From NCBI GenBank assembly GCA_024226555.1, contig JAAELO010000332.1:1-62653 (forward strand): DNA of 62,653 nt, in the 5' to 3' direction. How positions within the stretch are numbered: position 1 is the stretch's first letter; every line of letters starts with the position of its first letter. The DNA is from Desulfobacterales bacterium (GTDB taxonomy: Bacteria > Desulfobacterota > Desulfobacteria > Desulfobacterales > JAAELO01). The notes under the pieces are model-generated. The model was not told the origin of the DNA, ran no database searches, and was given only the letters and a program-made list of their open reading frames with translations. Made by a program: the position numbers and the translations under genes. Of this stretch, positions 1 through 62,653 are shown one piece after another.

Positions 1-16
1 AATTTTAATAGATAAT

Positions 17-145
17 GGGAACCTCTAATAATTAGAATTTTGGATAAAATACAAGGCATTTCAAAAAATAACGAGCCGATTTTATTACAGTTTTTTTTGG
101 AAATAACAAAGCATTTTGCTAAAGGAACAGTTATTAGAGATTCCC
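17..145 (+). repeat. RepA palindromic repeat, copy 1 (full length)
   Basis: A 129-bp imperfect palindrome that starts GGGAACCTCTAATAATTAG and ends with a matching TTATTAGAGATTCCC. It is flanked on both sides by TAAT, a perfect 4-bp target duplication. It lies downstream of the minus-strand BASS transporter, with copy 2 in the opposite orientation on the other side of that gene. Confidence 0.9.
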
Positions 146-221
146 TAATATTCAAGTTGGGCGGTGTAAATCACCGCCAATTCATTAAATCTTTCCATTA
201 AAACATTTTGTTTCAATTTTT

Positions 222-1622
222 CTAAACTTCTTCCATCACGACATTTTTTTCAGCCTCATTCTTATTTAAATCGTCTTTAAGAGGTAATACTCTTTTAAAC
301 GAGAAAATTGAGATTAATCCTGATATAAACATCATTAGACCGAATATTCCAGAAACTGTGAACATTGAGCTGTGAAAGTCTCCCATCTGGTCCTGGATGA
401 GCAGAGAAATTGTCATGGCAAGCGCAGAGTTTCTTAGACCTGTTTCAAGAGATATTGCTCTTGCCTGATAGTTGTTGATTTTAAATGTCTTAGGTATAAT
501 TCCACCTAATATCATTCCAGACATTGTAAGAATAAAAATCATTGCATAAAACTTTAAACCATATCTGCTAAAATCAGCAAATTTATCAAGATTACTTATA
601 ACTCCGGCAACCATTATAAATACAACTGCTATCATGCCAAGGGCTGAAAAAAATGGTGTGGCTTTATCTGCAAATTTACTCCACATACCTTTTATAAACA
701 TTCCTATTATTAGTGGTATTACTACAAGAACTGTAACTGTTAATACTACCATTTTTACAGGTATTGTTATTTGAGGTACATTTTGACAGTATACATTAAG
801 TAGAAAAGGAGTAAAAAACAGAGCTAAAAAAGTTGAGAAAGATGTTATTGAGATTGAAAGAGCAAGATCTCCTTTTGCATAGTGTGTCATAAGGTTAGAA
901 ACAACGCCTCCAGGGCTAACAGCAATCAGGATAAATCCAACATATATATATGGATAATCATAATAGAAACCTCCGAGATAACCAAGAACTACTGCGATGA
1001 TAGGAATTAAACCAAACTGAAGTACTTCACCAATAAAAATTCCGAGTGGATTTTTAAAAACAATTGCAAACTCTTTGATTGTTAGAGTCATTCCCATACC
1101 TACCATAACAAGGAAAAGCATTGCTATGATGCTAATCTTAAAAACCCTGTCAAACATAGGCTGTACGGGTTTTTCAGTAAACTGTGCAAATGAATATCTT
1201 TTACCATTTACAAAAGATTCAGTTATTTTTACTTTAAAATGCATCTTGTTTTCAGACATTTTCTTAAGATTCTGATAAAAAGGATTTTCTTTATTTGGTA
1301 CTGACAGGGTGTAAATTTCACCTGTTAATTCCCTTAAAAGGTATATTGTATTCTTTTCATTTGCAACTTCGCTACCTTTTAATGCTAAAATCCTTAGATT
1401 ACCATCAAATTCTATATTATTTGCTTCTGACCAGTCTATATTTACTGATCTGTTATTCAATTGATAAAACATGGAGGGATTTTTACCAGTCCTTGAGATC
1501 ATGGAGAGTTCTTTATAGATAGTTTCTCCTGATTCACCAGCAAAAATATCAGGTGTAAACATAATTATAATAATCAGAGCAGATACAGATAAAACGATCT
1601 TAAGAATAATTCTTACGTACAT
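222..1622 (-). CDS. BASS-type (bile acid:Na+ symporter family) transporter with periplasmic N-terminal domain
   Basis: Predicted inner-membrane transporter of 466 aa. A signal/anchor helix (about residues 8-27) is followed by roughly 130 hydrophilic residues and then a hydrophobic core (about 160-445) with 8-10 membrane segments. The core carries SPGGVVSN, resembling the PGGxxSN substrate/sodium site of the BASS fold. Family members move organic anions with Na+. The N-terminal periplasmic extension is unusual, because ordinary BASS proteins are about 300-330 aa. The gene stands alone, bracketed by two oppositely oriented 129-bp repeats. The substrate cannot be told from sequence. Confidence 0.75.
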   Translation of the reverse strand: MYVRIILKIVLSVSALIIIIMFTPDIFAGESGETIYKELSMISRTGKNPSMFYQLNNRSVNIDWSEANNIEFDGNLRILALKGSEVANEKNTIYLLRELTGEIYTLSVPNKENPFYQNLKKMSENKMHFKVKITESFVNGKRYSFAQFTEKPVQPMFDRVFKISIIAMLFLVMVGMGMTLTIKEFAIVFKNPLGIFIGEVLQFGLIPIIAVVLGYLGGFYYDYPYIYVGFILIAVSPGGVVSNLMTHYAKGDLALSISITSFSTFLALFFTPFLLNVYCQNVPQITIPVKMVVLTVTVLVVIPLIIGMFIKGMWSKFADKATPFFSALGMIAVVFIMVAGVISNLDKFADFSRYGLKFYAMIFILTMSGMILGGIIPKTFKINNYQARAISLETGLRNSALAMTISLLIQDQMGDFHSSMFTVSGIFGLMMFISGLISIFSFKRVLPLKDDLNKNEAEKNVVMEEV

Positions 1623-1678
1623 ATTTCCCCCATTTTCAGAATCAGTGAAAACTTTAAAAGATTTCTATTAAAACTTAA

Positions 1679-1807
1679 GGGAATCTCTAATAACTGTTCT
1701 TTTGGCAAAATGCTTTGTTATTTCCAAAAAAAACTGTAATAAAATCGGCTCGTTATTTTTTGAAATGCCTTGTATTTTATCCAAAATTCTAATTATTAGA
1801 GGTTCCC
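1679..1807 (-). repeat. RepA palindromic repeat, copy 2 (full length)
   Basis: A 129-bp copy, reverse complement of copy 1, reading GGGAATCTCTAATAACTG at the left and ending AGAGGTTCCC. It is flanked by TTAA on both sides, a perfect 4-bp target duplication. Confidence 0.9.
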
Positions 1808-2228
1808 TTAAGTGCCAGGTTTTTTTGTACAAAATCAAATTATATAATTGAAATAAAGCTATCATCATCATCACTCTCTGTAAAAACAAATCACTACAAT
1901 TTCTTATAAATTAGGTATTTACATTTATTTGAATTATTTTTATCTTTTATGAAACTTAAAAACCATCGAACCTCCTGAACACTGTTCCGCTATATCGAAC
2001 TTAAATATTTTTTATATTTTTATCTCAAATTATAAATAACTTTTAAAAAATAGTTTATTTACACATAGAATTTGATAATACCGAAACAACATAATAATAA
2101 TTGATAACTTAATTTTTATACATTTTTTTTAAAACTTAGAAACATATTACCATTGTGAATAAATAAACCCCATGTTATATTTAGTGATATTTCAAACACC
2201 TACCTTCAACATAATTATAGGCTAATTA
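1808..2228. other. AT-rich intergenic region
   Basis: About 420 bp between divergent genes with no convincing ORF. It must hold the promoters for the BASS gene and the solute-binding protein gene, but no single promoter stands out in such AT-rich DNA. Confidence 0.5.
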
Positions 2229-3182
2229 ATGAAGATAATAGTTATTTTAAAAAACAAATATTATAATGCTATTTTCATTTCATATTTATCTTACTTGTTA
2301 ATTTTTTTCCCTAATTTTATTTTCGCAGATGTTTTATCAAAAGATACAATTGAGTGGGCTACATTCGACTGGCCTCCTGGGTATATAATTTCCGGACCAG
2401 ACAAAGGAAGGGGATTTGTAGATTTAACTCAAAAAATGATTATTGATGAACTCAAAAATTATAACCATAAAATCAAGGTTTTCCCACTGGCAAGGCTTAA
2501 ATTTAATATTAAAAATGGAAGACATTCTTGTTACGGCGCTGCTATATACAGCAAACATTATGCTGTCAAAAACGGTATGCTTATCGGCATCCCATATTTA
2601 TTACAATATCCACATCAAATTCTTATTCTGAAAAGTAAAAGACATCTTTTTAATGATAAAAAAATTGTCAAACTTGATTATCTTCTAAAAAATACAAATT
2701 TAAGACTAACTGTTCAAAAAAACTGGTCCCTGGGACCAATTATAGATAATATCCTAAAAAAAAATAAAAGTTCAAAAAATATCCATGTAAGAGCATCATC
2801 TGATGGATATAGTGGTCTTCTAAAGATGGTAAAACTAGGCCGTACAGATTATATTATCAATTACTACAGCTCCTTTAAAACTATTATTAACGATATTGGT
2901 TTTAACTTAAACGATTTTGAAATTATATCTATTTATGAAAATAAGGATACTTTTCATGGAGCATCTTTTTCTGTATCAGACAACATGTGGGGAAAAAAAA
3001 TTATAAGTGAAATAAATCAAGTTGTATTTAAATTACGTAAAGATAAAAAGTTCAGGAGAATCATTGAAAACCATTTAATACCAAAAGGACATGAAACAAA
3101 ATATTGGAAACTATATAAACAAAAAATAATATCTCAAAATCATAATATCAATTCGAAATTAAATGAGAAAAGTAATCAATAG
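2229..3182 (+). CDS. Periplasmic substrate-binding protein (SBP family 3-like)
   Basis: A 317-aa secreted protein. An N-terminal hydrophobic stretch ends in FPNFIFA, a likely signal peptidase site near residue 33. The mature part starts with IEWATFDWPPGYI and contains GRGFVDLTQKMI, the layout of family 3 solute-binding lobes (ligand contact near the first strand, then a helix). It resembles the orphan amino-acid-type binding proteins found without an adjacent ABC permease, and none is encoded next to it. The ligand is unknown. It converges on the hydrolase gene downstream. Confidence 0.65.
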   Translation: MKIIVILKNKYYNAIFISYLSYLLIFFPNFIFADVLSKDTIEWATFDWPPGYIISGPDKGRGFVDLTQKMIIDELKNYNHKIKVFPLARLKFNIKNGRHSCYGAAIYSKHYAVKNGMLIGIPYLLQYPHQILILKSKRHLFNDKKIVKLDYLLKNTNLRLTVQKNWSLGPIIDNILKKNKSSKNIHVRASSDGYSGLLKMVKLGRTDYIINYYSSFKTIINDIGFNLNDFEIISIYENKDTFHGASFSVSDNMWGKKIISEINQVVFKLRKDKKFRRIIENHLIPKGHETKYWKLYKQKIISQNHNINSKLNEKSNQ

Positions 3183-3193
3183 ATGCCCTTAAC

Positions 3194-4033
3194 TCAGAGA
3201 GAGATAAACTCTGAACATTTATTGTAAAGATCAAAAAGAACATGTCCTCCATTTGCTACAATTCTTACCCTGGATTCTGGTAAAATAGACTGAAGTCTTT
3301 TTGCAGATTCAGTGCTATACAATAAAGAATCTTTTTCTCCACCAATATATAAAACAGGCATGTTAAGATTCCCTAATTGCGTATCTGTATATACTGGTAT
3401 TTGATCAAGCCTCCATCTGAAATATTTTGAAACTAATAACCCAAACTCAAAGCTTTCATAATCCATCTCTCTATTGTTAGTTAAGGTCTGATTAATTTTT
3501 TTCTGGCCATATTTTCCAAGGAACATGTAAAACATAGCTTTAAAGATAAATATAACCTTTGGCTTATAAATTCCTGATGGTGCAAACAATACTAATTTGT
3601 TAACCATTTCAGGAAAATTAACAGCAAAATTTAATGCCATCCATCCGCCTATCGAATAACCTGCAATATTTACTTTCTCATATCCTGATTTTTTTATTAT
3701 TTCTTTTAGCCATAACCCATGAGAACCATCTTTTAAGGATAATCTTGTTTCATCACTCCTTCCAGGTTCACCAATAATATCAACCAGGCAGACTCTGAAT
3801 TTTTTACAGTAATTTTCAATATCACCCATCCACATCAACAGATTAGTTCCTGTTCCATGCAAAAGAAACAAGGGAGGTTTTTCTGTTTCTCCACATTTTA
3901 ACAGATGAGTTCTACCATAGGATGTTTCAATGTATTCAGAATCGAAGGGAACCGGCCATTTATTCAGAAATTCATCATAGGAATTAAGTATTTTATTCTT
4001 ACCATCTTTTGTTTTATATATAGATTGTGCCAT
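3194..4033 (-). CDS. Alpha/beta hydrolase
   Basis: A 279-aa alpha/beta-hydrolase-fold protein. HGTGTN is the oxyanion loop, GYSIGG (near residue 145) is the GxSxG nucleophile elbow, GEKDS supplies a probable acid, and GGHVLF near the C-terminus gives the catalytic His. No signal peptide, so it is probably a cytoplasmic esterase or C-C hydrolase of unknown substrate. It follows the small HTH gene by 18 bp on the same strand and is probably co-transcribed with it. Confidence 0.8.
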   Translation of the reverse strand: MAQSIYKTKDGKNKILNSYDEFLNKWPVPFDSEYIETSYGRTHLLKCGETEKPPLFLLHGTGTNLLMWMGDIENYCKKFRVCLVDIIGEPGRSDETRLSLKDGSHGLWLKEIIKKSGYEKVNIAGYSIGGWMALNFAVNFPEMVNKLVLFAPSGIYKPKVIFIFKAMFYMFLGKYGQKKINQTLTNNREMDYESFEFGLLVSKYFRWRLDQIPVYTDTQLGNLNMPVLYIGGEKDSLLYSTESAKRLQSILPESRVRIVANGGHVLFDLYNKCSEFISL

Positions 4034-4051
4034 ATTGTTACCTTTTACACC

Positions 4052-4480
4052 TTATTTCATAATTTCCGATATCATTTCCAGCATGTTACCAATGAATTTA
4101 GAAGACCCCCAAAGCATAATTCTCAACCTTTTTTCTTTCTTTTTATAAACGGAATCACACCTTGCTTTCTTATTTTCAGGTATCTTACTGTTCATTGCAG
4201 CACAAACAGTTGCTGTTATTCTGTCTGCTTCTTCTTTAGTACAGGAATCTATATCCACAATAGATGAAACCTGCATAGTCATCTTTTTTATATTGCTATC
4301 AATTATTTCATCTTTTTTCTCATATGAAGGTCTTTCTCCAAGAAAATCAAGAATGTCATCTTCGCTGATTCTCCACTGCCCACCGGCCTTTTTAGCATTA
4401 AGTTTCCCTTCCTTAATGTACCTTCTAACTGTTTTAGTATGAACATTTAAAATTTCTGATACTTTATCAACTTTGAACAT
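4052..4480 (-). CDS. Small helix-turn-helix (MerR/excisionase-type) DNA-binding protein
   Basis: A 142-aa protein. Residues 1-52 form an excisionase-like winged helix (KVSEILNVHTKTVRRYIKEGKL, then GGQWRISEDDILDFL). The rest is a basic, unrecognised tail that may sense a signal or mediate dimerisation. It lies 18 bp upstream of the hydrolase gene, so it may regulate that two-gene unit. It is not next to any phage integrase, so a phage excisionase role is unlikely. Confidence 0.7.
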   Translation of the reverse strand: MFKVDKVSEILNVHTKTVRRYIKEGKLNAKKAGGQWRISEDDILDFLGERPSYEKKDEIIDSNIKKMTMQVSSIVDIDSCTKEEADRITATVCAAMNSKIPENKKARCDSVYKKKEKRLRIMLWGSSKFIGNMLEMISEIMK

Positions 4481-5083
4481 ATCTATCTCCTTTTAGGACA
4501 AATTATAACAATATTAAGAAATTATCAAGGCTTAATATTACCTTTTATTACCTATTGCATATTCTTTATTTTTTGTATTTATTCAATTAGAATTTGAAAC
4601 TTAGTTGAAAATTTTATTTATCTATAAATTACAATAGACATATGTAAGTTGTACTACTAAATAATTTGATTCATTATATTTACCATGGATTTCTGATACG
4701 CGAGGTTGTGTCATTAATAAGAAAAATAAGTAAAAAACTCTGGATTCCTGATACCTGATTAAGAACAAGCTTTAATCATGTTCTGGAATGACGACCGTTT
4801 TAGCTAAATTCGCTAAGCATGTAATTATATTTAGAACCGCAAATGGGCGCATACAAGCAGTGCCCTTTAATCCATCTTAATTCTCTTCATAATCAGTTTG
4901 TTAAACCTTGAATAAAAACTTATGCTTTTGGAGTTTTTTATGTGGGGTTGCTCAAAAATTTAGCTTCCAACGGGAGGTTTTCATCTTTTTTTTTAAATTT
5001 AGATGTAAACTAAAAAAATCAGGTAACAATCAAAGACAGCTTCAACATACATTTATCACTGTCTTCAATTGTTTTAAGTGAAA
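4481..5083. other. Intergenic region with a REP-like palindrome
   Basis: About 600 bp without a supported gene. Two related blocks, TGGATTTCTGATAC near 4685 and TGGATTCCTGATAC near 4741, and a following CTGGAATGACG near 4783 look like a degenerate REP-type intergenic element. The rest is AT-rich with no recognised structure. Confidence 0.4.
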
Positions 5084-5110
5084 CTGACTATATGATATAG
5101 TCAGGTTTTT
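5084..5110. terminator. Palindromic terminator between convergent transcripts
   Basis: CTGACTAT and ATAGTCAG form a near-perfect stem with a short ATGAT loop just after the chemoreceptor stop codon. The plus strand has GTTTTTT directly after it. The minus strand has only a weak U-tract, so it probably works best on plus-strand transcripts. Confidence 0.55.
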
Positions 5111-5113
5111 TCA

Positions 5114-7225
5114 TTATTTTTTATTTTTATCTTTATCTATTACAAAACCACCAACTATTTTACTCAGTTCTGTTGCCATCTCCTGAAAATCCTCAACACT
5201 GTTTTTAATCTGATCACTACTTGTTGAGACATCGGATGATGCCATATTAACATGTGTAATATCTTTACTGATTTCTGATGCTACTGTTGAGCTCTGACCA
5301 ACATTTGCATTTACTTCATTAATACCACTTGATAGTTGTGTTACGTTAGCAGCTATCTCATTTGTTGCAGATGATTGTTCATCAACTGATTGGGATATTT
5401 TATCCACAATATTATTAATATTTAAAATTGTATCAGCTACCTTGTTAATCTCTTTAACAGATATATCTGTTGTATCCTGAACAACAGATATTCTATTTCT
5501 TATATCAAGGGTGGCTTCTGCTGTTTGCTTTGAAAGATCCTTAATTTCACTTGCAACCACAGCAAATCCCTTTCCTGCCTCACCTGCTCTAGCAGCTTCA
5601 ATTGTTGCATTTAAAGCAAGTAGATTAGTTTGTTCTGATATATCAGAGATAGTTTCGGTTACTTTTCCAATAGCCTGGGCCGCAATTCCAAGTTCTTTCA
5701 TCATTTTACCGGCATTTTCTGACTGGTCAACTGCACTTCCTGCAACACCCTTAGCTTTGTCAGTTTCCTTGGCTATTTCAGAAATTGTTACAGTCATCTC
5801 CTCAACTGAAGATGCAACCATTGTTGTATTCGTTGAAGACTGCTCCATTGCTGCTGCAACTGCATTAAGGTTTGAGCTCATCTCTTCAGCTGCAGATGAA
5901 ACGTTATTTGACAGATCAAGAGTTTCTCCTGCATTACCTGCCATCTCTCCTGCAATTATAGCCAGTTCTGAAGAAGATCCTTTAACCTTCTCTGAATTAT
6001 TGGAGATTTTTCGTATCATACCTTGCAAGCGATCGAGAAAAAGATTAAACCAGACAGCTAATTCACCAAGCTCGTCTTTTGAAACCACAGGAATTCTTAT
6101 TGTTAAATCACCTTCACCTTTTGCAATGTTCTCAAGTGATGAAACCACGGTTTTTACTGGTTTCACAATTACATTAACAGAGATTCTGTAAACTACAAAA
6201 AGAAGAAGAAGTATTGAGATAACTCCAATTATTATACATAAGTTTCTAAGGTTATTGGCCTGACTGAAAATAACATACTCTGGAATACTAATTCCCAGCG
6301 TTAATGGATTGTCAGTATTTTTTATCTTAATTGGAGTATAAACTGTCCATGCATCTGAATCTGATCCCGCTGCTTTTCCAAATCTTTTGAAAGGTTTACC
6401 ATCCTTAATAAATCGTATATCTTCTGTCGTAAATTTCATTTTATCAGCTGTGGCACCAATCAGTTCTTTATTCAGATGTGAAACACAAAAAGCATTGTTT
6501 GAGACAATGAAACCGTACCCTTCTTTAAAAGGACGTATAGAGCGAATTACTTCTGCAAACCAGTTAATTGACAGATCTATTCCCAGAATACCTACTGCTT
6601 TTCCATTTGAAACAATAGGAGCACAAATACTTATCATCATAACGTCTTTGCCATTTACTTTGTAAGAAGTAGGCTCAGTTATATAAAGTTTTCCAGTATT
6701 TAAAGGAATGCTATAATACTGACTATCAGGCCCTCCTTCATAGCTGATAATGCTTTCAAGGTGAATCCCACCAAGACGGTTCCAATATGGAATAAATCTT
6801 CCGGTTTTATCATGACCTTTTTCAAGACCTTTTGCATCAGTACCTTTTGTATTCACAAATTTCTCATCATTACCATCAAACGCATCTGGTTCCCAACCTG
6901 TCCATACTCCAAAATAAGCAGGGTTTTCAGTAAGTGTTCTTTTCAGAACCTGGGACATGCTTTCCCGGTCGATACTTTCATTGTTCTCTTTCAGTGTTCC
7001 CATAACTGTTGCAAGAGCAAGTGCTTTATCAGTAGCATCTTCAATTTTAGATTTAATTTCACCACCATATCTATAGCCCATCTCTTCAGCAAGTTTAAGA
7101 GCTTCTTCTTTTGAATGTTTTGATACAGTCGTTGTTATAAAAACTATTGTTACTATGTATGATAAAAAAACTACCAAACCTACTGATAAAAGCATTTTCA
7201 TTAATAAACTTTTATTCTTGAACAT
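5114..7225 (-). CDS. Methyl-accepting chemotaxis protein (dCache sensor)
   Basis: A 703-aa transmembrane chemoreceptor. TM1 spans about residues 10-32 and a dCache-type periplasmic region about 35-320 ([29 protein letters not shown]). TM2 follows near 325-350, then HAMP, then a long cytoplasmic coiled coil whose hairpin tip reads [20 protein letters not shown]. The start is supported by AAGGAG seven bases upstream. It sits just beyond the end of the choline locus, as its paralogue sits beyond the ethanolamine locus. An amine ligand such as choline is an inference from that placement, not shown. Confidence 0.93.
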
Positions 7226-7332
7226 TATAACTCCTTAAATAAAATTATTATTTGAAGAGATCTCAAAAAATTGAATTATATTTATTTACAGTAAAAATAA
7301 GAATTCCCAAGTTAGATTTTACTTTGATATAA

Positions 7333-7461
7333 GGGAATCTCTAATAAACTCTCTTTTGGCGAAATACTTTGTTATTTCCAAAATAAACTGTAATAAAATC
7401 GGTTCGTTATTTTTTGAACTGCCTTGTATTTCATCCAAAATTTTTATTATTAGAGGTTCCC
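7333..7461 (-). repeat. RepA palindromic repeat, copy 3 (full length)
   Basis: A 129-bp copy from GGGAATCTCTAATAAAC to AGAGGTTCCC, flanked on both sides by ATAA (perfect 4-bp target duplication). It lies between the end of the cut operon and the chemoreceptor gene. Confidence 0.9.
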
Positions 7462-7529
7462 ATAAGCTAAACCTAATTGGGAATTAATGGATATAATTAA
7501 ATTTTTGAAATACTTCTTATTTAACTATT

Positions 7530-7644
7530 GGGAATCTCTAATGATTTGAATCGTTTATAAAATACTGCGTTTATAAAAGCTTTCAATTTTATAAAACCTC
7601 TGCAGAAAAAGTATTTCGCAAAAAGAGCAGTTTTAGAGGTTCCC
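7530..7644 (-). repeat. RepA repeat, copy 4 (variant centre)
   Basis: A 115-bp copy with standard ends but a different interior rich in TTTATAAAA. It lies 19 bp past the pduT stop codon and could serve as the 3' hairpin of the cut operon. Flanks are TATT and TGTT, a 3 of 4 match. Confidence 0.8.
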
Positions 7645-7663
7645 TGTTAATTTATTTATTTTT

Positions 7664-8215
7664 TTATAATAACGTACTTTTCAGTTCTTCGCTTGGTGAT
7701 GGAATGACCACATGAGTTAAAACCGGTCCTGACTCACCAACACCTTCAACACCAGCACTTACAGAAGCCTCAACTGATCCAACATCACCTGTAAATGTGA
7801 CAAATGATTTACCTGCCATGCCTGCTGCAAAACGAATCTCAAGTAATGTAATCTGTCCTGCTTTTGCTGCTGCATCTGCTGCAAGAATACTTGCCACAGT
7901 TGTGCTTGTTTCTATTACTCCTAGTGCATTAATTTCTGATGCTTCTGTTGTTCCACTAAGGGCGGGAGCAACTGTCTCATGCACATTAGCCAGAACAAAC
8001 CAGTCGATGATAAGCTCCTCACCAATTTCCCGTCCTGTTTCAACAGAACTTTTTACTGATCCTGTATCACCGGCTACCATTATTAGATAACGTCCCGGAC
8101 ATGTTGGCCTTGCAAATAATAGTTCAACATTTGCAGCCTTAATCATCTCATCTGCAGTCTTAATTCCTATTGCGATACTGTTTAATTCAATACAGCCTAT
8201 TGTTTTAAAACTCAT
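7664..8215 (-). CDS. pduT: PduT-type trimeric microcompartment shell protein
   Basis: A 183-aa shell protein with two tandem BMC domains (about 4-88 and 95-180), so it forms a pseudohexameric trimer. RPTCPGRY places Cys39 where PduT has the Cys38 that binds a 4Fe-4S cluster in the central pore. Together with the adjacent PduS it probably passes electrons across the shell to recycle NAD+/NADH. It is the last gene of the cut operon, 11 bp after pduS. A close paralogue at 44510 occupies the same place in the ethanolamine locus. Confidence 0.9.
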   Translation of the reverse strand: MSFKTIGCIELNSIAIGIKTADEMIKAANVELLFARPTCPGRYLIMVAGDTGSVKSSVETGREIGEELIIDWFVLANVHETVAPALSGTTEASEINALGVIETSTTVASILAADAAAKAGQITLLEIRFAAGMAGKSFVTFTGDVGSVEASVSAGVEGVGESGPVLTHVVIPSPSEELKSTLL

Positions 8216-8226
8216 TATATAAACCT

Positions 8227-9555
8227 TTAAACCTTTCTGATCGTTACAACACCAGCTTCTATGTTTTCTACCAATCCATCAATTGAAGCATGGATACGTG
8301 CACCAAGAGCATTTTCAGGAATTTCACCAATGAGATCACCCTTAATAACATGATCTCCAACGTTAACCTTACAAACTGCTGGTGCTCCAATATGTTGAGT
8401 AAGTGGTATTTTAACCATATCCGGAACAAAACCCTCAACCAGAGTAGGATGGGTATCGTATTTAGTAATATTCAGCCTTTGCATTAATCGTTTAGTCGGG
8501 ATATATCTGGTATTTCTGAAGGGATGATTTTTTGGTTCTTCACCTGTTCCCTCCCATCTTATTCCATCTTTCATTAAGTCTTTTTTGATCAGTGCATTTA
8601 CTTCTCGTGGAGAGATTCCCATGGGACAAGCAAATTTCTCACAAGCACCGCATTCACAGCATAGTAGTGCTTCTAGTCGAGCTTTATTATCTATGTCACC
8701 AAATGAAAGAGACCGCATAATTTTGTGTGGATTTATACTATGTCCCAAAAGCTTTCTTGGACATAGTTCTGAACAGTGTGTGCATTGACAGCACACAGTC
8801 CCTGTAATTTTCCTGATCTTAGCAGGGTCCATCACTTTTTGAGAAACCACATTATGATCTGGTGGAAGCACAATCAACCCGCTTGTTACCTTGGTTACCG
8901 GCTGATCAATATCTGTAAGAACCCTTCCCATCATAGGACCACCATCAACAACACGGTAATCAGCGATCTTTGATCCACCTGCAAATTCGAGAAGGTCTGA
9001 CACTATTGTTCCCACAGGAACCTTAACAACCATATCCTGACCAACTTCGCCAGTAACAGTTACATATCTTTCAGTAAGCGGGATATCTTTCATAGCTTTT
9101 GCAATATTGAATAAGGACTCAACATTACTAACTACAACACCTACCTGAAGTGGTATTCCAGCTTCAGGTACAGTTCTTCCTGTAACTTCTTTTACAAGAA
9201 CCTGCTCATCACCGGATGGATAAAAATCTTTCAGTTCAAAAAGTGTAATGCGTCCTGTACTATCTTTATCGACAGCGTCCTGTACAGACTTCATAGCCTT
9301 AGCATGCTTACCTTTAAGACAAATATAGCCTTTTTTTGCTCCTGTACAGTCAAGTATAGTATTGAGACCTTCTACTACAGTATCGATCTCTTTTTCCATT
9401 AGATATGGATCACTCATTAAAAGAGGTTCACACGAAGCTCCATTAACTAAAACAGTATCCACATCAGCATTTACTTTAATATGGGTGGGAAACCCCGCTC
9501 CACCGGCTCCAACAATTCCGGCATTTTTTATCTTCTCGACAACTTGTTCTCTCAT
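8227..9555 (-). CDS. pduS: PduS-type RnfC-like flavo/iron-sulfur electron-transfer protein
   Basis: A 442-aa RnfC-family protein. The N-terminal GAGGAGFPTH glycine-rich segment and the following domain bind FMN/NADH, an SLBB region lies in the middle, and two ferredoxin-type clusters are supplied by CCQCTHCSELCP and CCECGACEKFACP near residues 256-307. A C-terminal barrel-sandwich segment (GDLIGEIPENALGARIHASIDG) completes the family layout. Known PduS reduces cobalamin in Pdu compartments. CutC needs no cobalamin, so here redox balancing through PduT is more likely. Confidence 0.9.
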   Translation of the reverse strand: MREQVVEKIKNAGIVGAGGAGFPTHIKVNADVDTVLVNGASCEPLLMSDPYLMEKEIDTVVEGLNTILDCTGAKKGYICLKGKHAKAMKSVQDAVDKDSTGRITLFELKDFYPSGDEQVLVKEVTGRTVPEAGIPLQVGVVVSNVESLFNIAKAMKDIPLTERYVTVTGEVGQDMVVKVPVGTIVSDLLEFAGGSKIADYRVVDGGPMMGRVLTDIDQPVTKVTSGLIVLPPDHNVVSQKVMDPAKIRKITGTVCCQCTHCSELCPRKLLGHSINPHKIMRSLSFGDIDNKARLEALLCCECGACEKFACPMGISPREVNALIKKDLMKDGIRWEGTGEEPKNHPFRNTRYIPTKRLMQRLNITKYDTHPTLVEGFVPDMVKIPLTQHIGAPAVCKVNVGDHVIKGDLIGEIPENALGARIHASIDGLVENIEAGVVTIRKV

Positions 9556-9583
9556 TTCAATTCCCTTAACTATAATACGACAT

Positions 9584-10693
9584 TCAATATGCTTTTAATA
9601 AGATGTTTGTTATATCACCTTCTGAAGGTTGCCTTGGATTACCTTTTGTGCATGCATCATCAACAGCATGTTTAGAAATTATTGAAAGGTCTTCCTTAAA
9701 ATCTTTTTCATTGACTCCGGCTTCACTTATTTTAACCGGAATTCCCATCTCTTTATTTAAGTTGTATATTGACTGAATTAAAAACTCTGTTCCATCTTCA
9801 ACTGATGAACCTTGATAACCAACCATTTCAGCAATAAGCCTGTATTTTTCTCCAACATCAAAACTGTTGAACCTGATAACATAAGGTAGCATCATGGAAT
9901 TCGCCTTACCATGTGGAATATGGTACATTCCACCCAAACTGTGTGCTATGCTGTGAGTTATTCCAAGACCACTATTATTAAATGCCATACCAGCCATACA
10001 GGATGCTAAAAGCATATTTTCCCGGGCTTCCATATCATCACCGTTTTTATATGCGCGCATCAGAAACCTGAAAACATATTTAATTGCATATTCAGAATAT
10101 ATATTGGTAAAAGCGTTTGAACCCCTTGAAGTATAAGCTTCAATAGCATGTGTCAAAACATCCATGCCTGTTGCAGCTGTAACCTGTGGTGGAACAGTTC
10201 GTGTAAACCTTGCATCAAGTATTGCCATATCCGGAATCATTAACTCATCAACAAGAGGAATTTTGATCTCATTCTCTTTATCAGTCACTACTGAAATTGC
10301 TGTTACTTCAGATCCGGTTCCACTTGTTGTCGGGATAGCTACAAGAGTTGGTTTTTTTTCATCATTTAAGGCTTTACAACCAAAATACATGATTGCTTTT
10401 GCTGCATCTATTGCAGAACCACCACCAAGAGCAATTACAAGGTCTGCTTTGTGGTTTAGAAGATCAACTGTTCCCTTCTTGATCGTTTCAAGTGAGGGAT
10501 CTGGTTCTACTTTGTCAAAAACAAAATGACAAATTCCAGCACGGTCCAGATGACTTATAATCCGACTTATAAAACCGGATTTTACCATAAAAGGGTCAGT
10601 TACTATAAAAGCACTCTTTGCTTTTATATTCTCAAGTACTTCCATGGCATCGGTACCATAACAGATCTTTGTTCTTCCATTAAACTGCGTCAT
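9584..10693 (-). CDS. Iron-containing alcohol dehydrogenase (EutG/PduQ/CutO type)
   Basis: A 369-aa type III alcohol dehydrogenase. It has GGGSAIDAAKA for NAD+ binding and the metal set D..H...H...H in MDVLTHAIEAY and HSIAHSLGGMYHIPHG. It would reduce acetaldehyde to ethanol inside the compartment and regenerate NAD+. It lies between a shell gene and pduS in the cut operon. It is the only alcohol dehydrogenase in either BMC locus, so the ethanolamine compartment either borrows it or uses one encoded elsewhere. Confidence 0.9.
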   Translation of the reverse strand: MTQFNGRTKICYGTDAMEVLENIKAKSAFIVTDPFMVKSGFISRIISHLDRAGICHFVFDKVEPDPSLETIKKGTVDLLNHKADLVIALGGGSAIDAAKAIMYFGCKALNDEKKPTLVAIPTTSGTGSEVTAISVVTDKENEIKIPLVDELMIPDMAILDARFTRTVPPQVTAATGMDVLTHAIEAYTSRGSNAFTNIYSEYAIKYVFRFLMRAYKNGDDMEARENMLLASCMAGMAFNNSGLGITHSIAHSLGGMYHIPHGKANSMMLPYVIRFNSFDVGEKYRLIAEMVGYQGSSVEDGTEFLIQSIYNLNKEMGIPVKISEAGVNEKDFKEDLSIISKHAVDDACTKGNPRQPSEGDITNILLKAY

Positions 10694-10822
10694 TTCTATC
10701 CTTACAACATTTTTATATCTGTCAGGAATTATTAAATTCCATTTTTTTATTCTTTATAGGTAAGCTAAGTCGCACTTGTTAAAAAACCTGTCATTACAAG
10801 TGCAACTTTAACTTTGACAATT

Positions 10823-11104
10823 TTACTCTGCTTTTTTTACTGGTAAAATTAGTTCTACTTCACTGTGTGGTCTTGGAATAACGTGTACACTTACAAGTTC
10901 ACCAACACGTTCTGCTGCTGCAGAACCGGCATCTGTTGCAGCTTTTACAGCACCAACATCTCCACGAACCATTACAGTTACAAGTCCACTTCCAATTTGC
11001 TCACGACCTACAAGCTCAACATTAGCTGCTTTTACCATTGCATCAGCTGCTTCAACTGCGCCAACAAGTCCTTTTGTTTCAATCATTCCTAGTGCGTTGT
11101 TCAT
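10823..11104 (-). CDS. eutM: Hexameric BMC shell protein (EutM/PduA type)
   Basis: A single-BMC-domain protein of 93 aa ([24 protein letters not shown], then [10 protein letters not shown]) that builds the hexagonal facets and metabolite pores. Its [14 protein letters not shown] segment matches the ethanolamine-locus copy at 42062 better than the other EutM in its own locus (14200). That indicates the two chassis descend from one cassette. A strong AAGGAG lies seven bases before the ATG. Confidence 0.95.
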
Positions 11105-11157
11105 TGTTTTCTCCTTACTTTTTTAATAAAATCTATCTATTTACAATCTATTATTAT

Positions 11158-11235
11158 GGAATCTCTAATAACTGTCTTTTCACCGAACTACTTAAGTTGT
11201 TTAAAAAACTAAACAACAGAATTATTATAGATTCC
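11158..11235. repeat. RepA repeat, copy 5 (short)
   Basis: About 78 bp with GGAATCTCTAATAACTG at one end and ATTATAGATTCC at the other. The shortened centre contains AAGTTGTTT/AAACAAC. It sits between the BMC-T gene and the downstream eutM. Orientation is unclear because both ends resemble the same arm. Confidence 0.7.
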
Positions 11236-11770
11236 TATTAGTTATTGCTTTTAAAACCGAATCATTTGGTGATGGTAGAACAACAGCATCAATCAGACTT
11301 TTTCCAAGCATTTTTTTTGCTGCGTCTGTTGCTTCTGTAACAGATGCAATATCACCATTTATAACAAAATATGATTTTCCATTAATTCCCTGACCAGTAA
11401 CAAGACGTATTATATTAACTGATGCCTGTTTAACAGCGCAATCAGCCGCAGCAACTCCAAATGATGCTTTTCTGCACTCTATAATACCGATTGCTCCCTC
11501 TTCAGCCATAGTTGCTTTTTTAAGAGCTGTCATTACTTGTCCTGATACATTGGAAAGAATAAAGCTACCGGCAAGAGAACGGTTTGATTCCCGGGCAAGT
11601 TCAACAGATGTTTGCACAGAAGCTCTATTGCCGGATACAAAAATCATGTATCTTCCGGAGCAAATTGTTGAAGCACGAACAAGTTCAACATCAGCACCTT
11701 TCATCATGATATCTGCAAGCTCTACTCCTGCTGCAATACTTCTGCTTTCAACTATTCCAAGTGTATCCAT
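11225..11770 (-). CDS. Tandem-domain (BMC-T) shell protein, divergent PduT-like
   Basis: A 181-aa protein with two BMC domains. The first holds a Cys at position 37 in STICSGRY, matching the iron-sulfur Cys of PduT, so a pore cluster is possible. It is clearly different from the other PduT in this operon (7664): the loop is ICSGRY instead of TCPGRY and the second half has diverged. The ethanolamine locus has no counterpart in this position. Its last bases overlap a short RepA repeat. Confidence 0.85.
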   Translation of the reverse strand: MDTLGIVESRSIAAGVELADIMMKGADVELVRASTICSGRYMIFVSGNRASVQTSVELARESNRSLAGSFILSNVSGQVMTALKKATMAEEGAIGIIECRKASFGVAAADCAVKQASVNIIRLVTGQGINGKSYFVINGDIASVTEATDAAKKMLGKSLIDAVVLPSPNDSVLKAITNRNL

Positions 11771-11774
11771 TTAC

Positions 11775-12035
11775 TTATGCCTCTACGATCTCATCAATTA
11801 TTCCGACAATAGCCGCATCAACCGGAGCTTCCTGATTTTTTAAGGCTTTTCTGGCTGAACTACCTGTTGTAACAAGTACTTGATCACCAATACCAGCGCT
11901 TGCAATATCAACAGCCACAAATGTTTCGTCTGTTTTGGAACTCCCAATTCTTTTAACTATCATCAGCTTCAGACCACTAAGAGAATCCTCTTTTTTAGTA
12001 GCCCAAACATTTCCGATAACTTCACATATAATCAT
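11775..12035 (-). CDS. eutN: EutN/CcmL-type pentameric vertex protein
   Basis: An 86-aa pentameric vertex protein (MIICEVIGNVWATKKEDSLSGLKLMIV, then DQVLVTTGSSAR and PVDAAIVGIID). Pentamers close the corners of the polyhedral shell. It is four bases upstream of the BMC-T gene and probably translationally coupled. The paralogue at 41367 is 11 residues longer. Confidence 0.93.
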   Translation of the reverse strand: MIICEVIGNVWATKKEDSLSGLKLMIVKRIGSSKTDETFVAVDIASAGIGDQVLVTTGSSARKALKNQEAPVDAAIVGIIDEIVEA

Positions 12036-12049
12036 TTTTCTGTTAATCC

Positions 12050-12637
12050 TTAACTTTTCAAAAGTTTAACATTTTTTTCTCTGGCAATTTCCACTGCAAG
12101 AGGTGTTATAATCGCTTTTTTTGACACTTCAAGAGCTAAAACACCATCCTGCACAGCCTTAACAATGTCTTTTTCAGTAATAAGGCCTTTTTTTACTTTC
12201 AATGATTCAGTCTTTTCTTCAATCATCGTTAGTCCAAACGCAGCTAAACTCTCTTCATATGACTCATAAAGTTTATACAAAGATTCGGGTGCTGTTTTTA
12301 AATATGATTTATACTCAAATTCAAGCGTCTCGACCTTAACTCCTGATAGAAGAAGTTTTACAACTTTTTCAACAAGGGGTTCAGAAGTTCTTCCAAGAGC
12401 TATATCAGCCATTCTGCCGCAAGACAGAGTAGGAAGAACATAACGAGAAGGTTTTTTACTTCCTAAATCATCATCAAGGAATAAGATTTCGACTTCATCC
12501 CCAAGATACTCAAGAACAGGAAAAACAAGATCACAACCTCTGTTCTCAAGAACAAATACACAATCTTTTTCCTTTTCCCCGTTTATATTTTTAAGAACCT
12601 CCTGGGTTATGGTTCTGATTATTTCATTTAAATCCAT
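12050..12637 (-). CDS. Conserved BMC-locus protein (eut_hyp/PduM-like)
   Basis: A 195-aa protein of the family found in Firmicutes-type ethanolamine operons. It matches the 195-aa protein at 40769 in length and pattern: CGRMADIALGR, LYESYEESLAAFGLTMIEE, ITPLAVEIAREKNVKLLKS. The C-terminal half resembles PduM, which is needed for compartment integrity. The N-terminal amphipathic helix (LNEIIRTITQEVLKNI) looks like an encapsulation peptide, so it is probably luminal. Its biochemical role is unknown. Confidence 0.75.
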   Translation of the reverse strand: MDLNEIIRTITQEVLKNINGEKEKDCVFVLENRGCDLVFPVLEYLGDEVEILFLDDDLGSKKPSRYVLPTLSCGRMADIALGRTSEPLVEKVVKLLLSGVKVETLEFEYKSYLKTAPESLYKLYESYEESLAAFGLTMIEEKTESLKVKKGLITEKDIVKAVQDGVLALEVSKKAIITPLAVEIAREKNVKLLKS

Positions 12638-12645
12638 ATACCCTC

Positions 12646-13467
12646 CTAATCAAAACAATTCATTGCAATACCCATGGGTGTTACAAGAAATGGATTTGCA
12701 GGTTTATAAACAGGAATGCCTGTTTCCTTTTCAATCACTTCCTCAATCTTAGAAAGACAACATGTTCCACCTACAAGATATATCGCTGAAATATCACGTC
12801 CTTTAATATGATTGTTTATGATTGAAGAAATTTTCTGGATTACTGGTATTACAACCGGCAGTATTTCTCTCTGTTTATCTTTCTTTTTCTTCAGATTCTC
12901 AGCTTCTTCGAAACTGATTTTGTAACTTCCGGATACTACCAGTGAGAAATGAGTTCCTCCGGTCGCTTCATCAGCAACATAAACAACTTTACCATCTTCA
13001 ATAACAGATAGTCCTGTTGTTCCTCCGCCAATATCAACTATAACGCCATTTTTTACATCAAGAACTGCATTGGCTGCTGTTGGTTCATCAAGAACTTTAG
13101 TTACTTCAAGTCCTGCACCTTCAACAACGTAACTATGAGTTTTACAATCCTTATTACCAGTTTCCGGTGGTACAGCAATCGCTGCCTTTTCTAAAGAACG
13201 TCCAAGCCTTTTTTCAAGATCTTCAACAAGTTTTCTAACTATTCTGGTTGCACCAATATAATCAACAACAAGACCATCCTTAATTACCTGTGCAAACTCC
13301 ATTGCACATGCAACAGGCTTTTTCTGACTATTTAAAACAACAACAACTATATAAGCTGTTCCAAGATCCACCCCAACATAAAGCTTTTCGTCAGGTAAGA
13401 TAGATGCTGTTTCATCAAGACAACTCTCAAGGTCTCTTATTTGTTGATCAATGAATGTGAAGTCCAC
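12646..13467 (-). CDS. eutJ: EutJ-like Hsp70/actin-fold ATPase
   Basis: A 273-aa actin-fold ATPase. YVGVDLGTAYIVVV is phosphate loop 1, VDIGGGTTGLSV is phosphate loop 2, and DEPTAAN and ADEATGG match EutJ throughout. EutJ is thought to act as a chaperone for compartment enzymes. A GTG start at 13467 is chosen because AGGAG lies seven bases upstream and a longer reading would overlap pduL much further. The chosen start still overlaps pduL by 20 bp. The ethanolamine locus has no EutJ and carries EutT in the corresponding position. Confidence 0.88.
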   Translation of the reverse strand: MDFTFIDQQIRDLESCLDETASILPDEKLYVGVDLGTAYIVVVVLNSQKKPVACAMEFAQVIKDGLVVDYIGATRIVRKLVEDLEKRLGRSLEKAAIAVPPETGNKDCKTHSYVVEGAGLEVTKVLDEPTAANAVLDVKNGVIVDIGGGTTGLSVIEDGKVVYVADEATGGTHFSLVVSGSYKISFEEAENLKKKKDKQREILPVVIPVIQKISSIINNHIKGRDISAIYLVGGTCCLSKIEEVIEKETGIPVYKPANPFLVTPMGIAMNCFD

Positions 13468-14137
13468 GACTTGTCTCCTTATGTTTACCAACAATTCTGC
13501 CAGAAACATTTTTATTCCAGCCCGCACCATTTCCCTCATCCAGATCTATATGCATTGAAAGTCTGAAGTTTTCATTTGTTCGAACACAAACATCCTCAAG
13601 AATAGCTGGTCTGTCACCATCGATGTGAACACTTACAAGGTCTTTATCTGAAACACCCATTTTAAGAGCTTCACCTGGTGTCATATGTATGTGACGTCCT
13701 GCTACAATCAAGCCTTTTTCAAGACCTACTATGCCTTTATGTGACGCTAAAATAATTCCAGGAGTTCCATCAATATCTCCGGAATGCTTTACAGGAGTCT
13801 CTGTACCAAGTATTCTTGCATCAGTTTTTGAGATCTCAACCTGAGAGAAATCTCTTGATGGACCAAGAATTGCTACATTATCTATGACACCTTTTGGGCC
13901 AATTAATCGAACCCTCTCTTTACACAGAAACTGTCCAGGTTGGGACAGTTCCCTCACGTGAGTTAGAGGACCACCAAAAAGAGCGATAGCGTCTTGCTCG
14001 CTTAGATGAACATGTCGTGCTGAAAGTTCTACCGGAATGGCAATACTTTCTTTTGAATCAACCAGGGAGGTTGGCGCCTCATTCACAAGCTGATTCATCA
14101 CTTTATTTATAATATCTTCTACAATTTTCTCGTTCAT
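13448..14137 (-). CDS. pduL: PduL-type phosphate acyltransferase (phosphotransacetylase)
   Basis: Converts acetyl-CoA and phosphate to acetyl phosphate, freeing CoA inside the shell. The two PduL domains show the zinc histidines in ELSARHVHLSE and AGRHIHMTP, with ELSQPGQFL and LGPSRDFSQVEIS between. The start at 14137 (MNEKIVEDII) is preferred over one 36 bases upstream: GGAG lies nine bases before it and the paralogue at 39985 starts the same way. The first 18 residues form a likely encapsulation helix. Confidence 0.92.
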   Translation of the reverse strand: MNEKIVEDIINKVMNQLVNEAPTSLVDSKESIAIPVELSARHVHLSEQDAIALFGGPLTHVRELSQPGQFLCKERVRLIGPKGVIDNVAILGPSRDFSQVEISKTDARILGTETPVKHSGDIDGTPGIILASHKGIVGLEKGLIVAGRHIHMTPGEALKMGVSDKDLVSVHIDGDRPAILEDVCVRTNENFRLSMHIDLDEGNGAGWNKNVSGRIVGKHKETSRGLHIH

Positions 14138-14199
14138 TAAATGCTCCGCAAACTCACTACTGGGAATCTCCAAAGATTCCTTGTTTTCCGATTAATACT

Positions 14200-14481
14200 C
14201 TATTCTATATTTGTTAAAATCTGTTCTACTTCGCTGTGAGGACGAGGAATTACATGAACACTTACAAGTTCACCTAATCTATCCGCAGCCGCAGCTCCTG
14301 CATCTGTTGCAGCTTTAACAGCACCAACATCTCCACGAACCATAACGGTAACAAGACCAGCACCAATCTGAGTACGACCAATAAGAGTTACATTTGCAGC
14401 TTTTACCATGGAATCAGCAGCTTCAATAGCTCCAACTAATCCTTTTGTTTCAACCATTCCTAATGCACTTTGTGATGACAT
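14200..14481 (-). CDS. eutM: Hexameric BMC shell protein (EutM/PduA type)
   Basis: A 93-aa single-domain shell protein. [14 protein letters not shown] matches the copy at 38915, which also follows the aldehyde dehydrogenase gene, better than the second EutM of its own operon. AAGGAG precedes the ATG by ten bases. It probably forms the main facet hexamer with a small polar pore. Confidence 0.95.
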
Positions 14482-14524
14482 TTTATTATCTCCTTATTGT
14501 TTTTACTTATTCTTAAACCTGAGC

Positions 14525-15964
14525 TTAAGCCATTTTTTTTAATTGTTCTATTATAAGTGCCGTAACTGCACTAATATCTGTTTCAGAAATTTCAACTTTA
14601 GACTGCGTATCTTCACACATCTCATTTCCAAGATCATAAGCAACACGTCTTATGTTCATAAGATTTAATGGAGTAACGTTATCTGAGGTAGCACTACCAC
14701 CGATTGTTCCGCATCCAAGAGTAAATGAAGGGAACAGATTTGTTGTTATTCCAACAGCTCCATGGGTTGAAGGTGTATTTACAAGCATTCTTGAAACTGG
14801 TTTCTTCATACCAAATTCACGAATTACTTCCTCATTTTTTGAGTGAATAACAAGAGAGTGACCAATTCCACCATTTTTAAGAATCTTAAAGCAAAGCTCA
14901 CAACCTTCTTTCCAGTCACTTACTGTGTAGAAACCGATCAAAGAAGTTAGTTTCTCTTTTGAGAAAGGATATTTTGGACCAACACCTTCCTCTTCACAGA
15001 TCATCAGACGTGTGCCATCTGGTATCTCAATACCAGCAAGATCAGCTATATATTTAGCATCACGACCAACTATTTTAGGGTTCATATCACCATTAGGCCG
15101 TTCCATAACTCTTTTCACTTTTTCAAGTTTCTCACCCTCAAGGAAATAACCACCATTAGCTATTAAAGATTTCTTAACTTTATCTGCAATAACTGACTCA
15201 GCAATAATTGACTGTTCTGAAGCACATACAGTTCCGTTATCAAAGGTCTTACTCTTAAAAATCTTACTTACAGCATCTTCAACATCAGCACTTCTTTCAA
15301 TGAAAGCAGGTACATTACCAGCACCTACACCAAGAGCAGGAGTTCCTGAGCTGTATGCAGCTTTAACCATTCCAGGGCCACCTGTTGCCAGAATCAGATC
15401 TGCAACTTTCATCAACTCAACACTACCTTCAATTGAAGGTAATCTCATAACGTTAACAAGATCTTTAGATACTCCACATTTATGCAGAACACCTCTAATC
15501 ATCTCAACTGTTTCCCAGATGCACTTTTGAGCACTTGGGTGCGGTGTAAACACAATCGCATTTCCAGACTTTAGTGAGATCATTGATTTGTATATAGTTG
15601 TTGAAGTTGGGTTAGTTGAAGGGATAATACCTGCAATAACTCCCATTGGTGTAGCAATTTCGATGATTTTACCTTCTTTATCATCATTAAGAACACCAAT
15701 TGTCTTCATATCTTTTATTGCTTCGTAAAGTTTCTCACTAGCAAGTATGTTTTTTGCTTTTTTATCTTCAACTTTTCCAAAACCTGTCTCGTTTACAGCT
15801 AACTCAGCCAATGATTGTGCATGTTCCGTTGCTGTATCTGCGATCGCTTTGGTTATAGCATCTACTTTATCCTGTCCAAGCTCTGCAAAATCTGCCTGAG
15901 CTTTTTTAGCACTTCTTACAAGGGCACGTGCTTCCTGAATTGACAATAAGTCCTTATCTACCAT
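14525..15964 (-). CDS. CoA-acylating acetaldehyde dehydrogenase (EutE/CutF type)
   Basis: A 479-aa aldehyde dehydrogenase that oxidises the acetaldehyde made by CutC to acetyl-CoA with NAD+. The catalytic Cys is intact in [11 protein letters not shown], and PSTNPTSTT and [15 protein letters not shown] mark the CoA-acylating subgroup. The C-terminal [15 protein letters not shown] is a likely encapsulation helix. AGGAG lies eight bases before the ATG. It is closely related along its whole length to the eutE at 37402. Confidence 0.94.
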
Positions 15965-15967
15965 GGT

Positions 15968-16558
15968 TTACTCCTCTTTATCTCTGTAAGCTTTTTTAAT
16001 AGCCTCAATCAATTCTTTCTTTCGGGTTACATTGATCTTTTTACGAGCAACTGAAAACCCTTCAAAAGTTCTTGCAATTTGCCTAAGCTTACTAACACTC
16101 ATTTTTTTCAACTTAGAGATCTCATATCGGGAACTTTCAGATTGAATTCCCTTTCCACTATCTTTTTTACCCTCTGAATCTTGTTTGTCAATTTCAGATT
16201 TCTCGTCAATCAAACCAGTCTCTTCTTCAATGACCTCGGATTCAGTTTGTTCGACCATCTCCGGTTCAATATCCGACAATTCAGATGATTCTTTAAGAAT
16301 ATCTTCCAATCCATCAGCGGTTTTAGCTATAACTGTAACAGAGTGAACTGTTCCTAATCTCTCAGCAGCAACCTTTCCTGCTTCAACAGAAGCATTTACA
16401 GAGCTGACATCACCTGTCATCAGGATTGAAACCAGTCCTGCGCCCAGAAACTGATATTCCAAAAGTTCAACTTCTGCTGATTTAACCGCAGTATCTGCAG
16501 CTTCTATAGCTGGTACAAGACCAATTGTCTCAATTATTCCCAGAGCTTTGCCGTTCAT
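15968..16558 (-). CDS. BMC shell protein with acidic linker and C-terminal SAP/Rho-N-like domain (EutK-like)
   Basis: A 196-aa protein in three parts. A BMC domain (1-90, ALGIIETIGLVPAIEAADTAVKSA) is followed by an acidic, low-complexity linker (about 95-145, many Glu/Asp/Ser). A basic C-terminal module (150-196, KKMSVSKLRQIARTFEG and RKKELIEAI) resembles SAP/Rho-N helical extensions. Enterobacterial EutK also has a C-terminal nucleic-acid-binding-like domain, but of a different fold. The stop of the preceding gene overlaps this start. The same architecture recurs at 36770. Confidence 0.85.
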   Translation of the reverse strand: MNGKALGIIETIGLVPAIEAADTAVKSAEVELLEYQFLGAGLVSILMTGDVSSVNASVEAGKVAAERLGTVHSVTVIAKTADGLEDILKESSELSDIEPEMVEQTESEVIEEETGLIDEKSEIDKQDSEGKKDSGKGIQSESSRYEISKLKKMSVSKLRQIARTFEGFSVARKKINVTRKKELIEAIKKAYRDKEE

Positions 16559-16559
16559 T

Positions 16560-16883
16560 TTAATACCTCGCTGGGTTTTCTGCTATTTTCTGAATAGCTT
16601 CTGCAAATGCTTCACAGGACTTTTCAGATATCTCATTTAGAAGACCTTTACTTTGCATCATTTCAAGTGCAGTATCTATCATATAGCTGCTGATTTCATT
16701 CTTACATGAAGCATCTTCACAGGAAGGCATGTTTTCTTTACTTCCAATAAAAATCTCTAACCCTGCAGCTTTTACTGCATCTTTTGCAGATGGGGTCATA
16801 ATTGTATTAGCGTTAATACAAAGTGTTTTTTGACCCTGTTTTAAAATTTTCTTAATGTCGTCTGCACAAATTAATTTTTTCAT
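16560..16883 (-). CDS. EutQ N-terminal-domain-like protein (no cupin)
   Basis: A 107-aa protein whose start KKLICADDIKKILKQGQ and TIMTPSAKDAVKAAGLEI resemble the first 50 residues of enterobacterial EutQ. It stops before the cupin domain. The ATG at 16883 is preferred over a GTG six bases upstream because AAGGA then sits at normal spacing. The ethanolamine locus has a similar short protein at 41725, but the cut locus has no separate EutQ cupin. The role is unknown. Confidence 0.65.
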   Translation of the reverse strand: MKKLICADDIKKILKQGQKTLCINANTIMTPSAKDAVKAAGLEIFIGSKENMPSCEDASCKNEISSYMIDTALEMMQSKGLLNEISEKSCEAFAEAIQKIAENPARY

Positions 16884-16906
16884 TTCCACATCCTTTACGC
16901 TTTAAT

Positions 16907-16932
16907 GGAACCTCAAAATAATTTGAGGTTCC
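16907..16932. repeat. Minimal RepA-like hairpin
   Basis: A perfect inverted repeat with 11-bp arms (GGAACCTCAAA / TTTGAGGTTCC) and a 4-base loop. It consists of little more than the RepA ends joined together. It lies between cutD and the EutQ-N-like gene and would form a stable mRNA hairpin within the operon. Confidence 0.7.
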
Positions 16933-16972
16933 TATTAAAACCGAATTTCCAGATTATCGTTTAGATAACGCC

Positions 16973-17914
16973 CTAATGCCTGATAACTGAAACCGGAAAG
17001 TTATATTTTTTTATATTACTTTCAATTTTCATCAGTTCTTCTTCTGTCAAACCAGGATCATTATTCAGTGGATAATTCCACCCCAGTTGTTTGTACTTAT
17101 TTACTCCCAGTTTATGATAAGGAAGAAGATCCACTCCTTTAAAACCTTTGTATTCACGGAATGGTTCCAGAAAATCAATTAGTTTTTTAATATCATTCTC
17201 ACTGTCATTCACATTTTTTAACAGTGGTACTCTTATTCTCACATTTTTTCTGTTTTGAAGAAGTAATTTCAGGTTTCTCAAAATAGATTCATTACGAACT
17301 CCTGTGAGTTTATAATGTATTTCTGAATCCATATGTTTTATGTCAAAGAGAAAGAGATCCGTAAATTCAGCAACTTTCATCAATGCCTCAGGCTTTGCAT
17401 AACCGCATGTTTCCACGGCGGTATTTATGCCTCGCTGCTTGCATACATTAAGTAGGTTAACCACTGCTTCAGGCTGCATTAAAGCTTCACCACCACCCAG
17501 TGTTAATCCGCCTTCTGACATCTCATAAAAGGCTCTATCCTCTTCAACAATCTCCATTATTTCTGAGATTGTTTTCACTTCGCCAACAACGGATAAAGCT
17601 TTTGCTGTGCATACCTCTTCACATTTTCTGCAACCTATACATTCACTTCCATCAACAAACTCATGCTTCTCATTTATTGGTGAAAGCTTATGTACTCCTG
17701 TGGGACAAACAGAAACACATGCACCGCAATCAACGCACTGACTCTCTTTGTACATCACCTGATGTTTCTTCTTCTGACTTTCAGGATTTGAGCACCATTT
17801 GCAACGAAGTGGACACCCTTTGAAGAAAACAATAGTTCTCACTCCAGGCCCATCATACATGTTGTACTTTTGTATGTTGAATATCAGTGCTTTTCTTTCA
17901 ATCATGTCGCTCAT
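16973..17914 (-). CDS. cutD: Choline TMA-lyase-activating enzyme (radical SAM)
   Basis: A 313-aa glycyl-radical-enzyme activase. CPLRCKWC is the radical-SAM CxxxCxxC motif. Two ferredoxin-type clusters follow, CVDCGACVSVCP and CIGCRKCEEVC, the extra domain of this activase subgroup. GGLTLGGGEALMQ is the conserved SAM-binding segment. It installs the glycyl radical on CutC, encoded directly upstream. The ATG at 17914 is used, although TTG at 17923 or ATG at 17905 are possible and no strong ribosome site decides. It is oxygen sensitive, which implies anaerobic use. Confidence 0.93.
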   Translation of the reverse strand: MSDMIERKALIFNIQKYNMYDGPGVRTIVFFKGCPLRCKWCSNPESQKKKHQVMYKESQCVDCGACVSVCPTGVHKLSPINEKHEFVDGSECIGCRKCEEVCTAKALSVVGEVKTISEIMEIVEEDRAFYEMSEGGLTLGGGEALMQPEAVVNLLNVCKQRGINTAVETCGYAKPEALMKVAEFTDLFLFDIKHMDSEIHYKLTGVRNESILRNLKLLLQNRKNVRIRVPLLKNVNDSENDIKKLIDFLEPFREYKGFKGVDLLPYHKLGVNKYKQLGWNYPLNNDPGLTEEELMKIESNIKKYNFPVSVIRH

Positions 17915-17964
17915 AGTGCTCAAATTCCCGTTCTCATCTCATCTCATCTATTTATTACTTCAAA

Positions 17965-18046
17965 GGAATCTCTAATAACTGCCTATAAAACTAAAAGTTT
18001 TATAAACGCTATATTTCAATCAAAAATCTAGTTATTTTGAGGTTCC
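17965..18046 (-). repeat. RepA repeat, copy 6 (short, 82 bp)
   Basis: GGAATCTCTAATAACTG at the left and GAGGTTCC at the right with a shortened centre containing TATAAAACT/AGTTTTATA. It begins four bases beyond the cutC stop codon on the minus strand, in sense orientation, between cutC and cutD. Confidence 0.75.
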
Positions 18047-18050
18047 TTTT

Positions 18051-20591
18051 CTATAATTCATGAATCATGGTTCTACTAATAATCTCATCCTGAACATCCT
18101 TACAAAGCTCAACAAAGAAAGCACTGTAACCGGCAACACGCACAACAAGGTCACGATATTTTTCAGGATGTTTCTGAGCATCAAGAAGAGTATCGTTATC
18201 AAGGTAATTAAACTGCATTTCACCATTACCAAGCATACAAGCTGTTCTGATAAGAGTGATAACTCCGTTTTCACCTTCTGGTGTATCAAGAAGCCCTGCC
18301 ATCAATTTGAAGTTGTGAACCATACCAATGTTCATATTGTCGTTGGACATTTTGGAAATTGACTTGATAATTGCTGTTGGTCCCTTAAAGTCAGCACCCT
18401 GAGTTGGACTAATACCATCTGAAAGTGGCATCCATGCATCACGACCGTTTGCAGAAGCTCCTAAGAGCTGACCAAAAGGAGTGTTGTTTGAAATAGATAG
18501 TGTGCCATGACTAAGTACAGAGTAAAGCGTTTTGAATTTTCTGTGCTCTGTTTCTGTAAAGTTAACAAGATCTGCTGCAATTAGGTCAGCATAATCATCA
18601 TCATTTCCGTATTTAGGTGCTGCAAGGCAATCTGCTTTGATCTGGTCATATCCGACAAATTCAGCTATAAGTGCTTCATTCATCTGTGCAAGTGTATATT
18701 TTTTATCGTCATAAACCAGTTTTTTAATTGCAGCCATTGAATCAACATAAGTTGCAAGACCACTCCATATAACACCTGGTCCGAAGTTGTACATTGCTCC
18801 ACCTGCTGAAACATCTTTTCCTGTTTCCATGCAACCTTCATACATACTCGACATAAGAGGCTTTGGCGCAAGATCTTTATGAACTCTCTGAGAAATTACA
18901 GTACCAACACTTGACCATTTTGTTATCCATTTGATCTGCTCTTTAACAGCAGTTTCGAATTTCTCGTAAGTATCGAAGGAACCGATTTCACCTAAGTCTG
19001 GAGTAACCTGCTTTTTATACCAAACCGGAACACCCTGATTTAGAACAAGTTCAATACAGATTGGCCACTGTGTGTAAGCTGTTGAAGTCCACTGATATAG
19101 ACGACCTGATTTCTGAGGTTCAACACATCCCATAAGACAGTAATCACGAGCATCTTCAATGGAAACGCCCTTTGCCAGCATCATTTTGATGTGGGTATCG
19201 TCAAAGTGAATCGCAGGAAAACCCATTCCGGCGCGTATTACTTCAACAATTTTTTTAAGATATTTCTGAGGAGATTTATTGTGTACACGTGTTGCAAGAG
19301 ATGGCTGGTAAATTTTTACGTGTCTTACTGCATCCATTAAAAGGTATGTCAGATCGTTTGTTGCATCAAGACCATCACGCGTAACACCACCAACACACAT
19401 ATTAACAAATGGCTGGTATCCTGCAAAATATTTAGCACCTTCTTCAGACAAAAGCCACATCATCTCTGACATTTTTACAAGCATACAACCTGAAAGATCA
19501 AATGCTTCATAATCAGTCATTCGACCTGCTTCAAGATCTGCTTTATAAAATGGATACATGTACTGATCCACACGACCAATAGACATACCAGTCTGATTTT
19601 CTTCAACAACAAGAAGAGATTCTATTGTCCATACAGACTGAATAGCCTCCCAGTAAGTTTCTGGTTTATGAGCAGGAACTCTTGCATTTACTGCAGAAAT
19701 CTTTTCAAGCTCTGCTTTTCGCTTTGGATCTGTCTCTTTTGCTGCAAGTTCGCATGCATAATCTGAAAGTCTTTTAGCATAGATCATAACCCCTTCTGTT
19801 GTGTCTATAAGGGATTTATAATAGTATATTTTGTCAATATCATCAGGATTTTCATAATCCAGTTTTTCAAGATGATCTTTTGCTTCCTGCTGAATATCAA
19901 GCATACCCTTTTTCATAAGGATAACATCATAACCAGGGTTTGAATCACCACCACCATTTACAGCATGGTAAGAACAATCTGAAACATAAGACTCACCAGA
20001 CATCTCCCATATACCAGCTTCACGATACTGCTGCTCACAATATTCATCTACAGACTGGCCTTCCCAGAATGGAAAAAGCTCTTCACGCATGACTTTTTTA
20101 TCATCTTCTGAAACATAGAAAGGGTCCTGAGGACGTGTTCCCATAGTATCAAGTTCTTCAGAAACCCAACGCCAGGCAATATCCGGTGAAAATGCTCCAG
20201 CTCTTGGCGCTCCATTTGGCGAACCAACGATAAGTTCATTCTCCTGAATAACAAGCGGAGCAGTTTCACAGCAGTATTTAAAGCACTTACCGCGAAGTAC
20301 TAACTTTGGCATACCAGGGTTTTCTTTTGCAATTTTGGTAATTGCTCGAGCACGGTGAATAGTCAAACTTGGGGTTTGCTTAAGAAAGTTTTCCTTAAGC
20401 TTTACATGACGTTCTGTTGGTCCATCAGGAATACTAATGCCATCTGATGGAATAGTATTTTTATCTGATGATTTCTTTTTTATTATTTCAGCAGAAACAC
20501 CTTCAAAGATCTTTTTTAGCGCCTCACGATCTTTCGGAGTCAGACCTTTTGTTGCTTCTGCAAGTTTATTTGAAAAATTTTGAAGATCCAA
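18051..20591 (-). CDS. cutC: Choline trimethylamine-lyase (glycyl radical enzyme)
   Basis: An 846-aa glycyl radical enzyme that cleaves choline to trimethylamine and acetaldehyde. Counting residues places every known Desulfovibrio CutC active-site position at its published number: Tyr208 and Asp216 ([10 protein letters not shown]), Phe395, Cys489 and Glu491 (MGCVEP), Thr502 (YQWTST) and the radical Gly821 in RVAGYSAFF. This set separates CutC from glycerol, diol and formate lyases. It follows the Cys-less aldehyde dehydrogenase gene and precedes cutD. Confidence 0.98.
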
Positions 20592-20637
20592 ACTTATTTC
20601 CTCCCTATTAACTGATAAACTTCAATCATATCTTGCT

Positions 20638-20763
20638 GCGAGCCTCAAATAATTGCTTTTTGACCGAACTACTGCGTTTTTCTGAAAAATAGACTTTAAA
20701 GCGTAGGCTATTTTTTTTCATGCCTTGTATTTCAATCAAAACTCTAATCATTTACAGGCTCCC
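20638..20763 (-). repeat. RepA repeat, copy 7 (diverged ends)
   Basis: About 126 bp between the Cys-less dehydrogenase gene and cutC. Ends have drifted to GAGCCTCAAATAATTG and ACAGGCTCCC, but the interior (TTTTGACCGAACTAC, TGCCTTGTATTTCAATC) is clearly RepA. On the minus strand it abuts the stop codon of the upstream gene (TAG running into GGGAGCC). Confidence 0.75.
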
Positions 20764-22253
20764 TATTTATCCATTGCCTGGATAACTTCATTTAAGATAC
20801 TTTGTATTGTTTGTATGTTACCTATATTTTCATCTTCCTTCTGAAATTTACTTTCCAGGGAAGGTTTCTTTTTTTCTTTAATTTCGCCTCTGATAGAATC
20901 AAAGTTTCTTACACCATACCCAATTTTACGGATATAAATCAGATTCATAGGAGAGACATTATCAGATGTTATTCCATCTCCAGCTGATCCACTTCCAAGT
21001 GTCATAGAAGGGAAAAGATTGGTTGTTGCACCGATTCCACCAAGGGTTGCAGGTGTATTTACAAGCATTCTTCCCACAGGTTTTTTCAGGGCAAACAGAC
21101 GAATAACTTCCTGATCATTTGAGTGTATTACAAGGGTATGTCCGTTTCTTTTACTTAGAAGTAATTCAATACATTTTTCACATGCATCCATCCAGTCATC
21201 TTCAACATAATATGTCAAAACCGGACATAACATCTCCTTTGAATAAGGATCATTTTCAGAAACGTATTTCCTTTCAACCAGTAAAACAGATGTATTTTCC
21301 GGTACAGAAAACCCTGCTCTTTGAGCTAACGTTATGGCCGCAACCCCAACACACTCAGATTTTGACTTTCCGTCAGAAAAAAAATGTGATGCTAATTTAA
21401 CAGACTCATTTTCAGACATGAAATATGCACCATTTTCTAGTAATTCCTGTCTTACTTTATCTGCAATTGGTCCATCAACAACAATGGATTGTTCTGCTGA
21501 TGGAACAATTCCATTATCAAAGGTTTTGCTATTTATAATATCTTTCACTGCCTGCTTGATATCAGCTGTTCGTTCAATAAAAGCCGGCCCGTTTCCGGTT
21601 CCACCGTATATAACTGGTTTTCCGGATTTATAAGCAGCTTTTAGTAAATTCGAAACTCCTGTATTCATAATCAGGGATGTTGCATAATGACCCATCAATT
21701 CACAGGTTCCGCTTTTAGTAACAGTATTTAAATACGCAAGACTACCCTCAGGTAAACCTTTCGATTCCGCTACCTCTTTCATGATATCAAGTACTTTGGT
21801 GATAGTATTTTTTGCTCTTGGATGTGGTGAAAAAATTATGGAATTACCCGATTTTATTGAAATCAGGGTTTTATATATAGTTGTTGAAACCGGACTTGTA
21901 GCTGGACATAATGCAACGATAACACCTACAGGCACACCGATATCCATCATTTTATTCTGCTTATCTTCACTAATAATGCCTACACAACGCATACCTCTTA
22001 ACTGTTTGCGGGCATAACCACATACGAATTGATTCTTTAAGCATTTATCCTGCTGTTTGCCATAATCAGTTTCCTCATTAGACATAACAGCAAGTGTCTG
22101 GATATGTTTTTCAACAGAATCAGCCATGCTCTCAACAATCTCATCCAGTTTCTCCTGGGAAAATGTTGCGAGTTTTTTCTGTGATTCAAAGGCATTTTCG
22201 GCCAGAATCCGGGCTTCCTGAATGGAGAGCAAATCGTTATCAACAATAGTCAT
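20763..22253 (-). CDS. Catalytically impaired aldehyde dehydrogenase homologue of the cut locus
   Basis: A 496-aa relative of EutE with the same N-terminus ([17 protein letters not shown]) and fold. The active-site segment reads FDNGIVPSAEQ where the working paralogues read [11 protein letters not shown], so Pro replaces the nucleophilic Cys and the CoA-acylating reaction should be impossible. It is otherwise full length and has a long C-terminal tail ending in IQTIQSILNEVIQAM, a typical encapsulation helix. A structural or scaffolding role, perhaps tying CutC to the shell, is an inference. It lies between the first shell genes and cutC. Confidence 0.88.
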   Translation of the reverse strand: MTIVDNDLLSIQEARILAENAFESQKKLATFSQEKLDEIVESMADSVEKHIQTLAVMSNEETDYGKQQDKCLKNQFVCGYARKQLRGMRCVGIISEDKQNKMMDIGVPVGVIVALCPATSPVSTTIYKTLISIKSGNSIIFSPHPRAKNTITKVLDIMKEVAESKGLPEGSLAYLNTVTKSGTCELMGHYATSLIMNTGVSNLLKAAYKSGKPVIYGGTGNGPAFIERTADIKQAVKDIINSKTFDNGIVPSAEQSIVVDGPIADKVRQELLENGAYFMSENESVKLASHFFSDGKSKSECVGVAAITLAQRAGFSVPENTSVLLVERKYVSENDPYSKEMLCPVLTYYVEDDWMDACEKCIELLLSKRNGHTLVIHSNDQEVIRLFALKKPVGRMLVNTPATLGGIGATTNLFPSMTLGSGSAGDGITSDNVSPMNLIYIRKIGYGVRNFDSIRGEIKEKKKPSLESKFQKEDENIGNIQTIQSILNEVIQAMDK

Positions 22254-22314
22254 TTATGCTTCTCCTCTCCTTTGCATTATAGTAGCTTTCACTATTTAAT
22301 ATCTCTTATTGTTG

Positions 22315-22443
22315 TGAATCTCTAATAACTGCCTTTTGACCAAACTACATCGTTATTACGAAAAAAGAACTGTAGTAAAATCGGCTCGTTATTTTTTCTA
22401 ATGCCTTGTATTTCAATCAAAATTCTAATTATTAGAGTTTCCC
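22315..22443 (-). repeat. RepA repeat, copy 8 (full length)
   Basis: A 129-bp copy. On the minus strand its first 19 bases overlap the end of the shell gene at 22425 and supply that protein's last residues and stop codon. Flanks are TGTT and TGTG, a 3 of 4 match. Confidence 0.88.
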
Positions 22444-22745
22444 TGTGGCAATAACTTATTAAGATCATATCGTCCGGTGATCTTAGCTAAATCCACATGT
22501 GGTGTTGGTATCACAACAGAGCTATGTACTTCAGCACCCATATCTTCAACTGCTTTTACTCCAGCTTCTACAGCTGCCTGACATGCTCCAACATCTCCCT
22601 GAATCAATACAGAAATATATCCTGAAGCTGTGTTTTCATAACCTGTTAATTCTACATCTGCTGTTTTCAGCATTGCATCTGCAGCTTCAAGTACAAAAAC
22701 TATCCCAAATGTTTCTATTAATCCCAGTGCTCTTGCTTTGGTCAT
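22425..22745 (-). CDS. Hexameric BMC shell protein of the cut locus
   Basis: A 106-aa single-BMC-domain protein (ALGLIETFGIVFVLEAADAMLKTA, then QGDVGACQAAVEAG). The pore region YENTASGYISV differs from EutM, so it probably has different permeability. The final residues GNSNN and the TAG stop are encoded inside a RepA repeat, so the original C-terminus has been replaced. It overlaps no other gene and starts 17 bases after the first shell gene. Confidence 0.9.
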   Translation of the reverse strand: MTKARALGLIETFGIVFVLEAADAMLKTADVELTGYENTASGYISVLIQGDVGACQAAVEAGVKAVEDMGAEVHSSVVIPTPHVDLAKITGRYDLNKLLPQGNSNN

Positions 22746-22762
22746 TTACATTTCTCCTAAGC

Positions 22763-23062
22763 TTACTCAACATCTACATCGTGAACAGAAACAATATCAC
22801 CAACACCTTTAATTGGTCGTGGCATAACGTTCTGTGCAGTCAATGTACCTATTTCAGCTGCTGCTTCTGCGCCTGCTTCTACAGCAGCCTTAACAGCACC
22901 TACATCACCTTTAATCATTACAGCTACAAGAGTAGATCCAATATTTTCGTATGATATCAACTCAACATTTGCTGCTTTCAACATTTTGTCCGCTGCATAA
23001 AGTGCAGGAACCATCCCCAATGTCTCAATGAGTCCTAATGCTTCTTCTCCATAATAACGCAT
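22763..23062 (-). CDS. Hexameric BMC shell protein, first gene of the cut operon
   Basis: A 99-aa single-BMC-domain shell protein ([38 protein letters not shown]) with a short acidic tail. AAGGGA precedes the ATG. It is the promoter-proximal gene of the cut operon. A promoter with MerR-type spacing lies about 60 bases upstream. Confidence 0.92.
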   Translation of the reverse strand: MRYYGEEALGLIETLGMVPALYAADKMLKAANVELISYENIGSTLVAVMIKGDVGAVKAAVEAGAEAAAEIGTLTAQNVMPRPIKGVGDIVSVHDVDVE

Positions 23063-23122
23063 TAAAATCCCTTTCTTAGCTTCAGTTCTTTTATGTTTAA
23101 TTTTAGCCCTTTAACTATCCAC

Positions 23123-23154
23123 ACCCTAACCCTTTCCCTAAGGGGGAAAGTCAA
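23123..23154 (-). promoter_or_regulatory. Probable MerR-type promoter/operator of the cut operon
   Basis: On the minus strand a TTGACT -35 (23149-23154) is followed by a long 19-20 base spacer holding CCCCCTTAGGG and then a weak -10 (TTAGGG, or TAGGGT one base on). Long spacers around a palindrome are the mark of MerR-activated promoters. The same TTGACYTTCCCC-TTAGGG block precedes the transporter gene, and a MerR gene is nearby. Confidence 0.65.
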
Positions 23155-23922
23155 TATATTTTTTAAAAATAAATATTGACTCAGCCGTATCTGCCTGCAT
23201 TTACTGCCTATTGACTTGCTTTTATTTTTTTTAATTAGTAATTTTATAAATTGATTTTTCTTAAAATGTGAATTTTTAATATTTTTTTTGATCTAAATTA
23301 GCAATCAGAAAAAACATTTAAAATATCAATGGGTTTGGCTCATTTATTTTTAAAAAATACTGATCCGGAGAAATTAATAGAAAGGCTTAATTAGTAAGAA
23401 TTACCTGCATATGTGAATTCCATTAAAATACTGAGGATAAAAGCCCTGAAACTCACGTTTGTATGATTGGTTTTGCATTTTATATAATCTTTAAGAAATA
23501 AAAGGCTTTAATTTTATTTCATCATCCGATTTTATAATCAAATCCAGAGGTTTTTGCTTTTAATATCTATTTGTGACAGCCTTGGTAGTTTGGATTGTTT
23601 TATTTCAAAATCTGAGTCGGGAATTCATAGGGTTTATGCTTTATTATTAATTTGTGCCCAATGATTTTTTATCTTCATTTTAAAAATTTACAGCAATCTA
23701 CAATTGGTTGTCCCTAAAAGATAAACCCTTTAATTTTCTTTGCTTTTCTGAGATTATTTTACAATGGCTTTTTATAAAATATGAGTCAGGAACCTATATT
23801 CTTTATATAAGAAAATATTAAAGTAGCATTTTTGTGATGGCTTTTAATAAATAATCAGAAAGCTGCATGCATATGATAATAATCAGTGGGAGGAAATTTT
23901 TTCTAAATCCTGAATTGTTACC
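23155..23922. other. Intergenic region between transporter and cut operon
   Basis: About 770 bp with no supported ORF. Beside the promoter, AGTCAATAT and ATATTGACT (23149-23180) form a separate inverted repeat that may be part of the regulator site. The remainder is AT-rich, with scattered fragments but no recognised gene, RNA or element. Confidence 0.4.
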
Positions 23923-23960
23923 TAAAAAAAAGCCCCCACTTCAAATTCAAGCGGAGGCTA
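23923..23960 (-). terminator. Rho-independent terminator of the transporter gene
   Basis: On the minus strand AGCCTCCGCTT pairs with AAGTGGGGGCT across a short loop and is followed directly by TTTTTTTT. It lies about 33 bases after the transporter stop codon. Confidence 0.88.
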
Positions 23961-23992
23961 TTTATTACTAAACTATAAAATCGTTACATCTA

Positions 23993-25315
23993 TCAATCTT
24001 TAATGTATTGATTAATTGTATCGGCACCTTCTTCAGAAGCTCTGTAATAAACTCTTAATTCATTATTTGAGTCCATATCAAACTTTGTTTCTTCAAGAAG
24101 TCCGTTTGCTTCTGCAGTCAGAATAGCAGAAATCACAGACTCCTTATTAAATGCACTATATTCAAAGTAATCTTCACCCAGAAAATTCATAACATCATCC
24201 ACTGATGCTTCTCCAACAGTAGTAAAATGTTTTAGAATTGAATAGTTGAGTGGCTTTAACTTCTTACGACTCTTTTTAAGATATTCCAGAGGGTTAATTG
24301 CAATTATAAATATACCCACAACCATTATAATTGCTCCAAACCACTCTATTGGTTTGAGAGTTAGTGTATCCATCTGAAATATTACAACTACTACTAACCA
24401 GTAGCAGAATGGAACCCAGAATGAAAAGGTACCATTACATGACATACCAAGAGCAGCACCACACATACTATTACCTTTGTACCAGAACATAAAAGAAAGG
24501 TAAGCACAAAGACCACTTATTGCAAAAAAGATCATTGAAGAATCTGTAAAAGCTTTACTCACAAAATCAACAGTATCTATAGTTCCTGACATATAACCCA
24601 AAATCGGAATAAGAATAATAATATTAGTAAGACCAGAAGTTACCTGACGAATTGTTATTCCAATTTCAGAATCGATCATTGATGTACCATAACCACAAAC
24701 ACAACCTTCAAAACCCCATGCAAGAGCAGCAATAAAAGCAAAGAGAATACCAATAACCATACCTTCAGGAACTTCTCCTGTAAGGTTGACTGTTCCGATC
24801 AAAAAGCTTGCAGATACACATATTGCAATACCAAGTATCATACGTGGACTAAGTTCCTGCTTGAACCATATTCTACCAAGAATTGCACCAACGGCAGGAC
24901 AAAGAGCACTAATTGGTCCGGCAATAGGGCCAGCTTTCGTAAGACCAATAACAAATGCTGTAGATGCAATAGGACCACCAATAACTGCAGCAGCAGCCAT
25001 TACCATACCAGGCTTGGTCTTAATACACTTGAAGAAGTCGCCGACTTTGCCCCTTAGTGTTCCAGATCCTAAAGCCCATCCAGCACTTGAAAGATCATTT
25101 ATAGCCGCTCCAAGGGCCGCTAAAAAATAAGTAGTTACAAAACCAGATAATCCAAATTCTTTGTCATACCAGGTTGCCCAAGCACCTTTAGACATCCCCA
25201 CATATAAAAATGCACAATATAAACCGTACAAAAGACCTGAAAGTAAGGCAATTTTTATACCTTTAGACTTAAAGTCTGAAGACAGTTTCATCTTAGCAGC
25301 CAATGCTTTATCCAT
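23993..25315 (-). CDS. DMT/EamA-type transporter with C-terminal winged-helix-like domain (probable choline uptake)
   Basis: A 440-aa protein. About ten membrane segments lie between residues 20 and 355 (KAGPIAGPISALCPAVGAILG and PIEWFGAIIMVVGIFIIAINP are typical EamA repeat ends). A soluble tail of about 80 residues (LNYSILKHFTTVGEASVDDVMNFLG) looks like a winged helix. The start at 25315 is chosen because GAGAGGA lies upstream; an in-frame ATG at 25414 would run across the promoter. Choline is the inferred substrate from context, since known cut loci encode small multidrug-type choline transporters of the same superfamily. Confidence 0.7.
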   Translation of the reverse strand: MDKALAAKMKLSSDFKSKGIKIALLSGLLYGLYCAFLYVGMSKGAWATWYDKEFGLSGFVTTYFLAALGAAINDLSSAGWALGSGTLRGKVGDFFKCIKTKPGMVMAAAAVIGGPIASTAFVIGLTKAGPIAGPISALCPAVGAILGRIWFKQELSPRMILGIAICVSASFLIGTVNLTGEVPEGMVIGILFAFIAALAWGFEGCVCGYGTSMIDSEIGITIRQVTSGLTNIIILIPILGYMSGTIDTVDFVSKAFTDSSMIFFAISGLCAYLSFMFWYKGNSMCGAALGMSCNGTFSFWVPFCYWLVVVVIFQMDTLTLKPIEWFGAIIMVVGIFIIAINPLEYLKKSRKKLKPLNYSILKHFTTVGEASVDDVMNFLGEDYFEYSAFNKESVISAILTAEANGLLEETKFDMDSNNELRVYYRASEEGADTINQYIKD

Positions 25316-25383
25316 AATAAAACTTTTCCTCTCTTTTACTAAATTATTGAAAACCTCATTAATTAATTTTTTTCCCTTTTTGG

Positions 25384-25414
25384 AATATATCTTTGCCCCT
25401 AAGGGGAAGGTCAA
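25384..25414 (-). promoter_or_regulatory. MerR-type promoter/operator of the transporter gene
   Basis: On the minus strand TTGACC (25409-25414) and TATATT (25384-25389) are separated by exactly 19 bases that contain the perfect palindrome CCCCTTAGGGG. A 19-base spacer with a central palindrome is the classical target of MerR activators, which twist the DNA to realign -35 and -10. The MerR gene starts about 240 bp away, divergently. The start codon is about 70 bases downstream. Confidence 0.8.
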
Positions 25415-25540
25415 TGCAATATTATTAAAAAATGTGAGCTATTTCATATTTTTACTTTTCTTTCCTATTACAATATCATTTTGTTTGCCTATTTGAGAGC
25501 AGTCAGCATAGAATCAGAAATTAACTGTATCTTTTTTTTA

Positions 25541-25569
25541 TTGACTCGGATTTTTTTTATGACTACATT
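25541..25569 (+). promoter_or_regulatory. Probable promoter of the MerR gene
   Basis: TTGACT (25541-25546), a 17-base spacer and TACATT (25564-25569), about 80 bases before the regulator's start codon. Normal spacing suggests regulator synthesis that does not depend on the regulator. Confidence 0.5.
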
Positions 25570-25650
25570 TTTATTAATTATTACTATATAATAGATAAAA
25601 GATTTCCTGAAATATTATTAAAGATTTCAATTTTATGGCAAAAGGTAATT

Positions 25651-26472
25651 ATGAAGTATAAAGACAGATATTCCATTGGTGAAGTTAGTAAGATTTGCAA
25701 CATTTCGAAAAAGGCACTTCGATACTATGACAAAATTGGTCTGATCAACTCTGAAAGAACAAGCAATAACAATTACAGATATTATTCCAATGAATCCTTA
25801 CTGGCTGTACCGGTTATAAAATATTATAAACAGATGGGTTTTAAACTTGATGAGATGCGTGGATTCATCGAGGGTAATGCCTATAGTGCAATAAAAAGAT
25901 CTTTTACCACCAAAATTGACGAGCTAAAAAAAATTCAGGAAGAGACTCGTCGGATGTATGTCTCTGTTAAAGACTGGCACGATTTAATTGTAGAAGCTGA
26001 AATGGTTATTGAAAATAACATCCAGGAAGTTGCTGTCAAATACATTGAATCTTCGGATTATCTCTTCCAGAATCAAACATTCAATAATATTATGGAATCA
26101 ATTATTAATATAGAATTCACAAATTACGTTGAAAAAGTAGATAATGAAATAACAGGTCCTGTCCTAATAAATTTCTCTTCCGTACAAGATCGAATTGAAA
26201 ATAAAACTCAAAATGTCATCATCATGCAGAAAACCTTAAAAGAGTGCAAAGATGATGAAAAAATGATATTTGGGGGACAGATGATGATTTCCTGCTACCA
26301 TATTGGTCCCCATGAAACAATCGATGAAACATACAGAAAAATAAAAAACTGGGCTATCAATCACAACTATAAAACCGGTGATGAATCTTTTGAAAGATAT
26401 GTTACTGATTACTGGACAACAAGATCCACTTCACAATTTGTTACAGAAGTTATGATGACTGTTTCAAGGTAG
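25651..26472 (+). CDS. MerR-family transcriptional activator with GyrI-like effector domain
   Basis: A 273-aa protein. Residues 6-75 are a MerR winged helix (YSIGEVSKICNISKKALRYYDKIGLI, then YKQMGFKLDEM). A dimerisation coiled coil follows (about 85-125) and a C-terminal GyrI/BmrR-type ligand pocket (GPHETIDETYRKIKNWA). Proteins of this type sense small organic cations and drugs, so a quaternary amine such as choline is a plausible effector. It is divergent from the transporter gene. Two MerR-type promoters with matching palindromes support control of transporter and cut operon. Confidence 0.85.
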   Translation: MKYKDRYSIGEVSKICNISKKALRYYDKIGLINSERTSNNNYRYYSNESLLAVPVIKYYKQMGFKLDEMRGFIEGNAYSAIKRSFTTKIDELKKIQEETRRMYVSVKDWHDLIVEAEMVIENNIQEVAVKYIESSDYLFQNQTFNNIMESIINIEFTNYVEKVDNEITGPVLINFSSVQDRIENKTQNVIIMQKTLKECKDDEKMIFGGQMMISCYHIGPHETIDETYRKIKNWAINHNYKTGDESFERYVTDYWTTRSTSQFVTEVMMTVSR

Positions 26473-26505
26473 TTTTGAAAAGTCTGATAATTATAGATAT
26501 AAACC

Positions 26506-27339
26506 TTACAAACAACAGAAATTACGTTCCATCCAATTTATACCAAATTTGTTTAAATTTTTTGCATTAAACAAATGACATTCGGCCATTCCAACTTTAC
26601 CTTGAACCCCGTTGCCTTTTTCAATATATTCATCAACAATGTTTTTAAAATAATCTTCAGACCATGGGACAATCCCGTTTATAAAATCATATTCCTCAAA
26701 ATCTTTCCATACTCTGTTACCGTTTTGGATAATTGGCATTTTATAATGAACAATTTTTTTATTTGGAATATCTGCAAGGTTTTCCGCAAAATGAAGGAGT
26801 GTCACGTTTCCAGTTGGAGATCCAAGGAGCAATACTTTTCCTCCAACTTCACATAATTTTTCAAGAGGAGAACCTGATCCTTCACGATATTGCCACTGTT
26901 GATCATTTAAAACAGACTGTGCCATTTTTCCCACAGCAGCATATCCTAGTGGATGCCGGCTGCGAATGCTCCCGGGATAAGTACGAAGGTATTCAGGCAG
27001 AATTCCCATTACCTTTCTATCTGAGCGTGAGTACTCTGGATCAAAAGAAGTACTATTATAAAATGCCCGGCGCTTTTTTTCAGGCAAATTGTCAATATTA
27101 TCCTGAAAAGAAGCACCAGAAATATTATAAGGATTATCTTCCCATCCTACCAACATCATCAATGTACCACTTGAAGTTAAAACCTCTAGTAAAGCTTCAA
27201 TTATAGTTTGCGGTCCTCCTTCGATATTACCAATTCTTTTTACCGAAGCATGCAGCATTACAGTTTGACCTTCTGATAAACCAAGTTCTATTAATTCGTT
27301 TACCAATTGATTTTTAGTAATTTTCAAAATATTATTCAT
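26506..27339 (-). CDS. AAC(3)-family aminoglycoside N-acetyltransferase-like protein
   Basis: A 277-aa acetyl-CoA-dependent acetyltransferase of the AAC(3) family. MLHASVKRIGNIEGGPQTIIEALLE is the conserved N-terminal segment, RSRHPLGYAAVG the substrate/CoA region, and LLLGSPTGNVTLLHFAE carries the conserved His of the catalytic site. Many members act on compounds other than clinical aminoglycosides, so resistance is not assured. It converges on the MerR gene and has no operon partner. Confidence 0.8.
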   Translation of the reverse strand: MNNILKITKNQLVNELIELGLSEGQTVMLHASVKRIGNIEGGPQTIIEALLEVLTSSGTLMMLVGWEDNPYNISGASFQDNIDNLPEKKRRAFYNSTSFDPEYSRSDRKVMGILPEYLRTYPGSIRSRHPLGYAAVGKMAQSVLNDQQWQYREGSGSPLEKLCEVGGKVLLLGSPTGNVTLLHFAENLADIPNKKIVHYKMPIIQNGNRVWKDFEEYDFINGIVPWSEDYFKNIVDEYIEKGNGVQGKVGMAECHLFNAKNLNKFGINWMERNFCCL

Positions 27340-27356
27340 ATTCTACCTCAATAAGA

Positions 27357-27497
27357 TCATAAACTTGTCAGGTTTTTAAAATTTTTGTCAAGAAAACTAC
27401 CCTCAATATTATTTGCCATTTCAATAAAACGATTTGAAGGAACTGAAAATGCTACCATGTCTTCAGGAATGAAGTTCCTGCACATGATATCAAACAT
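27357..27497 (-). pseudogene. C-terminal remnant of a DUF169-like protein
   Basis: Forty-six codons remain (MCRNFIPEDMVAFSVPSNRF, then NNIEGSFL), resembling the C-terminus of DUF169 proteins. An in-frame stop immediately upstream shows that the rest of the gene is missing. Recognition is from memory of the family and is tentative. Confidence 0.4.
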
Positions 27498-27703
27498 CTT
27501 TTACCTGTTCTGAATTCATTACTTTCTTCTTTTTACCTGTTTCAAATCCTGATATTAATCATCAGGCTTAACGATTTGATTATTCAATAATATATGGCCG
27601 GGAAAAAAGATTGTAGAAATCGGACAAATGGAAAATATAGAATATTTGGTTTTGAATTCTAATACACAGGAAAATCTTAACAAAAATTGTATGCGGTCAA
27701 ATG

Positions 27704-28567
27704 CTATTTTAGAAAATTAGGTGTAACACCGGAGAGCGCTTTAAATTCTTTAATAAAGTGTGGTTGGTCATAATAGCCAAAATCGAGATATGCACCTTTT
27801 GAAAGATTTTTGGGGTTTACCATCATATTCCTTAAGACATACTGAAATCTTATAATTTTAGAAAATTTTTTTGGACTTGTTCCAATATACTGATTAAATA
27901 TTCTGCGCATATGCCGTGGGCTAATACCGATTGAGACATCTTTTTCGACTGATAAATGGCCTTTTCTCTGATAAATAATATCCAGAGCGTTTAACAAACG
28001 TTGATCTGGTTCACTTTTACAGGTTTTTAAAAAATTCAGTAAAAAAGTATTGGTGATGGTAATGCGCTGATCTACCGAATCTGCATCTCTTAACTGTCCT
28101 TCAATATATTCAAATTGATTACCCCAAATATCTTTACAGGGGATCTCCTGATTAGCAATCTCTTTTGCTGATACCTGAAAAAAATAATGAATACAACCAG
28201 GGAAAAATCGAATTCCGAAATATTCAGTATGTTCTTTGATTGAGACAGAATCTGCTTTTTCTGCTGTTCCGGCAAGTATCAGAGGATCTTCATTCGAACA
28301 ATTCAACAATAGATCAACACAGCCATCTGTCATAATACGATAAAGAAAAGGTTCAGAATCATGTTTCTTTGTCTGTATCATCCAATAGCAATAAACATAA
28401 TTTTGCAAAGGGTGGACAGGTATATATTCCCTGTAAACGGCTTTCAAATATTCACTTGGCCTGATTGACATCTGCAATGGTTGATATAATTTTTGTTTTA
28501 TAAATTGATTAATCATAATCCCTGGGTCATTTTGTTTTTTATTTAAACATATAAACAAATTGCACAA
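27704..28567 (-). CDS. AraC-family transcriptional regulator
   Basis: A protein of up to 287 aa. The N-terminal part (HPLQNYVYCYWMIQTKK, TDGCVDLLLN, FGIRFFPGCIHYFF) is the sensor region common in AraC regulators with a DUF6597-like domain. The C-terminal third is the double HTH (ISPRHMRRIFNQYIGTSPKKFSKIIRFQ, FGYYDQPHFIKEFKALSGVTPNFL). The start could be later, at one of the internal Met codons (residues 18 or 33). It lies between the two BMC loci with no evident target, so a role in their control is only possible. Confidence 0.82.
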   Translation of the reverse strand: MCNLFICLNKKQNDPGIMINQFIKQKLYQPLQMSIRPSEYLKAVYREYIPVHPLQNYVYCYWMIQTKKHDSEPFLYRIMTDGCVDLLLNCSNEDPLILAGTAEKADSVSIKEHTEYFGIRFFPGCIHYFFQVSAKEIANQEIPCKDIWGNQFEYIEGQLRDADSVDQRITITNTFLLNFLKTCKSEPDQRLLNALDIIYQRKGHLSVEKDVSIGISPRHMRRIFNQYIGTSPKKFSKIIRFQYVLRNMMVNPKNLSKGAYLDFGYYDQPHFIKEFKALSGVTPNFLK

Positions 28568-28593
28568 TCTTAAGTATTGAGTTTAACTCCGTC

Positions 28594-28890
28594 CTTTGGA
28601 CACAATCTTTTTTACGCCCATTCATCTTCTCATCATAAAGGCCTTTATCAGCATCGGCAATCAATTATTCTGGTGATAATTTCTTATCTGTAGCGATTCC
28701 CACACTTATGGTTACGATTTTAAACACTTCAGATCCTTTATGTTCAATTCCAGGGGCCTCTATTTCAGTCCGGAATCAATTTCCCAAAACAACGCATTTT
28801 TATCTGTTTCAGACAGATTAACTATAAATTCCTCTCCACCGTAGCGGGCAGCCAGATCTCCTGGCCGTTCTGCAATTCATTTTAGTTTTT
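28594..28890 (-). pseudogene. Decayed GGDEF (diguanylate cyclase) 3' fragment
   Basis: Closely similar base for base to the 3' end of the intact diguanylate cyclase gene at 49134-49430, including the region encoding RYGGEEFI, but interrupted by small insertions, deletions and stops. It lacks the 5' two thirds. The bases beyond it (28900-28985) match sequence near 50710-50795, so this is a copy of a larger segment. Confidence 0.75.
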
Positions 28891-28907
28891 TTTAAGTTCT
28901 GTTGCAA

Positions 28908-28985
28908 ATGTCTTTTTATGTGATCGGGATTTCTACTTTCAGCCTTTTATTTCTTTCTTCTTTGTTTGAGTGCATAAAATATATA
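28908..28985. repeat. RepD dispersed repeat, copy 1
   Basis: A block around CCTTTTATTTCTTTCTTC and GTGCATAAAAT that recurs at 50733-50800, 50994-51036 and 59165-59211. It is AT-rich, shows no ORF, and its function is unknown. Confidence 0.55.
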
Positions 28986-29239
28986 CCCACAAAGCTGTTT
29001 CAAGGTATTTTTCTCAATAGTATTAGAAGATCTCTTACTACTTTGTTATAGCCAAAAGAACAATTGTTGCCAGCCTTTTGACAGTTCGAAAAATAATGTT
29101 TTACAGATAAAGGTTACATTTGATTATAAAATCATAGCCAGGTGCTGATTTAGCAAACAACAAGATAACGTTTTGATTTTTTTATGTAAAAAAAAGAGCT
29201 TGTTATTTTCATTTGAACTGTGTTAGGAGTTTTTTAAGG

Positions 29240-29312
29240 TCATACAACGGCGTATGATTAATGCAATGATGCTTGCCATAGGGGACACACCTCTGTTGCG
29301 GGCTTTTTTTTT
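29240..29312 (+). promoter_or_regulatory. EutV (ANTAR) antiterminator leader and terminator of eutS
   Basis: Hairpin P1 is TCATAC-AACGGC-GTATGA (29240-29257) with A at loop position 1 and G at position 4. P2 is a weaker ATGC-AATGAT-GCTT with the same A1/G4 loop. P2's 3' side is also the 5' side of a terminator (GCTTGCC...GGCGGGC type stem, 29271-29303) followed by eight Ts. Binding of phosphorylated EutV to both loops would block the terminator, the established mechanism in Enterococcus. Confidence 0.85.
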
Positions 29313-29332
29313 GGGAAAAACAGGTGGTATCA

Positions 29333-29683
29333 ATGTTTGAAGAACAAAAACAACGGGTGATTCAGGAATATGTACCGGGTAAACAGCTAACACTTGCTCA
29401 CGTAATCGCAAGTCCACAAAATACTATTTACCGAAATTTAGGTTTAGATGATAGCGCGGGAGATGCAATAGGCATCCTTACTATAACTCCTGGCGAAGCT
29501 GTTATAATTGCGGCAGATATTGCAACTAAAGCCGGAAATGTCGAAATTGGATTTCTTGATCGGTTTGGTGGCTCTCTTGTAGTTACCGGAGATGTGGCAA
29601 GCGTTGAAGCTTCTGTAAGTAATGTTATCAGCTTTGTGGAAGAAACTCTTCACTTTGCAACAGTTGAAATCACAAGGTCATAG
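29333..29683 (+). CDS. eutS: Ethanolamine BMC shell protein EutS
   Basis: A 116-aa hexameric shell protein of the permuted BMC type that bends the sheet at shell edges. [40 protein letters not shown] and [17 protein letters not shown] match EutS along its length. The ATG at 29333 is chosen over a GTG nine bases upstream because AGGTGG then has normal spacing. It is the first gene after the EutV-controlled terminator. Confidence 0.94.
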
Positions 29684-29692
29684 GCTTAAATT

Positions 29693-30124
29693 ATGGTAAA
29701 GATGATGCTTGTTGGAAAAACCGGATGTGGAAAAACAACACTAACCCAGGCAATACTTGGGGAAGAACTGACCTACAAAAAGACCCAGGCAATCAGTTAT
29801 TGTGATTCCATTGTTGATACACCCGGTGAATATATTGAAAACAGGCGCTATTACAATGCGCTTATATCGTCATCCAGCAAATGTGATCTAATTGCCCTGG
29901 TACAGGATGCAACAGCTCAAAACAGCATCTTTCCTCCTAAGTTTGCATCACTTTTTAAAAAAAAGGTTATTGGTATTATAACAAAAACCGATATTGAAGG
30001 CGGGAACCTTTCCCGTGCTGAAAAATTTCTGCACTGGGCAGGAGCAAATGAAATTGTAGAGTCAAGTTCAATGATGAACATAGGTATTGATACACTTAGA
30101 AAATACCTGATTTTGGAGAATTAA
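29693..30124 (+). CDS. eutP: EutP P-loop protein
   Basis: A 143-aa GTPase-like protein. The P-loop is VGKTGCGKT (residues 7-15), the switch region is DTPGEYIENRRYYNAL, and TKTD is the base-recognition motif. In Salmonella EutP has been reported to have acetate kinase activity. That would fit here because no classical acetate kinase gene is present to turn PduL's acetyl phosphate into ATP. It ends one base before eutV starts. Confidence 0.93.
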   Translation: MVKMMLVGKTGCGKTTLTQAILGEELTYKKTQAISYCDSIVDTPGEYIENRRYYNALISSSSKCDLIALVQDATAQNSIFPPKFASLFKKKVIGIITKTDIEGGNLSRAEKFLHWAGANEIVESSSMMNIGIDTLRKYLILEN

Positions 30125-30125
30125 A

Positions 30126-30695
30126 ATGAAGACCAAAATAGTAATAGCCGATGATGAGCCTATTACAAGACTTGATATCAGGGAGATCCTTGAAGATACA
30201 GGCTACGATGTTGTAGGAGAAGCTTCAGATGGATTTGATGCAGTTGAAATGTGCAGGAAGCATAAGCCGGATCTTGTGCTTATGGATATAAAAATGCCTT
30301 TATTAGATGGATTAAAAGCAGCCAAAATTATTAAAAGCGAAAAACTTTCCGGTGGAATACTACTTTTAACTGCATACAGCGGCAAGGAATTTGTGAGTCA
30401 GGCAAAAGATATCGGAGTTGCAGGATATCTTGTAAAACCAATCAGTGAAGATTCTCTTTTACCAATGATTGAAATTGCCATATCTCAATCCAATGAAATT
30501 AGCCGTATTGAGGCTGATGCAGAAAAAACAAAGACTCAGCTTGAAGATAGAAAAATAATAGAACGTGCCAAGGGAATTATGATGGAAAGGGACAAAATCA
30601 GTGAAGAAGAAGCATACCACATGATTCAAAAACTGAGCATGGATAAAAGATGTTCCATGAAGGATATTGCAAAGGTAATCATTTTAAACGGTTAA
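30126..30695 (+). CDS. eutV: EutV ANTAR-domain antitermination response regulator
   Basis: A 189-aa protein. The receiver domain has acidic residues ADDE at 8-11 and the phosphorylated Asp54 in LVLMDIKMP. A coiled-coil linker leads to a C-terminal ANTAR domain (IIERAKGIMMERDKISEEEAYHMIQ). It binds paired RNA hairpins and prevents termination. Two such leaders, before eutS and eutA, are visible here. It is paired with the kinase EutW immediately downstream. Confidence 0.96.
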   Translation: MKTKIVIADDEPITRLDIREILEDTGYDVVGEASDGFDAVEMCRKHKPDLVLMDIKMPLLDGLKAAKIIKSEKLSGGILLLTAYSGKEFVSQAKDIGVAGYLVKPISEDSLLPMIEIAISQSNEISRIEADAEKTKTQLEDRKIIERAKGIMMERDKISEEEAYHMIQKLSMDKRCSMKDIAKVIILNG

Positions 30696-30707
30696 CGGAG
30701 AACCTGG

Positions 30708-32153
30708 ATGATAGAAGATATTTTAAAACGACATACTATACTTAACTCTTTAGATATAATAAAGATTAAGGAAGTTGCACGCAGTATAAATACAACTGCT
30801 GATCTCATGGGAGCAGATATCTTCATTGATTGTAAAACACATGCGTCTGATGCTGCAATAGTTGTAGCTCAGGCAAGACCATCCAATTCTAAATCTCTTT
30901 ACGAAGGCTCGGTCATTGGGGAATTAGCTTACAGAAAAAATGAACCGGCTGTGCTTAGAACTCTTGAGGTTGGTATTCCAACCACTGATATGCTCGCTCA
31001 GACTCAGGAAAACAAGAATGTTAAACAAAATGTATCTCCTATAAAAAATGATGACGGAAAAGTAATCGGTGTATTAATTGCAGAAAAAGATGTTACCGAT
31101 CATCTTGAAACAGAAAAGAACCTTACAGTCCTTGCCGAGACCACTGAACACCTTATGGAAACACTAATGACTCCAAAACAGAAAAATAATAGTCTTCCAT
31201 ATCATGTAACTGATGGCATTGTCATGTTTAACAGTGTTGGGGTTTGTATATCTTCAAACCCTGTTGCAAAAGAATTATATAAAAAACTTGGATATATGGA
31301 TAAACTAGAAGGAATCAAGTTTTCCAACCTTGCTCTTGATGAAATCTCCTTTCATGACATTCTTGAAAAAAAGAATCTTAATACTTACGATATTGAAGCC
31401 GGAAAACTGACACTGCGCATCAAATATGCAGTTTTAAAAAATAAAGATTTGAAATTAACCGGAGTTGCAATGCTAATCAGCGATGTGACAGATGTAAGGA
31501 ATAAAGAGAAAGAGCTGATCCTGAAATCAGTTGCAATGAGTGAAATTCACCATAGAGTGAAAAACAATCTTCAAACAATTGCAAGTCTTCTAAGACTCCA
31601 GTCCAGACGGATTGAAAATGATTCAGTAAAAACGGCTTTCAGTGAAAGTATCAGTCGTGTCTTAAGTATAGCAGCTACCCATGAAATTCTTGCTGAAGAT
31701 GGTGTTGATGATGTTGATATCAAAACCATGCTCCAAAGAATTAATGATAGTATTATTGATAATGGATTTTCTGCAAACAAAAAGGTTGATATCTCCATAA
31801 AAGGAGATACTTTCATGGTTGATTCTGATAAAGCCTCATCAATTGCTCTTGTAGTAAATGAAATTATGCAAAACTGTATTAAACACGCGTTTGCAGATAG
31901 AGATGAAGGTACAATCAAAATTGTTATACAGAAAGGAGATGTGTTTTCAAATATCTCAATAACTGATGATGGAGCAGGCTTTAAAGTGGAATCACCAAGA
32001 AAAGGAAGTCTTGGTACTAAAATAATTGTAAGTATTGTTGAAGATAAACTGCATGGTAACCTCACAACTGATTCAGGATGTGAAGGGACCAGAGTATTTT
32101 TTGATTTTCCACACAGAAAAGATAATTATTACGAAAGATACAAAAACATCTGA
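30708..32153 (+). CDS. eutW: EutW ethanolamine-sensing histidine kinase
   Basis: A 481-aa soluble kinase with no membrane segment. Residues 1-130 are the EutW-type sensor, about 160-265 a PAS-like segment, then HisKA_2 with EIHHRVKNNLQT (His281/282) and a C-terminal ATPase (VVNEIMQNCIKHAF, TDDGAGF). It should phosphorylate EutV when ethanolamine is present. It ends just upstream of the second leader, so the sensor pair is on the first transcript segment. Confidence 0.95.
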   Translation: MIEDILKRHTILNSLDIIKIKEVARSINTTADLMGADIFIDCKTHASDAAIVVAQARPSNSKSLYEGSVIGELAYRKNEPAVLRTLEVGIPTTDMLAQTQENKNVKQNVSPIKNDDGKVIGVLIAEKDVTDHLETEKNLTVLAETTEHLMETLMTPKQKNNSLPYHVTDGIVMFNSVGVCISSNPVAKELYKKLGYMDKLEGIKFSNLALDEISFHDILEKKNLNTYDIEAGKLTLRIKYAVLKNKDLKLTGVAMLISDVTDVRNKEKELILKSVAMSEIHHRVKNNLQTIASLLRLQSRRIENDSVKTAFSESISRVLSIAATHEILAEDGVDDVDIKTMLQRINDSIIDNGFSANKKVDISIKGDTFMVDSDKASSIALVVNEIMQNCIKHAFADRDEGTIKIVIQKGDVFSNISITDDGAGFKVESPRKGSLGTKIIVSIVEDKLHGNLTTDSGCEGTRVFFDFPHRKDNYYERYKNI

Positions 32154-32190
32154 TTAATAGGTTATAACTTACTTCGGTAAGAAAATTTAT

Positions 32191-32274
32191 ACTCACACAC
32201 AGCGTCGTGTGTGAGTAATGGCAATGAAGCCTGAATATTCGTTATATTTTAACGGATTTTCAGGCTTTTTTTTT
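32191..32274 (+). promoter_or_regulatory. EutV (ANTAR) antiterminator leader and terminator of eutA
   Basis: P1 is a perfect 10-bp stem ACTCACACAC/GTGTGTGAGT with loop AGCGTC (A1, G4). P2 is GGC-AATGAA-GCC with loop A1, G4. P2's 3' arm overlaps the 5' arm of a strong terminator (AGCCTGAA...TTCAGGCT, 32228-32266) followed by nine Ts. The overlap makes P2 and the terminator mutually exclusive. Confidence 0.92.
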
Positions 32275-32304
32275 GGCGTAAAACAGGTGAAGGAGAAGAC
32301 GGAA

Positions 32305-33741
32305 ATGAAAGAGTCCGTTCTGAGTGCCGGAATAGATATTGGCACATCTACAACACAACTGGTTTTTAGTAGAATCACTATCGAAAATACTGCATCTATG
32401 GTCTCAGTACCGAGGATGAGTATTGTTGATAAAGAGGTGATTTACAGAAGTGACATCCATTTTACGCCACTTAAGTCAAGAACTGAAATTGATGGTGATG
32501 AGATCAGAAAACTGATCGAAGGTGAATATAACAAAGCCGGGATCAGGCCTTCTGATCTCCAGACTGGTGCTGTAATTATCACTGGTGACACTGCCAGAAA
32601 AGAAAATGCTTCTGAAGTTCTGAAAAATTTGTCAGATCTTGCCGGAGATTTTGTTGTAGCAACTGCAGGACCATCCCTTGAGGGAATTATTGCTGGCAAA
32701 GGTGCCGGAGCGGATCTCTATTCAAGGGAAAAAGGAGCTGTTGTTGCAAATCTTGATGTTGGTGGAGGTACAACAAATATAGCTGTTTTTCGTAATGGTG
32801 AAGTGATTGATACTGCATGTCTTGATATTGGTGGCAGATTAATCAGATTCACTGATTCGAAACGGAATGTTGCCTATCTCTCTGACAAGATAAAAATACT
32901 TCTTTCAAAAATGAATATCAACATTTGTGAAGGAGACATTTTAAGCCATGCAGATGCCAAAAGAGTCTCTGCAAAGATGGCATGTGTACTTGAAGAAGTG
33001 ATCGGAGTAAAAACCCCATCAAAAGATTTAGACCTTCTTATAACAGATTGTGATCTTAGAAGGGATTATCAAATAGATTATGTAACTTTTTCAGGTGGTG
33101 TTGCTGATTGTATCGAAAAGGCTGATAGAAGTTTAGACGATTATACTTACGGAGATATCGGAATACTACTTGGCCATGCTATTGCAGACTCAGATCTTTC
33201 AGTTAAAAGAGATGTCCTCAAATCCATAGAGACAATAAGAGCCACAGTTGTGGGTGCTGGTTCCCACACAACAGATATTAGCGGAAGTACAATAACCGTT
33301 ACAGGATCAGCTCTTCCCATACAAAATATTCCTGTTCTTAAGTTGACTTCAGACGATGAAGATCTTCCAGTAGAAAAATGGGGGGAAGTTATAAAACGAA
33401 AGGTTAAGTGGTACCGCCTTGAAAATGAGCAGCAGAAACTGGCCCTTGCATTCAAAGGTCGAAGAAATATTAGTTTCAGTCAGATTCAGGTTTTGGCGGA
33501 CAGCATAATTTACGGACTTGAAAATGGTTCTGAAGATGATAGCCCACTGATCATTGTTGTAGAAAATGATCTGGCAAAAGCTCTTGGACAGACACTGAAA
33601 GTAAGACTTGATTTTAATAGAGACGTTATCTGTATTGATACAGTAAAGGTTGAAAACGGTGATTATATCGATATTGGCCGGGAGCTATCAGAAAGTAAGG
33701 TTGTTCCGGTGATCGTGAAAACACTTCTTTTCAATTATTGA
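32305..33741 (+). CDS. eutA: EutA ethanolamine ammonia-lyase reactivase
   Basis: A 478-aa actin/Hsp70-fold protein (AGIDIGTSTTQLVF, LDVGGGTTNIAVF) that removes damaged cobalamin from EutBC. The start at 32305 is used because AAGGAG lies upstream; an earlier in-frame codon at 32218 lies inside the terminator and would give a 29-residue extension with no counterpart in EutA. It is the first gene behind the second EutV leader. A RepA copy starts two bases after its stop codon. Confidence 0.93.
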   Translation: MKESVLSAGIDIGTSTTQLVFSRITIENTASMVSVPRMSIVDKEVIYRSDIHFTPLKSRTEIDGDEIRKLIEGEYNKAGIRPSDLQTGAVIITGDTARKENASEVLKNLSDLAGDFVVATAGPSLEGIIAGKGAGADLYSREKGAVVANLDVGGGTTNIAVFRNGEVIDTACLDIGGRLIRFTDSKRNVAYLSDKIKILLSKMNINICEGDILSHADAKRVSAKMACVLEEVIGVKTPSKDLDLLITDCDLRRDYQIDYVTFSGGVADCIEKADRSLDDYTYGDIGILLGHAIADSDLSVKRDVLKSIETIRATVVGAGSHTTDISGSTITVTGSALPIQNIPVLKLTSDDEDLPVEKWGEVIKRKVKWYRLENEQQKLALAFKGRRNISFSQIQVLADSIIYGLENGSEDDSPLIIVVENDLAKALGQTLKVRLDFNRDVICIDTVKVENGDYIDIGRELSESKVVPVIVKTLLFNY

Positions 33742-33743
33742 AA

Positions 33744-33823
33744 GGGAACCTCTAACAATTAGAATTTTGATTGAAATACAGATTATAAAACCTTTTGTTT
33801 TATAGCCAGTTGTTAGAGATTCC
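33744..33823 (+). repeat. RepA repeat, copy 9 (short, 80 bp)
   Basis: Starts GGGAACCTCTAACAATTAG right after the eutA stop and ends GTTAGAGATTCC before eutB. The centre is shortened to TATAAAACC/GTTTTATAG. Sense orientation. Confidence 0.82.
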
Positions 33824-33846
33824 ACAAAAAAAAAGAGGATTGATAA

Positions 33847-35211
33847 ATGAGATTGAAAACAAAACTGTTCGGAACTCTTTATGAGTTTAAGGATCTCAAT
33901 GATGTTATGGCAAAAGCCAATGAGGAAAAGTCCGGAGATAAACTTGCCGGAATTGCAGCAGCAACAGTCAGTGAAATGACAGCTGCAAAGGAAGTCCTGA
34001 GTAACATCACCCTTGCAGATCTGAGAAACAACCCTGCGGTTCCTTATGAAGATGATGAAGTTACACGTATTATTCAGGATGGTGTAAATGAAAAAATATA
34101 CAATGAGCTGAAGAATTTCACAGTTGCAGAGTTTCGTGAGTGGATTCTAAGTCATGAGACTACAGGCGCAGACCTTAGAAGAGCATCAAGGGGAATTACT
34201 TCCGAAATGGTAGCAGCCGTTACGAAGCTTATGTCTAACCTTGATCTTATTTATGGTGCTTCAAAGATAAAAATTACAGCCCATTGTAATACAACAATCG
34301 GTGAAGACGGAGTTCTTGCTTTCAGACTTCAACCAAACCATACCACAGATGATGTTGATGGTATCAGACTTTCTCTGTTTGAAGGCCTTTCATATGGAGC
34401 AGGAGATGCAGTACTTGGGCTTAATCCTGTATACGACACTGTTGAGCCTGTTTCAAACGTCTTAAGAATGTTTCATGAAATAAAAGAGAAATTTGAAATA
34501 CCAACTCAGACCTGTGTTCTTGCACATGTAACAACTCAAATGGATGCTATTAAACAGGGAGCTCCTGCAGATCTCATATTCCAGAGTATTGCAGGAAGTG
34601 AAAAAGGAAATACTGCATTTGGTTTAAATGCATCTGTCCTGAGTGAAGCAAGAGATTTGATGCTTAAAGAGGGAACCTGCGAAGGACCAAATGTAATGTA
34701 CTTTGAAACAGGTCAGGGGTCAGAACTCTCATCTGAAGCTCATCATGGAGTTGATCAGCTTACAATGGAAGCAAGATGTTATGGATTCGCAAAAAAGTAC
34801 AAACCATACATTGTAAACACAGTTGTTGGGTTTATAGGGCCTGAATACCTCTATGACAGTAAGCAGGTTATTCGTGCCGGACTTGAAGATCACTTCATGG
34901 GCAAGCTGACAGGAATATCAATGGGGGTTGATGCCTGTTATACAAACCATATGAAAGCTGATCAAAATGATATTGAAAATCTTTCTGTTCTACTTACTGC
35001 GGCAGGTTGTAACTACTTCATGTCAATCCCCCATGGCGATGACATCATGCTTAATTACCAATGTACAGGTTATCACGAAGTTCCAAGTTTAAGGGAAACA
35101 CTAAACAGAAAACCAATCCGTGAATTTGAAATTTGGCTTGAAAAAATGGGTATCTATGAAAACGGCAAATTAAGTAAAAGAGCCGGTGATGCATCCATTT
35201 TTATTAAGTAG
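33847..35211 (+). CDS. eutB: Ethanolamine ammonia-lyase large subunit
   Basis: A 454-aa catalytic barrel subunit that, with EutC and adenosylcobalamin, splits ethanolamine into acetaldehyde and ammonia. LQPNHTTDDVDG and MYFETGQGSELSSEAHHG, the latter holding the conserved Glu and substrate contacts, match EutB throughout. It has the usual family length. The gene is preceded by a RepA repeat, with a short gap before eutC. Confidence 0.97.
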   Translation: MRLKTKLFGTLYEFKDLNDVMAKANEEKSGDKLAGIAAATVSEMTAAKEVLSNITLADLRNNPAVPYEDDEVTRIIQDGVNEKIYNELKNFTVAEFREWILSHETTGADLRRASRGITSEMVAAVTKLMSNLDLIYGASKIKITAHCNTTIGEDGVLAFRLQPNHTTDDVDGIRLSLFEGLSYGAGDAVLGLNPVYDTVEPVSNVLRMFHEIKEKFEIPTQTCVLAHVTTQMDAIKQGAPADLIFQSIAGSEKGNTAFGLNASVLSEARDLMLKEGTCEGPNVMYFETGQGSELSSEAHHGVDQLTMEARCYGFAKKYKPYIVNTVVGFIGPEYLYDSKQVIRAGLEDHFMGKLTGISMGVDACYTNHMKADQNDIENLSVLLTAAGCNYFMSIPHGDDIMLNYQCTGYHEVPSLRETLNRKPIREFEIWLEKMGIYENGKLSKRAGDASIFIK

Positions 35212-35233
35212 ATAAGGAACCAGGAGAATAAAC

Positions 35234-36100
35234 ATGATTTCTGAAGATAGAATCAAAGGTATTATCGAAAATGTACTCAGAGAAATGGGTTCAGGAGAAA
35301 TTTCTACTGATCTGAGAACCCGGGAAGCAACAGTATCTGATGATGATATTGTAGATTTTGGTGCAACAGACCTTAGAAAGCAGTTGCTGGTTCCAAACTC
35401 TGCAAACGAAGAAGCATACTTAAAGCTAAAAGAAACAACTCCGGCAAGACTTGGTATCTGGAGAGCAGGTCCAAGGTATATGACGCAAACTCAGCTAAGA
35501 TTTCGTGCGGACCACGCAAGTGCACAGGATGCCGTTTTCAATAGTGTATCTGAAGAGTTCATCAAAGAGTGGGGAATCCTTGAGGTTAGTTCAAAATGTA
35601 AAGACAAGGATGAGTTTCTCACAAGACCCGATCTTGGCAGACAAATTAATGATGAAACTGCTGAAATACTGCGAAAAAACTGTGTGAACAAACCAAAAGT
35701 ACAAATTGTAATTGTTGAAGGTCTGAGTTCCACAGCGATTGAAGTAAATGCACGTGACACATTTGAGTCACTGACCCAGGGCCTTAAAGGTCACGGAATT
35801 GAAGGTGGCACTCCCTTTTTCATCAGAAACGGAAGAGTTCCTTCAATGGATTCCGTATCTGAAGTTCTGCAGCCTGAAGTAACAGTTGCTCTTGTAGGTG
35901 AAAGACCAGGACTTGCAACATCAGAAAGCCTGAGTTGTTATATAGCTTACAAAGCATCTACATCTATTCCTGAGTCTGCAAGAACTGTAGTATCAAATAT
36001 TCACCAAATGGGTACTCCTTCTGTAGAGGCAGGAGCGCACATTGCAGATATCGTTGTTAAAATTCTTGAACAAAAAACCAGCGGTATAGACCTTAAATAA
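35234..36100 (+). CDS. eutC: Ethanolamine ammonia-lyase small subunit
   Basis: A 288-aa cobalamin-binding small subunit. The N-terminal helix EDRIKGIIENVLREM is the expected encapsulation peptide, followed by a variable linker. TPARLGIWRAGPRYMT, VEGLSSTAIEVNA and GERPGLATSESLSCYIAYK are conserved EutC segments. AGGAG precedes the ATG. Confidence 0.97.
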   Translation: MISEDRIKGIIENVLREMGSGEISTDLRTREATVSDDDIVDFGATDLRKQLLVPNSANEEAYLKLKETTPARLGIWRAGPRYMTQTQLRFRADHASAQDAVFNSVSEEFIKEWGILEVSSKCKDKDEFLTRPDLGRQINDETAEILRKNCVNKPKVQIVIVEGLSSTAIEVNARDTFESLTQGLKGHGIEGGTPFFIRNGRVPSMDSVSEVLQPEVTVALVGERPGLATSESLSCYIAYKASTSIPESARTVVSNIHQMGTPSVEAGAHIADIVVKILEQKTSGIDLK

Positions 36101-36114
36101 CAGGAGAAAAAGCA

Positions 36115-36768
36115 ATGAAAGGTGACGCATTAAGAGCATCTGTTCTCAGTGTTAAAATGATTCCAAATGTTACTCCGTCCTTAATCAAGGAGCTTAACCT
36201 TGACCCTGCTCACAAAAGCATAGGGATGATTACTATGGATTGTGATGATGTAGGGTATACGGCTATCGATGAAGCAACTAAAAAAGCAGAAGTAAAAGTT
36301 GCATATGCAAAATCTTTTTATGGCGGTGCCGATAACGCAAACTCAAAACTTGCAGGTGAATTTATTGGAATCCTGTCAGGACCAACACCGGCAGAAGTAA
36401 AAAGCGGACTGGATGCAACAATTGAATTTGCTGAAAATGATGCAGCATTTTACAGCGCAAACGAAGATGATTCTATTGCATACTACGCCCATTGTGTATC
36501 ACGTACCGGATCGCACCTGTCAGAAACAGCAGGTATCAAAGAAGGTGAAGCAATTGCTTACCTTATCGCTCCGCCAATTGAATCCATCTATGCTTTGGAT
36601 GTTGCAATGAAAGCTGCTGATGTAGAAATGGTCTCTTTCTTTGGACCCCCTTCTGAAACAAACTTTGGTGGTGGTCTTCTAACCGGTAGTCAGTCTGCAT
36701 GTAAGGCAGCCTGTGATGCTTTTGCTGATGCAGTTTGTCAGGTAGCTGCTGAACCTTTGAGGTACTAA
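36115..36768 (+). CDS. eutL: Ethanolamine BMC shell protein EutL
   Basis: A 217-aa tandem-domain trimeric shell protein (LGMITMDCD-like start IGMITMDCDDVGYTAIDEATKKA, and YLIAPPIESIYALDVAMKAADVEMVSFFGPP). EutL pores are large and gated, and are thought to admit cofactors or ethanolamine. Only the ethanolamine locus has it. Confidence 0.95.
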   Translation: MKGDALRASVLSVKMIPNVTPSLIKELNLDPAHKSIGMITMDCDDVGYTAIDEATKKAEVKVAYAKSFYGGADNANSKLAGEFIGILSGPTPAEVKSGLDATIEFAENDAAFYSANEDDSIAYYAHCVSRTGSHLSETAGIKEGEAIAYLIAPPIESIYALDVAMKAADVEMVSFFGPPSETNFGGGLLTGSQSACKAACDAFADAVCQVAAEPLRY

Positions 36769-36769
36769 T

Positions 36770-37405
36770 ATGGATGAAAAAGCTCTTGGTTTAATCGAAA
36801 CAATTGGTTTGATTCCTGCCGTTGAGGCAGCAGATACAGCTGTTAAATCTGCTTCTGTTGAACTTGAGGGTTTCCGTATGATTGGTGCTGGTCTGGTGAC
36901 AATTCTTATACGGGGTGATGTAAGTTCTGTTCAGGCATCTGTTGATGCAGGGAGATGTGCAGCTGAACGAGTTGGGGAAGTAATTTCTGCTCACGTTATT
37001 GCAAGAACAGGTGAAGGTCTTGAATCAGTTTTACCTGACCCTGAAAAAGGATCGACCAGTAATGATCTTTCTGATGTAAAAAATAGTACCGATGCTCTTG
37101 AAAAATCAAGTGATGCTTCTGATGAAGTAACAGATACTATTCTGGAAGTTGAAGAATCACAAATTGATTTTAAGGATATAACTGTTGAAGATGTGGATCT
37201 TGCAGACCAGATGGAAAGGGAAATTAGTTCTAAAATCAAAATCCCAGGAAAATCAGCACTGAAGAAAATGAATGTAACCAAGCTTAGAGAACTTGCCCGA
37301 AAAACAGAAGGCATTTCAATCAGCCGGAAAGATATTAAATCAGCCCGAAAAAAGGAACTGATAGAAGCTATTTTTAAAGCTCATCAGAAACAGGAGAAAC
37401 TATGA
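36770..37405 (+). CDS. BMC shell protein with acidic linker and C-terminal SAP/Rho-N-like domain (EutK-like)
   Basis: A 211-aa protein with the same three-part layout as the cut-locus protein at 15968. A BMC domain (1-90, ALGLIETIGLIPAVEAADTAVKSA) is followed by an acidic Asp/Glu/Ser-rich linker (about 92-160). The basic tail (163-211) reads LKKMNVTKLRELARKTEG and RKKELIEAIFKAH. The tail is the best conserved part after the BMC domain, so it is functional, probably binding nucleic acid or a partner protein. Its stop overlaps the eutE start. Confidence 0.86.
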   Translation: MDEKALGLIETIGLIPAVEAADTAVKSASVELEGFRMIGAGLVTILIRGDVSSVQASVDAGRCAAERVGEVISAHVIARTGEGLESVLPDPEKGSTSNDLSDVKNSTDALEKSSDASDEVTDTILEVEESQIDFKDITVEDVDLADQMEREISSKIKIPGKSALKKMNVTKLRELARKTEGISISRKDIKSARKKELIEAIFKAHQKQEKL

Positions 37406-38847
37406 TGGTAGATAAAGACCTATTGTCGATTCAGGAAGCAAGAGCTTTAATTAGAAGTGCCCGTGAAGCCCTGACATACTTTTCAGATATAGGACAGGAA
37501 AAAGTAGATTCAATTATAAAAGCAATCACAGATGCAGCTGTTAGTAATGCAGAAGATCTTGCAAAAATGGCAGTTGAAGAAACAGGGTTTGGTAAATGGC
37601 AGGATAAGAAAGCTAAAAACATGCTTGCCAGTGAGAAGCTGTATCACCATATCAAAGATATGAAAACTATTGGTGTCATCAATGAGGATAAGGAAAAGAA
37701 AATTATTGAGATTGCTACTCCGGCAGGAGTAATAGCAGCATTAATTCCCTCTACAAATCCAACATCTACGACTATTTATAAAGCGATGATCTCGTTGAAA
37801 TCAGGTAATGCCGTAGTTTTCAGTCCCCATCCAAGTGCAAAAAAGTGTATTGGGAAAACCGTTGAAATTATAAGATCCGCTCTGAAAAGTCAGGGAGCCC
37901 CGGAAGAACTTGTTTCTGTGATGAGTTTTCCTTCAATTGAAGGAACAGACGAGTTAATGAAAGAATCAGATCTTATCCTTGCTACAGGTGGACCGGCAAT
38001 GGTTAAAGCGGCATATTCTTCAGGAACCCCGGCTTTAGGAGTTGGTGCTGGAAACGTTCCGGCTTTTATAGAAAGAAGTGCAGATGTTGATTCTGCAATT
38101 GATAAAATTCTTGTAAGCAAAACTTTCGATAACGGAACTGTTTGTGCTTCGGAGCAGGCTATTATCACTGAAAGAGTTATAGAAGAAAAAGTAAGAGCTT
38201 CTCTTATTTCCAAAGGTGTATATTTCCTTGAAGGTGAGAAACTAAACCGGGTAAAAGCTGTAATGGAGCGACCAAACGGAGCAATGAATCCTGATATTGT
38301 TGGCCGTGATGCTGGATTTATAGCAGCTAAAGCAGGTATTGAAATTCCATATGGCACCCGTCTTCTTGTGAGTGATGAAGAAGGTGTGGGACCTCGTTTT
38401 CCATTTTCAAAAGAGAAGCTAACAGCCCTTATCGGTTTCTATACAGTAGAAAACTGGGAAGAAGGCTGTGAAATGTGTTTTGATCTTCTGAAGAACGGAG
38501 GCATCGGCCACTCACTTGTAATACATTCCAACAACGAAGAAGTTATCAGAGAATTTGGACTTAAAAAGCCTGTTTCAAGAATGCTTGTGAATACTCCATC
38601 AACACATGGTGCTGTGGGTATCACAACCGGGCTTGCACCATCTTTTACTCTTGGTTGCGGCACTGTTGGTGGAAGTGCAACTTCGGATAATGTTGGACCT
38701 CAGCATCTTTTTAATATCAGAAGAGTTGCCTATGACCTTAATAACAAATCATGTGCAGCTCCAAAGATCACAGGGTCATCAGATGTTGATATCAAACTTG
38801 TTACAGAACTGATCATAAATCAGCTTAAAAATATAACTGTAGCATAA
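37402..38847 (+). CDS. eutE: CoA-acylating acetaldehyde dehydrogenase
   Basis: A 481-aa enzyme making acetyl-CoA from acetaldehyde. The catalytic Cys is present in [18 protein letters not shown] and PSTNPTSTT mark the group. The C-terminal [15 protein letters not shown] is a likely encapsulation helix. It overlaps the preceding gene by four bases (ATGA). It is closely similar to the cut-locus enzyme at 14525. Confidence 0.96.
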
Positions 38848-38914
38848 ATAGTTTTATTGAATAAAACTTCCGTGAAAGCACAACGCTTAAAGCGGAATTT
38901 CAAAAAGGAGAAAC

Positions 38915-39202
38915 ATGATGTCATCATTAAGTGCACTTGGAATGGTTGAAACCAAAGGACTTGTTGGAGCTGTTGAGGCAGCAGATGCAATGGTGAAAGC
39001 AGCTAACGTTACTCTTATCGGACGTACACAAATCGGTGCCGGTCTTGTAACTGTTATGGTCAGAGGAGATGTGGGAGCTGTAAAGGCAGCTACTGATGCA
39101 GGCGCTGCAGCAGCTGAGAGAGTAGGAGAACTTGTTAGTGTGCATGTTATTCCTCGTCCCCATGGTGAAGTTGAATCTATTCTTCCAAACCAGGAAGGGT
39201 AA
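38915..39202 (+). CDS. eutM: Hexameric BMC shell protein EutM
   Basis: A 95-aa shell protein ([38 protein letters not shown]). Positionally and by sequence it is the partner of the cut-locus copy at 14200. AAGGAG lies six bases before the first of two ATGs. Confidence 0.95.
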
Positions 39203-39208
39203 CGATAA

Positions 39209-39985
39209 ATGAAAGTTATAACGGAATCCTTTCTGAGACAGCAGTTCAGAAAAGAAATCCCCAAAACTTTTGAAGTTGCGGAGGAGCAGATAGTTACACC
39301 TTCTGCCTCTCAGTTTCTTAACGAAAAGAGAGTTAAGGTCGTAATGGTTGAAAGGATCAAGGTTCATGAAATTTCATCAGAATCTTCTCCAGAAAAAGAA
39401 AATATTCCTGAATACCGGAAAGAGACCAAATATGTTTCCGCAGTGGATGGAGGTTTTTATGAATCAAAGCCTGAACACATGACCCAGCTACATGGAAACA
39501 GACTTGTTTCAAAAGATCACTCTGTAATCGTTTTCCGTGGAAAACTTGATAGCTTCCAATCAGCAGTACTCTTGCAACAGCATAAAGCAAGTGAAGGAAA
39601 CAGGCAAAAACTGGTCGATGATCTTTACGAAATACTTCAGCGATCAAGAGATGTCATGAGGGCTGAAGTAACTGACTGGAAAATTGAAAGCTCTACAATG
39701 ATCGGTTTGACAGATCCTGAACTGAGAGAACATTCTCATAATCCTAAGAAGTATTTTGGGACAGGTCACCTTCTTCCATCTTTTGAAATGGGAGGGATAA
39801 TACTTGGATTAAACTCTTTGAGAAGCATGGTTCGGGAAGTTGAAATTGCGTCTGTCGCAGCTTTGAAGCATGATTTTCAAATATCAAAACCTTACATTAT
39901 TCAGACCCTGAACAGAATGAGCAGTGCAATTTATATCATGATGCTTAAGGAAAAATCAGGAAAATATCTGAGTAGGAGTAAATAA
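39209..39985 (+). CDS. eutT: EutT-type ATP:cob(I)alamin adenosyltransferase (metal-motif-less class)
   Basis: A 258-aa enzyme that makes the adenosylcobalamin needed by EutBC. KPEHMTQLHGNRLVSKDH, RGKLDSF and PSFEMGGIILGLN match EutT. It contains no cysteine at all, so the HX11CCX2C metal site of the Salmonella enzyme is absent. Listeria-type EutT also lacks that site and works without metal. Its final base is the first base of pduL (TAATG). Confidence 0.92.
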   Translation: MKVITESFLRQQFRKEIPKTFEVAEEQIVTPSASQFLNEKRVKVVMVERIKVHEISSESSPEKENIPEYRKETKYVSAVDGGFYESKPEHMTQLHGNRLVSKDHSVIVFRGKLDSFQSAVLLQQHKASEGNRQKLVDDLYEILQRSRDVMRAEVTDWKIESSTMIGLTDPELREHSHNPKKYFGTGHLLPSFEMGGIILGLNSLRSMVREVEIASVAALKHDFQISKPYIIQTLNRMSSAIYIMMLKEKSGKYLSRSK

Positions 39986-40668
39986 TGAATGAAGCAATAG
40001 TGGAAGATATCATCATTAAAGTAATTGAAGAGTTCACGGGAAATGTTAATATTAAGGCTGCCTGCGATTGTGATGATACAATTAATTCCATTCCGGTTGA
40101 ACTATCTGCAAGACATGTTCATTTATCAGAAGAACATATCCAGGAGTTATTCGGAGAACCTCTGGTTTTCAAAAAAGAGTTATCCCAGCCAGGTCAGTTT
40201 CTTAGTAAGCAGAGACTACGCCTTATTGGTCCAAAGAGTGTCATTAATAATGTCGCTGTGCTTGGACCGTCAAGGCCTTCTTCTCAGGTTGAAATTTCTC
40301 TTACAGATGCAAAACTCTTAGGTGTTGCAGCTCCTGTTGGCCAATCCGGTGAAATTGAAGGTACTCCTGGAATAATAATGGCTTCAACTGACTCAATAGT
40401 AGGTCTTGAAGAAGGAGTTCTTGTTGCAGGACGTCATATTCATATGCCCACATCAGATGCCAGAAGATTTGATGTTAAAGACAAAGAGATGGTCTCTGTT
40501 CATCTTGATACTGAAAGGCCTGTGATTATGGAAAATGTTCTTGTTCGGATAAGTGATGACTTTAAACTGGCTATGCATATAGATTTTGATGAAGGTAATG
40601 GCAGTGCCTGGAAAAACGGAGTTACCGGAAAAATTGTAAAAGGTGCAGTAAAGTATAATGGAATTTGA
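39985..40668 (+). CDS. pduL: PduL-type phosphate acyltransferase (phosphotransacetylase)
   Basis: A 227-aa enzyme forming acetyl phosphate from acetyl-CoA. The conserved ELSARHVHLSE and AGRHIHMP histidine motifs are present. The first 18 residues (NEAIVEDIIIKVIEEF) are an encapsulation helix like that of the cut-locus PduL. Ethanolamine loci of Firmicutes type call this gene eutD. A degenerate RepA copy follows its stop. Confidence 0.93.
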   Translation: MNEAIVEDIIIKVIEEFTGNVNIKAACDCDDTINSIPVELSARHVHLSEEHIQELFGEPLVFKKELSQPGQFLSKQRLRLIGPKSVINNVAVLGPSRPSSQVEISLTDAKLLGVAAPVGQSGEIEGTPGIIMASTDSIVGLEEGVLVAGRHIHMPTSDARRFDVKDKEMVSVHLDTERPVIMENVLVRISDDFKLAMHIDFDEGNGSAWKNGVTGKIVKGAVKYNGI

Positions 40669-40744
40669 AATCACTAAATAATTGGATAATTGATCGAAAT
40701 TTAAATGGAGTAGTTCGGTCAATAGACAGTTATTAGAGACTCCT
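40666..40744 (+). repeat. RepA repeat, copy 10 (degenerate left end)
   Basis: The right arm (TAGTTCGGTCAATAGACAG, TTATTAGAGACTCC) is clear. The left arm has decayed to TGAAATCACTAAATAATTGG. The copy lies between pduL and the next gene. Confidence 0.6.
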
Positions 40745-40768
40745 TAATTGCAGAACACAGGAATTAAT

Positions 40769-41356
40769 ATGGAAACAAATGAACTTGTAAAGCTTATCGT
40801 AAAAGAAGTTATCGAAAAGCTTGGAACTTCTTCAAATGAAAACAGGGTTCTTATTTATGCAAAGAAAGGGTGTTCAGGTGCTGATCAGGTGCTTAAATAT
40901 CTGGGAGATAAGACCTCGATAGTATGGGCTGAAGATAAAAAAGAAGATGAAGTTTTTAAGCGCCGTATTATCCCTTTTATAACCTGTAATCAGATGGCTG
41001 ATCTTGCTGCCGGTAAAGCTGTTGACCCTGTCATGAGGAATGTACTTAAAGATCTGCTTTACGGAAATAAAATTGAAGTTTTTCAGTTTGAATACTGCCG
41101 GTATAAAGAGACTGCAGCTGAAGAATTAGTCAGATTATACGAGTCTTATGAAGAGAAACTGGCACTTTACGGACTGACTGTAATTGAAGAAATAAACGAG
41201 ACAATATGCATCCGAAAAGTTCTTGTTTCTGAAAAAGATATAATCACGGCTAACGAAAATGGTGCCAGAGTTCTTAAGGTACCTGCAACAGCAATTATTA
41301 CTCCCCTTGCAGTTGAATGTGCGCGGGATCTTAATGTGGAACTTTTGAAAAAATAA
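40769..41356 (+). CDS. Conserved ethanolamine-locus protein (eut_hyp/PduM-like)
   Basis: A 195-aa protein, the same length as its cut-locus partner at 12050. The ATG at 40769 with AGGA six bases upstream is preferred over a TTG at 40748. Conserved stretches are CNQMADLAAGK, LVRLYESYEEKLALYGLTVIEE and ITPLAVECARDLNVELLKK. The last resembles the PduM C-terminus. The N-terminal ETNELVKLIVKEVIEKL looks like an encapsulation helix, so the protein is probably luminal. Function unknown. Confidence 0.78.
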   Translation: METNELVKLIVKEVIEKLGTSSNENRVLIYAKKGCSGADQVLKYLGDKTSIVWAEDKKEDEVFKRRIIPFITCNQMADLAAGKAVDPVMRNVLKDLLYGNKIEVFQFEYCRYKETAAEELVRLYESYEEKLALYGLTVIEEINETICIRKVLVSEKDIITANENGARVLKVPATAIITPLAVECARDLNVELLKK

Positions 41357-41366
41357 AGGGAATCCA

Positions 41367-41660
41367 ATGATTATAGGAGATGTGGTTGGAAATATCTGGG
41401 CAACAAAAAAAGAGGAATCGCTTAACGGTTTAAAGTTAATGATCGTTAAAAGAGTTGATTCATACGGCAGTTCCGAAAATGAAAGCTTTGTAGCTGTAGA
41501 TTTTGTAGGTGCCGGAATTGGAGATAAAGTTCTTGTTACCACCGGTAGTTCAGCCCGAATATCTATGGATCAGCCCAATTCACCTGTAGATGCTGCTATC
41601 GTTGGAATTATTGATGAAGTTGAAGTAATGGGTGAAGAGAAGAATAAACATGTTTTTTAA
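41367..41660 (+). CDS. eutN: EutN/CcmL-type pentameric vertex protein
   Basis: A 97-aa vertex protein (MIIGDVVGNIWATKKEESLNG, DKVLVTTGSSAR, PVDAAIVGIIDEVEV). It has a short extra C-terminal tail compared with the 86-aa cut-locus copy. It starts ten bases after the previous gene. Confidence 0.94.
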   Translation: MIIGDVVGNIWATKKEESLNGLKLMIVKRVDSYGSSENESFVAVDFVGAGIGDKVLVTTGSSARISMDQPNSPVDAAIVGIIDEVEVMGEEKNKHVF

Positions 41661-41724
41661 GGCTATAGTGATCTTCTCAAATGCCTTGATAGCAATTAAG
41701 CTGACAGAAATAGAGGAATAAATT

Positions 41725-42039
41725 ATGGGAAAAAAACTGGTCAGAGCAAATTGTGTGGATGAATATATTTGCATCGAAACTGGAAGTATTTATGTTGATG
41801 GAAGTATTATTCTTGCACCGGGAGCAAAGGACTTACTGAGGAACAAAGGAATCAGGATTGTGTATGGTCCGAAACCCAATGCGCAGAAGTCAGAGATCTG
41901 TTCAACTTCAGATGCTTCAAAAATTGATCAACTTGTAGTCCAGATAGTTAAAATACTAAAGAATGATTTCTGTATTACTGACACCGAAAAGGTCGTCAGG
42001 ATATGCAGTCAGGTTATTAAATTGATAAACAATAATTAA
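41725..42039 (+). CDS. EutQ N-terminal-domain-like protein
   Basis: A 104-aa protein. LVRANCVDEYICIETGSIYV and IILAPGAKDLLRNKGIRIVYG follow the pattern of the EutQ N-terminal domain (KKLITANDI, then SIITPEA). The cupin half of EutQ is encoded separately at 42421, with an eutM gene between. The two may together replace the one-piece enterobacterial EutQ. AGAGG precedes the ATG. Confidence 0.6.
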   Translation: MGKKLVRANCVDEYICIETGSIYVDGSIILAPGAKDLLRNKGIRIVYGPKPNAQKSEICSTSDASKIDQLVVQIVKILKNDFCITDTEKVVRICSQVIKLINNN

Positions 42040-42061
42040 CTAATAAAGGAATAATAAAATT

Positions 42062-42340
42062 ATGAGCGCACTTGGATTAGTAGAAACTAAAGGTCTTGTA
42101 GGAGCAATTGAAGCAGCAGACGCTATGGTAAAAGCTGCAAACGTTGAACTTGTTGGAAGAGAGCAAGTAGGAAGCGGACTTGTTACTGTAATTGTACGTG
42201 GTGATGTTGGAGCAGTTAAAGCAGCAACAGACGCAGGAGCCGCAGCAGCAGAACGAGTTGGTGAGCTTGTTAGTGTTCACGTGATCCCTCGTCCTCACAG
42301 CGAAGTTGAAGCAATTCTTCCAAAGCGTTCTGCTGAGTAA
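42062..42340 (+). CDS. eutM: Hexameric BMC shell protein EutM (second copy)
   Basis: A 92-aa shell protein ([38 protein letters not shown]). It pairs with the cut-locus copy at 10823 in sequence and in relative position. AAAGGA lies upstream of the ATG. Confidence 0.95.
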
Positions 42341-42420
42341 TTAGCAATGATTTGGATTCAGGGTTGTGCATAACAATCGTACAACCCATAGATTATAAGC
42401 TTAAAATGATGGAGTTACCA

Positions 42421-42870
42421 ATGGAAGTAAATGAAAAAATGCTCGAAGAGCTGATTCGAAAAGTAGTTGCAGAAAGTCTCAGTGGTGGAACTGACGGCAT
42501 AGTAAAAGATGTTGATAAAAAAAGTGGAGTAATATCCATCAAAACATCAACTGTTAAACCAGAAAAATTTGATACCGGAAAAGAGGGTGATGAAGTTTAT
42601 CTGAAGGATGTTCTGAATCTTGAAGAGAGCCCAAGGTTAGGTTGCGGAATCATGGAGATGAATAAATCTGCTTTCGACTGGACTCTAAAATATGATGAAA
42701 TTGATTACATAATCGATGGAACTCTTGAAATCATCATAGACGGAAGGAAAATCACTGGAAATAAAGGTGATATAATTCTTATTCCAAAAAATACTGCAAT
42801 TAATTTCAGTGTTCCTGAATTTGCAAGATTTATGTATGTGACTTATCCCGCAGACTGGGAATCACAATAG
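42421..42870 (+). CDS. eutQ: EutQ cupin-domain protein
   Basis: A 149-aa protein whose C-terminal 100 residues are the EutQ cupin (WTLKYDEIDYIIDGTLEIIIDG, GDIILIPKNTAINFSVP, FMYVTYPADWES). The N-terminal helix NEKMLEELIRKVVAESL is an encapsulation-like peptide instead of the usual EutQ N-domain. The ATG at 42421 has GGAG at normal spacing; a TTG at 42352 is less likely. Salmonella EutQ has been reported to have acetate kinase activity. The TAG stop shares its last base with a RepA repeat. Confidence 0.88.
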   Translation: MEVNEKMLEELIRKVVAESLSGGTDGIVKDVDKKSGVISIKTSTVKPEKFDTGKEGDEVYLKDVLNLEESPRLGCGIMEMNKSAFDWTLKYDEIDYIIDGTLEIIIDGRKITGNKGDIILIPKNTAINFSVPEFARFMYVTYPADWESQ

Positions 42871-42998
42871 GGAACCTCTAATAATTAGGATTTTGATTGA
42901 AATACAAGGCTGAGGAAAAAATAACGAGTTGATTTTACTACAATTATTTTTTTCAAAAACGCTGTAGTTCGGTCAAAAGACAGTTATAAAAGATTCTC
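42870..42998 (+). repeat. RepA repeat, copy 11 (full length)
   Basis: A 129-bp copy. Its first G is the last base of the eutQ stop codon. Flanks AATA and AGTA match 3 of 4. A further half-end (AGAACCTCTAATAAAA) follows at 43014-43029. Confidence 0.88.
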
Positions 42999-43060
42999 AG
43001 TAGGAAAAAGATAGAACCTCTAATAAAAAAGCTGCTTCTTTAAATTCAGCGGAGACTGAC

Positions 43061-44389
43061 ATGAGAGATCATATAGTAGAAAAAGTAAAAAGTGCTGGTG
43101 TTGTGGGAGCCGGGGGTGCCGGTTTTCCAACGCATGTTAAGGTTAATGCAGATGTTGAAACAGTACTTGTGAACGGAGCATCCTGCGAACCTTTACTGAT
43201 GAGTGATCCTTATCTTCTGGAAGATGAAACGGAACTGGTTGTTAGAGGCCTTGAAGCAGTTGTTGAGTGTACCGGAGCAAAATCAGGTATTATCTGTCTT
43301 AAAGGAAAACACAGCAAAGCAATGGAAGCTGTTGCACAAGCCATTGCAAAAGATAAAACCGGAAAAATTAAGATGTTTGAACTTAAGGATTTTTATCCTG
43401 CAGGAGACGAACAGGTTCTTGTCCGGGAAGTATTAGGAAAAACTGTACCGGAGGCTGGTATTCCACTCCAGGTCGGTGTTGTTGTCAGTAATGTTGAATC
43501 ACTTCTAAACATTGCACTTGCTCTTGAAGATAAACCTGTAACAGATCGTTATGTAACAGTAACAGGTGAAGTCAGAAAGCCGATGATAGTAAAAGTGCCG
43601 GTTGGAACAAGTGCTGATGTTGTTATCGGTTATGCAGGTGGACCTTTAATTTCGGATTACAGAGTTGTTGATGGTGGTCCAATGATGGGGCGTGTACTTG
43701 AAAATCTAAATGTTCCCGTCACTAAAACAACCAGTGGCCTTATTGTACTTCCACCTGAACATAATGTTGTTGCCCGAAAAATAATGGAACCTGCAAAAGT
43801 AAGGCGAATAACCAACATGACTTGTTGTCAGTGTTCTCAATGTACTGATCTGTGCCCGAGAAATTTGCTTGGTCATGCCTTGCACCCACATAAACTTATG
43901 AGAGCATTTGATTTCACACAATCTGGTGTAGAATCAAAAAAAGAAGCTCTCCTATGTTCTGAATGTGGAATTTGTGAAAAATTTGCATGTCCTATGATGA
44001 TATCCCCAAGAGAAGTAAATGCACAGATTAAAAAAGAACTTGCAGCAGATGGAATTAGATGGGACTCCACAGGGGAAAAACCGATAAATCATCCCTTCAG
44101 AGAAGATCGTTATATTCCTACTAAACGATTAATGCAGAGGCTTGATGTTATCAAATACGATACACATCCGGTTTTTGAAGGTGAAGTCTCTCCAGATCGT
44201 GTTGTCATTTCGCTTAACCAGCATATAGGAGCACCATCTTTTGCAGTAGTTTCTGTTGGAGATACCGTTAATAAAGGGGATCTTATTGGTGAAATTCCTG
44301 AAAACGCTCTGGGTGCACGAATTCATGCAAGTATTGACGGGCAAGTTGAATCTATTGAAAACGGTTCCGTTACTATTGGGAACCTCTAA
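43061..44389 (+). CDS. pduS: PduS-type RnfC-like flavo/iron-sulfur electron-transfer protein
   Basis: A 442-aa RnfC-family protein like the cut-locus copy. VGAGGAGFPTH is the flavin/NADH segment and CCQCSQCTDLCP and CSECGICEKFACP bind two 4Fe-4S clusters. In this locus it may also supply electrons to reduce cob(II)alamin for EutT, the role shown for PduS. The last residues GNL and the TAA stop lie inside a RepA repeat (GGGAACCTCTAA). Confidence 0.92.
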   Translation: MRDHIVEKVKSAGVVGAGGAGFPTHVKVNADVETVLVNGASCEPLLMSDPYLLEDETELVVRGLEAVVECTGAKSGIICLKGKHSKAMEAVAQAIAKDKTGKIKMFELKDFYPAGDEQVLVREVLGKTVPEAGIPLQVGVVVSNVESLLNIALALEDKPVTDRYVTVTGEVRKPMIVKVPVGTSADVVIGYAGGPLISDYRVVDGGPMMGRVLENLNVPVTKTTSGLIVLPPEHNVVARKIMEPAKVRRITNMTCCQCSQCTDLCPRNLLGHALHPHKLMRAFDFTQSGVESKKEALLCSECGICEKFACPMMISPREVNAQIKKELAADGIRWDSTGEKPINHPFREDRYIPTKRLMQRLDVIKYDTHPVFEGEVSPDRVVISLNQHIGAPSFAVVSVGDTVNKGDLIGEIPENALGARIHASIDGQVESIENGSVTIGNL

Positions 44390-44449
44390 TAATTAGTATT
44401 TTGATGAAATAGAAAGCATTTCTCAAAAGAGGAATTATTAAAGATTCCC
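44378..44449 (+). repeat. RepA repeat, copy 12 (short, 72 bp)
   Basis: Starts within the last codons of pduS and ends AAAGATTCCC. It is flanked on both sides by TATT, a perfect 4-bp duplication. It has lost the central part. Confidence 0.85.
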
Positions 44450-44509
44450 TATTAAAAATAATCTCTGATTTTAATCTTTTTAAGTATTCAGAGGTAAAGA
44501 AGGATCAAA

Positions 44510-45061
44510 ATGAGTTTTAAAACAGTTGGTTGTATAGAACTTAACAGTATTGCAATAGGTATGCATGCAGCAGATGAGATGGTTAAAGCTGCAAATGTGG
44601 ATCTGATTGTAGCGAGACCAACATGCCCTGGTAGATACCTTGTAATGGTTTCGGGGGATACAGGATCTGTAAAAAGTTCTGTTGAGACTGGCAGGGAGAT
44701 CGGTGGATCAATGATAATTGACTGGTTTGTTCTTCCAAGCATTCATCCAATGGTTGTACCAGCTCTTAGCGGAACTGTAGATGTTTTATCCATTAATGCT
44801 CTTGGAGTAATTGAAACCTGTTCCAGTGCTTCATGTATTCTTGCTGCAGATGCTGCTGCAAAGGCAGGACAGGTTGATCTTATAGAGATTCGTTTTGCAA
44901 CTGGTCTTGCGGGAAAATCATACGTTACCATGACAGGTGATGTTGGTTCAGTTGAAGCATCTGTTCAGGCAGGTGTTGAAGGGGTTGGGGAATCAGGACC
45001 GGTTCTGAGTAAAGTTGTGATCCCGTCCCCAAGTGATGATTTGAAGCAAAAGTTACTTTAA
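44510..45061 (+). CDS. pduT: PduT-type trimeric microcompartment shell protein
   Basis: A 183-aa tandem BMC protein. RPTCPGRYLVMV gives Cys39, the expected pore iron-sulfur ligand. It is nearly colinear with the cut-locus PduT at 7664 (same length, same SFKTVGCIELNSIAIG start). It probably works with the adjacent PduS. Confidence 0.93.
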   Translation: MSFKTVGCIELNSIAIGMHAADEMVKAANVDLIVARPTCPGRYLVMVSGDTGSVKSSVETGREIGGSMIIDWFVLPSIHPMVVPALSGTVDVLSINALGVIETCSSASCILAADAAAKAGQVDLIEIRFATGLAGKSYVTMTGDVGSVEASVQAGVEGVGESGPVLSKVVIPSPSDDLKQKLL

Positions 45062-45221
45062 TAAATCAGGTTTATAAGTATCTGAAGTTGTATGGGATTA
45101 TTAAACTAAATCTTACAATTCAATACTTGTTTTATATTGATAAATTTAATATGGAGGGGGAGATAAATCTGCACTGATTTTTAAATAAATTTGATAAAAA
45201 GTGTAGTATCTCGTCTTATCC

Positions 45222-45236
45222 GGCAATTTGCCGGTG
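45222..45236 (+). terminator. Possible hairpin after pduT
   Basis: CCGGCA/TGCCGG with a three-base loop, followed by TGATTTTAA. It is compact and GC-rich in AT-rich surroundings, but the U-tract is weak. It may act as a partial terminator or processing site before eutH. Confidence 0.35.
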
Positions 45237-45247
45237 ATTTTAATAGA

Positions 45248-45441
45248 GGGAAACCTCTAATAATTAGAATTTTGGATGAAATACAAGGCATTTCTAAAAA
45301 TAACGAGCTGATTCGTTTATAAAAAGCATTTTATTTATAAACATTATAACAGTTTTTTTTGGAAATAGACTCTGTTGTTTTGTTTTGATTTTTTAAAACA
45401 ACTTAAGTATTTCGCCAAAAGAGCATTTATTAGAGATTCCC
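45248..45441 (+). repeat. RepA repeat, copy 13 (extended, 194 bp)
   Basis: Standard ends but a longer centre with extra palindromes (GTTTATAAA and TTTATAAAC blocks, and TTGTTTT...AAAACAAC). Flanks TAGA and TGGA match 3 of 4. It lies directly upstream of eutH. Confidence 0.82.
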
Positions 45442-45465
45442 TGGAATGACGAAGAGGATATTTGA

Positions 45466-46707
45466 ATGGCTGCTATAGGAAATTTTATTATTTATATTAT
45501 TATGGGATGTGCAGTGTTAGGGGTTTTTGCATATCTAAAAGATGAAGAGAGTCCACTTGGAAAAGAGTTTATTGAAGGACTTTACAGTATTGGACCAATT
45601 TTTGTTCCAACTGCTGGTATTCTTGCATCACTTCCATACCTTTCAGTATTTGTTAAATCAGTTTGTGGACCTTTCTTCACAGCATTAGGTGCAGATCCGG
45701 CAATTGCTGCAACAACAATCATTGCTGTTGATATGGGGGGATATCAGCTTGCAGATGTTCTTGCTCAGTCAAGAGAAGGCTGGATCATGGCTATGGTTGT
45801 TGGTTATATGTCTGGCGCAACAATTGTTTTTTCAATTCCTGTTGGACTTACAATGCTTAAGAAAAAAGACCATAAGTATATGGCACTTGGAATGATGGCA
45901 GGACTGCTTAGTATTCCAATCGGTGTTTTTATCAGTTGCAGTTTCATTTCGATTTCCGATCTTGCTGTGAGGGGAATAATTTCTACAAATGTCGATTCAG
46001 CACTTGTTTTAGGACTTTCCTTTAAGTCAATTTTTCTAAATCTGCTTCCGCTGACTATATTCTGTGTTAGTCTGGCTGTTGGACTTAAACTGGTTCCAAA
46101 AGCGATGATCAAAGGTTTCCTTTTCTTTGGACGAACAATGAGTATCGGCCTTACACTTGTACTTGTATTCTCAATTGTTGAATACTTCACAGGAGTGTTC
46201 TCAGCTGTATTTGGAAATTGGGGATTCGATCCGATTATTGCAGATGAAAAAGATCAGTTCAGAGCTCTTGAGATTGCAGGATACATTGGAATCATGCTTT
46301 GCGGTGCTTTCCCAATGGTATACCTTATTAAAAAATATCTTGCAAAACCAATGGATATTATTGGCTCAAAAGTTGGACTGGAAAGCACAGGTTCCGCAGG
46401 TATTTTAGCTGCTGCTGCAAACATTCTTGCAATGTTCCGTCTAATTGAAGACATGAGATCCAAAGACAAGGTTCTGTGTATAGCATTTTCTGTATGTGCA
46501 GCTTTTACTTTCGGTGATCACCTTTCATTTACAGCTAACTTCCAGCCAAATTTAATTCTACCTGTTATGAGTGGAAAACTTCTTGGCGGTTGTGCTGGAT
46601 TTGGTCTCGCATATCTTCTTTCAGTTCCTGCTGCAAGATTACTTGAAGCTGAAGAAAATGATAAAATCGAAACTGCTGGTGCTGAACCAGCTCTTGAAGG
46701 TGCATAA
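45466..46707 (+). CDS. eutH: Ethanolamine permease EutH
   Basis: A 413-aa membrane protein with about ten to eleven helices. IGPIFVPTAGILASLPYLS, AVDMGGYQLAD and LCIAFSVCAAFTFGDHLSFTANF are conserved EutH stretches. It imports ethanolamine at low external concentration. It is the last gene of the ethanolamine locus and is separated from pduT by about 400 bp holding a RepA copy, so its expression may be partly independent. Confidence 0.96.
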   Translation: MAAIGNFIIYIIMGCAVLGVFAYLKDEESPLGKEFIEGLYSIGPIFVPTAGILASLPYLSVFVKSVCGPFFTALGADPAIAATTIIAVDMGGYQLADVLAQSREGWIMAMVVGYMSGATIVFSIPVGLTMLKKKDHKYMALGMMAGLLSIPIGVFISCSFISISDLAVRGIISTNVDSALVLGLSFKSIFLNLLPLTIFCVSLAVGLKLVPKAMIKGFLFFGRTMSIGLTLVLVFSIVEYFTGVFSAVFGNWGFDPIIADEKDQFRALEIAGYIGIMLCGAFPMVYLIKKYLAKPMDIIGSKVGLESTGSAGILAAAANILAMFRLIEDMRSKDKVLCIAFSVCAAFTFGDHLSFTANFQPNLILPVMSGKLLGGCAGFGLAYLLSVPAARLLEAEENDKIETAGAEPALEGA

Positions 46708-46879
46708 AAAACTAAACCCTTATGTTGCATAAAAAATATGATGAAAGAGGAATCTCTTTAAGTATCAAAGGATTGAGGTAAAATACTACATCTTCACCTT
46801 TGATGCCTTGTGAAAGAACCAACCTCAACTTTTGCAACATTAGGTAAAATATCAGAAAATGATATTATTATAACAAAGA

Positions 46880-46918
46880 GGGTGGGAAGCTGAATTATCC
46901 GGTTCTCACCCTTTTTTT
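46880..46918 (+). terminator. Rho-independent terminator of the eut operon
   Basis: GGGTGGGAAGC pairs with GGTTCTCACCC, followed by seven Ts. It lies about 170 bases after eutH and 55 bases before the chemoreceptor gene. Confidence 0.9.
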
Positions 46919-46973
46919 AGGTTTAACTTCTTAGCAGAACCAAAATATCGTAACAATTCGAGAAGGAGTAATA

Positions 46974-49040
46974 ATGTTTAAGCATGCTGGTTTGCGTTCG
47001 AAAATGCTTCTTGCAATATGCAGTATTGTTCTGGTGTCATATGTTGCAACTATAAGTTGGGTTACTATCAAAGCTTCAGAGACTGCTAAAAGAGAAGCAG
47101 AAGAGATCGCAGAAGAGATTGCGTATAAATATGGCGGCAAAGTTAAGTCAGAAATTGACAATGCCATGGATACCGTCAGAACTATAGCTTTTGTTTTTGA
47201 GGGGTTAATAAATTCAGACAATCCACCAAAACGTTCTGATCTGAACAAAATTCTAAAACAGGTACTAATAAAAAATCCTCATATCATTGCAATTGATACC
47301 TGCTGGGAGCCGAATGCATTAGACGGAAAAGACAGTGAATTTATAAAACAGCCTGGACATGATTCAACAGGACGCTTTGTTCCATACTGGTACAGAGAAA
47401 ATGGTATAATTAAGGTTGAGCCCCTTGTTAATTTTGATACTGAAGCATGGTATCAGGAACCAAGGAGGACGGGTAAAGAAATTTTTACTGATCCATATGT
47501 TTATCCGGTTGGTGGAAAAGATGTTTTAATGGCTACTGTGGTTGCTCCAATTAAAAAGGGAGAAAAGTTTGTTGGAATTGTTGCCATCGATATCTCCCTT
47601 GAAACATTTTCTGAAATGATTTCAGGTATAAAACCATTTGATGTGGGTTATGGATACCTGATTGCTAATAATGGTTTTATTGTAGCCCATCCTGTTAAAG
47701 AAAGAGCGGGAAAACTTATTGATGATGTTATGAGTATAGAGGAATCAAAACCACTAAAAGAATCTATAAAAAATGGAAAAATTTATAAAATAGTCGGAAA
47801 ATCAGAGAAAGAAGAGCAGGATACTTATCAGGTATTTGTACCTATTTCCATTGGAAAAACTGATACTCCATGGAGTATTGGAATTGTTGCTCCTGTTAAA
47901 AAAATTATGCAGGATGCAACTAATTTAAGAAATTCAGGTATTATCATAGGAACTATTGCTTTTATTCTACTGTTTATTGTTGTCTGGTTTATTTCTGAAA
48001 AAGTTGTTATTCAACCTGTAAATCAACTTGTTGAAAGCATCAAAGATATTGCAGAAGGGGATGGGGATCTGACAAGAAGACTTCCTGTAAAATCGAAGGA
48101 TGAGATAGGTTCTCTTTCAGGATGGTTCAATACGTTTCTTGATAAACTTCAGCACATAATAATCAATCTTGCTGAAAACTCCCGTGAAGTTGGTAGTTCG
48201 TCAAACGATCTGCTTTTAATAGCCGGAAATCTCTCTACAGGTGCTGAAGATACATCAGAAAAATCAAATGCAGTTACCAAAGCAACAGAAGAGGTATCTT
48301 CCGGAATTATTAATATTGCAGCAACTATGGAACAGGCTTCTAATAATACCGATATGGTTGCAACTGCTGCTGAAGAGATGACCTCTACAATTGGAGAGAT
48401 TGCTGTTAATGCAGAAAAAGCGAGAGGTATTTCAGAGAATGCAGTTGTCATCGCAAAAGGTGCTTCCAAGAAAATGGAAGATCTTGGAAAAGCTGCAAAA
48501 GATGTGGGTGATGTGACAGCAACAATCAGTGATATTTCAGATCAAACAAATTTGTTAGCACTAAATGCAACGATTGAAGCAGCAAGAGCTGGTGAAGCTG
48601 GTCGGGGTTTTGCAGTGGTTGCAAGTGAAATTAAGGAACTTGCATTACAAACTGCCACGGCTACAACTGAAATCCAGAATAAAATTGATGGGATTCAGGG
48701 AGTAACTGAAGGAACTGTTTCTGAAATACTTAATATTTCCAGTGTTATTTCAGAAGTAAATGGAATTATTTCTGGTATTGCAACTGCTGTAGAAGAACAG
48801 TCTTCAGCAACTACTGAAATTGCTGAAAATATATCTCAGGCATCAGTAGGTATTCAGGATATAAATTCCCGTGTTGCCAGAAGCTCAAATGTAGTAACTG
48901 GCATATCAGGAGATATAGCTGGAGTTTGTGAGAATGCCGAGGATATGAATGAAGGTAGCAGAAAAGTTCACTCCAAATCTGAAGAGTTGGCAAATCTTGC
49001 AGACAAACTTCGTAGTATTGTTGAAACGTTCAAAGTTTAA
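46974..49040 (+). CDS. Methyl-accepting chemotaxis protein (dCache sensor)
   Basis: A 688-aa chemoreceptor: TM1 (about 10-30), dCache region (about 35-315, [31 protein letters not shown]), TM2 (about 320-345), HAMP, and the signalling hairpin [27 protein letters not shown] precedes the ATG. It shares the [17 protein letters not shown] pattern with the receptor at 5114, so the two probably sense related ligands. Its place directly after the eut operon terminator suggests ethanolamine or a similar amine, by inference only. Confidence 0.93.
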
Positions 49041-49077
49041 AGTGTTTTAGAAGAAGTAAAAATTAGAATAAACCAGA

Positions 49078-49107
49078 GGGAGCTGAGTTATTATCGGCTC
49101 CCTTCTT
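49078..49107 (+). terminator. Terminator of the chemoreceptor gene
   Basis: GGGAGC pairs with GCTCCC around a short loop and is followed by TTCTT. It lies about 35 bases after the stop codon. Confidence 0.7.
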
Positions 49108-49133
49108 ATAACTTACCACGAAGCTCCGTAACT

Positions 49134-50000
49134 TTAGACACAAACTTTGTTACGGCCAGTCATCTTCGCATGATATAGCGCTTTATCGGCTTCGGCAATC
49201 AGTTTGTCTGGTGATGATTTCTGATTTGGAATGACTGTAGCGATTCCCACACTTACAGTTACGACTTTAAACGCTTCTGATCCTTTATGTTCAATTCCAA
49301 GCGCCTCTATTTCGTCCCGGAGCCTGTTTCCCAAAAACCATGCATTTTCATCTGTCTCAGGCAGAATAATTATAAATTCCTCTCCGCCGTAGCGGGCAGC
49401 CATATCACCCGGCCGTTCTGCAATGCCTTTTAATATTACAGAAATCTGTGTTAAAACACTATCACCGCTTTGATGACCATATCTATCATTGTACAATTTA
49501 AAATAATCAAGATCGCACATTATCAATGACAAAGGTTTCTTACTCCTTTCCAAACGCCGCCATTCTTTGTCCAGGATTTCATCGAAATGACGACGGTTAG
49601 CAAGACAGGTCAATCCGTCAATATTGGCAAGATGTTTGAGCTTCTCCCTGTTTTTCTCCATCTCCAAATGTACTTTATGAATGCGGTGGAAAAATATTCC
49701 AAGTGCAAAAATTATGATAAATATTGCGGTATTAATAGCCCCGCTAAATGGTGCAATCTGTAGCCAAAGTCCACTCATATTACTATAAAGCAGTAATTGT
49801 TTTACTAAGTGACCAATCGCACGGGAGACGGCAAAAATTGCAATGGCAATAGTCAGCATGAAAATGTAATGCCTGAAAATATCTTTGCTGTTTCTTTGTG
49901 CCCATTTCCAACATACTTTTACACACATAAAAGCGATAACAAGTATCAATAATGATCCTGAAACATCTACAAATATGATAGGTTTCCATGAAAGATTCAT
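49134..50000 (-). CDS. Membrane-bound diguanylate cyclase (GGDEF)
   Basis: A 288-aa enzyme making cyclic di-GMP. Three hydrophobic helices (about 8-112) precede a GGDEF domain. The active site is RYGGEEF and an inhibitory RxxD site (RPGD) sits five residues before it, so product inhibition is likely. The ATG at 50000 has GGAGG at good spacing and overlaps the upstream stop (ATGA). Two decayed GGDEF fragments elsewhere in the window (28594 and 54594) show that this gene type has been copied and lost here. Confidence 0.92.
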   Translation of the reverse strand: MNLSWKPIIFVDVSGSLLILVIAFMCVKVCWKWAQRNSKDIFRHYIFMLTIAIAIFAVSRAIGHLVKQLLLYSNMSGLWLQIAPFSGAINTAIFIIIFALGIFFHRIHKVHLEMEKNREKLKHLANIDGLTCLANRRHFDEILDKEWRRLERSKKPLSLIMCDLDYFKLYNDRYGHQSGDSVLTQISVILKGIAERPGDMAARYGGEEFIIILPETDENAWFLGNRLRDEIEALGIEHKGSEAFKVVTVSVGIATVIPNQKSSPDKLIAEADKALYHAKMTGRNKVCV

Positions 50001-50524
50001 TCCAGCATCCTCCACTTTCGTAAAGCAAGCAGTAAGAAAACCAAAGAAGGGACAAGAAGTAAATGATCCAGTCTTGTTAAATAAAAAATTACATCTGTAA
50101 AATCTTCAATATAATAAGCTACAACAGTTCCACTATCTTTAACGAACTTTTCAGGTGCCACAAACTCATTTATCAAATGTCCGGAAAAGGTAACGACATT
50201 CCATGCTATGATTAGCCAAAGAAAAATTTTAAATTCAAGCCAGCCAGGATCTTTCTTCTGTATTTGATACAGATGGAACAGCAAATATCCCAATCCTATT
50301 AAAAACAGTATGTGGCCTATCTGATGAGATACTAAACCTTCCACGCCACCATGAGACTGTACAGCCCATGCAGGATTAGTACCTATCATTAAGAAAGCAA
50401 AAGCGCATATAACAATTGAGAATTGTTTGATCTTACGCTTACTTATATAGTGAACAATAAAAATAAGACCAACCATTACTATATAAGAAGAAAAAAACTC
50501 TAATATCCCTTTTAAGGCATTCAT
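49997..50524 (-). CDS. Multi-pass membrane protein coupled to the diguanylate cyclase
   Basis: A 175-aa protein with four or five membrane helices and a His-containing loop (QSHGGVEGLVSHQIGHILFLIG). It overlaps the cyclase gene by four bases, so the two are translationally coupled and the protein may form a sensor unit with it. AGAAGGAA precedes the ATG. No family recognised with certainty. Confidence 0.7.
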   Translation of the reverse strand: MNALKGILEFFSSYIVMVGLIFIVHYISKRKIKQFSIVICAFAFLMIGTNPAWAVQSHGGVEGLVSHQIGHILFLIGLGYLLFHLYQIQKKDPGWLEFKIFLWLIIAWNVVTFSGHLINEFVAPEKFVKDSGTVVAYYIEDFTDVIFYLTRLDHLLLVPSLVFLLLALRKWRMLE

Positions 50525-50544
50525 TATTAATTCCTTCTAACTTA

Positions 50545-50675
50545 AGGGAACCTATAAAAACTAGAAATTTGATTGAAATACAAGGGTAAGAAATAAATAA
50601 CGAGGCGATTTTACAACAGTTTTTTATTTCGAACAACGCTGTAGTTCAGTCAAAGAGCAGTTTTTAGAGATTCCC
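50545..50675 (+). repeat. RepA repeat, copy 14 (131 bp)
   Basis: GGGAACCTATAAAAACTAG to TTTTTAGAGATTCCC, flanked by TTAA and TTAT (3 of 4). It lies upstream of the membrane protein gene and is antisense to it, unlike the copies inside the BMC operons. Confidence 0.83.
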
Positions 50676-50732
50676 TTATTTTTCAGCAGGAGCGTTTTTT
50701 TTTTACGCTCCGCTGCAAAAGTCTTGTTATGT

Positions 50733-50800
50733 GGTCGGGATTTCTTCTTGTGCTTTTTATTTCTTTAGTCTTTGTTAAGGTGCATAAAATTCATCCCTAC
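50733..50800. repeat. RepD dispersed repeat, copy 2
   Basis: Matches 28908-28985 around CTTTTTATTTCTTTAGTC and GGTGCATAAAAT. No ORF. Confidence 0.55.
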
Positions 50801-50930
50801 GAAGCTTGCCCCATATTTGAATATGCAAACTCATAAAGAAAACAAAAAGAATTTTTTTTAAATGTTTAACAAACAGTTTATCAGAAATTGATTAGAATTC
50901 ACAGTTGATTTGATTTTTCTTTTGTAGGAT

Positions 50931-51037
50931 GGATTCTATGCATAGTAATTGTGAGATAGAAATTCGTTCATTAGAAAAGCAGTCGGGACTTCTCCTTCCT
51001 GCCTTTTATTTCTTTAGTCTTTGTGAAGGTGTTACAC
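50931..51037. repeat. RepD dispersed repeat, copy 3 (extended)
   Basis: About 105 bp that matches 59103-59206 (AGATAGAAATTCGTTCATTA, then CTCCTTCCTGCC, then TTTATTTCTTTAGTCT). Confidence 0.65.
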
Positions 51038-51126
51038 TTGCATTTTTAAGGTTTTTTTAAGAGAAAAATATTGAACAAGTCTCCGACGGCAAACTTTTTA
51101 TGAATGATAAAATTTGCCATTATCTC

Positions 51127-51296
51127 CGTAGGGTGTGTTTATGATCTTCCAAACGCACCGTCAACAATGGTGTTGAATAGAATTTAAAAAGAATGAAGAA
51201 CGATATTTAGAAAAAGGGAACCGAAGTTTTTCAGTTGCCATAATTTAGACTATATTCGTGTAAAGGTGCGTTGATAAACCATTAACACACCCTACG
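51127..51296. mobile_element. MITE-like element RepB, copy 1
   Basis: About 170 bp with imperfect terminal inverted repeats of some 33 bp, CGTAGGGTGTGTTTATG at the left and CATTAACACACCCTACG at the right. No coding capacity. The GTAGGGTGYGTT ends are like those of widespread non-autonomous elements. Confidence 0.7.
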
Positions 51297-51299
51297 AAA

Positions 51300-51408
51300 C
51301 TGATCTTTTTGCGAAACAGATATAACAAAAAAAAACGTAGTAAAATCAACTCGTTATTTTTTGTTATTCCTTGTTTTTCATCAAAAATTCTAATTATTAG
51401 AGGTTCCC
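51300..51408 (-). repeat. RepA repeat, copy 15 (left end lost)
   Basis: The right part (ACTCGTTATTTTT, AATTCTAATTATTAGAGG) is typical. The left end is replaced at the junction with the RepB element. On the minus strand it starts directly after the LysO C-half stop (TAAGGGAACC), in sense orientation. Confidence 0.75.
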
Positions 51409-52005
51409 TTATGTTAATATAAAAGTAACCAGAATAGGAACAAGTATTGTTAACACAACTCCATTAAAAAGAGCATAGATAGCATATTTTTTACCGGAGT
51501 AAATACTTACAATCGGAAGGGTTGTATCCATAGAAGTTGCTCCACCTGATGCTATTAAAGATAGGTTCCCAAAATATTTTACAAGAAGTGGCGCTGCAAG
51601 TATCGTTAAAACCTCCCGCATTAAATTAGAAAGAAGTGCTATTGTTCCAAATGTCTCACCACTCAGTTTTGTTATGTAAATACTCGAAAGGCTATAATAT
51701 CCAAAACCACTACCAATTGCCATTGCCTCTTTTATTGGAACATCGTTTAAAAATAGTGAAATAGCTGCCGACCCGGCAAGTGAACCAACAACAACACATA
51801 CAGGTACTATAATAATTTTTAAACCGACTTGCTTGAATACAGTCATCACATTATCACTACCAATACTTACACCCACAAAGAAGACAAGAACATAAACTAT
51901 ATACATTGTAATGTCAGAATTAACTAAGAATGAGGGAAAATCTGCAAATAGTCCGGTAAAAACACCAATCACAAAAAAAGCTAAAATAATCAGACTACTT
52001 TTCAT
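51409..52005 (-). CDS. LysO-type amino-acid exporter, C-terminal half
   Basis: A 198-aa membrane protein matching the C-terminal two thirds of E. coli LysO (YbjE). The markers are MAIGSGFGYYSLSSIYIT, LMREVLTILAAPLLVKYFG and SGGATSMDTTLPIV. LysO exports lysine and related compounds. The ATG at 52005 has AAGGAGG upstream and overlaps the stop of the N-terminal half (ATGA). Two-gene versions of the family are known, so this is probably functional and not a broken gene. Confidence 0.85.
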   Translation of the reverse strand: MKSSLIILAFFVIGVFTGLFADFPSFLVNSDITMYIVYVLVFFVGVSIGSDNVMTVFKQVGLKIIIVPVCVVVGSLAGSAAISLFLNDVPIKEAMAIGSGFGYYSLSSIYITKLSGETFGTIALLSNLMREVLTILAAPLLVKYFGNLSLIASGGATSMDTTLPIVSIYSGKKYAIYALFNGVVLTILVPILVTFILT

Positions 52006-52283
52006 GTCCAATCCCTCCTTCTGAAAAAGAAGTGATATGCTGCCCATGAGAGTATGACACTTCCAAAAACAGAGCTAAGTGTTATGATAAGTGCTTTAAA
52101 CCCAATTATATGTATATTCTTTACAATAACTTCATTCATACCCACTGATAAACCTAAGAAAAAAAGCAGGAAAAAAATCACAAGCATTACGATATTGTCG
52201 ACATATTGAAGAATTTTTTTCTTCTGTTTTAACATATTTCCGATTATCATTCCCAAAACCATAACTACAATAATTTCAATCAT
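52002..52283 (-). CDS. LysO-type exporter, N-terminal half
   Basis: A 93-aa protein with three membrane helices matching the N-terminus of LysO (VMLVIFFLLFFLGLSVGMNEVIV). AGGAAG precedes the ATG. It is coupled by a 4-base overlap to the C-terminal half, with which it should form the complete transporter. Confidence 0.8.
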   Translation of the reverse strand: MIEIIVVMVLGMIIGNMLKQKKKILQYVDNIVMLVIFFLLFFLGLSVGMNEVIVKNIHIIGFKALIITLSSVFGSVILSWAAYHFFFRRRDWT

Positions 52284-52412
52284 ATTAACTTCCTGTTTAG
52301 TTACTTATTGTAACTCTTTCATACCCTAACTAAATCTAACACTTAAGGAATCTATCTAACCCAAAACCTTCAGCTTCACAGGGTGCGCTTTTGTATTCTA
52401 ACACACCTCATG

Positions 52413-52709
52413 CTATCGATTTCGTTTTGTTCTCAATAATAATATGCTAAGTACTCGCAGTACTGTCACATAAACCATTAGCATTATCGAAAAAGAAATT
52501 TTAGGGCCAATACTTTTTGGATCGGAAAGATCAGATAAAAAAGCAACGGTCCAAACCAGAGATGTGGTTAAAGCTAAATAAAAACTTAACTCTGTCATTT
52601 TATCAAATTGATTTAGTTTCTGTTCTTCTTTGAAATATATGAAGAAAGAGACTATTATTATTACAAAAAAAACTACCAATGCATTAAAGTCCATAAAAAG
52701 ACTAAGCAT
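52413..52709 (-). CDS. Small membrane protein of unknown function
   Basis: A 98-aa protein with about three hydrophobic helices and no recognised motif. A perfect AGGAGGT before the ATG supports it as a real gene. It lies upstream of the LysO pair on the same strand, 129 bp away. Confidence 0.6.
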   Translation of the reverse strand: MLSLFMDFNALVVFFVIIIVSFFIYFKEEQKLNQFDKMTELSFYLALTTSLVWTVAFLSDLSDPKSIGPKISFSIMLMVYVTVLRVLSILLLRTKRNR

Positions 52710-52891
52710 ATTTACCTCCTAATACTAATGTTGTGTCACATAACAGTTTAATTAATATTTCCTCTTACTGAGATTAAGGCTAAAAATGGAAAAAAATAAC
52801 TTTGATTTTCCACTTATTTAATTTCAAATTAAAATCTTCATTTCCATCTATTATATTAAAACATGAAGACGGAAATTAATTAACGCCAAAC

Positions 52892-52938
52892 GTTAATGAA
52901 AAAAAATGATAAAGACAAGAACAAATAAATAGGTTGTC
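52892..52938. repeat. RepC dispersed repeat, copy 1
   Basis: Contains AATGATAAAGACAAGAACAA and AATAGGTTGTC. Related copies lie at 54474, 59026 and 61841, all in the right-hand accessory region. Confidence 0.6.
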
Positions 52939-52986
52939 CTTATAGATTTTTTTCAGCACATCATTTTGTGCAGTTTGTGTCCAAAA

Positions 52987-53300
52987 CTACTTGTTAGCGG
53001 CATGACTAAAACTTAAAAGCTTAAATGCCCATTCTTCGTTCATTTCTGGATAAACTCTATTTATCTCTAATGAAATTTGATAAAGTTGATGATTTGCTAA
53101 TTTTTTAAACTCAAAAAGTTGTTCAAAAGAGCTATTCCTTTCAAGGGACATAAAAAGTATTGGAGCAAGGTCTAAAAAATGTGGATGAGCTGTAAGTGAA
53201 TTCAGGTATGCTTTTGCAAAATGGCTTCAAAAATACAGAGGTTGACTTCATTACCTCTTTTACTGTTATAATTCAAAAAAAAATTTTTAAATCCATACAA
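52987..53300 (-). pseudogene. TetR-family regulator remnant
   Basis: The minus strand encodes AYLNSLTAHPHFLDLAPILF, FEQLFEFKKLANHQLYQISLE and EEWAFKLLSFSHAANK before a stop at 52987, a typical TetR C-terminal domain. Upstream of about 53223 the frame shifts and only short fragments of the HTH end can be read. There is no intact start. Confidence 0.5.
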
Positions 53301-53441
53301 TATGATATTGACAAGCCATAGTATGTGATAGTTTTTTTCAAAACAACTCATGTTACCCTTTTTTGATCGTGGTGAAGATCATCTATGGAGGACATATCAA
53401 TACTATAAAAGACATAAGTTGCATAAAAGAGGAGAAATATT

Positions 53442-53912
53442 ATGGAAAATCAGGAAAAGGAAATTTTTTATCCAGGAAAAAAAAGATCATATCTTTTAGT
53501 TACTTTAGCATCCACAGCGCTTTTATCAGGAATATTCTTAGCTTCTTTTGGTGCAAAAGAAGGTTGGGGAATTATTACAATATCTTTTTTGGGGCTTATA
53601 TCTATTGTAAAAGAAAATATCAAGGGGGGTAGTTTTCTTGAATTGAATAAAAAAGGCTTCAATATGCACTTTGCAAAAAAAGATCATTTAATTAAGTGGA
53701 CAGATATTGATAAATTCATGCCTGAGAAAAATGTAGGTTCAAAAATGGTTTCCTACTACTTTACTTCAAATTATATAAAGCAGAATAAAAATACTAAAAA
53801 AAACATTTTTAAAATCGGAGAAAAGAAAGGTTTCCTGATTGAAAACTTTGGCAAGAGTCCGGAAGAACTTGCAGAGATTATGAATCAGTGGAAAAACAAG
53901 TTCAACAAATAA
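53442..53912 (+). CDS. Membrane protein with PH-like domain, unknown function
   Basis: A 156-aa protein. Two close membrane helices (about 16-55) precede a soluble part (GGSFLELNKKGFNMHFAKKDHLIKWTDIDKFMPEK) with the look of a bacterial PH-type domain. AGAGGAG lies nine bases before the ATG. No operon partner. Confidence 0.65.
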   Translation: MENQEKEIFYPGKKRSYLLVTLASTALLSGIFLASFGAKEGWGIITISFLGLISIVKENIKGGSFLELNKKGFNMHFAKKDHLIKWTDIDKFMPEKNVGSKMVSYYFTSNYIKQNKNTKKNIFKIGEKKGFLIENFGKSPEELAEIMNQWKNKFNK

Positions 53913-53992
53913 AAAAGGTCTAATCAGTAATAGCCTTGCCTTTATAGATTATCATAGCGAAGATGCATAAAATGCACATTATATAGCTGGTT

Positions 53993-54463
53993 TTAATTGT
54001 TAGAGAATTTTTTCTCATTCTTAATCAATTTGTATTTTCCAAATACATTATAAATATCGATTTCGATATTGTACTTTTTATTACTATGACCATTTGTTGC
54101 TTCATAAAATAATCTTATTCCAGTTGATGTTACTTTGTATTTAGGAACTTCAAAAGTATTTTCATGATGATCATTCGTATATATAGAAAGTGTATGAAGT
54201 ACTTTTGTTGTACCATCATATTTATAATCTTTCATCCACTGAATATACAACCACGAACAACCAAATAAAAAATCGTATTGAATAATTCTATAGAACCCTG
54301 AAAGCTCATCATTCTTCCAGCTACCACAGGTGTATACGTTACTGATATGAGTTTGGTGATGTTTTAAAATATATTCTCCAGCCCATTCTGCACTATGTGA
54401 GTTTGATTGGGTAAAAAAAAGAATTACAATCGTATATATTGAAATTATTGCTTTTCTATTCAT
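53993..54463 (-). CDS. Secreted protein of unknown function
   Basis: A 156-aa protein with a signal peptide (KAIISIYTIVILFFTQSNSHS). The mature part is rich in Tyr and His (AGEYILKHHQTHISNVYTCGSW), suggesting a small beta-rich domain. The start at 54463 is chosen because the longer reading runs through a repeat and a decayed GGDEF gene. No family recognised. Confidence 0.55.
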   Translation of the reverse strand: MNRKAIISIYTIVILFFTQSNSHSAEWAGEYILKHHQTHISNVYTCGSWKNDELSGFYRIIQYDFLFGCSWLYIQWMKDYKYDGTTKVLHTLSIYTNDHHENTFEVPKYKVTSTGIRLFYEATNGHSNKKYNIEIDIYNVFGKYKLIKNEKKFSNN

Positions 54464-54473
54464 GGTATTCACA

Positions 54474-54535
54474 GTTATTGGAAAAAAATAATAAAGACAA
54501 GAATAAATAGGTTGTCTGTTGTCTTTTTTATTATG
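54474..54535. repeat. RepC dispersed repeat, copy 2
   Basis: AATAAAGACAAGAATAAATA and GGTTGTCTGTTGTCTTTTTTATTAT match the other RepC copies. Confidence 0.5.
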
Positions 54536-54593
54536 TAAGTACATCCAGAAATTGAGAATAAGGTGAAATGTTTTTGACAGCATTGCTTTAAGT

Positions 54594-54856
54594 TCATGAT
54601 GCGACAATCCTGTTTCGCCCTTCATTTTTTTCACGGTAAAGAGATTCATCTGCACGGGCAATCGTTGACTCTAACTCTTCACCTTCTTTCCACTCAGTTA
54701 CACCAATGCTAAGTGTACAGTATTAAACCCCCATCAATAGGAAAATGTCGTTCCTCCACTTCCTTTCGCAATCGTTCTGCCAATACATCGCCCTTCTCTT
54801 TATTTGTTTCCGATAAAACCACAACAAATTCGTCTCCACCAAATCATGCACAGCTA
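54594..54856 (-). pseudogene. Decayed GGDEF (diguanylate cyclase) fragment
   Basis: The minus strand reads FGGDEFVVVLSETNKEKGD, LAERLRKEVEERHFPIDGG and, in another frame, SIGVTEWKEGEELESTIARA and SLYREKNEGRNRIVAS, ending in TGA at 54594. A single-base deletion separates the two frames. The 5' part, from before the GGDEF motif, is missing. It belongs to a different GGDEF lineage from the gene at 49134. Confidence 0.8.
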
Positions 54857-55235
54857 CTAAGCTTGAATTTTAATCAAAATATGTACTCATTTGTGAGAGG
54901 AGCCATTTTTTTTAGAGTGTGATATATTTCACTGACAAGTTTTGTACCCTCTGGTTAACATGCGCCAATAGATTATATCATAAAAGTCGATACTGATAGA
55001 AGAGAAGCAACAGCCCTAGGGTTGGTGGTATATACTGCGGACAAAAAAACCATAATTTTTTATGATTTGTTGTGTCTTAAATTTAAGATAAAGGTTTGTA
55101 AGAAATGAAATTAAAAGAGTCTTCAAAAAGAGACGAGATTTCTAATAGAAGGTATAAAGACATCAAACAGATAGACGCAAAGATTCGTAAATATCCACCG
55201 AAGTACAAATGTGGAAAACAATAAGGTCAAAAAGA
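54857..55235. other. Intergenic region
   Basis: About 380 bp. AT-rich, no supported ORF. No regulatory signal stands out. Confidence 0.4.
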
Positions 55236-56207
55236 ATGAAACATTATTTAATCAAAACAGTGCTTTTTTTACTGTTTGTTTTTCTGGTACAACCTCTGTT
55301 TGGAAATACTAAGAGAATTAAAACCTCTTATTATGGGCCCAAAAATAAACTTAGTCATTATGAAATAGTTAAAAAAGATAAACGGGGAAATGTAATTATT
55401 AAAGCTTCTTATTCCTCTAAAGGAGAAATGTCTTATAAACTGATTTTTGACTATAATCAACAAGGACAGTTAGTTAAGAAGGTGCACCATACAAAAAAAC
55501 ATGGTCTTTATCAATATCATCAGTTTCAATATGACTCCACTGGTAATTTAATCAAAACCTCACATTTTAATACGAAAGATGAGTTGATCAATTTTGAAAA
55601 AAGACTTTATAACTCCAATGGCGATTTAATCAAAACCTCACATTTTAATATGAAAAAGAAGCTGATTTGGTATAAAAAAAGGCTTTATAATCAAAAGTAT
55701 AATCAAAAGAAGTTACATAAAGAAGAATTTCGTGACACTAATAATCGTTTGCTATCCTATTTCATTTATCATTATCAGACTAAAGAACCCGTAATGACCA
55801 GAATAAAGTATTTCTATCATCATGGAAAACCTTTTAAGTCTTCTGTTTATGCCTATAATGCCAATGGCAAGATGACTTATCATCAGGAATATGCTCCACC
55901 TGAAGTTCGGGATGGAAGATGGTCTGAGGGTTATGAATATGATAGCCAGGGCAGGATCAAGGCTTATTTTCTTATGGCTTATAACGAAGGGGAAGAATCT
56001 CATCACTATGACTATAATATGAAAGGCAAACTAGTCAGGATCTCTGTTCATGAATTAGGCAGTTTAAGATCAAAGGGAAAGTTGATGCATTATACCAGGT
56101 TTGAATATGACTCCAAAAAAAATCTGATCAAAAGAACAATAGTGAAAATCGACGCTCAGGGTAATGAAAGAGATGCCCATTATACTACATATAGTTATGA
56201 GAAATAA
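55236..56207 (+). CDS. Secreted YD/RHS-like repeat protein
   Basis: A 323-aa protein with a signal peptide (LIKTVLFLLFVFLVQPLFG). The remainder is built of tandem units of the form YDxxGxLIKxxHFN...KxLIxYxKxxYN, akin to YD repeats of RHS proteins but much shorter, with no toxin domain visible. Two units share nearly identical DNA (55547-55590 and 55625-55668), a recent internal duplication. The start at 55236 is preferred over 55209 because AAGG lies upstream and the signal peptide then begins correctly. Confidence 0.6.
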   Translation: MKHYLIKTVLFLLFVFLVQPLFGNTKRIKTSYYGPKNKLSHYEIVKKDKRGNVIIKASYSSKGEMSYKLIFDYNQQGQLVKKVHHTKKHGLYQYHQFQYDSTGNLIKTSHFNTKDELINFEKRLYNSNGDLIKTSHFNMKKKLIWYKKRLYNQKYNQKKLHKEEFRDTNNRLLSYFIYHYQTKEPVMTRIKYFYHHGKPFKSSVYAYNANGKMTYHQEYAPPEVRDGRWSEGYEYDSQGRIKAYFLMAYNEGEESHHYDYNMKGKLVRISVHELGSLRSKGKLMHYTRFEYDSKKNLIKRTIVKIDAQGNERDAHYTTYSYEK

Positions 56208-56316
56208 ATTATGAAGACAATAAAAACAAAGTGGACAATACCGATGTGTGGTACTTGCTTTTGAGCCTTATTAATATAAAATAATTGTTTCTCTGTTTTA
56301 AATTAAAGGAGGAGTT

Positions 56317-56856
56317 TTGAAACATATAAAAATTGGTTTATTCTGGATAGCAGCTTTAATAATTTCATGTATGGGAGTAACTACAATGGCAAGTCAAATA
56401 CATTTTCAACCTGTTACTTTTGAAGATATGATACAGCGTTCAAACTGTATTGTTATAGCCCATACTCTTAAACCGGAATACACCATTGAAAAGGTACGGA
56501 TTCCTCGTGGTTGTTTTGCAGTTCCATACAAACGAAAAGTTTATCACTATAAAATAGATGAGGTTTTATATTCTCAAAAAACAATAAATACAGGTGATAC
56601 TATTGAGGTTGTTGGTGCTGATGATGAAACGATGTTTGAACTTTATATTCGTTTTTACGGCGAAAATGTAACCAAGTCTCCAATTTTTGATCGCTATAGC
56701 TCATCTATTGAATCAAAAAATAAAATGATTCTTTTTCTTTCTTCTGTAAAAGGAAGACGTTATAGTTATTCATGCATTGAGGCCTATGAAGATATAAAAT
56801 TCATAAATAAAGTGAAAAAGGCAGTAAAGAATAAGTCAAAACAGACTTCTTATTGA
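56317..56856 (+). CDS. Secreted protein of unknown function
   Basis: A 179-aa protein starting with TTG; an AAAGGAGG site five bases upstream makes this start convincing. It has a signal peptide (LFWIAALIISCMGVTTMAS), then TFEDMIQRSNCIVIAHTLKPEY and GDTIEVVGADDETMFELY, suggesting a beta-rich exported domain. No family recognised. Confidence 0.65.
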   Translation: MKHIKIGLFWIAALIISCMGVTTMASQIHFQPVTFEDMIQRSNCIVIAHTLKPEYTIEKVRIPRGCFAVPYKRKVYHYKIDEVLYSQKTINTGDTIEVVGADDETMFELYIRFYGENVTKSPIFDRYSSSIESKNKMILFLSSVKGRRYSYSCIEAYEDIKFINKVKKAVKNKSKQTSY

Positions 56857-56861
56857 TTATT

Positions 56862-56893
56862 GAGAACCTCTAAAAACAGTTCGTCAACACAGT
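56862..56893 (+). repeat. RepA end fragment
   Basis: GAGAACCTCTAAAAACAGTT resembles the left end of RepA. There is no matching right end. Confidence 0.4.
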
Positions 56894-56916
56894 TTTAAAT
56901 AGCAAATATAAAGGAG

Positions 56917-57432
56917 ATGAATTTATTTATGGGATCAAATTTTTCTTCCTATGAACAGAATAATACTTCTATTTTAAAAATTAAATCAAGAAGAGGAGAA
57001 GACCTTCTGTACAGGTTACAACTTGATTTAGACAATTCTTTTGCTGAAAAACAAGTAGATATAACTTACAATAGAAATGTTTTATGCAATAACTGCAAGG
57101 GCAGTGGGCTATCTCAGGGAGGAATTATAGAACCATGCCCGCAATGTCATGGAACCTCAGAAATAAAAAAAACAAGTGGTATGTTTACTGTCTCTCAAAG
57201 CTGTCCAGAATGTAATGGATATGGAGAAATTGCAATCAGACCCTGTATACATTGCAATGGTAATGGTTATAAACCGGAAGATATTACTATTAATGTTGAT
57301 ATTTCTAAATTTATTCATACCGGAAATAAAGATGTAAGAAATGTCACAGATAGAATCATAGTTCGAGGTTATGGAAACTGTGGTTTTAGAGGGGCTCCCT
57401 ATGGAGACCTTCATGTCATACCGCAAAACTGA
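56917..57432 (+). CDS. DnaJ-type zinc-finger protein without J domain
   Basis: A 171-aa protein. Four CxxCxGxG units (CNNCKGSG, CPQCHGTS, CPECNGYG, CIHCNGNG; about residues 60-125) form the two zinc sites of the DnaJ cysteine-rich domain. The second unit is imperfect. A substrate-binding-domain-like segment follows (VDISKFIHTGNKDVRNVTDRIIVRGYGN). The J domain that recruits DnaK is absent, so it may work as a holdase or redox chaperone, or be a truncated relic. The start could be 56917 or 56929. Confidence 0.75.
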   Translation: MNLFMGSNFSSYEQNNTSILKIKSRRGEDLLYRLQLDLDNSFAEKQVDITYNRNVLCNNCKGSGLSQGGIIEPCPQCHGTSEIKKTSGMFTVSQSCPECNGYGEIAIRPCIHCNGNGYKPEDITINVDISKFIHTGNKDVRNVTDRIIVRGYGNCGFRGAPYGDLHVIPQN

Positions 57433-57629
57433 ATTATATAATTAAAAAAGATAAGGGTAGAGGGCAGGTATAAATCCATGTCCTCTACTATACCTGTTTT
57501 TTAGGGAATATTCATTCGTAATCTTTTTCGCCAGACACTAAGACGCATTTCAAGTTCCTTTGTCTCTTTAGGGTATTCATTTTTAGCCTTGTTTTTATCC
57601 CAGTTGTAATGCCCCTGACCCAGAGATTA

Positions 57630-58419
57630 CTAATTTAAAAGAACATCTAAATCAATATCTGCTCCAATATGTTTTTTGAATATTTCCTTAATTCTTCCGT
57701 TATCTTTCATCTTTCTAATTATATTATCATAAATTGAAATGAGTTTGTTCATATCATATATGATCAGTATTATTTCCAAAAACATTGTAATACAATCTGC
57801 TTTTTAATGGTTTTTTTAAAAAAGTTATTTTGTTTTTAAAACCTTTCTTGTTAATTTGAGTAAGAGTAATAAATGTGGGTAGTGCAATTAAATCAAATCT
57901 TTTTGAGTTAAGCATTTCCAATTCAGAACCTTTTTTAGGCAGATTATGAAAAGTAAGCCCCGATTTCATAAATTTATCTGTATATGTAATCCCGTTAATA
58001 ACTCCAACGCGGAGGTTTTTAAAATCATTAAATGAATTATAGTGTATTTTATTTAAATCTTCAGTTCGATAAAAAAAATGCCAGCTTAATCTAATAATTG
58101 ATTCAGTGGGATAGATAAAATATTTTTCTCTATGTTTTCTATGTGAGTACAGCATTGCCATCTGTGCTCTACCTATTTTAAGCTCTTGCTGGATTCTTAA
58201 ATCTGAGTCAACAATATGAAATACCGGATTTAAGCCCATTTCTCCTAAAGCTTCTTTTAGAATATCAACTGCAATTCCTTTTACATTGCTTCTACTACCT
58301 TCAAAATATTTTAGAGGTGGATCATTAGTTCCCAGCACAGTAAAATTCTTAGCAATCAAGCTGCTGTTAAATGATATAAATAATATAAAAAGTCCTATTA
58401 TTATTTTTATAGTATTCAT
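57630..58419 (-). pseudogene. Family 3 solute-binding protein with C-terminal frameshift
   Basis: A signal peptide (KIIIGLFILFISFNSSLIA) and a solute-binding body (LGTNDPPLKYFEGSRSNVKG, YFIYPTESIIRLSWHFFY, LRVGVINGITYTDKF) read to a stop at 57754. In the next frame the normal ending continues (LISIYDNIIRKMKDNGRIKE) to 57630. A duplicated ATATG at the junction probably caused the shift. A truncated but working protein cannot be excluded. Confidence 0.7.
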
Positions 58420-58472
58420 ATAACCCCCTTTAAGTGTATTCATCCAAATCGGTTTAATCCTCTTTCCAAACG

Positions 58473-58870
58473 TTAATATATTAGCCCATATTTTTTTTGA
58501 AGTTCTATAAATTGTTGAGTTTTCTTATATTTTCTCATTGCTTCAGCAAATTTTTTCGAAAGAGATTCGAGTCCTCTATGTCTGGAAAAACCGATATGAT
58601 AATTCGTTCCCCGGAGTGAAAATCGTGAATTGTTCCTTTTAGCGTTTTTACCAATATAAGTAATAGCCTCTGCTTCACCCGTTTTCATCATATAAACAGC
58701 CCTTTTCCAAGGGTAACTTTTAAAAACTATTGAAACATTTAAATTACTTGAAACAACCCTGAAAACACACCTTTTTCTTCTTTCTCATAAGAACTGTAAT
58801 CGCCATTACCCCTTACAATAATTAGTTCCTGAGAATGTGGAAATGCCAACGTCTTAATAACAAATCGCAG
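58473..58870 (-). pseudogene. Degraded family 3 solute-binding protein gene
   Basis: Fragments in two frames, SQELIIVRGNGDYSSYEKEE and VSIVFKSYPWKRAVYMMKTG, EAEAITYIGKN, then a jump to HRGLESLSKKFAEAMRKYKK at the C-terminus. Signal peptide and middle are missing. It lies directly upstream of the frameshifted solute-binding gene, so a tandem pair has decayed. Confidence 0.7.
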
Positions 58871-59025
58871 GATTTACTTACTTTTTCGGCTACTGTGCAG
58901 GCTGAGCGAAGAGTTAATGCGATCCAGTTCATTTACTGTTTATGTTTTTGCTTATTACCAATTAAGAGTTCGTGTTTCCACACCAGACACTGTTTATGTT
59001 AAAACCGTTAAGATAGAATATAGAG

Positions 59026-59092
59026 ATTAAGTTAGTGTAAAAAAATGATAAATACAAGATCAAAGAAATAGATTATCAGTTTTTTTATTATT
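59026..59092. repeat. RepC dispersed repeat, copy 3
   Basis: AATGATAAATACAAGATCAA and AGATTATCAGTTTTTTTATTA match the family. Confidence 0.55.
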
Positions 59093-59102
59093 GTGCAAAG
59101 TA

Positions 59103-59211
59103 CATTCTATGCACATTTATTGCGATATAGAAATTCGATCATTATAAAAAGCTGTCGGGTCTCCTTCCTGCCTTTTATTTCTTTAGTCTCTGTGAAGGTG
59201 CATAAAATCAA
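59103..59211. repeat. RepD dispersed repeat, copy 4 (extended)
   Basis: Matches 50931-51037 over about 105 bp and directly follows a RepC copy, so RepC and RepD may be parts of one larger decayed unit. Confidence 0.6.
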
Positions 59212-59281
59212 CCCGTGAAGCTATCAATTAGTAGAAAAATAAAATTCCCAGAAAATTGTTGATAAGATATTTCATAGTCAG

Positions 59282-59668
59282 CTATTTTTCATTCCACAGC
59301 CATTTACCATTAATTTCGATTAATGACACATGGGTTTTGTGTTCTTTGCCATTAACTATGATAACAATATCAATAGATGCTAATTGTGACTTGAATAGCT
59401 TTGCCTTACTCTTCTCCTTAATAGGATATTTTGACCATATTTTTGCATACTGTTTAATAGTGAATTCGCCTTGTGACAGCATTTTCTTAATCCTTGGTGC
59501 CAGCATTTTATCCAATTCAACAAGATCACCTGTTTTTGAAGCATTAACAAATGATTCGAATGTATTATCAGGTGTCGATAAATCATATTTAACATAACTT
59601 TCGCTTGAGAGTGTATTACAACTTGCTAAACTAAAAATAACTAAAAACAGAATTACATAATTTTTCAT
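59282..59668 (-). CDS. Lipoprotein of unknown function (DUF4878-like)
   Basis: A 128-aa protein with a lipobox (VIFSLASC, Cys at residue 17), so it is anchored in a membrane. The mature part (NTFESFVNASKTGDLVELDKMLAPR and THVSLIEINGKWLWNEK) has the shape of the small NTF2-like DUF4878 domain. A strong purine-rich site precedes the ATG. Confidence 0.65.
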   Translation of the reverse strand: MKNYVILFLVIFSLASCNTLSSESYVKYDLSTPDNTFESFVNASKTGDLVELDKMLAPRIKKMLSQGEFTIKQYAKIWSKYPIKEKSKAKLFKSQLASIDIVIIVNGKEHKTHVSLIEINGKWLWNEK

Positions 59669-59737
59669 TTTTCCATCCTTGCTGACGTTTTAATAACGGA
59701 TCGCACTATTTGCTTTCCTTCTATAAGCTGCTCAGTA

Positions 59738-59907
59738 CGTAGTGTGCTTTTTTGTTTCCTAACGCACCGACAACAACCATTTTAGATATAATATAGAAGT
59801 AAAATAAAACCAACCATTTAAAAATAATTATTTAAATTTTTAGGCAACTTTCATTATTGATATAGTCTCGTAAATGTACGTTGATAAGTCGTTAACACAC
59901 CCATCAT
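59738..59907. mobile_element. MITE-like element RepB, copy 2 (degenerate)
   Basis: Left end CGTAGTGTGC...AACGCACCGACAACAACC and right end GTACGTTGATAAGTCGTTAACACACCC correspond to RepB copy 1. Similar total length, more decayed. Confidence 0.55.
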
Positions 59908-59966
59908 GACTGTAAGTATTGATAATATAGATTATATCGATATCTTGTTGATAATTTTGTTAGTTT

Positions 59967-60092
59967 CGTAGGGTGCATTTTATGCACCAATAACAATACC
60001 GCAATTCGGTCAACACAAAAGACAATTGTGATTTCTCCAATCGGCTTTATATTCCTTTGAACCTTGTAAATGTGCATAGAATGCACCCTACA
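59967..60092. mobile_element. MITE-like element RepB, copy 3 (variant)
   Basis: CGTAGGGTGCATTTTATGCA at the left and TGTGCATAGAATGCACCCTA at the right form terminal inverted repeats. The interior differs from copies 1 and 2. Confidence 0.6.
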
Positions 60093-60111
60093 GAACTACG
60101 AAGCTGCGAAG

Positions 60112-61353
60112 CTATTCGGGTAGATGAAATAACATTACCGACAACTTAACTTCTCTATTTTTGTCATCATTGATATGAAATCTGTAATGACACCACCCTT
60201 CCTCCTGCTCCGAAACAAAACCCAAGTAATTTTCATGTTCAGGTGTTGCTGATTTCACTATATCAAGGACCGGTGAAAGTTCTTTATTTTTCACAAACAT
60301 AACAATAGCGGCTTTTGAGTCACGCCATGTTAAATAACCTAAAAGCTGGTTGATAGTATCTAAATATGATTTTCTCCCTCGCCAAAACTTCAGTTCTGCA
60401 ATGAAAACGTTTTTTCCTTCATGCCTTAACAAAATATCGGTTTTTCCAGACTTGTTAAACGTTTCACCTGTAGCCGATCCTTCAAAATTTGGTTCCAAAA
60501 TCAATAGTATGTGATCCCTAAGACTTTCTTCATCCTTTCCAGCGTAGGTGCTGGGAAGCCTCTCAAATTGATTACCGACATCATGTATAATTGAGAGAAT
60601 TTGCAGATAGATTGAATCATCTATTGATGGTTCGGGTTTGTACCCTTTTTCAGCGACAACGGGCTTACTTTTCGAAGGTATTACCTTGGTACGTCTTGTA
60701 GGTACTGAAAACGTTGAAGGTGTGTCATCTGCTTTACGAACAGGAACACCAAGAGACGACATAAGGTCATTTTTACTCAGTAATTGTTGTTTTCGAGAAT
60801 CGAAAGCTTGATTTGCTATCCCTTCTATCTGATTATTAAAAGCTATCAAGTCTTTTGTTAAGCGCGAATTTTGACTTTCAATGCTGTTAATGGTTGAGTC
60901 CGCTTCTTGTTTTATTCGTTCTGGAGCCAAATTAAAATTAACTATTTCAAAGCATATACAACCTTCTTCCACATTTATTATAGGTGACGTAAGGGTGTAT
61001 GAGCTTGCACGCACCTTTAACAATTCTGGGTCACCAGTAAATGGCAAATGATACTTAATAACGTCTTTAGAATAAGATTGACCAGAACGAACATGGTAAG
61101 TGCCAGGGTGAGACCCAGCTGGTATCTGCGCCTCATAAGTAGACACTGATAACTGATCTTTATTTATTTCAAGTGGAATTATCGAAAATTCTGAAATTAA
61201 ATGCTGAATGTATTCTTCCCTATTGACGTTCAATATGTAGTCATCTGTCTGGGATCTTATTGCTGAAACAATACGTTGTTTCTGACTCTCAATTATTGAA
61301 AACCCATCATAGTCTGAGAATGCATGAAATTCATTGTTTCTACGGCGTATCAT
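60112..61353 (-). CDS. PD-(D/E)XK nuclease-like protein
   Basis: A 413-aa soluble protein. The C-terminal third has a restriction-endonuclease-like core: ESLRDHILLILEPNFEG, then GKTDILLRHEG (Asp) and VFIAELKFW (ExK), followed by YLDTINQLLGYLTWRDS. The N-terminal 200 residues are unlike known domains, with a coiled-coil stretch (about 150-190). Such single nucleases occur in defence islands or as orphan restriction enzymes, but no methylase or partner is present. It sits next to several MITE-like repeats in accessory DNA. Confidence 0.7.
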   Translation of the reverse strand: MIRRRNNEFHAFSDYDGFSIIESQKQRIVSAIRSQTDDYILNVNREEYIQHLISEFSIIPLEINKDQLSVSTYEAQIPAGSHPGTYHVRSGQSYSKDVIKYHLPFTGDPELLKVRASSYTLTSPIINVEEGCICFEIVNFNLAPERIKQEADSTINSIESQNSRLTKDLIAFNNQIEGIANQAFDSRKQQLLSKNDLMSSLGVPVRKADDTPSTFSVPTRRTKVIPSKSKPVVAEKGYKPEPSIDDSIYLQILSIIHDVGNQFERLPSTYAGKDEESLRDHILLILEPNFEGSATGETFNKSGKTDILLRHEGKNVFIAELKFWRGRKSYLDTINQLLGYLTWRDSKAAIVMFVKNKELSPVLDIVKSATPEHENYLGFVSEQEEGWCHYRFHINDDKNREVKLSVMLFHLPE

Positions 61354-61467
61354 AATTTTTCCTATTGCTTATAACGTTACTTAACCTGTCACAGGAGAAA
61401 CTTACCTTCTCAAAACCCGCTCAGTCTGAGCAAAGAGTTAATGCGATCTATCCTTATTCGTTATGTA

Positions 61468-61719
61468 CTAAGCCACTGTAGGAGTACGAACTTTAACACT
61501 ATCTTTACCATAATCATCGTCCCAAAGAAGTTTTATTGATATTCTATTTAGTGAACCATAATGTACTCTGGCAATCAATTCCACATATTGATATTGTTCT
61601 AAAATTGGTATTGGAATTTTACTGTTAAAATCACTATCTATAAATAAATCGCTACTGTATTTATAATCTGCCATATATCCTTGTGAGCTAACAATGTTAA
61701 TAGGTGGAAATATTTCCAT
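61468..61719 (-). CDS. Small protein of unknown function
   Basis: An 83-aa protein (IFPPINIVSSQGYMADYKYS, YVELIARVHYGSLNRISIKLL). No motif recognised. The mix of charged and hydrophobic residues looks like a real folded protein, but no strong ribosome site is visible. Confidence 0.4.
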   Translation of the reverse strand: MEIFPPINIVSSQGYMADYKYSSDLFIDSDFNSKIPIPILEQYQYVELIARVHYGSLNRISIKLLWDDDYGKDSVKVRTPTVA

Positions 61720-61840
61720 ATATTAACCTTATATAATGAATTTTTTCCACTTGAATTTGTTAAAGTTAAAATCTTAATTTTCCACCTAATTTTTATATTA
61801 AAACCGTTAAGATAGAAAATATAATTATTAATATTCAAAG

Positions 61841-61900
61841 TTAGTGAAAAAAAATGATAAAGACAAGAACAAAGAAATAGGTTGTCAGTTTTTTATTATC
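61841..61900. repeat. RepC dispersed repeat, copy 4
   Basis: AGTGAAAAAAAATGATAAAG, ACAAGAACAAAGAAATAGG and TTGTCAGTTTTTTATTAT, the best preserved copy. Confidence 0.6.
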
Positions 61901-62653
61901 AATTAGCATTGTCCCTGTAACTAATGTTATTAAATTATCTCCCTAAATAAAATTAATATTTTTATATAGTTGAATATATAACCAATAATGTCATATCTGA
62001 ACAATATCTTACACAGTAAAAAAGCATAATATTTATTAATTTCAGTAAATAAAACTGTAACAAATATTTATCTATATCAGGATTAGACATTGATATAGTT
62101 GTATTCATAAAGATATATGTATTTTGAAATAATTTTACTTCTGAAATATCGATTTGATTTTTTAAAAAAAGAGAAAAGATTTAATTATGTTAAAAAAATA
62201 ATTAATTATTTTCTTGTATCATCATTGTGAAAACGATAGAGTTTTTAGAAGAAACACAAAGCAAGATGTTTTTTAAATCAGAAGCGAGCCGGAAAGAGGT
62301 CGCACCCTCAATCCCGACTCTAACCACTAACTCTTAGTCGATAAAGGACACAAAGAGCCATGGCTAACATACGTTTTATAGGAATACATAAGTTCCGTCA
62401 ACGCCTCTTTCACACCGGGCAGATTTTACACCAAAAACAAACTAAATTGATAGGATTAAGCTTAAACTGCTGCATAAGCTTTTATAGTGCAGAATCTGGT
62501 ACTTTTTTAAGCTGTTTTAATTCATCTGGTTGAGGTGTTAACCTTTAATAATAGCCGACTACAATGTTCTTCGAAAATGAAATATAAACAAAGCTAAACC
62601 ATTTTTGTTTAATAGTTTCTTTTTCTCAAGCAGTATTTCAATAAGGTTTATCA
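61901..62653. other. Right-end region without a recognised gene
   Basis: About 750 bp. Two short open frames (62227-62337, 36 codons; 62360-62533, 57 codons, with AAGGA upstream) have no recognisable product. The base composition becomes less AT-rich from about 62280, which may mark the edge of another element running past the window. Confidence 0.35.

What the first reader, a model, noticed from the sequence alone, without database searches (positions are those of the whole stretch)
20763..22253. Full-length aldehyde dehydrogenase with Pro in place of the catalytic Cys in the choline locus
FDNGIVPSAEQ replaces [11 protein letters not shown] seen in both functional paralogues in this window. 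The rest of the protein is intact and gains a C-terminal encapsulation-type helix. It is placed next to cutC, ahead of it in the operon. A dead enzyme kept in the operon suggests a scaffold or encapsulation role.
Basis: partly seen in the sequence, partly recalled or inferred. Interest (0 to 1): 0.74.

Follow-up and report, generated by a model that had tools for sequence, protein, structure and literature searches.

The report
Dead aldehyde dehydrogenase beside choline lyase
Next to the choline-splitting enzyme of a bacterial organelle sits a full-length aldehyde dehydrogenase that has lost its reactive cysteine; this kind of dead copy is already on record, is kept by selection in many bacteria, and may help hold the organelle's enzyme core together.

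Summary
The gene is real: minus strand 20763-22253, 496 codons, FDNGIVPSAEQ where both paralogues in the window have [11 protein letters not shown]. The state is already published as a hallmark of GRM1 choline loci (Axen 2014: Cys to Ser or Pro, scaffold or regulator suggested; Sutter 2021: 'putatively inactive second copy'). Tested here: 142 homologue rows have Ser 82, Pro 50, Ala 7, Thr 3, Cys 0; anchored on CutC instead, 66 of 68 loci have such an AldDH upstream, none with Cys, and two have none. Purifying selection: dN/dS 0.036-0.158. The oxyanion Asn and an NAD-loop Gly are lost too. One reader claim is wrong: the C-terminal encapsulation helix is not a gain; active paralogues have one. 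New here: a reciprocal pattern. Where CutC is short and an AldDH lies upstream, that AldDH is dead (68 of 68); where CutC carries an extra ~300-residue GRE-like domain, it is live (8 of 8). Four short-CutC loci have no dead AldDH. I favour a structural role in core assembly; no binding was tested.

The parts
20763..22253 (-). Cys-less AldDH-like gene (GRM1 second AldDH), 496 aa
21501..21503 (-). codon 251: Pro at the catalytic Cys position
21894..21896 (-). codon 120: Ser at the oxyanion-hole Asn position (role of the Asn recalled from ALDH biochemistry)
21654..21656 (-). codon 200: Val where the actives have Gly, after Thr-Gly (assignment to the NAD loop recalled)
20769..20822 (-). C-terminal helix, residues 478-495, after a low-confidence linker 461-479: encapsulation-peptide-like
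18051..20591 (-). cutC, short form, 846 aa; the TIGR04394 match begins at residue 58
16973..17923 (-). cutD activase
   Evidence: TIGR04395
14525..15964 (-). live acylating AldDH of the choline operon, Cys present
37402..38847 (+). live acylating AldDH of the ethanolamine operon, Cys present
22425..22745 (-). BMC-H shell gene upstream
22763..23062 (-). BMC-H shell gene upstream
13448..14173 (-). PduL-type phosphotransacylase
9584..10693 (-). iron alcohol dehydrogenase

Best explanation
It is the GRM1-type second AldDH: a paralogue of the acylating acetaldehyde dehydrogenase that lost the catalytic Cys early (one loss suffices on the tree) and is kept as a structural part of the choline microcompartment core. 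Shown: absence of the nucleophile in every homologue row, loss of the oxyanion Asn in most, purifying selection, a place beside cutC in nearly all loci seen, a C-terminal encapsulation-type helix, an AldDH fold in the model. Inferred: it assembles as an AldDH-type oligomer, binds CutC and/or the live AldDH and, through its tail helices, the shell or other tails, and so cross-links the core. In GRM2 loci one live AldDH (CutF) would do both jobs, with the GRE-like N-terminal domain of a long CutC as its partner; in GRM1 the two jobs would be split between a live and a dead AldDH.
For: 0 Cys in 142 rows (82 Ser, 50 Pro, 7 Ala, 3 Thr). At least 14 changes of residue state at that position on a 109-row tree with that column left out, with dead and live rows on two sides of one branch (100*): the position drifts among small residues without a return to Cys. 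CutC-anchored test: 68 loci, 62 with a Cys-less AldDH adjacent, 4 with one beyond an alcohol dehydrogenase gene, 2 without. dN/dS 0.036-0.158 in the 20 of 22 pairs where it could be computed (several dS values above 1). A C-terminal tail of 32-70 aa in 123 of 142 rows measured; of the other 19, which lack the anchor motif, one is cut by a contig end and the rest still run on past the core, one (L181) with an odd tail. The C-terminal strand 435-450 is the one of seven regions that I marked off which is more conserved in the dead family than in actives (mean entropy 0.73 against 1.03). Reciprocal pattern: short CutC with an upstream AldDH, 68 of 68 Cys-less; long CutC, 8 of 8 Cys. Kalnins 2020 (PMC6971018, passages read): in GRM2, CutF needs the CutC N-terminal domain to co-migrate with shells and shifts CutC to larger complexes.
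Against: No interaction was tested. Two complete GRM1 loci with short CutC and shell genes (G646, G685) have no Cys-less AldDH in the whole genome at E <= 1e-50, so it is not indispensable. The general-base His372 is kept in 127 of 141 rows and the NAD-ribose Glu340 in 139 of 142, more than a pure scaffold needs. The tail helix is less conserved than in actives (entropy 2.48 against 1.60, shaky alignment). dN/dS exceeds that of cutC in 16 of 19 comparable pairs (equal in 1, lower in 2) and that of a live AldDH in 7 of 10 (in two of those ten the live gene is a fragment, and orthology of the live genes was not checked). The reciprocal pattern may rest on only one or two evolutionary switches. 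Kalnins 2020 themselves call encapsulation of the core in the presence of CutF not certain, and did not study GRM1.
Confidence: 0.53

Rival explanations
1. Regulatory subunit: the dead AldDH forms mixed oligomers with the live paralogue and tunes its activity or its NAD/CoA balance.
For: Homologue of the live enzyme in the same operon; His372 and Glu340 mostly retained; Axen 2014 (PMC4207490, passages) names regulator as an option.
Against: The live paralogue is only 41% identical over the alignment and the two families are fully separated; co-conservation of interfaces was not tested.
Confidence: 0.2
2. Ligand binding or altered chemistry: the remodelled pocket (Ser120, Val122, Val200, Tyr216, Gly217, Ala253 nearly fixed) binds a metabolite such as CoA, NADH, acetaldehyde or trimethylamine, or acts without the usual Cys, perhaps with another one such as the family-specific Cys90.
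For: The replacing residues are themselves conserved (16 positions fixed differently in the two families); Cys90 is Cys in 133 of 139 rows with a letter there and in none of 36 active rows.
Against: The catalytic position itself wanders among Ser, Pro, Ala, Thr (at least 14 changes); the five GRM1b-like rows have Val at 90; Cys90 lies just before the strand that pairs in the oligomerisation hairpin, by analogy away from the catalytic loop (inference; no coordinates were available).
Confidence: 0.15
3. Passenger: kept because it sits in an operon and folds well, with no strong function.
For: Two GRM1 genomes do without it; it evolves somewhat faster than cutC.
Against: dN/dS at or below 0.158 in all 20 computable pairs; present in 66 of 68 CutC-anchored loci.
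Confidence: 0.06
4. Sequencing or assembly error at the Cys codon.
For: None.
Against: No homologue row has Cys there.
Confidence: 0.01

Closest known systems
GRM1 second AldDH (Axen 2014 PMC4207490; Sutter 2021 PMC8217296, GRM1A/GRM1B putatively inactive copy)
   Same: Same locus type, same loss of the catalytic Cys to Pro or Ser, same presence of a live AldDH in the locus.
   Different: Nothing basic. Added here: Ala and Thr also occur, the oxyanion Asn and an NAD-loop Gly are lost too, place relative to cutC, selection, and the CutC-architecture pattern.
GRM2 CutF (Kalnins 2020 PMC6971018)
   Same: AldDH upstream of cutC with C-terminal encapsulation-like tail; 49-53% identical to the dead AldDH over the matched part in the 8 long-CutC loci.
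   Different: Keeps the Cys and goes with a long CutC that has a GRE-like N-terminal domain.
3k9d, Listeria monocytogenes aldehyde dehydrogenase (closest solved structure)
   Same: Fold: TM 0.86 by query length, 47% identity, Foldseek E 9.9e-53.
   Different: 3k9d has fdngticaseq at the site (alignment).

Membership tests
GRM1 choline locus, second AldDH | choline lyase CutC and activase CutD in the locus | tested here: met
   TIGR04394 1658.5 bits (cut-off 1050), TIGR04395 533.6 (cut-off 360)
GRM1 choline locus, second AldDH | short CutC without the ~340-residue N-terminal extension of GRM2 | tested here: met
   846 aa ORF; TIGR04394 match begins at residue 58
GRM1 choline locus, second AldDH | two AldDHs, one with Ser or Pro at the catalytic Cys | tested here: met
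   definition from Axen 2014
GRM1 choline locus, second AldDH | clusters with the other Cys-less AldDHs | tested here: met
   dead and live rows on two sides of one branch, 100* (quick method)
acylating acetaldehyde dehydrogenase (TIGR02518) | score above curated cut-off | tested here: not met
   549.7 against 620.1; paralogues 650.8 and 663.5
acylating acetaldehyde dehydrogenase (TIGR02518) | catalytic Cys | tested here: not met
   Pro251
GRM2 CutF | long CutC partner in the locus | tested here: not met
   CutC 846 aa
structural pseudoenzyme / scaffold | binds CutC, live AldDH or shell | not testable with these tools
   needs pull-down or cryo-EM
encapsulation-peptide cargo | terminal amphipathic helix joined by a flexible linker | tested here: met
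   helix 478-495 after a stretch 461-479 with pLDDT below 50; best hydrophobic moment 0.57. That it directs encapsulation was not tested

The most novel reading that the evidence does not exclude
Choline microcompartments built their core scaffold in two ways, each by killing one of two partner enzymes: GRM2 duplicated part of the glycyl radical enzyme and kept it as a non-catalytic domain fused to CutC while its AldDH stayed alive, whereas GRM1 and GRM1b duplicated and killed the AldDH and kept CutC short. The dead AldDH would be the functional stand-in for the extra CutC domain.
Probability: 0.3. Interest if true: 0.62.

Novelty: already known. Interest (0 to 1): 0.38.

Why it matters
The dead AldDH has been on record since 2014; in the papers that I could search (listings, with passages of nine papers read) I met no test of its function. 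If it is the core scaffold of GRM1 organelles, it is a handle on how trimethylamine-producing microcompartments are assembled and a part for engineered compartments. The reciprocal pattern makes that guess directly testable.

Tried and rejected
Sequencing error: rejected, no homologue row has Cys. Decay: rejected by open frames and low dN/dS. Gain of an encapsulation helix: rejected, live paralogues have one. Cys90 as a substitute nucleophile: weakened, Val in the five GRM1b-like rows. Enrichment of changed positions at catalytic and cofactor motifs: only marginal (12 of 35 changed positions inside a 35-position site set out of 156 conserved ones; hypergeometric p 0.05, Fisher 0.067), so I do not lean on it. 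Independent switches of CutC architecture: keeping the 8 long CutCs plus the 2 short ones of the same branch as one clade is rejected at p-AU 0.016, but GRM1 plus GRM1b short CutCs as one clade is not rejected (p 0.089); these groups were named after the tree was seen. The 8 long CutCs alone as one clade gave p 1.4e-69, probably because the two short ones nest inside. Mapping residues on coordinates was not possible: the model's coordinates are not among the files of the Python box. Fitness of the D. alaskensis gene: Price 2014 (PMC4215793, passages read) lists Dde_3283 with the acetaldehyde-processing genes of its Figure 3; the values are in a figure that is not held. That Dde_3283 is this orthologue is inferred from its number next to cutC Dde_3282.

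Rows dropped before counts: 5 loci (L173-L177, 57-60% identity) and L244 (56%) were left out of the CutC-anchored count as other glycyl radical enzymes (L174, L175 and L244 fall outside CutC; L173, L176 and L177 were dropped on identity). Two of 32 matches and 14 of 44 had no locus and were not examined, except G1095, fetched later. For long CutCs one of 322 E. coli genomes with a match, one of two Klebsiella and one of two Proteus plasmid-collection records were read. The 142 rows include genes reached twice (15 of 62 CutC-anchored rows are over 99.5% identical to a row of the other set); thinned at 90% identity and 400 columns there are 92. Rows with under 300 bits were left out.

Full report
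WHAT IS THERE. The gene lies on the minus strand at 20763-22253 and codes for 496 residues from ATG without a stop. Residue 251 is Pro in FDNGIVPSAEQ. The paralogues at 14525-15964(-) and 37402-38847(+) have [11 protein letters not shown]. Pfam sees an aldehyde dehydrogenase in the dead copy and in the choline-operon paralogue (PF00171); NCBIfam's acylating acetaldehyde dehydrogenase model accepts both paralogues and not this one. Reading along the minus strand, a transporter-like gene (EamA, under its cut-off) and two BMC-H shell genes come first, then this gene, cutC, cutD, a BMC-H gene, the live AldDH, more shell genes, PduL, an actin-like gene, alcohol dehydrogenase, an RnfC-type (PduS-like) protein and a BMC-T gene (not all small genes were tested by profile). 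An ethanolamine operon runs the other way (named from recall of EutB and EutC).

PRIOR KNOWLEDGE. [quoted passage not shown] Sutter 2021 (PMC8217296, passages): GRM1A and GRM1B have a 'putatively inactive second copy'. So the observation and the main idea are published. Zarzycki 2015, Martinez-del Campo 2015, Kuehl 2014 and Herring 2018 are not held and may say more.

HOMOLOGUES. An alignment of seven relatives was used to scan genome contigs: 74 loci, of which 73 are Cys-less and one, L115, is a live AldDH in a locus with eutB. With the window, L004 and five Desulfovibrio-type genes this gives 80 rows: Ser 47, Pro 28, Thr 3, Ala 2; 35 live rows are all Cys. That scan used family-specific peptides, so I made a second one anchored on CutC. 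Of 68 CutC loci (25, 14, 29 more), 62 have a Cys-less AldDH directly upstream (Ser 35, Pro 22, Ala 5), four have one with Ser beyond an alcohol dehydrogenase gene, and two have none in the stretch. No Cys in 66. The two without (G646, G685) are full loci with shell genes and a live AldDH, and their genomes hold only Cys-bearing AldDHs at E <= 1e-50.

OTHER RESIDUES. Across 142 rows, the Gly200 of actives is Val 134, Arg 5, Ala 3; Asn120 is Ser 124, Asn 11, Gly 4, Asp 1, gap 2; His372 is kept in 127 of 141. Glu340 is kept in 139 of 142. Sixteen positions are fixed differently in the two families. The naming of Asn120 as oxyanion residue and of 200 as NAD loop is recalled; the His and Glu roles follow PMC5311937 (passages), transferred by motif.

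SELECTION AND TREE. dN/dS of the dead AldDH is 0.036-0.158 in 20 computable pairs of 22, above cutC in 16 of 19 comparable pairs, equal in one and below in two; several dS values are near saturation. On a tree of 109 rows without column 251, dead and live families lie on two sides of one branch (100*), and the residue at 251 needs at least 14 changes (quick method, root not inferred).

STRUCTURE. The AlphaFold2 model has pLDDT 85 and pTM 0.83, with a low-confidence linker 461-479 and a helix 478-495; closest solved chains are 3k9d and 5j7i/5j78. Tails of 32-70 residues follow the core in 123 of 142 rows that have the anchor motif; median best moment 0.63, against 0.43 in 23 of 37 live rows. 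The 19 rows without the motif were read by eye: one is cut by a contig end (L109), one has an odd tail (L181), the others run on into a similar tail. So both families carry an encapsulation-type tail.

RECIPROCAL PATTERN. Short CutC with an AldDH upstream: 68 of 68 Cys-less (66 above plus L245 with Pro and L251, Enterococcus raffinosus, with Pro). Long CutC (1136-1165 aa open frames): 8 of 8 with Cys (Photobacterium L229, L230 from a genome in the family of Clostridium ljungdahlii, E. coli L231, L246, L248, L249, Klebsiella L252, whose AldDH frame starts late, Proteus L253). In L230 the live AldDH stands directly before the long cutC, in the slot of the dead one. The extra N-terminal part matches CutC residues 218-438 at 27% in L230 and 252-438 at 30% in L229; [quoted passage not shown] Photobacterium G450 has one locus of each kind. 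Two short CutCs inside the long branch (L247, L250) have no AldDH in the 19.5 kb looked at; the L250 stretch has no shell gene hit either. On a careful CutC tree the GRM1b-like short CutCs are sister to the long L230 (97/93*), which hints at two switches, but the tests leave one switch open. GRM1b is my label, from CutC identity of 63-67% and gene order, not from a classifier.

MECHANISM. Shown: dead site, selection, location, tail, fold of the model. Inferred: oligomer, contacts with CutC or live AldDH, core cross-linking. [quoted passage not shown] this is the closest experimental parallel. My confidence in the structural role is 0.53.

VERDICT. Already known as a kind; well supported here; the one new angle is the reciprocal pattern, which I did not meet in the passages read and which needs wider sampling and a binding test.

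Noticed in passing
15968-16558(-) and 36770-37405(+): BMC-H shell proteins with a long charged linker and a C-terminal Rho_N-like segment (Pfam Rho_N 24.4 bits, just under its cut-off of 24.9, for the first; the second was compared by eye only); one in each of the choline and ethanolamine operons.
   Followed up: partly
L258:5649-7676, L087:14680-16680: In two gammaproteobacterial GRM1 loci the live AldDH runs on in one frame into what reads like a PduL-type phosphotransacylase (667-676 aa).
   Followed up: no
L258:15853-16299: A 149-codon open frame whose translation reads like pieces of the tail of the dead AldDH, the end of CutC and the end of CutD: perhaps the remnant of a lost second copy of that block (only the CutC part was matched by BLAST).
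   Followed up: no
L254, L255 (genomes G646, G685): Complete GRM1 loci without the dead AldDH; natural test cases for what it does.
   Followed up: partly
L067, L077, L079: The dead AldDH carries Thr at the catalytic position, and about 1.2 kb separates it from cutC.
   Followed up: no
L251, Enterococcus raffinosus megaplasmid NZ_CP081847.1: A GRM1 choline locus with the dead AldDH (Pro) on a 985 kb plasmid record.
   Followed up: no
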